Virus record (IMG/VR): IMGVR_UViG_3300042475_005188
Span: 1-24,929 of that record
DNA from: a virus
DNA length: 24,929 nt
Strand: one strand, 5' to 3'
Under the pieces are notes generated by a model. The model saw only the letters and a program-made list of their open reading frames with translations, had not been told where the DNA came from and did no database searches. Made by a program: the position numbers and the translations under genes. This document shows, piece by piece, positions 1-24,929 of this stretch. How positions within the stretch are numbered: position 1 is the stretch's first letter; each line of letters begins with the position of its first letter.

Positions 1-120
1 TTACCCTCGTCTTTACGTTAGGGCTTCCCTGAATTCATCCGGTTTGCACCCATCGATTGCTCGGTGGGGTGACAACGTTGAGCGTTCAGTTGAGGCATGC
101 TATGCTTTGGAAAGCTGTTT

Positions 121-675
121 ATGAACAACATGGATCCAAAACTTGTTCCTGGATTTGGTAACCTTTACTTAACGGAAGAGGGAAAAGCTTTTGAAAAACA
201 ACTTGATCCCGATAATCAAGAATATTTTCAAGAGATCCCCATTCGTTCAACCAGTGTTTACGACCGTATTTCAGTTCTTGTAGATGGGAAGAGAAAACGT
301 TTTCATCTTCATGTCTTGATGGCGGTTGCTTTCTTAGGATTAGACCTGCGTTCACATGGAACCAGTAACTTTTCCTTACAAGTTGATCACAAAGATAACG
401 ACAAGAGGAATAATCGACTTGACAATCTAGAGATCGTTACCAAACAAGAGAACTTAACAAGAGCCTGGAAGAGCGGTTGTTATAAAAACAATGGCTTTGC
501 CAGTAAAGGAGCACCGAAGAAATCTTTGAGAAAATTTTCTTCGGAGGATGTGGCTCAGATTAAAGCTTTAAAAGAAGCGGGACTTTCTTATCGAAAGATT
601 GCTGAAAAGTTTAACTGTAACCACGGAGCTATTTACCAAATCTTGAAGGGCTATACCTACCAGGATCTGAACTAG
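121..675 (+). CDS. HNH endonuclease with C-terminal helix-turn-helix, probable homing endonuclease
   Basis: 184 residues from ATG 121. The middle carries an HNH core: H62/H64, VDH ending at H90, then NN at 97-98, NLE at 102-104 and N111, the pattern of HNH_3/NUMOD-associated phage endonucleases. Residues 139-177 look like a helix-turn-helix (SEDVAQIKALKEAGLSYRKI, then AIYQILKG), likely the DNA-recognition part. ATG 121 is preferred over ATG 97 because GGAAAG lies about 7 nt upstream; ATG 97 has GAGG almost touching it. The gene faces the virion operon, as free-standing homing endonucleases often do. Nicking or cutting activity is inferred from family knowledge; the target site is not visible. 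The HTH resembles the one in the 124-residue protein at 21411. Confidence 0.85.
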   Translation: MNNMDPKLVPGFGNLYLTEEGKAFEKQLDPDNQEYFQEIPIRSTSVYDRISVLVDGKRKRFHLHVLMAVAFLGLDLRSHGTSNFSLQVDHKDNDKRNNRLDNLEIVTKQENLTRAWKSGCYKNNGFASKGAPKKSLRKFSSEDVAQIKALKEAGLSYRKIAEKFNCNHGAIYQILKGYTYQDLN

Positions 676-681
676 CTATCA

Positions 682-753
682 ATAAACACCTTGGTTTATC
701 CTCCAGTGTCGATGTTTTTATCGGGTGAAAGATAAAGACATTTACGTCTTATC
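682..753. terminator. Convergent intergenic region with small hairpins, possible bidirectional terminator
   Basis: Between the end of the HNH gene (675) and the end of the opposing operon (788) lie three short inverted repeats: ATAAAC/GTTTAT (682-699), CGAT/ATCG (710-723) and GATAAAGAC/GTCTTATC with one bulge (731-753). None has a long T-run, so termination is a guess based on position between convergent genes. Confidence 0.35.
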
Positions 754-787
754 TAACACAAATTTTAGCAGGTAGTGAACTTAGATG

Positions 788-1339
788 TCACATGTACTGC
801 GTACTAGCGTAAGGTGTTACGCCATATTTGGCACTTGCAGTGTTGCTAGAACCAGGGGATTCTGGATCAATTGCACCGCCTTGACCAAAACCTGGAACAC
901 CCATAGCACCAGGAATAGCGCCAAGTGCCACACCGCCGAGACCAGCGGTAAGTGCAGCGGCTGGAACAAGACCAGCAGCAGCAACTTTTCCGTATGAACG
1001 TGTGGAAGGACCTAAGCCCTTTTCTGGTGGTGCATTAAGAGAAGGGTTGACGGGACCTTGTGCAACTTTGCCTTTTCCGATTGTTCCAGGGGCAATTGGG
1101 GCGGCAAGAATTTGTTCCTTAGTCAAGCCGCTTGCTTTTTCACCTTTGAGTAAAGCACCTGCACGAGCAGCAAGCTCTGGCGCGTAACGTCCCGCCAGCC
1201 TTAAGCCACCATAAGCACCAAGTCCACCGGCAGCCGCAGCAAGAGCAGCAGAGCCTGGATCTTCACCTTGAGAAAGGGCGTACCCACCCGTGGCTAAGCC
1301 AGCGGCAATAGGTACGCCATAAGCTAAGCGATTACGCAT
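788..1339 (-). CDS. Ala/Gly-rich hydrophobic virion-type protein, unknown function
   Basis: 183 residues, the last gene of the minus-strand operon in this window. The protein is dominated by Ala, Gly and Pro, with hydrophobic stretches near residues 5-24, 31-50 and 120-150, separated by a more polar middle (LTKEQILAAPIAPGTIGKGK). Such glycine-zipper-like segments are common in phage internal or ejection proteins that contact membrane, but no family is recognised. ATG 1339 is preceded by GGAGTGAGGCG, an SD at suitable spacing, and begins 4 nt past the previous stop (1344), so it is probably translationally coupled. An internal virion or membrane-active role is inference from composition and context. 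Confidence 0.7.
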   Translation of the reverse strand: MRNRLAYGVPIAAGLATGGYALSQGEDPGSAALAAAAGGLGAYGGLRLAGRYAPELAARAGALLKGEKASGLTKEQILAAPIAPGTIGKGKVAQGPVNPSLNAPPEKGLGPSTRSYGKVAAAGLVPAAALTAGLGGVALGAIPGAMGVPGFGQGGAIDPESPGSSNTASAKYGVTPYASTQYM

Positions 1340-1343
1340 CGCC

Positions 1344-2345
1344 TCACTCCATTACAAACAGTTTGTTGGCAACAACTTGAGGCTGAGCTTGGTTCAGAAG
1401 GCGCCAGGCTTGTGCGGGATCTACATCCATTTGCTGCTTAAAGGAACCCCAGAAGTTTTCAGGCTGTTGGGGAGCGGAGGCTGCAGGAGGTGCAGGGAAT
1501 TGACCCAGGGCTTGGTAAGCAGATGTGGTGGGATAACCACGGGTCTCCAGTTGGGACTCATCCTCATACACAGGGTACGGACCTTCAGGACCAAAGAACT
1601 TCAGCGTGTAATCGCTGAGTACATCAGGATTGGTCAAGATTTCGTTGTAAGCCAGATTCTCTTGGTGCTCAGCGACAGAGAAGTTGGCGTAACGCTGCAG
1701 GACATTTTGGGCCTCGGTTCCCCAGGCAACAGCACTATCCAGCATCCCTTCCAGTTGAAGGGCGTAGTTGTTAAGAACGGCAGGTGCGTTCCAGCCGTAT
1801 GCCTCAACGACGTGACGACTTTCGTTGTTTAGTTGCAGGTAATCCGCGATCGCGGTCTGCACCTCGGACGTTGGGTTCAGCCCGTCCAGGGTTGAGTAAA
1901 CTGCCGAGGAGATTTGGGAAGAGCTGGGCAAGTAAGCCTGGTTGGGTGACCAGGTCTGCTGACCCAATTGTTGCGTAGCTGGGTTGCTGTACTGCTGGCC
2001 GTAATTGGCTGGAGCGTATTGAGTCGTCTGAGACGGTTGACCCTGGAACGGGGATTGAACTGGTGCGCTCAGCAGATTCACCACCTTGTTGAACGCCGAC
2101 TCCCAGGGGTTGCTGTTCGGTGCTTCCGACTGGTATTGGGGGGCGTACTGCGTAGGGGCTGATTGGTAATTGGGGGCCGCCTGAGGCACCGCTTGGGGGT
2201 AACTGGTACCCACTTGATACGCCACTGGAGCCGGGCTCTGTGCCACCTGGTAATTGACCGGGGCTGGAGCCACGTAGCTGCTTGGAGCCACCGCTGCCGG
2301 GACTTGGCTCGTCTGTGGGATCGATTGGACGGTAGCGTCCTGCAT
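1344..2345 (-). CDS. Pro/Gln-rich protein starting inside the portal frame, possible scaffold or virion protein
   Basis: 333 residues. Residues 1-170 are low-complexity (Pro, Gln, Ala, Tyr, Ser; repeated YQV, APQ and NYQ blocks). The second half looks folded, with helical segments (EVQTAIADYLQLNNESRHVV, LQLEGMLDSAVAWGTEAQNV) and a conserved-looking end (DPAQAWRLLNQAQPQVVANK). The first 542 nt overlap the 3' end of the portal gene in another frame. ATG 2345 has a strong SD (AAAAGGAG, 7 nt upstream), which supports independent initiation inside the portal coding sequence. Its place just after the portal would suit a scaffold in a T7-like order, but there is no sequence signature for that. The alternative is a portal fusion made by frameshifting. 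Confidence 0.75.
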   Translation of the reverse strand: MQDATVQSIPQTSQVPAAVAPSSYVAPAPVNYQVAQSPAPVAYQVGTSYPQAVPQAAPNYQSAPTQYAPQYQSEAPNSNPWESAFNKVVNLLSAPVQSPFQGQPSQTTQYAPANYGQQYSNPATQQLGQQTWSPNQAYLPSSSQISSAVYSTLDGLNPTSEVQTAIADYLQLNNESRHVVEAYGWNAPAVLNNYALQLEGMLDSAVAWGTEAQNVLQRYANFSVAEHQENLAYNEILTNPDVLSDYTLKFFGPEGPYPVYEDESQLETRGYPTTSAYQALGQFPAPPAASAPQQPENFWGSFKQQMDVDPAQAWRLLNQAQPQVVANKLFVME

Positions 2346-4092
2346 AACTCATCTCCTTTTGTAGAGCTTCTAAGGTTCGATACAGATATGGAGTTAAATC
2401 CAATCTTGGATCCGCAGCCATCGGAAGATCCGGTGCTTGCGGGTGAGGAGTCTGCATCATGCCCCCCACCAAGCGAGCGAATTGAGAGTATGCACCCTGT
2501 AATTCGTTCACCATCCTGAATGGGAACCCAGATAACATCTCGGCCCTTTCCTCATCCGTCTTAGACGGGAAGAGGTATTTCAGTGCTTCAATGCTATCAA
2601 CACCTAACTCCTGAAGGTTGCGAACCACGATGGAGTTGTTAAGGATGTCCTGTGTGGAATCCTCATATACAGGTCCCAGCCAACGCCATAAGATAGTGAC
2701 GTCACCATCTGGAATTAAGCCAATAACACTAGGTGGGATCTGTTGTGCTTCCACGCAAGCCATCATAAGGCTCTTGAGTTGTTCGTTGTATTGCTTTTCT
2801 GCTGCTTCATAACCAGCTTCATCTTCCGGTGAAGCATCTGGAGCTAGATCTACGGGCTTCTCGAGCCCTGCCGCTGATGCAAGTGTCGCCTTGAATAATT
2901 GTTCCTCTTGGTAGATAATCAATTCAAAACAACGACATAAGCCATGTGTATAAATGGCATTTGCTTTTTTCTTGGATGTTGCAGCAACACGTCCAAACAA
3001 TGATTTGTACTCAGTTGCTGTCACGCCAGCAGAAATTGATAGTTCGTCTACGCCACCAAGGGCAGTACGAATCTCTTCTCGATACTGACGAGCAAATGCG
3101 TTTTGATCTCCAGTGATTGCATCTGGAACGATATAACCAACACGGTCGTTTGGTTCCAGGTTTGCAATGACGCGTGGAACACGGATCTGACCATCAACAC
3201 CACGGCTGACGGGATCAGCTTTAAACATCGACCGACTCATCGGTGATGGACTCGTAAAGCCAGAGTTTGCAGCAATAGAAGGACGCTGGACAATAGCGTC
3301 TCCCCCTGCCTCCATAAGGTCAGTCTTGGGGCGAGACGACAGAAGCGTTGGGTTACCAAAGAAGGTAATATTTTTACGCATCGTACGCATCATTTCGTCA
3401 TGCGTACAAATGTGATTGGCTAGTGCGTCAAATTCACCAGTGCCCTCCGAAGAAAAACCTTGGGGATTATTGATAATTTCAACGCATGGAATAAAGCCAA
3501 GACTATTCTTGAACGTCTTGGTATGACCGGTTAATGCGTAGGTCGGCATCTCAAACGACATCTCGGAATCCGAGTGCGTCTCTTCAATCTCTCTAGGTTT
3601 GATCGAAAGCCTGATATAACGCTTTGCACCAGGACTACCAGTGCTTAGACCACCTGTTAGCGATGTAGTTGCAAGCTGATCACCGAAGCCATTGGCCTTA
3701 CGGACCTTATAGCTATAGATGATTACAACTTCGTCAAGTTCACCGTCAACGTTGTAGTACGCACGGTACTCATGCTCGCGGAAATAATAGAGGCGATAAT
3801 TTTGTTTTGTAGGGCGAATGTAGAAAAGGCCTTTGCCATCACACAGGAAGTACTCCCAGATTGAATCCAGGCGTGTATCAAGTTTGTTGTACTTGGCTAC
3901 ACGATCGATAAAGTCTTTGCGTTGGTTGCCAAAGTTATCTTGTGATGGAAAAAATTCAACTCCCTGGCGGATACCAAAGAGTTTCATCTGTGCAATGTGA
4001 GACGCGACAACACCAGTGTCTACAACAATGTCACTATCTTTATCAAGATAAGCATTGATGATTTCCTGGAGCCTGGCTTTAGCGTCTGCCAT
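1804..4092 (-). CDS. Portal protein with long Pro/Gly/Ser-rich C-terminal tail
   Basis: 762 residues. Residues 1-580 look like a globular phage portal: a helical start, an early aromatic/basic region (WEYFLCDGKGLFYIRP near residue 80), a central acidic part (about 440-470) and a helical region (EDSTQDILNNSIVVRNLQEL). Portals form the dodecameric ring at the capsid vertex through which the terminase pumps DNA. Identification rests on size, sequence character and position three genes downstream of the large terminase. After about residue 582 the frame stays open for another 180 codons of Pro/Gly/Ser-rich, unstructured-looking sequence ending KQRKSSRR. That part overlaps the next gene. ATG 4092 has only a weak AAGAG-type SD. 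Confidence 0.75.
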   Translation of the reverse strand: MADAKARLQEIINAYLDKDSDIVVDTGVVASHIAQMKLFGIRQGVEFFPSQDNFGNQRKDFIDRVAKYNKLDTRLDSIWEYFLCDGKGLFYIRPTKQNYRLYYFREHEYRAYYNVDGELDEVVIIYSYKVRKANGFGDQLATTSLTGGLSTGSPGAKRYIRLSIKPREIEETHSDSEMSFEMPTYALTGHTKTFKNSLGFIPCVEIINNPQGFSSEGTGEFDALANHICTHDEMMRTMRKNITFFGNPTLLSSRPKTDLMEAGGDAIVQRPSIAANSGFTSPSPMSRSMFKADPVSRGVDGQIRVPRVIANLEPNDRVGYIVPDAITGDQNAFARQYREEIRTALGGVDELSISAGVTATEYKSLFGRVAATSKKKANAIYTHGLCRCFELIIYQEEQLFKATLASAAGLEKPVDLAPDASPEDEAGYEAAEKQYNEQLKSLMMACVEAQQIPPSVIGLIPDGDVTILWRWLGPVYEDSTQDILNNSIVVRNLQELGVDSIEALKYLFPSKTDEERAEMLSGFPFRMVNELQGAYSQFARLVGGMMQTPHPQAPDLPMAADPRLDLTPYLYRTLEALQKEMSYAGRYRPIDPTDEPSPGSGGSKQLRGSSPGQLPGGTEPGSSGVSSGYQLPPSGASGGPQLPISPYAVRPPIPVGSTEQQPLGVGVQQGGESAERTSSIPVPGSTVSDDSIRSSQLRPAVQQPSYATIGSADLVTQPGLLAQLFPNLLGSLLNPGRAEPNVRGADRDRGLPATKQRKSSRR
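2353..2360 (-). promoter_or_regulatory. Strong Shine-Dalgarno inside the portal gene
   Basis: On the minus strand AAAAGGAG ends 7 nt before ATG 2345. It is one of the best ribosome sites of the operon and lies inside the portal frame, which decides the start of the overlapping 333-residue protein. Confidence 0.75.
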
Positions 4093-4126
4093 TATCTATC
4101 TCTTGTGTTAGTTAAAGCTTAGCAGT

Positions 4127-4579
4127 TCAAGAAACAGTTTTGCCACCAATACCTATCAATGGTGTGCTTTGCGCAAAATATTGTCCAGGGTTTGCATACT
4201 CTTGCTGTGGACGAGGGAATGCCCTGTTACGAAACTCATCCATCATCATTTCTCGTTGATACTGCTCTTCTTGTGCGTCAGGAATTACAGGCATATTCGA
4301 ATAATCATATTCTCCTGGACCCATGTTAATTGTGTCACCAACCATTGGATAAGCCTGGGACACTAGGCCACCAACATTTCCAATCCCATCCACGCCTGCT
4401 GACATTTTGTAGCGTTGCTTAGGAGCAGGTCCCAGGAAACTTTCACGCCCAGGGACATCACCTGGCACAAGCGGACCTCCACCCCACACAGGGTAAAGAG
4501 GTGTTGTGTACAAGGGTGACTGCGCTTGAAGTGCGCCAGCATTGCCCATGTCAACTGGTTGACCACCGTAAAAACGCAT
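4127..4579 (-). CDS. Unknown Gly/Pro/Tyr-rich protein of the packaging operon
   Basis: 150 residues, not recognised. The N-terminal half is rich in Gly, Pro and Tyr (LYTTPLYPVWGGGPLVPGDV). A charged helical stretch follows near residues 103-120 (QEEQYQREMMMDEFRNR), and the end is again Gly-rich. There is no transmembrane segment or catalytic motif. It lies between the AbrB-like gene and the portal gene, so it is probably made with them and may be a virion or assembly protein. ATG 4579 has a weak SD (GGCGAG). The mixed Gly/Pro and charged composition resembles neighbouring virion-type proteins, which is the only functional hint. Confidence 0.7.
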   Translation of the reverse strand: MRFYGGQPVDMGNAGALQAQSPLYTTPLYPVWGGGPLVPGDVPGRESFLGPAPKQRYKMSAGVDGIGNVGGLVSQAYPMVGDTINMGPGEYDYSNMPVIPDAQEEQYQREMMMDEFRNRAFPRPQQEYANPGQYFAQSTPLIGIGGKTVS

Positions 4580-4604
4580 CTAACTGCTCGCCAATCTTTT
4601 TATT

Positions 4605-4787
4605 TTACTCTTCTATAACCTCGTAGCCAGCAGCGTCATTTACTTTGCTAAGCACAATGCCATTACTGCGTACGTCCCAGTTGAGAATATCGCCTTCTTG
4701 CCAGCCCAAATCTTCAATTACCTCATCAGGCAAGGTGATGTACTGATCACCGTTTTCGTCCTCCTGGATCTCGAGGATGTAGCTCAT
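4605..4787 (-). CDS. AbrB/MazE-fold swapped-hairpin protein
   Basis: 60 residues with the typical AbrB/SpoVT/MazE layout: a first strand, then ITLPDEVIEDLGWQEGD (basic/acidic turn, helix, LGW.EGD), then a second strand NGIVLSKV. This fold dimerises and usually binds DNA, as a transition-state regulator or an antitoxin. No partner toxin is adjacent, which argues against a complete toxin-antitoxin pair here. Its ATG overlaps the stop of the upstream membrane protein by 4 nt (ATGA), so translation is coupled. Related small proteins occur in cyanophages, from general knowledge. Its presence inside the packaging operon suggests a late-expressed regulator, but that is inference. The acidic end (YEVIEE) is unusual for a DNA binder. 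Confidence 0.75.
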   Translation of the reverse strand: MSYILEIQEDENGDQYITLPDEVIEDLGWQEGDILNWDVRSNGIVLSKVNDAAGYEVIEE

Positions 4788-5089
4788 TTAGCGGAAAGCA
4801 TCGTCTCGATTAGTTTATCAAGCTTATTATTAATTTCGCGAAAGTTGTCGCGCATGTCTTGGATTTCTCTTAAAAAATCAACCTTTAGTACATATTCCAA
4901 TGGCAAGCGTTTCAGATCTTCTTCCAAAACATCAATCCTTCGCTTTTGTGATCCTATGTAACTATAGGCTTGCTGGACCTGATCGTTATAACGACTCAAG
5001 ATTTTAGATGCGGCCCAGCCGCCGCCTGTGATAGCCGATATGACGGCTGTCAAGCCGATGGCTAAGTATTCAGGTCCCACCGCACACAA
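4784..5089 (-). CDS. Membrane-anchored coiled-coil protein, possible holin- or spanin-like
   Basis: About 101 residues. A hydrophobic segment at roughly residues 7-30 (EYLAIGLTAVISAITGGGWA) is followed by a long heptad-like charged helix to the C-terminus (RIDVLEEDLKRLPLEYVLKV and onwards). One N-terminal membrane helix plus a cytoplasmic or periplasmic coiled coil is seen in several phage lysis or membrane accessory proteins, often next to terminase genes, but no specific family is certain. The start is ambiguous: TTG 5089 or GTG 5080, neither with a good SD. Its stop overlaps the AbrB-like ATG. If it is a holin it would act at the inner membrane at the end of infection; this is speculative. 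Confidence 0.65.
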   Translation of the reverse strand: MCAVGPEYLAIGLTAVISAITGGGWAASKILSRYNDQVQQAYSYIGSQKRRIDVLEEDLKRLPLEYVLKVDFLREIQDMRDNFREINNKLDKLIETMLSAK

Positions 5090-5111
5090 TGCTTTTTTCT
5101 AATTCTAGAGT

Positions 5112-6638
5112 TTAGTAATCAAGTTGAAGTTGCCCCTTGCGCATCAATCCGGTCAATAGATAAACCAATGCATCAACGCAGTCATCATGACTACTGACAC
5201 CAAAGTTAGTCAATTCTTCAAACATAACTGTGAAGTTGCGGAAACGATTAAAGATAATCTTGCGATCTTCAAACATGCCCATGCAACCACGGAAACGAGC
5301 TAATTTATCGGCGCGGAATCCTTTGACAGCATGCCAATTCAGGTTATATAGGCTCTCGTTCGTAAGGCATACACGTTTGAAGTCGGCCTCCAGGGATGCC
5401 TGGTACGCAACCGCCTCACTCCAGATATCACACGTGGAGTAGGTCGGGAAGTAATGACCGCCTTCATCCTTGCCAAGGATCGACCAATCGTTGAGCAACT
5501 CCTTAAGGGCATCCAGTTTTTCCAGGTTGCCCATGACGCGTAGACGTCTGTAATCAATGATGTGGATCTGGTCGCCAATGCGACCGCCAAGAACCATAAC
5601 AGTGTAATCATTTTTTTCTTTTGTCCCAACCGACAAGTCAACTCCAATACCAAGAGAATCAAACTCCGTTGCAATTTCCGCCTTGACAATCAGCTCTGGC
5701 GCCAACGACAATTCGTTTTGCCTGATGACTTGATTCATGTACTGGAACGAGAAAGCAATTGGTGCCTGTCGTTTCTTTTCCTTTAGGTAATCTAAAGACC
5801 ACATCGATGGCCAATACGACATCTCGTCCCCAGTTTTGGGATCGTTGAGGATGGCGGATAGAACAATCTGCAGCCAATTATTCTGCGGGTTGAAAGTTGT
5901 GGCATGAATGTCATCGTGTCTAAAGCGCGTACCAAGGCAGATTGCCCGACCGCCTTCAAACATGGTGGGTGCAATCACAGCATTCCAGTTGTCCTGCATC
6001 TGTTTCCTGATGTCAGGGTTGGAGATGTCCGCAGCAGATTTGATGGCGTCATCAATGATGACCAGATGTGAACGCTTGGAGGTCACCGAACCCTTAAGGC
6101 CTGCAGCGCAGAGTGTAAATTGTTCCTCACCAGTGGTATCTATGCCTGCAAACTTGTGGTCAATGGACCAGTACTCATTACTGGTAACGTTCTTTAAAAG
6201 GCGTACGGTCGGAAAGACTTCTTGGTACCGCTTGCTTTCAATGATGCGTTTAATGGTTGCCGACTTGGAACGTGCGATGTCAACCGTGTATGACAAGTAC
6301 AGGATCTGTAGCGGCAACTTGGCTGCTGTATGAACACCAATGGCCCAGGCGGTAAACAGGCCTAAAACTGTTGATTTGGCAGAACCCCGTGGTGCCAAGA
6401 GATCAACGTTCGGTCCAGCAATTTTACGTAAACAGCTACTGTCTTCGTTGGTAACAAAGTGACGATGCCATTCTTTGTGGTGTTCAGCCGGAGGTTTATC
6501 TGCTACGTATTCACAGAAAAAGCCAAAATCTTCGCGTGCCCGTTCCAGGGATTCAAGATTTCGTGGAATTCGGATTTGTTGCCTGCGAGCAGCCGCTTGT
6601 GCGTTACGACGGTATGCAAGATGTTGGTAAGCAGGCAC
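5112..6638 (-). CDS. terL: Terminase large subunit
   Basis: 508 residues, normal length for TerL. The ATPase domain shows Walker A PRGSAKST (83-90), Walker B HLVIIDDAI (191-199) and the coupling motif LGTRFRHDD (235-243). The nuclease domain has the first catalytic Asp in IGVDLS (331-336) and the late acidic cluster HDDCVDAL (484-491), as in RNase H-like terminases. It packages phage DNA into the prohead through the portal, using ATP, and cuts the concatemer. The likely start is GTG 6638, with no clear SD. It lies between small unknown genes and the membrane coiled-coil gene. All key motifs are intact. Confidence 0.97.
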   Translation of the reverse strand: MPAYQHLAYRRNAQAAARRQQIRIPRNLESLERAREDFGFFCEYVADKPPAEHHKEWHRHFVTNEDSSCLRKIAGPNVDLLAPRGSAKSTVLGLFTAWAIGVHTAAKLPLQILYLSYTVDIARSKSATIKRIIESKRYQEVFPTVRLLKNVTSNEYWSIDHKFAGIDTTGEEQFTLCAAGLKGSVTSKRSHLVIIDDAIKSAADISNPDIRKQMQDNWNAVIAPTMFEGGRAICLGTRFRHDDIHATTFNPQNNWLQIVLSAILNDPKTGDEMSYWPSMWSLDYLKEKKRQAPIAFSFQYMNQVIRQNELSLAPELIVKAEIATEFDSLGIGVDLSVGTKEKNDYTVMVLGGRIGDQIHIIDYRRLRVMGNLEKLDALKELLNDWSILGKDEGGHYFPTYSTCDIWSEAVAYQASLEADFKRVCLTNESLYNLNWHAVKGFRADKLARFRGCMGMFEDRKIIFNRFRNFTVMFEELTNFGVSSHDDCVDALVYLLTGLMRKGQLQLDY

Positions 6639-6673
6639 AATAAGTATCGTTCAGTGTATTACTGAATACTACC

Positions 6674-6838
6674 TTATTCTTCGTCCTTGTTGTTTTTCTT
6701 CTGTTCCTTGTATTTACGAGCCTTGTCCAGAGCTGCTTTCCTTTTCTCTTTATCGGACATTTCGCTGCCGTCCTCCCTCTTGGCCTCCTTCTTTTTGAAG
6801 AGCTCCAGGAGTTCTGGCGGCATCTTGTTCTTGCTCAT
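6674..6838 (-). CDS. Small Lys/Glu-rich protein
   Basis: 54 residues from ATG 6838. The start MSKNKMPPELLELFKKKEAK is followed by an almost purely charged helix to the end (EKRKAALDKARKYKEQKKNN). A further in-frame TTG at 6865 exists but is less likely. Very basic helical miniproteins beginning MPPELLEYFKKK-like are familiar in cyanophage packaging regions, from memory and not verified. Its first 89 nt overlap the end of the 89-residue gene in another frame. It sits just upstream of terL and may be a packaging or assembly helper; function unknown. Confidence 0.7.
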   Translation of the reverse strand: MSKNKMPPELLELFKKKEAKREDGSEMSDKEKRKAALDKARKYKEQKKNNKDEE

Positions 6839-7019
6839 CTTGTTTATTGGCTTGTAAAGCAGCAATGACTTTTTCGCCGTCAGCTACTTTATCAATAACA
6901 GGTGTGGGACGACGAAAACCAGTTACACGCTCACGATTCTTTTGAAGTTGACGTGCAACATCAAATAATCGTCCAGCGATGTTTTCCCCGTATTGCGGTT
7001 GTGAAACTGGTTGCTTCAT
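6750..7019 (-). CDS. Unknown small protein overlapping the following gene
   Basis: 89 residues, not recognised. The N-terminal 60 residues look like a real helical protein (NIAGRLFDVARQLQKNRERV, then TPVIDKVADGEKVIAALQAN). The last 30 residues are Gln/Gly/Arg-rich and coincide with the overlap with the next gene, so this tail may be little constrained. ATG 7019 is preceded by GAAGG, too close for an ideal SD. It lies 18 nt after the stop of the candidate small terminase gene and is probably co-transcribed with terL. It could be an accessory packaging factor; nothing in the sequence proves this. Confidence 0.6.
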   Translation of the reverse strand: MKQPVSQPQYGENIAGRLFDVARQLQKNRERVTGFRRPTPVIDKVADGEKVIAALQANKQDEQEQDAARTPGALQKEGGQEGGRQRNVR

Positions 7020-7037
7020 CCTTCAAGTTTACTTGGT

Positions 7038-7643
7038 CTACTCTTCAAGTTGCATATGAGCCCATACACTCATCGATGCTTCTTCCAGGGGGACTTCAAT
7101 CGGGTCGTCTTTGAAGATGGTGAGAAGTTCACGAATGGCACGATCGGCGCCAGCCATAAGCAAGCCCTTGCGATCCTTATTGGCCGTGCTCAGCTCAACT
7201 TGTGCGATAGTACCACGCAATTCTTTTTGCATACCAGCGATGCGTGCAACACCAGCGTCACGTTTAACAATTCCGTCATCAACGTCCGCACGAAGTTTAC
7301 GAATATCTTCCTGCATCTCTTCAATTTCATTCAAAAGAACCGCCCTGTGATCAGGCTTGGGATAGTTCTTTTGTACCCATAGATCACAACCTGCAATACT
7401 GCCTGTGTAACCAAGAAAACGTGCATAGAGATAGCACTCAATGACCGAATAGTTTTCAGAGCAAAAACCCGTGAACGCTTCTTCGGTTGGTGCATCAAGA
7501 TTATCGACCCATTGGCCGAAGATCTCAATATCGATATGCCCTTTGGGACTGATTATAGTCTCGTGCTTCGTCTTCCTGAGCGAAGCGCTGGGCTTGAGCT
7601 GCTGTCTCACGTTGTTCTTTACCAGAGGTTCCAATGGTTGCAC
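7038..7643 (-). CDS. Candidate terminase small subunit
   Basis: Up to 201 residues. An N-terminal HTH-like part (TEEAFTGFCSENYSVIECYL, then ARFLGYTGSIAGCDLWVQ) is followed by a long coiled coil (about 105-160, EIEEMQEDIRKLRADVDDGI) and a C-terminal region. This order (DNA-binding start, oligomerising helices, C-terminal tail) and the position upstream of terL fit a TerS, which recognises phage DNA and activates TerL. The assignment is by architecture and context only. The start is uncertain: GTG 7643 has a distant SD and would overlap the previous gene by 119 nt. No ATG lies before the conserved part, so a rare start or a frameshift from the previous gene is possible. Confidence 0.6.
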   Translation of the reverse strand: MQPLEPLVKNNVRQQLKPSASLRKTKHETIISPKGHIDIEIFGQWVDNLDAPTEEAFTGFCSENYSVIECYLYARFLGYTGSIAGCDLWVQKNYPKPDHRAVLLNEIEEMQEDIRKLRADVDDGIVKRDAGVARIAGMQKELRGTIAQVELSTANKDRKGLLMAGADRAIRELLTIFKDDPIEVPLEEASMSVWAHMQLEE

Positions 7644-7821
7644 GTTGCTGAGCGCCTTCTTCCTTCATCTTTGCCTTGGTAGAACCAACGGAAACATCTT
7701 GGAAGATCTTAACGGCAGATGCAGCTTTACGAGCTTTTTCCTCGTCAAATAGTAGATCGTACGGATCAAGATTTTCGGGTGTCTCCCAATCAGCAGAAGT
7801 GCCTGTATACGGGGATGCCAT
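7525..7821 (-). CDS. Unknown charged helical protein
   Basis: 98 residues, not recognised. The start (MASPYTGTSADWETPENLDP) is acidic and probably extended; residues 27-98 are a charged Ala/Gln/Glu-rich helix (EEKARKAASAVKIFQDVSVG and QRETAAQAQRFAQEDEARDY), likely coiled coil. ATG 7821 has a good SD (AGAGG, 8 nt upstream). Its last 119 nt overlap the candidate terS frame. Such helical proteins next to virion genes are often structural or chaperone-like, but there is no specific evidence. Confidence 0.7.
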   Translation of the reverse strand: MASPYTGTSADWETPENLDPYDLLFDEEKARKAASAVKIFQDVSVGSTKAKMKEEGAQQRATIGTSGKEQRETAAQAQRFAQEDEARDYNQSQRAYRY

Positions 7822-7824
7822 TTT

Positions 7825-7989
7825 TTAAACCTCTTCTTTAGCAGGGCCGAACGCTGACTCACCTAGGTCTTTTTCTGGTTTTATTTTGGATTCAAGCTTG
7901 TTCTTTGCGTATCGATACGCCACATCTGCAGCCTGACGATAACGATTGAATTCAGCTTGTTCGCTAGAGCCAGCGTTATCAGCCTTCAT
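7825..7989 (-). CDS. 54-residue unknown protein
   Basis: 54 residues from ATG 7989 to TAA 7825. It starts MKADNAGSSEQAEFNRYRQA, continues with a Tyr/Ala helix (ADVAYRYAKNKLESKIKPEK) and ends GPAKEEV. It begins 4 nt after the stop of the upstream gene (7994) and its stop lies just before the SD of the next gene, so it fills an otherwise empty slot in a tightly packed operon. That spacing is the main reason to call it real. No transmembrane segment or motif; function unknown. Confidence 0.7.
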   Translation of the reverse strand: MKADNAGSSEQAEFNRYRQAADVAYRYAKNKLESKIKPEKDLGESAFGPAKEEV

Positions 7990-7993
7990 GTCA

Positions 7994-8299
7994 TCAGAAG
8001 TTAGTCATCATGCTGGCAAGACCACCGGCCATCACATCACGTTGGCGAGCGCGATTACCTTGAGCAGCTTGTTTCATTTTGGATTGCTCAAGGCGACCGA
8101 TGAGAGTTTCAAAGTCTTGCAGCTCAGCATTCGACATGCCACCACCATACTTTCGAGAAGTGATTTCGTCGGCCAATGCTTGAGCCTCTGGTTCGCTCAT
8201 GCCCTCACCCATGAGCTGTTCCTTGGTGGCCCTAAAATTAGTTCGGTCACCCGCACGTTGAACCGGATTTGCCAGGTAATCTCTTGTGGTGTAAGCCAT
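7994..8299 (-). CDS. Unknown virion-operon protein, Met/Gln-rich helical
   Basis: 101 residues, not recognised. It opens MAYTTRDYLANPVQRAGDRT, followed by helical segments (SEPEAQALADEITSRKYGGG and SNAELQDFETLIGRLEQSKM) and a C-terminal amphipathic end (DVMAGGLASMMTNF). ATG 8299 has no strong SD. It lies between the 173-residue protein and the 54-residue protein with short spacers, in the same operon as the terminase. A structural or assembly role is inferred from context alone. Confidence 0.7.
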   Translation of the reverse strand: MAYTTRDYLANPVQRAGDRTNFRATKEQLMGEGMSEPEAQALADEITSRKYGGGMSNAELQDFETLIGRLEQSKMKQAAQGNRARQRDVMAGGLASMMTNF

Positions 8300-8342
8300 T
8301 TGGACAAAGGATAGACTCTACAAGTATTTTAGTACAAACAAC

Positions 8343-8864
8343 TTAGAAGTTGAATGCACCCATGATGCTAGAGAACATATTTGAACCCCGTTCAATATTG
8401 GCAATGTTCTTGTAACCAGCATTCACAATGCCTTGGAGATCCAGCTCTCCTTTTAATTCCATGCCTTTAATTAGCTCGTTGTTTTCATTAACAAGTTTTT
8501 GGCGTTCAGTCTGGCCAGCTTGACGAAGATCTTCAATGTCTTTTTGTATTTGAAGATTTGCGGCTTCTCTTGCCGCGTCGTACATTGGTAGGTTTATTAA
8601 GCCAGGAGGAATAGCTCCGGCGCCTCCAGCTTGAGGCTGATCGAAAGACGAGGAATTTTGTTGAGTATTTTGAGCTTGAGCTGATTGTGATGCAACTGAT
8701 TGACCGCCTATAACAACTGGGGTAAAGCCCAGTGATTGTATAGCGCTTTGTTTTTCAGCAGGAGTCTGGCTAGACTGATGAATAGCTAGGATTTGTTGGG
8801 CGCTTTTTGCAAGGGCTGCCGCTTGCTTATTTTTATCCTTGTCTTCGTTCTTGTTTTTTGACAT
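8343..8864 (-). CDS. Unknown Gln/Ser-rich virion-type protein
   Basis: 173 residues. It has a lysine-rich start (MSKNKNEDKDKNKQ), a Gln/Ser/Ala low-complexity middle (ASQSAQAQNTQQNSSSFDQP), then a helical region (AAREAANLQIQKDIEDLRQA) and a hydrophobic end (NMFSSIMGAFNF). The mixture of flexible linker and coiled coil is common in phage tail-core or internal proteins, but no homology is recognised. A 59-nt AT-rich gap (8865-8923) separates it from the upstream gene, one of the longer gaps in the operon. It could hold an internal promoter; no clear -10/-35 pair is seen. Confidence 0.7.
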   Translation of the reverse strand: MSKNKNEDKDKNKQAAALAKSAQQILAIHQSSQTPAEKQSAIQSLGFTPVVIGGQSVASQSAQAQNTQQNSSSFDQPQAGGAGAIPPGLINLPMYDAAREAANLQIQKDIEDLRQAGQTERQKLVNENNELIKGMELKGELDLQGIVNAGYKNIANIERGSNMFSSIMGAFNF

Positions 8865-8923
8865 ATCCGTAAGATTGCTTTGCTTTTATTTTTATTTTAA
8901 CAGTATATCAATAACAAAAATAA

Positions 8924-9490
8924 TCAAGCAGTGCCTAACATTGAAGCGGTGAGTTGTTTAACTGTATTTGGATCGTAAGCAAAGAGACCGCGCAATAAAT
9001 TGTTCTCTGCGTCACGTTGCATTGTGCCATATTGAGACTCCCATGCTAAGTCGGCTTCTGATTTGATTTTAGATTGACCTTCCGGTGTAGAGGCAAGACG
9101 CCTGGAAAGTAAAGCCTCAAATGCATTGGGATCTTTTACACCCATTGCCTTAGCGTAATCAGCTGCCTGTTGCCAGTCTGTATCAGACATGGAACGCCCA
9201 AGCAAATCTTGGAATGCAGTCTCACCAACAAGCCTAAACCGGTCATAATCAACCGGTTTTGTCATCAACTTGCCCATCAACAAGTCGGGCCTGAAATTGG
9301 TATAGCCTCGCTGACCCGCTAAATAACTAATGGCATCACCAGGACTTGTTTCAAAAAGAGCCCTGGCAGTTTTTTTGATTCCTTTGCGTTCTTGCGCGGA
9401 AAGGCGAGCTGTCTTGGCGGGGTAGTCTTCAAACATCGAATAAGATGTATGATGACTTTCGTTCGGGTTAATGCCAAATGTTGACGCCAT
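8924..9490 (-). CDS. Unknown helical virion-type protein
   Basis: 188 residues from ATG 9490 (MASTFGINPNESHHTSYSMF). An in-frame TTG three codons earlier is less likely. The protein is soluble and helical, without membrane segments: KGIKKTARALFETSPGDAIS, then DRFRLVGETAFQDLLGRSMS, then DPNAFEALLSRRLASTPEGQ. The SD is weak. Its well-mixed composition suggests a folded domain, unlike the Ala/Gly-rich neighbours, but no enzyme motif is visible. Position among virion-type genes suggests a structural or internal protein. Confidence 0.7.
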   Translation of the reverse strand: MASTFGINPNESHHTSYSMFEDYPAKTARLSAQERKGIKKTARALFETSPGDAISYLAGQRGYTNFRPDLLMGKLMTKPVDYDRFRLVGETAFQDLLGRSMSDTDWQQAADYAKAMGVKDPNAFEALLSRRLASTPEGQSKIKSEADLAWESQYGTMQRDAENNLLRGLFAYDPNTVKQLTASMLGTA

Positions 9491-9532
9491 ATCTATCAAA
9501 AATTATCTTAAAACTATTGTAAGACAAAAGGC

Positions 9533-9928
9533 TTAAGACAACCTTGCAGCCAAACCAGTCAAGTAAGGACTAAACTTACCAGCAGTCATAAACCCTTGGC
9601 TAAAATCTTGTTCTTTATTGAATTGAAATGTTGGGCTCTGCATGAAATAATTGCCTTCACGTAATGCAGCCATCTGATTTGCTTTATCACGTTCACCAAG
9701 CCAACCAGCAATTCCTACATCAACAATCTTGGTTCGCCGCGCTTCCTCCATCGCCTTCTCGGCTGCTTGCTGCTCCATAGCACCGCCAATTGCTTGGAAG
9801 CCGCCTTGTAGAGCAGTGGCACCCAACATCCATGGACCTAAAGCTGCCATGCTTGCGCCGCCGGCTGCGCCTGCACCAGCATTAGCGCCGGCGCCAAGAA
9901 AACTAAGTGGTCCTGCAATACCGGCCAT
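9533..9928 (-). CDS. Ala/Gly-rich protein with hydrophobic N-terminus
   Basis: 131 residues. Residues 1-50 are nearly all Ala, Gly, Leu and Met (GAGANAGAGAAGGASMAALG), followed by an amphipathic helix (GGAMEQQAAEKAMEEARRTK) and a polar C-terminal half. A glycine-zipper-like hydrophobic start plus a charged helix suits a protein that inserts into membrane on delivery, as ejection proteins of short-tailed phages do, but the family is not recognised. ATG 9928 has an SD (AGAGG about 9 nt upstream). It resembles the 289-, 182- and 183-residue proteins in style. Confidence 0.7.
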   Translation of the reverse strand: MAGIAGPLSFLGAGANAGAGAAGGASMAALGPWMLGATALQGGFQAIGGAMEQQAAEKAMEEARRTKIVDVGIAGWLGERDKANQMAALREGNYFMQSPTFQFNKEQDFSQGFMTAGKFSPYLTGLAARLS

Positions 9929-9953
9929 AGTTGTTTACCTCTATAGGTTTATT

Positions 9954-10421
9954 TTATCGGACAAATCCGTAATAGTTAGGAGAAGTAACGGAAGGAATGC
10001 CTCTACCAGCACCTGCTGCAGCAATTTGAACTTGTTCAGGCAGGTACGCATTACGTGCACGGAACGCGCCACCAATTGCCGCCGGTACATCTTTAAGGAA
10101 GGAACCGATAATTTGATTTCGGATACCCATTTCATTCGCTCTTTCTGATGCGCGTTCTTGATAGGCTAAATATTTATCCGCCATTGCCTCTGATCTTTTG
10201 GCTTGCTCTAAATCACGCATGCCTAATATTCCACCCATCACAGCAAAGCCCCTCATGTCTTCGGGTAACTTTGCCAGATCTGGATTGGAAGCAAAGCTAA
10301 TAAAATCAGACATGTAACTGCCTGCGATTGGTATTGTTCCGGTAGTTTGCTCGCCACCAAAACGCATCTGATCCCAGATCGGGCCACTGCTAAAAGGTTG
10401 TCCTTGCGCAAAAAAAGTCAT
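9954..10421 (-). CDS. Unknown virion-type protein
   Basis: 155 residues from ATG 10421 (MTFFAQGQPFSSGPIWDQMR). A GTG at 10430 would instead overlap the upstream stop as GTGA and add three residues. The middle is helical and charged (LEQAKRSEAMADKYLAYQER, RASERANEMGIRNQIIGSFL); the end is Ala/Gly-rich (DVPAAIGGAFRARNAYLPEQ). There are no membrane helices of full length. It is tightly spaced between the 289- and 131-residue genes and presumably belongs to the same internal-protein set. Function not known. Confidence 0.7.
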   Translation of the reverse strand: MTFFAQGQPFSSGPIWDQMRFGGEQTTGTIPIAGSYMSDFISFASNPDLAKLPEDMRGFAVMGGILGMRDLEQAKRSEAMADKYLAYQERASERANEMGIRNQIIGSFLKDVPAAIGGAFRARNAYLPEQVQIAAAGAGRGIPSVTSPNYYGFVR

Positions 10422-10426
10422 TGGTA

Positions 10427-11296
10427 TCACCCAAAACGAATCTGAGGAGCTTGCATGATGGCGCCAGCGTATGGATTGGTTTGCAGGGCAGTATTAGTAA
10501 GTTGGGCAACATTCTGTTGTGCGCCAAGAGCCAAGGAACCTGCTGTTGCCAAGACACCTTGTTGCATATAGCCTTGGTTCTGTGTATTCATCAATGCTTG
10601 CTGACGAACAAGATCAGCATTCTTCATTTTATTGATTAAAGGAAGATTACGTTGCAAATTAAGATATTCCTGATCGGCGGTTGCCTTACTTAGATCAATA
10701 AGACTACTGGTATAAACACCCATGTTGTCACGATATTGCGTAGTGCCCAGCTCAGCCAATTGCTTATTCATGGCCATTTGGGTGCTGAACTCACCCTCCT
10801 TGCCTTTAGTCGGCTTGCCTGTTGCTGACTGATAAGCTGACGAAGCAGCCGATGAAGTAATGCCAGGGAGGATGGCACCTAGACCCATAAGACCCAGGCC
10901 GATAGCGCTACCAACAACACCGCCTTTACCAATCATTGCCTGTCCTGTACGGCCCAGCATGCCCGCACCGACTGCGGATAAACCGGCAGGAGCGAGTGCA
11001 CCTAAAGCGCCAAGGGGACGGCCTGCTTCAATTTCTTGGAGAGTTTCACCAACTGCTGGCATTACACCAACGGCAAGTGCTCCGGCTGGTAAAGCATATT
11101 TACCGTAACGCCCAAGGAATTGCTGTGCTGCTTCAGCACCTTGTTTTAAGCCTGCTTTACCTTGCTCAAATACTTGTGAACCACGTTGGCGAAGACCGGT
11201 GCTAGGGCCTGACCCAATAACTTCACGGACGTCCCCAGTTACTGGATCACCTTCATAGGTCTTGCCAGTTGTTGGATCAGTGAAAATACGTGCCAT
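10427..11296 (-). CDS. Hydrophobic Ala/Gly-rich virion protein, candidate ejection protein
   Basis: 289 residues. A short polar start (MARIFTDPTTGKTYEGDPVT) leads to three hydrophobic stretches near residues 67-83, 95-114 and 121-147 (GVVGSAIGLGLMGLGAILPG), then a Gln/Asn-rich helical tail (QEYLNLQRNLPLINKMKNAD). Long glycine-zipper segments in a late phage operon suggest a protein that lines or crosses the cell envelope during DNA delivery. This is inference; no family is recognised. ATG 11296 has AAAGGT about 12 nt upstream. It is followed directly by the 155-residue gene, with GTGA contact. Confidence 0.7.
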   Translation of the reverse strand: MARIFTDPTTGKTYEGDPVTGDVREVIGSGPSTGLRQRGSQVFEQGKAGLKQGAEAAQQFLGRYGKYALPAGALAVGVMPAVGETLQEIEAGRPLGALGALAPAGLSAVGAGMLGRTGQAMIGKGGVVGSAIGLGLMGLGAILPGITSSAASSAYQSATGKPTKGKEGEFSTQMAMNKQLAELGTTQYRDNMGVYTSSLIDLSKATADQEYLNLQRNLPLINKMKNADLVRQQALMNTQNQGYMQQGVLATAGSLALGAQQNVAQLTNTALQTNPYAGAIMQAPQIRFG

Positions 11297-11327
11297 TTAT
11301 TTGGTTACCTTTATAGAATAAATTCTA

Positions 11328-12386
11328 TCACTGCATTATTTCATACTGACCAATGGTCGGTAGTTTTTGCTCGGTTGCTTTTGCAGCAAGGACAGTGTTA
11401 GCCAAGTTGCCTGCAATGATGCCAGCACCAGAACCTAATGCGGCGCCTGCTAAACCACGTTTAAAAGAAGCACGCACTGTTGGCGCGGTTTTAATTGCAG
11501 TTGCAGCACCGGCAATACCACCTATTGCTGCCGTTGCAGAAGGAATAGTTACAGGTACGCCCAACATACGCACTTCTGGTACGCCTTGTAAATTCTCTGG
11601 GGTTGCTTTTATAAGACCAAGGAAACCCTTGTCTTGATAATAATTACGCATATAGTTTCCATAACGTTCGGGCGTTAAAGAAGGAATATCTTTTTTTGCA
11701 GTCTCGTAATTTAATGGGCGCCCAGTTCGCCCCAAGAAAAAGCGTTCAAACAATTCTGGTACAGGTTGAGATGTTTCTCTACGATCTTCAGAGCCTTCTT
11801 CTGCATAGGCTTGTGCGTAACCCTTAGGCCTGAATAGCTCTCCAGGATTGAATATGTCATAGTGACCAGCGGCGGCTGTGGCTGGAATGATAATGGAAGC
11901 GCCAATAAGACCCGTCTTTGTGGGACCTAATTCTTCATATGCTTTTGCGCCAATTACTTTGCGTCCTGCAATATCAACAATGGCCCTTGGATCGTTATAA
12001 CGCCAATAGATGCCTCGTGTACCATCGTTTGTAAGGTCTGTAAGTAAGCGTGTTCCAAAAGCACCTAAGGCTTCAATAGGTGTTTCCTTAAAGGAAACAC
12101 CTAACCTTTTCAAATGACCTTCGTAACCAAGAGGGATTGCCTGCGATTCTTCCTCTGTTTCAGCGACCATGCTGAAACCTTCGGGTAAAGGTGCGTCAGC
12201 TTCATCTAAGCCAAGTTTTTTTGCTGGTTCTTTAGGTGCTCTTTGTTGGCGACCAAGATTTTTAACCCCTGGAACACTTTTTAAAATACTAGGGTGATAT
12301 TCACCTTCTAAGTAAGCAAGACGACTGGCTTCTGCGCTTTTACTTGCGCCAGTAGAAAGGGCATTCAGTAGCTGCTGGAAACCCAT
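11328..12386 (-). CDS. Virion-type protein sharing a 19-residue motif with the 1146-residue protein
   Basis: 352 residues. Residues 58-76 read LGLDEADAPLPEGFSMVAE, nearly identical to residues 227-245 of the 1146-residue protein. The middle looks globular (TKTGLIGASIIIPATAAAGH, PELFERFFLGRTGRPLNYET). The C-terminal 90 residues are hydrophobic and Ala/Gly-rich (IGGIAGAATAIKTAPTVRAS, AGAALGSGAGIIAGNLANTV). Its ATG overlaps the stop of the 182-residue gene as TAATG, with a strong GGGAGGAG SD 7 nt upstream. The shared motif could be a docking or processing site. Function unknown; an internal virion protein is likely. Confidence 0.75.
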   Translation of the reverse strand: MGFQQLLNALSTGASKSAEASRLAYLEGEYHPSILKSVPGVKNLGRQQRAPKEPAKKLGLDEADAPLPEGFSMVAETEEESQAIPLGYEGHLKRLGVSFKETPIEALGAFGTRLLTDLTNDGTRGIYWRYNDPRAIVDIAGRKVIGAKAYEELGPTKTGLIGASIIIPATAAAGHYDIFNPGELFRPKGYAQAYAEEGSEDRRETSQPVPELFERFFLGRTGRPLNYETAKKDIPSLTPERYGNYMRNYYQDKGFLGLIKATPENLQGVPEVRMLGVPVTIPSATAAIGGIAGAATAIKTAPTVRASFKRGLAGAALGSGAGIIAGNLANTVLAAKATEQKLPTIGQYEIMQ

Positions 12387-12934
12387 TACACTACTCCTCC
12401 CAGGGTTTGTTGCATTAGCGCTTGATCTTCAGGACTTAAGTACTGAGTCCAGTTGTTGCGTTGATTTAAGAGCTGTTGAAAATCCTGAGGGTCAGGCATT
12501 CCTGCCATTTGAAAATTAGTGCCAGGGGACAGGAGTTGTTCTTGTGCCAGGTTATTGATTAAAGCGCGTTGCTCAACTTGTTGTGCAATCTGCTGCGACT
12601 GTCCAGTTCCGTAAATGAGTGGAGCTGTTACATAGCCAGCGCCAAGGGAAGTGGCAATGTTAAGGGGAGTCTCTAAAGGATGCGAGCCTTGTTGGACTGT
12701 TTTTTCTCCTGTTTTTTCGTCAATTAACGTACGCTTGGTATACGACTTTGGAGATAATTTGCGCAGCGCCCCAAGGGTCACAACGTCTGCAGCAGCATCA
12801 ACAGCACCTGACGCGAGAGCTTGCAGCGGAGTTCCACCGCCCATTAAAGACATGACGCTAGCAAGTCCACCGCTCGTCAAGGCGGGTCTGGCTACTTCTT
12901 TTAATAATTGACCAAACCCTGCTAACGACGCCAT
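12386..12934 (-). CDS. Ala/Gly-rich N-terminus, Gln-rich C-terminus virion-type protein
   Basis: 182 residues. Residues 1-60 are hydrophobic and small-residue rich (TSGGLASVMSLMGGGTPLQA, SGAVDAAADVVTLGALRKLS), followed by a basic/polar turn (KRTLIDEKTGEKTVQQG), a second hydrophobic patch (NIATSLGAGYVTAPLIYGTG) and a Gln/Asn-rich tail ending LMQQTLGGVV. The pattern matches the neighbouring candidate ejection proteins. Translation is coupled to the next gene through a one-base TAATG overlap. No recognised family. Confidence 0.7.
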   Translation of the reverse strand: MASLAGFGQLLKEVARPALTSGGLASVMSLMGGGTPLQALASGAVDAAADVVTLGALRKLSPKSYTKRTLIDEKTGEKTVQQGSHPLETPLNIATSLGAGYVTAPLIYGTGQSQQIAQQVEQRALINNLAQEQLLSPGTNFQMAGMPDPQDFQQLLNQRNNWTQYLSPEDQALMQQTLGGVV

Positions 12935-12960
12935 GTTATTACTTTTTCTCTATTATAGAC

Positions 12961-13539
12961 CTAGGCTTTTCCTGGCTTTTCATTGTTCTTTTTAAACGTT
13001 TCCTTGCTGTCTTCTGCTGAAGGTTTATCAAGTAGTTGAGCAACAGACTTATTATCTTCCATCTCATCTAATGCACGCTTCTCTGCTGATGCCATCATAT
13101 AACCCTTAGGATCAGGGTTAGCCATACGTGGCATTGGATTACTTGCTCGCTTATCCGGATTAACGGTTGGACTGATGCGATAGGCTTCTACCCACACAGG
13201 AGAAAAGCCTGGTTGGTCCTCAGGACGCAAGGTTGTCAGAGCGCGTCCTTCGTTGAAGTCATAGCTTTCGTTGCGCACAAAACGACCGATGTCAGCAAAC
13301 ACCTCATATTCTTCTGGTGTATTACCAACGAAGTTGAGGCCTGGGTTCAGTGCTAGCTTACGTGTTTGAATACGACGCAATAAGTCCGATTGCTCGAATC
13401 GGCTTGGCATCCACGGTGCCGCACCACTGGATGGTTTAGATGCAAAAGAATCGTCAAAGTTGACTTGACGTTTTTTAAGAAAAGGATCCTTTGTGTAGTC
13501 AATGTAACGATCTAAAGCTAAGCGATGATCCTTTGCCAT
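12961..13539 (-). CDS. Unknown soluble virion-operon protein
   Basis: 192 residues without hydrophobic segments. A basic start (MAKDHRLALDRYIDYTKDPF) is followed by a mixed, probably folded middle (EEYEVFADIGRFVRNESYDF, GFSPVWVEAYRISPTVNPDK) and a charged disordered end (DSKETFKKNNEKPGKA). Start ATG 13539 overlaps the stop of the 71-residue gene as TAATG. It differs from the hydrophobic neighbours and could be a connector or an assembly factor, but there is no motif to decide. Confidence 0.7.
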   Translation of the reverse strand: MAKDHRLALDRYIDYTKDPFLKKRQVNFDDSFASKPSSGAAPWMPSRFEQSDLLRRIQTRKLALNPGLNFVGNTPEEYEVFADIGRFVRNESYDFNEGRALTTLRPEDQPGFSPVWVEAYRISPTVNPDKRASNPMPRMANPDPKGYMMASAEKRALDEMEDNKSVAQLLDKPSAEDSKETFKKNNEKPGKA

Positions 13540-13754
13540 TACTTCTTATCTTTACGTTTTTTCAATCCTACCAACGTCTGACGAAGCCGTGCTTGCTTCA
13601 CAGTTTTTTCATCGTACTCATCTGGATTGGATAGCACGTTTTCTTGGAGTTGAGCGGTGGTGATGCCTTTACGTTTTGCTTTAGCAGTAAAGGCACCCTC
13701 TTTCATCTCCATGCCTTGAATCCACTTTTTGTCTTTCGTTTTCTTTTCAGCCAT
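13539..13754 (-). CDS. Small basic phage protein of the WIQG...KGAFT type
   Basis: 71 residues: a Lys-rich start, then WIQGMEMKEGAFTAKAKRKG, ITTAQLQENVLSNPDEYDEK, TVKQARLRQTLVGLKK and a basic end. Short basic proteins with a WIQ...KGAF/LH...A...TL pattern are widespread in phage structural regions, from general knowledge; their role is not established. They are small, positively charged and helical, which suits nucleic-acid or virion binding. ATG 13754 has GGAGG about 11 nt upstream. Both ends are packed against neighbours (2-nt gap upstream, TAATG overlap downstream). Confidence 0.75.
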   Translation of the reverse strand: MAEKKTKDKKWIQGMEMKEGAFTAKAKRKGITTAQLQENVLSNPDEYDEKTVKQARLRQTLVGLKKRKDKK

Positions 13755-13756
13755 GA

Positions 13757-16700
13757 TTAACGATTCCTCCGTTTACCAGCACGACGTCCTGCCTGGGCCA
13801 TCAATTGACCTATTTTACCCGAGAGCATTTGATCATCAACTGTAAATTGCTCAGTGGACCCCGCTGGTTCTACTCTAGAGCGTTGCGCTTGACGCGTTGT
13901 TAACTCCATGTCAACGTCTAAAGGAGCTGTAGAAACAAACTGATTTCCAAATATTTCCGGATAATTTCTTGCGTTCATTTCCCTGAGGGTCATTTTCTCG
14001 GTTTTGCCGGTTTTATTATTTCTGACCAAATGAACAGTGTCTAGTTCAGCGGCAAGTGCAGGAGATTCAAGTACTTCGCCAAAGTCATACTCTGCAATGG
14101 TCTGTGCGATTTCTTCGGTGGGAGATAGTCGGTCCATTACAGAAAGTGCCTGACGACCTTGTGCCATCGTTGGACCAACACGTGCTTGTGTTCTAGCTCC
14201 ACGGAGCGATTTTGCTGCTTCTTTACTTAGTTCTGCTGGATTTGCGCCAAGTTGGCCAGCAAGATCTAAGACCGCCTGATTGAAATCAGCGGCACGCATT
14301 GGCCTGCCAGATGTCTGTGTATAATCAAGGACGAAAGCAGCAAGGCGTTTGCCGCCAATAACTTCAGGACTTAAATTACGTGTCAAAATTTGATTTGTAC
14401 CGACAAGTTGAGAAACACGACGCATTTCTCCGCTGCTTGGATCTCTAACTTCAGTTTCAACAACTTTTTGAAGTGGTAGATCAGTCAGTTGAACGCCACT
14501 AGGAACATTACGGCGGGGACGTTCAGAACGGCTAGCACCAAGTCCATAGCGTTCGCCTAAGCCAAAGTCTTCGCCAGGTTCTTGTACACGGACTCGAGAT
14601 TTTTCAGATGTTTGAGCCAATGTATTGGCAATTGCTAAAGCCTCACGTAAGACAGGGTTTTTACTTGGTCCGCCAAGAAATTCAAAACCTTTGGTTTGTC
14701 CTAAGTACAACGCATCATCAATAACCTTGGCACGTTGACCGGTAACACTTTCTAATGCGTTATTAACTCCTTGTAAGAAGAGGTAATTGTTCTTTGCGGT
14801 TAAACGTGTATCTGCGTTTCCTGCTGTGCGAGTGGTTGGGGCAAGCTCTAGTCCAGTATCACCTAAGCCAAGCATGCTTGCTCTAGTCTCGCCGGTTTCT
14901 TTATCAACATAAGTCCTGTCTTCAGGTACCAGGTAGCGAGCTTGCTTGAAGTACTTAGCGCCTTCGTAACCCTCCTCGTCAATCATGGTGTGCTCCTGAA
15001 TAAGAGGAGCACTTCTCATGGGCAACCCTGCTGCATCGCGCACAATGCCGCCACTGTTATCTTTGACAAATGGCGACAGTAATTGATTGCGAATTGCCTG
15101 CGATAGAGTAACGTCCGAAACAACGGTTTCACCTTTTGGATTACGACGGACAACTTGATCAACAACGAGGTTTGGATTTAAGGCAGTTGTAACTTTTTTG
15201 TTACCGGGTGCCGTTAATTGAATATTTAAATTCTCACCTTTTTCCAGGGCTTCTATACGTCCTTCGGCAGAAGAAATTAGTTTTGCATTGAGATTATTTG
15301 CAAATCTGTTATATGCACTTGTTGCTTCATGCGGTGACGCAAAGTTTTTACCAGTAGCCGGATTAATGAATAAAGTGTTGCCATATTGCGGATCAGAATT
15401 TAAATGCCGCTCAAGCCCTGGATTGGCTTGTAACATAAGCGGATCAATTCTTAAGTAAGGTTGATTGGTTTTTGAAAGTTTAACTTTGTCTTGCTCAAGA
15501 GCATCCCTTGGATCGCTAAATAAAGGCCGCAGTTCAACGGAAAGATCAATTTCCTCTGTTCCACGGGCACGTGCAAGCATGCCTTCGATTTCTTCGTTGG
15601 TTTCGTTTGGTTTTAAACCAAGTTCCTTCCTGCGCTCACGGATTTGTTTCCAAGCTTCGGGAGAAATTTGTCGGGTGCCGGCAGATCCGTATTCTTTAAC
15701 GCCACCAAAAGCGTAACCAACCCCTTGAGCTTTAGCTACATCTTCAGGGCCAGAGGCACTAACACCTGGCAAGCTAACAAAACCAGCGACTTCCTTGCGA
15801 GGAACAAAAGCCACTGCTTGACCCACTTCTTCGCCAATGCCTGAACCAGCGACAGACTCACTGGATTGTGTCGCACCAATATCAGACTTGCTGATTAATG
15901 TATTAGTGTCAGGATCAAAGAAGAGGGGTTCTAAATCACTACGTGTTCTACGGCTAGATGTCCTGGGGCCAGAGATTGAAACAGTTTCTTCACCTCCTTT
16001 TTTGGAAATAGAAATAACTTGAGTGGGCATTGAGGTAGTACCAGTGTACCCAAAGCCTTTGGTACTAGGTGACTGATATTCACCACCAGCGCCACCGCCG
16101 AGTAAATAACTTTTAATGGAATCAGCGTCGTCGTATTTAATAACATTTTCCTTGACATGTTGAGTGACCGCTGCGTGAATGGCGGGATCAATATCAATAT
16201 CTTCAAAATTGCCAGTACGCAAAGCTTGTATTGAAGAAGATGATGACATGCCCTTGGTCAAGAGATCGGCCAAAGATTTGGGAAATACTTTTTCGTCTCC
16301 CAGGTTTTGAGCAATTACCTTTTTATTCAACAAACCAGATTCATCGAATAAAAGTTCTTGCCATTGCTGTGAAATAGGAGCAGCGGTTTGGTTTTGCCTA
16401 CGCTCCTTTGCTTCTCTAAGTTTTTGTGCAGCAAGTTCACCGATACGACCACCTTCTTGTGCCTCGGCAACCATGCTGAAACCTTCTGGCAAAGGCGCAT
16501 CTGCCTGCTCTAGGCCCAGGGTTGCCCTTGCTTGGTTTAACGCAAGTTGACGACGCGTCTTATTACGATTTAATTTAGCAATGAGAGAGTCGCCTACTGG
16601 CAAGACGGTGCCTACTGCATCTACCAGGGGAGAATCCTGACGCTTAAAAACAATTGGCAAACTAACAGAAGATGTGCCGCCAAAGCGTGTCGTATCAATA

Positions 16701-17197
16701 TCAGCTTGCACAGCGCGATTAATTTCAAAATCTTGTTGATCTAATCCAGTATCTGCTGCTTCTACTTGTTGTTTGGCAACAAGTGGGGTTTGTTGTTCTT
16801 GTAACTGAGTTAAATCGACAGTTGAACGAGGAATTGCAGTTGGAGCGCCCCATGGATCAGCAATTTTTGAAGGAGCAGGTGCTGTTGACCGCAAAGGAGT
16901 CTCTTTGACCTTGCCAAGATCCGTCAGATTTACCCCCAAGGGGGCTTGTGGCGTTTTTTGCGCCTCTCGCCCACGTAATGCACGGACGCCAAGGAACCCG
17001 CCACCCAAAATGCCAGCGCCGGCAAGAGCAGCTCCCACGGCACCAAGGAGATTACCGCCTTGATCAGGGGCTTTGAGCTGATTACGGCGGAATTCCAGGA
17101 CCTCTGGAGCCATTTCAGCCCTTTCTTCCGGATCTTCTGGTACCGGCACCCCGGTTGCACGGCTGTAAGCGTAAAAGTCAGCGGGTGCTAGTGCCAT
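13757..17197 (-). CDS. 1146-residue virion-type protein, first gene of the late operon
   Basis: The largest protein here and the first gene after the divergent control region. Residues 48-71 are a hydrophobic Gly/Ala segment (NLLGAVGAALAGAGILGGGF). A (G/T)V(N/D/Q)LT(D/Q)L motif recurs at about 88-94, 126-132 and 900. Residues 227-245 hold the LPEGFSMVAE motif shared with the 352-residue protein. The rest is mixed, with a disordered proline-rich early part and more folded-looking sequence from about 500 on; the end is basic (AGRRAGKRRNR). Size, single hydrophobic segment and operon suggest a large internal or tail-associated virion protein. No enzymatic motif is recognised. The SD (AAAGGA) is very near ATG 17197. 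Confidence 0.8.
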   Translation of the reverse strand: MALAPADFYAYSRATGVPVPEDPEERAEMAPEVLEFRRNQLKAPDQGGNLLGAVGAALAGAGILGGGFLGVRALRGREAQKTPQAPLGVNLTDLGKVKETPLRSTAPAPSKIADPWGAPTAIPRSTVDLTQLQEQQTPLVAKQQVEAADTGLDQQDFEINRAVQADIDTTRFGGTSSVSLPIVFKRQDSPLVDAVGTVLPVGDSLIAKLNRNKTRRQLALNQARATLGLEQADAPLPEGFSMVAEAQEGGRIGELAAQKLREAKERRQNQTAAPISQQWQELLFDESGLLNKKVIAQNLGDEKVFPKSLADLLTKGMSSSSSIQALRTGNFEDIDIDPAIHAAVTQHVKENVIKYDDADSIKSYLLGGGAGGEYQSPSTKGFGYTGTTSMPTQVISISKKGGEETVSISGPRTSSRRTRSDLEPLFFDPDTNTLISKSDIGATQSSESVAGSGIGEEVGQAVAFVPRKEVAGFVSLPGVSASGPEDVAKAQGVGYAFGGVKEYGSAGTRQISPEAWKQIRERRKELGLKPNETNEEIEGMLARARGTEEIDLSVELRPLFSDPRDALEQDKVKLSKTNQPYLRIDPLMLQANPGLERHLNSDPQYGNTLFINPATGKNFASPHEATSAYNRFANNLNAKLISSAEGRIEALEKGENLNIQLTAPGNKKVTTALNPNLVVDQVVRRNPKGETVVSDVTLSQAIRNQLLSPFVKDNSGGIVRDAAGLPMRSAPLIQEHTMIDEEGYEGAKYFKQARYLVPEDRTYVDKETGETRASMLGLGDTGLELAPTTRTAGNADTRLTAKNNYLFLQGVNNALESVTGQRAKVIDDALYLGQTKGFEFLGGPSKNPVLREALAIANTLAQTSEKSRVRVQEPGEDFGLGERYGLGASRSERPRRNVPSGVQLTDLPLQKVVETEVRDPSSGEMRRVSQLVGTNQILTRNLSPEVIGGKRLAAFVLDYTQTSGRPMRAADFNQAVLDLAGQLGANPAELSKEAAKSLRGARTQARVGPTMAQGRQALSVMDRLSPTEEIAQTIAEYDFGEVLESPALAAELDTVHLVRNNKTGKTEKMTLREMNARNYPEIFGNQFVSTAPLDVDMELTTRQAQRSRVEPAGSTEQFTVDDQMLSGKIGQLMAQAGRRAGKRRNR

Positions 17198-17319
17198 GAG
17201 TCCTTTATTTGCTTATGTGATCCTGTTATTTGTATTTTAGGGTATTAAAACGCACGTAGATGCGTTAAAGTAGTAGCAGAAGACGTAAGAATACCCTGAA
17301 TCTAGGGATTTAACACGAG
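17198..17319. promoter_or_regulatory. Divergent control region with nested inverted repeats
   Basis: This 122-nt gap separates the minus-strand virion operon from the plus-strand small-gene block, so at least two promoters should lie here or just outside. It contains AGGGTATT (17239-17246) repeated inverted as AATACCCT (17290-17297), and between them AACGCA (17249-17254) inverted as TGCGTT (17261-17266). These could be operator half-sites or a transcript hairpin. No convincing -35/-10 pair is visible on either strand. Confidence 0.5.
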
Positions 17320-17526
17320 ATGAACCCTAAAAACCGGGCAGAACGCGTTGTTGCATTAGATGCAATTACCGAAGAAGCAGAAAAGCTAGCGGCAAGTGGC
17401 GCTGATCCCCTTACCGTGAAGAGTTTTACGGTTGGCGCCAGGAAAGAACTAGCTGATCAACGGCCAGATGTAGAAAATTACTTTGATGCAGCCGTTGCCG
17501 CAAAGAAAGCAAAGAACAGTTTTTGA
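17320..17526 (+). CDS. Small helical protein, unknown
   Basis: 68 residues, the first plus-strand gene right of the switch point. It starts MNPKNRAERVVALDAITEEA and continues with Ala/Lys/Glu-rich helices (SFTVGARKELADQRPDVENY, DAAVAAKKAKNSF). No membrane segment or motif. AGGGA lies about 11 nt before the ATG. It is a single-gene unit closed by a strong terminator at 17559-17585. Its base composition looks like that of the virion operon more than of the C-ending codon style of the genes after 17819. Function unknown. Confidence 0.7.
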   Translation: MNPKNRAERVVALDAITEEAEKLAASGADPLTVKSFTVGARKELADQRPDVENYFDAAVAAKKAKNSF

Positions 17527-17558
17527 TTTTAGGTAACACAAAAGTAAATTCACATACA

Positions 17559-17585
17559 GCCGGGGATAATACCCCGGCATTTTTG
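17559..17585 (+). terminator. Rho-independent terminator
   Basis: GCCGGGG (17559-17565) pairs perfectly with CCCCGGC (17572-17578) around the loop ATAATA, followed by ATTTTTG. This is the clearest classical terminator in the window, 33 nt after the stop of the 68-residue gene. Confidence 0.9.
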
Positions 17586-17587
17586 TC

Positions 17588-17771
17588 TGTAAATTAGGGT
17601 AAAACCTTAAATAGCGCGACACTTTTTAAGTTTTGGTACGTTGTGCTACAAAAGAAGGCCCCCTATAGGGTCAAAAAAGGATAAAAAATTATCTGAGGCT
17701 TCTCCAACACCCCACGCGTAGTGAAATACGTATAGAAAAAAAGAAAGGTGTGAGGGGTTGAAATAGTTATC
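17588..17771. other. Gene-free spacer upstream of the small-gene block
   Basis: No reading frame looks real. AT-rich sequence contains a CCCTATAGGG palindrome (17661-17670), CTTAAA...TTTAAG arms near 17610-17632 and several A-runs. With the leader hairpin that follows, this is the likely upstream control region of the operon starting at 17819, and it lies next to the strand-switch point. No specific site can be proved. Confidence 0.4.
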
Positions 17772-17797
17772 GGGGGCTGCGCATCCGTAGAACGCAG
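17764..17797 (+). promoter_or_regulatory. Family 4 leader hairpin, copy a, with possible -10
   Basis: GGGGGCTGCGCATCC (17772-17786) is identical to 22685-22699. CTGCG (17777-17781) pairs with CGCAG (17793-17797). TAGTTAT at 17764-17770 could be a -10 placing the transcript start near the G-run. The first gene starts 21 nt downstream, without an SD. Confidence 0.55.
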
Positions 17798-17818
17798 AGT
17801 ACCATCGCGTTTAGTTCA

Positions 17819-18130
17819 ATGCAATTGACCAAGGAAGAGCAGAAGGTTGTTGATTTCGACAACCGTTGTCAGATGGTTGCCAGCTATCTGTGGGAAGGCA
17901 AGTCTGTCACGATGACTGCGAAGCAGCTTGAGTGGTATGACGTAACGCCGCACCAAGTGATAGCGGAGCTGAGCGGTTGGCTTCGTTCGGAAGAGCAAGA
18001 AGCCTGCTGGGAAGCGGAACATCTGTATCGTGGCAGCCGCCGTGAGCGTACACATGTTGTTTACTGCACGAAGTGCGGAGACAAGTATGTGTTCAAGGCA
18101 AAGGTTGTCAAGGTATCTGACTACGTTTGA
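17819..18130 (+). CDS. Unknown protein with one CxxC
   Basis: 103 residues. The N-terminal two thirds are helical and charged (EEQKVVDFDNRCQMVASYLW, VTPHQVIAELSGWLRSEEQE). A possible HTH lies around residues 30-55. Near the end YCTKCGDKYVF has a single CxxC, half of a zinc-ribbon; another Cys at residue 17 and one at 63 could help bind metal. ATG 17819 has no SD, only an AT-rich leader after the family 4 hairpin. It is the first gene of the plus-strand array, so a regulator is conceivable but unproved. A GNRA hairpin follows its stop. Confidence 0.65.
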   Translation: MQLTKEEQKVVDFDNRCQMVASYLWEGKSVTMTAKQLEWYDVTPHQVIAELSGWLRSEEQEACWEAEHLYRGSRRERTHVVYCTKCGDKYVFKAKVVKVSDYV

Positions 18131-18142
18131 AGGTTACCTCTT

Positions 18143-18160
18143 CCCCTGGGCGACCAGGGG
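18143..18160 (+). other. Perfect 7-bp GCGA-tetraloop hairpin
   Basis: CCCCTGG (18143-18149) pairs with CCAGGGG (18154-18160), closed by a GCGA (GNRA) tetraloop and followed by TTTATG. It sits 13 nt after a stop codon and may be a weak terminator or a 3'-end stabiliser. Confidence 0.7.
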
Positions 18161-18167
18161 TTTATGT

Positions 18168-18225
18168 AGCCCTCAATACCTGCTTCGTTGATACGAATTC
18201 GTATCGCGCGTGCGGGTTTTAGGCT
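18168..18225 (+). repeat. Family 3 structured element, copy a
   Basis: AGCC (18168-18171) with GGCT (18222-18225); ACCTGC (18178-18183) with GCGGGT (18212-18217); then TT, CG/CG, and the 16-nt palindrome GATACGAATTCGTATC (18190-18205) at the tip. A TTTT run follows the second stem. The palindrome is identical in copy b (19617-19632). The outer stem differs from copies b and c. Confidence 0.65.
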
Positions 18226-18332
18226 TCCCGCGGCACTGATTCGCCAAGAATCGTTCTCGCGCAAGGGATCTCAGCGATTGCTCGTCAAGCTGGACGTTAA
18301 ACGTAGCAGACAACTCGGCGGTCGGTCACGAC

Positions 18333-18366
18333 CTTGGCATCCACACTTCAGTGGTGTAAGCCCAAG
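18333..18366 (+). repeat. Family 2 structured element, copy a (diverged)
   Basis: CTTGG (18333-18337) pairs with CCAAG (18362-18366); CATCCAC...GTGG forms an inner hairpin; TGTAAGC (18355-18361) is the conserved 3' bulge. Compared with copy c (21792) the outer stem changed on both sides, while CATCCAC and GTAAG stayed. It lies just before the SD of the next gene. Confidence 0.6.
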
Positions 18367-18387
18367 CTCACCCTACGGAGTAACACC

Positions 18388-18549
18388 GTGACCATCAACC
18401 CCACCAAGCTGCTCTCTCGCGAAGAGGTTGGCGACAAGATCATGCTTGAGATCCTTGATCTCCTTGAGCATGGTCATAGCCAGACTCTCGGAGCGCAGCA
18501 CCTCCAGGTCATCAAGTCCTACGTGGACGAGATGCTGGAGAACAACTGA
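18388..18549 (+). CDS. 53-residue helical protein, unknown
   Basis: Starts at GTG 18388 with a GGAG SD 7 nt upstream. The sequence MTINPTKLLSREEVGDKIML is followed by EILDLLEHGHSQTLGAQHLQ and an acidic end (YVDEMLENN). Helical, soluble, no motif. The initiation context ACGGAG...ACC-GTG-ACC recurs at the next gene (18635), a hint of duplication of translation signals. An upstream in-frame ATG at 18334 lies within a structured element and is rejected. Family 1 copy a starts right after the stop. Confidence 0.65.
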   Translation: MTINPTKLLSREEVGDKIMLEILDLLEHGHSQTLGAQHLQVIKSYVDEMLENN

Positions 18550-18612
18550 TCCGTTAAAGCGGGTTGGGAGGTGCAAACCCTCCCACAGTTATTGCCCCCA
18601 GCGGAGATGGGC
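18550..18612 (+). repeat. Family 1 T-loop element, copy a
   Basis: TCCGTTAAAGCGG box (18550-18562) directly after the stop codon; hairpin GGGAGG (18566-18571)/CCTCCC (18579-18584) with loop TGCAAAC; then CAGTTATTGCC and a second pairing GCCC (18594-18597)/GGGC (18609-18612). Stems differ from the other copies but pairing is kept. Confidence 0.8.
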
Positions 18613-18634
18613 ACCGCACACACGGAGAATACCC

Positions 18635-18715
18635 GTGACCTTCACCGTTACCGAAACACTCACACTCGCCGCCATCTTCGTGGTGGCATGTGTGATCGGT
18701 TACATCACCGACTGA
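18635..18715 (+). CDS. 26-residue single-helix membrane microprotein
   Basis: Starts at GTG 18635 with GGAG 7 nt upstream and ends at TGA 18715. After MTFTVTET comes one continuous hydrophobic helix (LTLAAIFVVACVIGYI) and a short TD end, enough to span a membrane once. The start context nearly repeats that of 18388 (ACGGAG...CCGTGACC). Flanked on both sides by family 1 elements, it forms a complete cassette. Tiny one-pass proteins are frequent in phage early regions and often inhibit or modify host membrane complexes; the target is unknown. Confidence 0.65.
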   Translation: MTFTVTETLTLAAIFVVACVIGYITD

Positions 18716-18775
18716 TCCGTCTAAGCGGGAGGCAGGGTGCAAACCCCTGCCCAGTTATTGCCACAATCCCGTGGC
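18716..18775 (+). repeat. Family 1 T-loop element, copy b
   Basis: TCCGTCTAAGCGG (18716-18728) right after the stop; hairpin GGCAGGG (18731-18737)/CCCTGCC (18745-18751) with loop TGCAAAC; then CAGTTATTGCC and hairpin GCCAC (18760-18764)/GTGGC (18771-18775) with loop AATCCC, followed by ATCTACACCA. Confidence 0.85.
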
Positions 18776-18792
18776 ATCTACACCAAACGACA

Positions 18793-18972
18793 GTGACTCA
18801 ACGCATTGCAACCTACGTGATCATCGCTGCTTCCATCATGGGTATTGGTGGGCAAGCCGTTATCTATTTGACAGATAAGGCAACTGCTCACCAATGCATC
18901 AACCATGACTGGCCTAAGGAGCATGACACACTCCACCGTAACTGGTGCATCACCAACGGTTACGACATCTGA
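18793..18972 (+). CDS. Small one-helix membrane protein with two cysteines in its tail
   Basis: 59 residues from GTG 18793 (no SD; the leader follows a family 1 element). Residues 6-26 form a membrane helix (ATYVIIAASIMGIGGQAVIY). The polar tail has C35 and C52 in HQCINHDWPKEHDTLHRNWC, which could form a disulfide outside the cytoplasm. The layout resembles the 67-residue protein at 19879 (helix, then two Cys about 20-25 residues apart), so the two may be distant paralogues. Function unknown. Confidence 0.65.
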   Translation: MTQRIATYVIIAASIMGIGGQAVIYLTDKATAHQCINHDWPKEHDTLHRNWCITNGYDI

Positions 18973-18985
18973 GTTCGTATCTGAG

Positions 18986-19046
18986 TCCGTATAAGCGGCG
19001 TTCCAGGGTGCAATCCCCTGGTTCAGACTTGCCACAATCTTGTGGC
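18986..19046 (+). repeat. Family 1 T-loop element, copy c
   Basis: TCCGTATAAGCGG (18986-18998); hairpin CCAGGG (19003-19008)/CCCTGG (19016-19021) with loop TGCAATC; TTCAGACTTGCC; hairpin GCCAC/GTGGC (19031-19046) with loop AATCTT. It is preceded by a partial duplicate of its own start (TGAGTTCGTATC, then TGAGTCCGTAT). Confidence 0.85.
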
Positions 19047-19065
19047 ATTTACACCACACCATACT

Positions 19066-19263
19066 ATGGATTACACCGTCAACATCATCGAGCGTAACGG
19101 TCAGTACTTCCTCCAGGAAGTCTTTGCAATTACCGAGTTCCAGTATGTGGAACAAGTCACTGCAGGTCCGTTCCAGTCTCGATGGCAAGCAGACGTGCAG
19201 CGCTCACAGGAGTATCCGGCATACCGGGGACTAACAGATGAGTACTGCCGTCTGCAACACTGA
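19066..19263 (+). CDS. 65-residue unknown protein
   Basis: Starts at ATG 19066 behind an A/C-rich leader (ACACCACACCATACT) with no SD. The sequence MDYTVNIIERNGQYFLQEVF suggests beta strands at the start; the second half is polar with aromatic residues (EYPAYRGLTDEYCRLQH). No membrane segment. An in-frame GTG-like start further up lies inside the family 1 element and is not used. Flanked by family 1 copies c and d, it is another one-gene cassette. Not recognised. Confidence 0.65.
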   Translation: MDYTVNIIERNGQYFLQEVFAITEFQYVEQVTAGPFQSRWQADVQRSQEYPAYRGLTDEYCRLQH

Positions 19264-19264
19264 G

Positions 19265-19325
19265 TCCGTATAAGCGGCATTGGCAGGTGCAATCCCTGCC
19301 TTCAGTATTGCCACAATCCCGTGGC
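19265..19325 (+). repeat. Family 1 T-loop element, copy d
   Basis: TCCGTATAAGCGG (19265-19277); hairpin GGCAGG (19282-19287)/CCTGCC (19295-19300) with loop TGCAATC; TTCAGTATTGCC; hairpin GCCAC (19310-19314)/GTGGC (19321-19325) with loop AATCCC. The start codon of the next gene follows 20 nt later. Confidence 0.85.
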
Positions 19326-19344
19326 ATCTACTCAGCTCAACACT

Positions 19345-19593
19345 ATGCTCTGCTACTACCCTTACGAAGGTGCAACCGAGCGCATCACCTGGCATGGAGG
19401 AGAATCAACCATGCTTCACTACCAAGTGCAGGTGGATGACTACAAGGGAGATCCTGACTGGATCGACCGTTACTCCCAGACACTTGGTGGAGGTATCCCT
19501 TGTGGTACCAAAGAGTTGCTGGCTGCGATGTCTGATTACTATCAGTACATCAGCCAACTCCATCTCGACACAATGGCTGGAACTATCTTCTGA
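19345..19593 (+). CDS. Unknown 82-residue protein with two possible starts
   Basis: From ATG 19345 the protein has 82 residues; the leader is CTCAGCTCAACACT, matching other starts of this block. A second in-frame ATG at 19411 has a very strong SD (GGAGGAG, 8 nt upstream) and would give 60 residues beginning MLHYQVQVDDYKGDPDWIDR. Both forms might be made. The protein is soluble, acidic and Tyr-rich (SDYYQYISQLHLDTMAG). No motif is recognised. A family 3 element begins 2 nt after its stop. Confidence 0.65.
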   Translation: MLCYYPYEGATERITWHGGESTMLHYQVQVDDYKGDPDWIDRYSQTLGGGIPCGTKELLAAMSDYYQYISQLHLDTMAGTIF

Positions 19594-19595
19594 CT

Positions 19596-19666
19596 CCTGC
19601 ACTTAACCCTTCCGTTGATACGAATTCGTATCGGACGGTGGGTTTTCTGCAGGCAATCAAGCCTGC
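19596..19666 (+). repeat. Family 3 element, copy b, with alternative pairing
   Basis: CCTGCA (19596-19601) with TGCAGG (19648-19653); ACCC (19606-19609) with GGGT (19640-19643); CCGT (19612-19615) with ACGG (19635-19638); the tip is the palindrome GATACGAATTCGTATC. A T-run follows the second stem. GCAGGC (19649-19654) can instead pair with GCCTGC (19661-19666), excluding the outer clamp. Confidence 0.75.
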
Positions 19667-19686
19667 TGTCCAACTCAACTCAGCTC

Positions 19687-19875
19687 ATGACTAAGCTCAA
19701 CATCCGCAAGAACATTGCTGCTGCATTGTTTAACACAGCGGTAGCTATCGACAATGCCAAGCTTCCTACCAAGGAAGATATCGGTACTAAGGTGAATGAG
19801 TATCGGCTGCGTGCAGCGGCACTCATGATGCCTAACGACATGGCATTCGTCATCCAACCCAAGCAAGGTAACTGA
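19687..19875 (+). CDS. 62-residue unknown protein
   Basis: Starts at ATG 19687 after the leader AACTCAACTCAGCTC, without an SD. The sequence MTKLNIRKNIAAALFNTAVA leads into DNAKLPTKEDIGTKVNEYRL and a Met-rich end. Helical and mildly basic. Upstream in-frame codons fall inside the family 3 element and are rejected. It is followed after 3 nt by the 67-residue membrane protein, with no RNA element between, so the two form one translational unit. Confidence 0.65.
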   Translation: MTKLNIRKNIAAALFNTAVAIDNAKLPTKEDIGTKVNEYRLRAAALMMPNDMAFVIQPKQGN

Positions 19876-19878
19876 TTC

Positions 19879-20082
19879 ATGCAACGTAATTACTTTTCTG
19901 ACGCCTGTGTTGCTCTCATTCTTGGCACTGGTCTGGGTCTACTCGCTTCTGTTGGAGTACAGAAAGTTCTCAACAGACACTACCAGGCAACGTGCCATGA
20001 TCGACCAGGACACAATCTGATCTACGTCCAAGGATTCCTTGGCGATACGTACTACTGCATCAACAGTAAGTACATGAACTGA
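19879..20082 (+). CDS. One-helix membrane protein with two-Cys tail
   Basis: 67 residues. After MQRNYFSDA, residues 10-28 form a membrane helix (CVALILGTGLGLLASVGV). The tail contains C39 and C60 (QATCHDRPGHNLIY, DTYYCINSKYMN), which could make a disulfide outside the cytoplasm. The layout matches the 59-residue protein at 18793. The start lies 3 nt after the previous stop, so translation is coupled. Family 3 copy c starts 4 nt after its own stop. Function unknown; envelope action is likely. Confidence 0.7.
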   Translation: MQRNYFSDACVALILGTGLGLLASVGVQKVLNRHYQATCHDRPGHNLIYVQGFLGDTYYCINSKYMN

Positions 20083-20085
20083 TCT

Positions 20086-20144
20086 CTGCACTTAAGCCTT
20101 CTCATCCTTGTGATGAGTGGCTTTTCTGCAGGGTTCTCCCTGCA
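20086..20144 (+). repeat. Family 3 element, copy c, with alternative pairing
   Basis: CTGCA (20086-20090) with TGCAG (20127-20131); AGCC (20095-20098) with GGCT (20119-20122); CTCATC (20101-20106) with GATGAG (20112-20117). Linkers CTTA, TT, T and TTTC match copy b. TGCAGGG (20127-20133) can instead pair perfectly with CCCTGCA (20138-20144). Confidence 0.8.
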
Positions 20145-20172
20145 CTACACCACACGACACCAACTGGAGACC

Positions 20173-20418
20173 ATGACTCCTAAAGCTGTTGAATATCTCC
20201 TGACCCAAGACGCTCGTCTGCTTGCCAGGAGAGATGCCCCTTGCATCGACCAAGAACTTGAGGCGCAGCGTCAAGCTGCTCTCGAGTTATTCTTCGAGTG
20301 GCAAGACGGTATGCGTCAATTCCAAGACCTTGTTCCCTTCGTTGCCATCGTGCAGCGTAAGGTAGATCTCAACCGGGATCTGCTGCGGTGGGAACGCAAG
20401 CAACTGGAACAAGACTGA
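20173..20418 (+). CDS. 81-residue charged helical protein
   Basis: Starts at ATG 20173 (GGAG only 3 nt upstream, so the SD is probably not ideal). The protein is a run of charged helices: MTPKAVEYLLTQDARLLARR, EAQRQAALELFFEWQDGMRQ, VAIVQRKVDLNRDLLRWERK. Coiled coil or helical bundle likely; no membrane segment. Longer in-frame starts lie in the family 3 element. A UUCG-capped hairpin follows the stop by one nucleotide. Not recognised. Confidence 0.65.
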   Translation: MTPKAVEYLLTQDARLLARRDAPCIDQELEAQRQAALELFFEWQDGMRQFQDLVPFVAIVQRKVDLNRDLLRWERKQLEQD

Positions 20419-20419
20419 C

Positions 20420-20455
20420 GACTACACTGAGGGGCTTCGGCCCTTCTCTGTAGTC
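20420..20455 (+). other. Long UUCG-capped hairpin at a gene end
   Basis: GACTACA (20420-20426) pairs with TGTAGTC (20449-20455). After a 2x2 mismatch, GAGGGGC pairs with GCCCTTC around the tetraloop TTCG (20436-20439). There is no T-run after it, so it is probably a 3'-end or processing hairpin, not a classical terminator. Confidence 0.8.
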
Positions 20456-20476
20456 CTCAACAAGGGCTACGTACCA

Positions 20477-20773
20477 ATGCACACAACACCAATGACAATT
20501 ACGATTAGTCCCAGGGAAATTACAGATGCTCAACAGATGTTGAACATCGAACCAAACGACTGTTACCTGGAGTTTACCCAAGGTACTGTCTATCTTTGTT
20601 GGGTTACCGACAAGGAGACAGCTCAGATGTACATCGACAACCTCTTCGAGTGTGTCGATATCAAGTTGTACGGCAATTGGATAGACATCTATGGACAACA
20701 CGAACGTGAAGTCCCAGTGTCATTGCCAGATGTCAAATTGTTTGACTGCCGTTACATCCTTGCAACTAACTGA
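20477..20773 (+). CDS. 98-residue unknown soluble protein
   Basis: Starts at ATG 20477 or ATG 20492 (MTITISPREITDAQQMLNIE); neither has an SD. The rest is beta-rich looking (DCYLEFTQGTVYLCWVTDKE, CVDIKLYGNWIDIYG) with Cys residues at about 28, 41, 59 and 91. Regular strand-turn-strand character suggests a small folded domain. Its stop is separated by 1 nt from the next ATG. Not recognised. Confidence 0.7.
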   Translation: MHTTPMTITISPREITDAQQMLNIEPNDCYLEFTQGTVYLCWVTDKETAQMYIDNLFECVDIKLYGNWIDIYGQHEREVPVSLPDVKLFDCRYILATN

Positions 20774-20774
20774 C

Positions 20775-20987
20775 ATGAAGACTATCTATCCTGTAGGAAA
20801 AGGCAAGTACATCACACTTGACTCCTACCATTCTCACGGTGAGTCGCCTGCGAATCGCCGTTGGTCAGTGGGCATTGCTCTCTTCTCCATCATCATCGCC
20901 ACCATCAGTGCTACGGCACTTCTTGGCGTTGATAGTACACAAGTCAATCCTCAACCTACCAAGGAGCAAATCAATGCGACTCGATGA
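20775..20987 (+). CDS. 70-residue one-helix membrane protein
   Basis: Starts at ATG 20775, one nucleotide after the previous stop. A polar N-terminal part (MKTIYPVGKGKYITLDSYHS) precedes a membrane helix at about residues 32-52 (VGIALFSIIIATISATALLG) and a short polar tail. Positive residues before the helix (NRRW) suggest that the N-terminus stays in the cytoplasm. Its last 14 nt overlap the next gene and contain that gene's ATG; the AAGGAG SD of the next gene is within its coding region. Confidence 0.7.
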   Translation: MKTIYPVGKGKYITLDSYHSHGESPANRRWSVGIALFSIIIATISATALLGVDSTQVNPQPTKEQINATR

Positions 20988-21321
20988 ACACACGCAAGTG
21001 CTTGAGGCACGAATCGATGGCTTGCTCAACAAGATCATCGAGAATTACACCAAGCAATACGGTTATAACGACTTGGCATTTGACGTTGTCAAAGGCACTA
21101 AGTACTACAAGATCATTCAGCGTTCCATCAAACGAACGAACCTAGGTGGTGATGGTGGTTTTGTCCACGCATTCATCCACCGTCAATCAGGTGCTGTCTA
21201 CAAGCCTGCGTCGTGGAAAGCACCGGCTAAACATGTGAGATACAATCTGCTTGACGAAACATCGTATGAGACCTGCCTACACAATGCCGATTGGGCAGGC
21301 AGCTATCTCTACATGAAGTAA
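20974..21321 (+). CDS. Conserved phage protein of the KYYKII...YKPASWKAPAKH type
   Basis: 115 residues from ATG 20974 with a good SD (AAGGAG, 8 nt upstream). The N-terminal 45 residues are helical (MRLDEHTQVLEARIDGLLNK). The core reads GTKYYKIIQ, then GGFVHAFIHRQSGAVYKPAS, WKAPAKHVRYNL and DWAGSYLYMK. Many unrelated phages carry a small protein with this kind of pattern (G.KY..I, VhaFid..G.v.K.asWk.PAk..R.n). This is from general knowledge, and its function is not established. The pattern is intact here. A family 2 element follows the stop. Confidence 0.75.
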   Translation: MRLDEHTQVLEARIDGLLNKIIENYTKQYGYNDLAFDVVKGTKYYKIIQRSIKRTNLGGDGGFVHAFIHRQSGAVYKPASWKAPAKHVRYNLLDETSYETCLHNADWAGSYLYMK

Positions 21322-21331
21322 CGTCAATCAC

Positions 21332-21380
21332 CTGGGCCTTCGTTGTTGAGAATCATTCGCAACAAGGATGTAAGTCCCAG
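21332..21380 (+). repeat. Family 2 structured element, copy b
   Basis: CTGGG (21332-21336) with CCCAG (21376-21380); inner stem CCTT(c)GTTG with CAACAAGG (21360-21367); 3' bulge ATGTAAGT. TCAAT lies just before the stem, as in copies c and d. The inner stem is longest in this copy. Confidence 0.75.
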
Positions 21381-21410
21381 CTTACCTGTAAACCTTCCAA
21401 CAACATTCCA

Positions 21411-21785
21411 ATGCGCAACCGAATCACGATTGTCAAAGAGAACAGGATCTGGCAACTCAGGTGCCAGGGTTATTCCTATGACTCAATTGGCGGCATTGTC
21501 AATTGCAATCCTAGGTACATGACGATTGTTATCCGTCGCGTACGTAGGCGTCCTCCCGTTGAGATTGATCCAATCAAACGTGGACGTCAACGTAACTTCT
21601 TAAGCGACGAGCAAGTACAAGACATCCGTACGCGTCGAGCGCACGGTGAGACTGGCTTGTCTATTGGCAATAAGTATGGCCTCACCGAATCAGCGATCTA
21701 CAAGATTGCTACCGGTGTGACATACAAAGAACCAGCTTATGACTCTGGTTACAGCTACAACTTTAGTAACCGACTCATGCGCTAG
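21411..21785 (+). CDS. Double helix-turn-helix protein related to the HNH enzyme's DNA-binding part
   Basis: 124 residues from ATG 21411, after family 2 copy b and an A/C-rich leader (CCAACAACATTCCA). Residues 12-45 (WQLRCQGYSYDSIGGIVNCN) and 64-102 (LSDEQVQDIRTRRAHGETGL, then AIYKIATGVTYK) both look like helix-turn-helix units. The second aligns with the HTH of the HNH endonuclease at 121 (S.E.V..I, K(F/Y), AIY(Q/K)I..G.TY). There is no nuclease motif, so it is either a regulator or a homing endonuclease that lost its catalytic part. DNA binding is inferred. Confidence 0.75.
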   Translation: MRNRITIVKENRIWQLRCQGYSYDSIGGIVNCNPRYMTIVIRRVRRRPPVEIDPIKRGRQRNFLSDEQVQDIRTRRAHGETGLSIGNKYGLTESAIYKIATGVTYKEPAYDSGYSYNFSNRLMR

Positions 21786-21791
21786 TCAATA

Positions 21792-21821
21792 CCTGGGCAT
21801 CCACTGTGTGTAAGTCCCAGG
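21792..21821 (+). repeat. Family 2 structured element, copy c
   Basis: CCTGGG (21792-21797) with CCCAGG (21816-21821), a CATCCAC...GTG mini-hairpin and the TAAGT bulge (21811-21815). TCAAT precedes it. It is the shortest copy; the leader TTTACTCAGCTCAACCC and an ATG follow. Confidence 0.75.
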
Positions 21822-21850
21822 CTTTACTGTCCATTTACTCAGCTCAACCC

Positions 21851-22036
21851 ATGCTCAACTTCATATGCACCACGACAGTGTGCATTCAACAGTACCTTGG
21901 TACTGGCTATATCACATTCTCAGATGGACAACGTTTCATCTGGGATGGATTTAACCAAGACTACGCATGCACCAGTACATCACATGTCTATTACTGTGCA
22001 CGTATTCAATTACCTCAGCACTTTATTCAACGGTAA
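21851..22036 (+). CDS. 61-residue unknown protein with several cysteines
   Basis: Starts at ATG 21851 after the leader CTCAGCTCAACCC, no SD. The sequence MLNFICTTTVCIQQYLGTGY is followed by ITFSDGQRFIWDGFNQDYAC and STSHVYYCARIQL. Four cysteines and a mostly beta-like composition suggest a small folded or disulfide-bonded protein; the N-terminal hydrophobic part is too short for a membrane helix. Its last 10 nt overlap the end of the opposing 208-residue gene. Not recognised. Confidence 0.6.
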   Translation: MLNFICTTTVCIQQYLGTGYITFSDGQRFIWDGFNQDYACTSTSHVYYCARIQLPQHFIQR

Positions 22037-22653
22037 CCATATGGGTTACGACGTAAGTACTCATCTGTTTGCTCCAGCATTAACTGCCTACCTGCTGAAG
22101 GACCTGTTTGCATTACTGGTTCTTGAACAGGATTCAAGAACTCTTGCATCATGGGAGGAGTCATAAAGCCACCTGAAAATTCTTTGGGTCTACCAAGATT
22201 TACTGTAGCTTGAATGCTTTTATCTCCTGCCCATGTACCTTGTATTCCTACAGGTCCAACATTTATATTCCCACCTGTCGGATTAAATCCAGCAGACCAA
22301 CCTTTGTTTGACTGTATGTTTAATCCACCAGGAGTTAACTGTACACTTCCGGTGTCATCTCTCAAGTTAATACCTTGTCCTGTGAAAGCATCAATCAATT
22401 GCTTAGCGCCAGGGTGATGACCACCTTGACCGCTCATTGGATCATATCCAGGAGTGTACTGTGCAGGATTAGCTGTCACGGTATTTAATAATCCCTGGAA
22501 CGCAGCACCAATGTTACCTTTATTTATTTCTTGCCATCCCAAAGGATTTGTTTGCCTGAGATTTATGCCAGGATTAATTTCATCCTTGAAATCCCTGGAC
22601 CCATAACCAGGCGGCACAAATCCTTTACCAGCTAACTGCATTGGTATTGGCAT
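22027..22653 (-). CDS. Gly-rich virion-type protein inserted in the small-gene block
   Basis: 208 residues from ATG 22653 (an in-frame GTG at 22662 is less likely; no SD). It is Gly/Asn/Pro/Gln-rich with a repetitive, probably beta-rich middle (GGLNIQSNKGWSAGFNPTGG, NINVGPVGIQGTWAGDKSIQ) and ends EYLRRNPYGYR. Style and strand match the virion operon, not the plus-strand genes around it. It overlaps the previous plus-strand gene by 10 nt and diverges from the promoter/leader at 22675. It may be a structural or host-contact protein added as a moron; no family is recognised. Confidence 0.7.
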   Translation of the reverse strand: MPIPMQLAGKGFVPPGYGSRDFKDEINPGINLRQTNPLGWQEINKGNIGAAFQGLLNTVTANPAQYTPGYDPMSGQGGHHPGAKQLIDAFTGQGINLRDDTGSVQLTPGGLNIQSNKGWSAGFNPTGGNINVGPVGIQGTWAGDKSIQATVNLGRPKEFSGGFMTPPMMQEFLNPVQEPVMQTGPSAGRQLMLEQTDEYLRRNPYGYR

Positions 22654-22674
22654 ATACAACACACGTGTTGTATT

Positions 22675-22710
22675 TATAATAACAGGGGGCTGCGCATCCT
22701 ATAAACGCAG
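22675..22710 (+). promoter_or_regulatory. TATAAT box and family 4 leader hairpin, copy b
   Basis: TATAAT (22675-22680) is followed by GGGGGCTGCGCATCC (22685-22699), identical to 17772-17786. CTGCG (22690-22694) pairs with CGCAG (22706-22710). This fits a transcript starting in the G-run. No clear -35 is present. An ACACGTGT palindrome (22661-22668) lies just upstream, between divergent genes. Confidence 0.65.
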
Positions 22711-22730
22711 ACACAATCTCAACTCAAACC

Positions 22731-22877
22731 ATGAGAGACCCTAACTTCATTGACGAGCAGCGCAACGCTGACTATCTTGACGCAATGGCTGATCTTGCAT
22801 ACCAGCAGGAGCAAGCCATGCGTGAAGAATTTGAACTCAACCCACCTGAACTGGAGATCTACGATGACCAAGCCTAA
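22731..22877 (+). CDS. 48-residue acidic protein
   Basis: Starts at ATG 22731 after the leader CTCAACTCAAACC. The sequence MRDPNFIDEQRNADYLDAMA, then YQQEQAMREEFELNPPELEI, is strongly acidic and helical. It is the first gene after the family 4 leader, and its last 14 nt overlap the next gene, whose GGAG SD lies inside it. Function unknown; acidic miniproteins of phages often mimic DNA or bind host proteins, but nothing specific shows it here. Confidence 0.65.
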   Translation: MRDPNFIDEQRNADYLDAMADLAYQQEQAMREEFELNPPELEIYDDQA

Positions 22878-23295
22878 GTACACACTGCGTCAAGCATGGG
22901 ATGACGGTGACATCATCGTCATCCTGATCGCAATCATTTCAATCATCATCACGGAGTTTGCATCATGTCTTACATCTCAGAACTCAAGAAGTTCTACCCC
23001 AAGTCCTACAAAGCACGCTTCGCAATCAATGCCTACAACGTGCACAAGTACTTCGAGCACAAAGACCCAACGGTCGTCACGGTCCACGAAACCTACCTCA
23101 GGTACGGCGGACCCGAAGAAGGAGGTTGGTATTACACCCAAGGAGACCCTCTCGTCAGCCACTGCATCTTCTGTAAGAAGCAAGCGATCCAGGTCTACGT
23201 CAAGTACTTCGAGGAGTACGAGATCGAAGACCAACGTTCTCTTGGAGATACGACAACTCGATCCAACATCGACATCAGTTTCTCCAACGAACTAG
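22864..23295 (+). CDS. One-helix membrane protein with long Ser/Thr-rich tail overlapping the next gene
   Basis: 144 residues from ATG 22864 (GGAG 7 nt upstream). Residues 1-17 are polar (MTKPKYTLRQAWDDGD), then IIVILIAIISIIITEFA spans the membrane. From residue 34 on the frame runs on for 110 codons inside the next gene, giving a Ser/Thr/Lys-rich tail with little sign of a fold (TSSTSRSTRSKTNVLLEIRQ). The membrane part is convincing; the tail may simply be what the other frame permits. Unless a frameshift intervenes, the ribosome will make it. One of two long same-strand overlaps in this window. Confidence 0.6.
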   Translation: MTKPKYTLRQAWDDGDIIVILIAIISIIITEFASCLTSQNSRSSTPSPTKHASQSMPTTCTSTSSTKTQRSSRSTKPTSGTADPKKEVGITPKETLSSATASSVRSKRSRSTSSTSRSTRSKTNVLLEIRQLDPTSTSVSPTN

Positions 23296-23333
23296 CTAAG
23301 GCATACCCTGAATCCCGTCCGTACTACTGCTGA
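22965..23333 (+). CDS. Conserved phage protein of the RYGGPEEGGWYY type with CxxC
   Basis: 122 residues from ATG 22965 with GGAG 8 nt upstream. The start is helical and basic (MSYISELKKFYPKSYKARFA). The core reads ETYLRYGGPEEGGWYYTQGD, and HCIFCKK contains a CxxC pair; it ends SRPYYC. Phages of several hosts encode small proteins with a YGGPEEGGWWY-like block, as general knowledge; the role is not established. Third-position C bias is strong, typical of a real gene of this block. It contains the tail of the previous gene in another frame. Confidence 0.8.
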   Translation: MSYISELKKFYPKSYKARFAINAYNVHKYFEHKDPTVVTVHETYLRYGGPEEGGWYYTQGDPLVSHCIFCKKQAIQVYVKYFEEYEIEDQRSLGDTTTRSNIDISFSNELAKAYPESRPYYC

Positions 23334-23336
23334 TCA

Positions 23337-23579
23337 ATGCAAGCAACTGCAACACCTGCACTCAGTATCAATCAACGCAATCTCTATGCGTACTACCTCA
23401 ATCACAAGAAGAAGTATGGGAATACACCATGCTTCGTACCTAAGCTTCCATCGCAAAGCTCAAGGCTTGAGCAATATCTCCAAGCCTTGGTGAGACTGGA
23501 AGAGTACGGATTGATACGCGTAGACAGAAGCAGTGCTAACTACACTGCATGGATCATGCTTGCACCTAAGAATGCATGA
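23337..23579 (+). CDS. Possible winged-helix protein
   Basis: 80 residues, starting 3 nt after the previous stop. The order helix-helix-helix-strand is suggested by INQRNLYAYYLNHKKKYGNT, SRLEQYLQALVRLEEYGLIR and VDRSSANYTAWIML, as in small winged-helix DNA-binding proteins (recognition helix ending in EEYGLIRVD). This is a fold guess without a family match. No SD; translation is probably coupled to the previous gene. A perfect inverted repeat follows at 23603. Confidence 0.6.
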   Translation: MQATATPALSINQRNLYAYYLNHKKKYGNTPCFVPKLPSQSSRLEQYLQALVRLEEYGLIRVDRSSANYTAWIMLAPKNA

Positions 23580-23602
23580 CGTAGGTATTTATACTTAATA
23601 TT

Positions 23603-23628
23603 ATTCGCTATTCGCAAATAGCGAATAC
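23603..23628. repeat. Perfect 11-bp inverted repeat
   Basis: TATTCGCTATT (23603-23613) and AATAGCGAATA (23618-23628) are perfect complements around CGCA. Inside, ATTCGC is repeated directly. There is no T-run, so an operator or a 3'-end hairpin is as likely as a terminator. Confidence 0.75.
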
Positions 23629-23656
23629 ATGCCAATACTACAGTCATAGCCTCAAT

Positions 23657-23697
23657 CCTGGGCAGCACTTACGTAAGTACGGTGCATAAGTCCCAGG
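23657..23697 (+). repeat. Family 2 structured element, copy d
   Basis: CCTGGG (23657-23662) with CCCAGG (23692-23697), inner GCAC (23665-23668) with GTGC (23682-23685), bulge ATAAGT. TCAAT lies directly upstream. The opposing 75-residue gene ends 4 nt after it. Confidence 0.75.
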
Positions 23698-23700
23698 TTT

Positions 23701-23928
23701 TTACCCGACTACATTACGTATGTCAGGTGTAAACCTTTGCATCTGATCTAACAACCTAAGCTCTGCTTGTTTGTTTTGCATCGGAATGCTTTCATTCCGT
23801 ACAACAGATGTTAAGAAGTCCATTACTTTATCTTGTGGTGGCATAGAACCATGAGCCTTCATGTATTCTTGTTGCCATCCTTGAAGGAAAGGACTGTTAT
23901 TCATTGCATATCTACCAGCTAATAACAT
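23701..23928 (-). CDS. 75-residue virion-type protein inserted in the small-gene block
   Basis: On the minus strand, from ATG 23928 (or ATG 23904). The sequence MLLAGRYAMNNSPFLQGWQQ, then EYMKAHGSMPPQDKVMDFLT and QNKQAELRLLDQMQRF, is helical and Met/Gln-rich, like the virion operon. It lies between family 2 copy d and the leader of the next plus-strand gene, as if inserted there. There is no clear SD or promoter. A structural or host-specific accessory role is possible; not recognised. Confidence 0.65.
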   Translation of the reverse strand: MLLAGRYAMNNSPFLQGWQQEYMKAHGSMPPQDKVMDFLTSVVRNESIPMQNKQAELRLLDQMQRFTPDIRNVVG

Positions 23929-23984
23929 GGACCTAAGTATGTCCTTAAACTGCTCAGTCCATCCTACTCACCATCAACTCAACC

Positions 23985-24272
23985 ATGGAACAAACTAAGA
24001 AGTATCCTGAACTCAGCTGGACCAAGAACGAGTACCACCAATTGCGTCTTGCATTGGATGCACTTGAAGCAATTCGGAATCGTGAATCTAAACGACATCA
24101 GATGGATGCACATTTAGATCCACGTATGGCTGACGTACTTGATGAGGTGATTGGTATGTTAAGCGATGAGCTTGACTATGACCCAACACCTAGTGAACCA
24201 GGTGAACCACCCATGACAATGGATGAAATGCACAGTGCTGCGTGGAAAGAACACCAGGAAATGCATCGATAA
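23985..24272 (+). CDS. 95-residue acidic helical protein
   Basis: Starts at ATG 23985 after the leader CAACTCAACC, no SD. The first part is a charged helix (EYHQLRLALDALEAIRNRES, then DPRMADVLDEVIGMLSDELD). A proline-rich linker (PTPSEPGEPP) and a short His/Met-rich end follow. Soluble and acidic; no motif. A C/G-rich hairpin lies after its stop. Not recognised. Confidence 0.65.
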   Translation: MEQTKKYPELSWTKNEYHQLRLALDALEAIRNRESKRHQMDAHLDPRMADVLDEVIGMLSDELDYDPTPSEPGEPPMTMDEMHSAAWKEHQEMHR

Positions 24273-24292
24273 CATCAGGTAGTACACATGTA

Positions 24293-24331
24293 TTCCCCCC
24301 TCACACTCCCCCAAGGAGAACCAGGGGGGAA
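24293..24331 (+). other. 8-bp TTCCCCCC/GGGGGGAA hairpin
   Basis: TTCCCCCC (24293-24300) pairs with GGGGGGAA (24324-24331); CTCC/GGAG (24306-24318) can form an inner stem. It follows the 95-residue gene by 20 nt. It may act as a terminator or a 3'-end stabiliser, although the downstream sequence is mixed C/T/A and not a T-run. Confidence 0.7.
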
Positions 24332-24445
24332 CCTTCTATATACATAAGTATTACCTATGCATTACATCTTTTAATACACCAATCAATCCTTGACAACCCT
24401 GGTAGACTTACACAGTCTTCTAAACCACACATCAATTCAACTCAC

Positions 24446-24655
24446 ATGACAAACCCAAACACTCCTCGCATTCCTGATTCAATTGACATCCAACGTCTTC
24501 AAGCTATGCAGCTTGTAGCCAAGATGAAAGAATCGGCTGAGAAGCATGGTATTGGTTTCATTGGGGGCTTTATATCCCCCAATGGAGAGAAATTTGTTAT
24601 GACAAACATGGATGACGATGATGCCATGGCACTCATGCCGGAGGATCTCAAGTGA
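24446..24655 (+). CDS. 69-residue unknown protein
   Basis: Starts at ATG 24446 after the leader AATTCAACTCAC, no SD. The sequence IDIQRLQAMQLVAKMKESAE is a helix, followed by a strand-turn-strand part (HGIGFIGGFISPNGEKFVMT) and an acidic end (NMDDDDAMALMPEDLK). It overlaps the next gene as GTGA. Soluble, no recognised motif. The 114-nt spacer before it (24332-24445) is AT-rich and may contain its promoter, but no good -10/-35 pair is visible. Confidence 0.65.
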   Translation: MTNPNTPRIPDSIDIQRLQAMQLVAKMKESAEKHGIGFIGGFISPNGEKFVMTNMDDDDAMALMPEDLK

Positions 24656-24813
24656 CTAAAGATTCTGCAAAGATCAAGAAAGCTGTTGTCTCATTGCTTG
24701 AACTTGCACAAGCAGCAGGATCAACAGATACATACTCAGATTTATTTGATTGGAACGATAGAACACTTGATAAAGCTACCCATGAAATCCTTGATGTTTT
24801 ATTCGATGACTAG
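24652..24813 (+). CDS. 53-residue acidic helical protein
   Basis: Starts at GTG 24652, which overlaps the previous stop (GTGA); the SD GGAGG lies 7 nt upstream. The protein reads MTKDSAKIKKAVVSLLELAQ, then DTYSDLFDWNDRTLDKATHE and ILDVLFDD. Helical, with an acidic C-terminus. The strong SD and overlap make it a likely real gene. Its end overlaps the ATG of the next gene by 8 nt. Function unknown. Confidence 0.65.
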   Translation: MTKDSAKIKKAVVSLLELAQAAGSTDTYSDLFDWNDRTLDKATHEILDVLFDD

Positions 24814-24929
24814 AAAATCACCCATTAGTTTTGATCGCACCATTCATGGTGTGAACATCACTGAACATGGTATCAAGTCAGTGAGTAAACAGATCAAGCT
24901 TGGGCCATTCCAACTGACTGTCAATGCAA
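24806..24929 (+). CDS. Partial gene at the right edge
   Basis: Starts at ATG 24806 inside the end of the previous gene and stays open to the window edge: 41 residues beginning MTRKSPISFDRTIHGVNITE and continuing GIKSVSKQIKLGPFQLTVNA. The pattern looks beta-rich. Translational coupling through the 8-nt overlap would explain the missing SD. The rest of the gene lies outside the window. Confidence 0.55.
   Translation, partial: MTRKSPISFDRTIHGVNITEHGIKSVSKQIKLGPFQLTVNA

Follow-up and report, generated by a model that had tools for sequence, protein, structure and literature searches.

A stop-codon-anchored intercistronic RNA element with two conserved, mutually exclusive folds in relatives of Synechococcus phage S-EIVl

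How phages keep tightly packed small genes on one message separately expressed is poorly understood. The window, a stretch of 24,929 nucleotides (IMG/VR virus record IMGVR_UViG_3300042475_005188, positions 1 to 24,929), is a phage contig whose kin is Synechococcus phage S-EIVl. Its left half carries structural genes, including a terminase, on the opposite strand, and its right half is an operon of small genes with no recognised function. Among these genes a sequence-only reading had picked out two copies (b and c) of a terminator-like stem whose flanks could pair in two mutually exclusive ways, and had suggested an attenuator or switch. Are both pairings real, and what might they do? Comparison with related phages, which form a family of freshwater cyanobacterial viruses, indicates that this is a real, undescribed RNA element and that both of its folds have been kept by evolution.

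The element is about 70-90 nt in size and is built from three short strands and one stem. A UGA stop codon is followed after one base by strand 1 (7 nt, NNCTGCA), a 4-nt linker (often CTTA) and the stem P2; then come a second 4-nt linker (UUUC, UUAC and others), strand 2 (TGCAGNN), one base, the triplet UCA and a short loop; strand 3 (NNCTGC), a leader of 19-32 nt and the start codon of the next gene complete the order. Strands 1 and 2 pair as P1 and strands 2 and 3 as P3, strand 2 being common to both. The internal loop between P1 and P2 has 3-4 nt on each side, with an almost invariant UU on its 3' side, and the U-tract after P2 has UU in nearly all copies and mostly reads TTTTCTGC. The position of P1 one base behind the UGA, the pairing of UGA with UCA and the placement of P3 at 19-32 nt before a start codon had escaped the sequence-only reading.

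Both copies in the window lie on the plus strand. Copy b follows the ORF at 19345-19593, whose UGA (19591-19593) forms a 5' extension of P1; strand 1 (TCCTGCA, 19595-19601) leads through the linker CTTA to P2 (19606-19643), a terminator-like stem of the form ACCC-TT-stem-T-GGGT with the palindromic apex GATACGAATTCGTATC. After the linker TTTC comes strand 2 (TGCAGGC, 19648-19654), the 3' strand of P1 or the 5' strand of P3, and then strand 3 (GCCTGC, 19661-19666), 20 nt before the ATG at 19687. Copy c follows the ORF at 19879-20082 (UGA at 20080-20082) and consists of strand 1 (CTCTGCA, 20084-20090), again with the linker CTTA, P2 (AGCC-TT-CTCATC..GATGAG-T-GGCT, 20095-20122), the linker TTTC, strand 2 (TGCAGGG, 20127-20133) and strand 3 (CCCTGCA, 20138-20144), 28 nt before the ATG at 20173. 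The shared linkers, the joint changes in P2 and both alternative partners of strand 2 are thus present in the window as had been described. Between UGA/UCA and the 7-bp helix one base on each side stays unpaired (columns 5/68 of the 40-sequence alignment A1; window 19594/19655 and 20083/20134); in 28 of 40 rows these two bases are the same letter (C/C, T/T or A/A) rather than complementary.

A third, diverged copy was recovered by a covariance model (E=7e-8) on the plus strand at 18127-18194, after the ORF at 17819-18130. It reads TGA-A-GGTTACC..TGTAGCC-C-TCA, with a compensatory change in the P1 core (GGTTAC/GTAGCC; G-C to A-T), and its P3 is weak. The next gene start lies far downstream, and the weak P3 fits the idea that P3 belongs to the next gene, in this single case. 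What the sequence-only reading called 'copy a' probably corresponds to this third copy, or else to the palindrome hairpin immediately following (18179-18219).

Relatives were collected by scanning IMG/VR and from homologues of the gene before copy c. The first IMG/VR pattern was too loose and returned mostly chance matches inside genes, so two stricter patterns were used. The search demanded TGCAG in strand 2 and GA before P1. Candidates were stretches with an imperfect seven-base pairing around a hairpin, and selection required at least five of the seven P1 pairs, including at least four of the inner five. One false member was removed from 104, leaving 103 distinct copies at 62 loci, all of which encode proteins of the S-EIVl/window type; these counts are of related sequences, all from one phage lineage, and the statistics carry no phylogenetic correction. 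Usually 2-8 copies per phage are clustered within a few kb in one operon, and a few records, among them S-EIVl (E=6e-14), have one copy by the covariance model, which recovers copy b at E=2.7e-13 and copy c at 1.3e-15. It found no copies in four unrelated phages. Rfam covariance models gave no family match and only a chance microRNA-model match elsewhere (E=0.15, below the gathering score); the single match in GTDB cellular genomes, in Pseudomonas, was a chance match without the element's structure, and the element is not described in the literature searched.

The apex of P2 is highly variable (ACCC-TT-...-T-GGGT, CCCATC...GATGGG, AAGGGGC-UUCG-GCCCUUU and others) and has been exchanged for other stems, even for a whole gene. 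In three related contigs the apex holds an antisense GIY-YIG-like ORF (L020 10138-10476, L055 7172-7477 and L069 1916-2221, all on the minus strand), around which the flanking P1, the base of P2 and P3 remain; the same insert occurs in L140 and L154, where it is cut by the contig end. The domain match, made for L020 only, has E=0.0017 and lies below the curated cut-off. Bases of the element itself form the ends of the ORF, whose target may be the palindrome GATACGAATTCGTATC.

Conservation of both pairings is the central result. In alignment A1, 93.2% of P1/P2 cells are paired, against 77.7% in shuffled alignments and 38-48% when the strands are slid by 1-3 columns, and the P1/P2 covariation score is 0.431 against 0.146 shuffled. 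The complete inner five pairs of P1 occur in 87 of 104 copies; with selection asking for five of seven pairs, the outer P1 pairs were therefore nearly free to vary, and they were seen as UA/GC/CG at one position and CG/UG/UA/GC/AU at the other. At these outer positions P3 is paired in 101 of 102 copies (shuffled maximum 86) and in 92 of 102 (shuffled maximum 60). One test had been set in advance, namely whether homologues keep only one of the pairings: both are kept in 57 of 59 non-redundant copies at the first, most variable position (shuffled maximum 51) and in 44 of 59 at the second (shuffled maximum 34). At these two positions strands 1, 2 and 3 change together in the triples C/G/C, T/G/C, T/A/T, T/G/T, G/C/G and A/T/A. 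The 103 copies, with their alignment and shuffling controls, place the family beyond chance and bear out the proposal of two conserved, exclusive pairings; on this comparative evidence it is nearly certain that both are under selection and that the structure has two folds.

The strand on which the element acts can be read from its wobble pairs. U-G combinations on the sense strand (T in strand 1, G in strand 2) occur at two P1 positions in 31 and 22 of 104 copies, whereas the C/A combination, the equivalent of an antisense wobble, was seen once at the wobbling pairs. Every full-scoring copy is sense-oriented and lies after a gene, antisense matches being low-scoring mirror images. Because the P1 wobbles are of the sense kind and the strong matches always lie in sense with the genes, the sequences argue that the element acts as sense RNA and not as DNA.

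The element is anchored to the end of the upstream gene. An upstream ORF can be identified for 98 copies, and in 75 of them exactly one base separates its stop codon from the 7-bp P1; about a quarter of copies have the stop 1-21 nt further upstream, some beyond the reach of a ribosome. The codon is UGA in 87 of 98 copies, compared with 7 of 18 structural genes of the window, and its G and A pair with the first two bases of the conserved UCA; for the remaining U-A pair of UGA/UCA, no compensation was seen where the U is replaced. GA was present in 52 of 53 copies of the first pattern set, which did not demand it, the one exception (the first copy of L124) having AA opposite TT. In L156 the gene before copy c ends in TAA and is without the element, and it ends in UGA where the element is present. 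Readthrough of the stop codon into the downstream frame was considered and rejected: copies b and c are in frame, but the frames of the relatives are mixed.

Spacing is also regular on the downstream side. In about 100 of 103 copies the next start codon is co-directional and lies 16-106 nt further on, and strand 3 ends 19-32 nt before it in about 90 of 100, with a G-poor leader (9% G) between them. The minimum of about 19 nt would suit a P3 placed right beyond the edge of an initiating 30S subunit. The sequences themselves show no effect on the downstream gene.

The best explanation offered by these features, held tentatively and at somewhat under even odds, is a cis-acting, sense-strand intercistronic RNA of three strands and two folds that is opened by the ribosome terminating at the UGA. 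In the closed fold, strand 1 pairs with strand 2 around P2, the helix being lengthened by UGA/UCA. By computed folding energies this fold lies below the open one (P2+P3) in 82 of 103 copies; across all copies the closed fold is lower by a median of 3.3 kcal/mol, 16 copies lie within 0.5, and in copies b and c the two folds come out almost equal (-32.0/-31.9 and -26.7/-25.9 kcal/mol, closed/open). Since the footprint of a ribosome at the UGA takes in strand 1, translating the upstream gene would have to open P1 and allow P3; strand 2, once freed, would refold with strand 3 whenever the upstream gene is translated. The P3 hairpin of the open fold would then sit close by the next gene's start region without entering it. 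A likely use is to separate neighbours, with P2 capping the end of one message and P3 standing at the head of the next one's unstructured leader. Ribosome switching by itself does not explain the U-tract that follows P2.

The same separation could be brought about by cleavage. An RNase III-type enzyme would recognise P1, the C/U-rich internal loop and P2 as one double-stranded substrate; if it cut the loop on its 3' side, P2 and its U's would become the 3' end of the upstream message, and strand 2, set free, would form P3 and so cap the 5' end of the downstream one. Such a processing site, as the main account rather unlikely on the sequence features at hand, would agree with the arrangement of stem, internal loop and stem between co-transcribed genes, with the near-invariant UU in the loop's 3' side and with the closed fold being usually the more stable in intact RNA, and refolding after the cut would explain the presence of strand 2 in both helices; anchoring at the stop codon, however, is not required by it. 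A cut in the P1/P2 loop would free strand 2 just as a terminating ribosome would. With either driver, we infer, the two messages would be parted at the border they share.

It is more doubtful that the element is chiefly a weak intrinsic terminator, in which P2 and UUUUC would partly terminate transcription between genes and so grade expression, P1 and P3 being secondary. The hairpin is stable, GC-rich and directly before UU, and the median T-tail score of 4.37 exceeds that of random tails starting with TT (3.29), yet it stays below those of the strong terminators at the convergent junction (5.05 and 5.22). Co-directional genes flank the copies, which are not placed at operon ends, and the conservation of P1 and P3, both of which can form only after the U-tract is transcribed, goes unexplained.

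An attenuator or riboswitch controlled by a metabolite or protein, the function first suggested, now appears very improbable. Two exclusive folds beside a U-tract and upstream of start codons do recall one, but P3 uses only bases 3' of the U-tract and does not compete with P2, which is intact in both states, so P3 cannot be called an antiterminator; RNA polymerase must be past the U-tract before the clamp P1 can form. The genes on either side of nearly every copy are co-directional, and an operon carries several copies beside unrelated small genes. The flanking genes have no recognised function and the freely replaced apex of P2 offers no conserved binding pocket, which speaks against a metabolite switch. 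Least probable of all is that the element is just a palindrome or mobile repeat at the DNA level, without a role as RNA: the palindromic apices, the variable copy number and the insertion of a GIY-YIG-like ORF into the apex, seen in several contigs, would suit this reading, but not the constant sense orientation and anchoring at stop codons, the restriction of wobble pairs to the sense-RNA kind or the three-strand covariation.

A second, unrelated fold in the same operons, F1, bears on the preferred reading of a ribosome-opened element. In all 70 of its distinct copies the stop codon, UGA or UAA, occupies the same place to within one base, inside a basal helix that shows compensatory changes. 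A translation-linked role for the element is made likelier by this, since the F1 basal helix is also built on a stop codon. The two might represent an undescribed class of 'termination-sensing' RNA switches, with the stop codon in the basal helix and the fold reset by each terminating ribosome; this wider proposal is speculative and for the present doubtful. If true, the terminating ribosome would hand the message to the next gene, and at least two unrelated folds (the element and F1) would use the principle. The dozens of natural compensatory triple mutants of this small two-state RNA in the isolated S-EIVl lineage make the link between termination, RNA refolding and the next gene directly testable.

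Copies of F1 lie in the window at 18545-18596, 18711-18762, 18981-19068 and 19260-19347, and in S-EIVl (L001) at 5718 and 6012. F1 combines a mini-hairpin (CCG/CGG) with a hairpin of 6-7 bp whose 7-nt loop resembles a T-loop (TGCAAAC/TGCAATC), and a further hairpin follows some 20 nt ahead of the next start; pairing of a D-arm-like with a T-arm-like hairpin is suggestive of a fold like the tRNA elbow. A different family of intergenic stems, CCTGGGC...[stem]...TAAGTCCCAGG, occurs in the window at 21330-21395, 21789-21825 and 23655-23700 and in L001 at ~8030 and ~8740. A repeated leader, GGGGGCTGCGCATCC...ACGCAGA, stands before the first gene of gene runs (window 17770-17798 and 22683-22711; L001 ~5440). 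S-EIVl also has a recurring intergenic motif, TCCT(A/G)AG(C/T)ATGAC..TAAA (L001 near 6500, 9950 and 10700), and at one such site relatives carry the two-fold element instead.

Several known systems share parts of this design. In ribosome-mediated attenuators of the trp leader type, strand 1:2 pairing alternates with 2:3 pairing; the element has the same logic, and a ribosome at its stop codon could cover strand 1. Unlike the trp attenuators, it has an upstream ORF that is a full gene and a terminator-like stem inside it; its P2 is compatible with both states rather than one only, no strand 4 or terminator hairpin was found as its alternative, and no control codons stand out. Intercistronic RNase III sites of phage T7 consist of stem, internal loop and stem between phage genes, an arrangement that the element repeats between cistrons of one message with putative cleavage; it differs from them in its built-in refolding partner, strand 3, and in its stop-codon anchoring. 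Its GC-rich P2 followed by U's resembles an intrinsic terminator, from which it departs in its short, interrupted U-tract, mid-operon location and clamp beyond the U-tract, and unlike REP-like mobile palindromes it is placed by orientation, in sense only. The structured RNAs manA, wcaG and PhotoRC-II are known from cyanophages, manA being reported from potential 5' UTRs (Weinberg 2010, PMC2864571). Like them, the element is a structured RNA of cyanophage; unlike them it has no Rfam match and is multi-copy, intercistronic and anchored at a stop codon.
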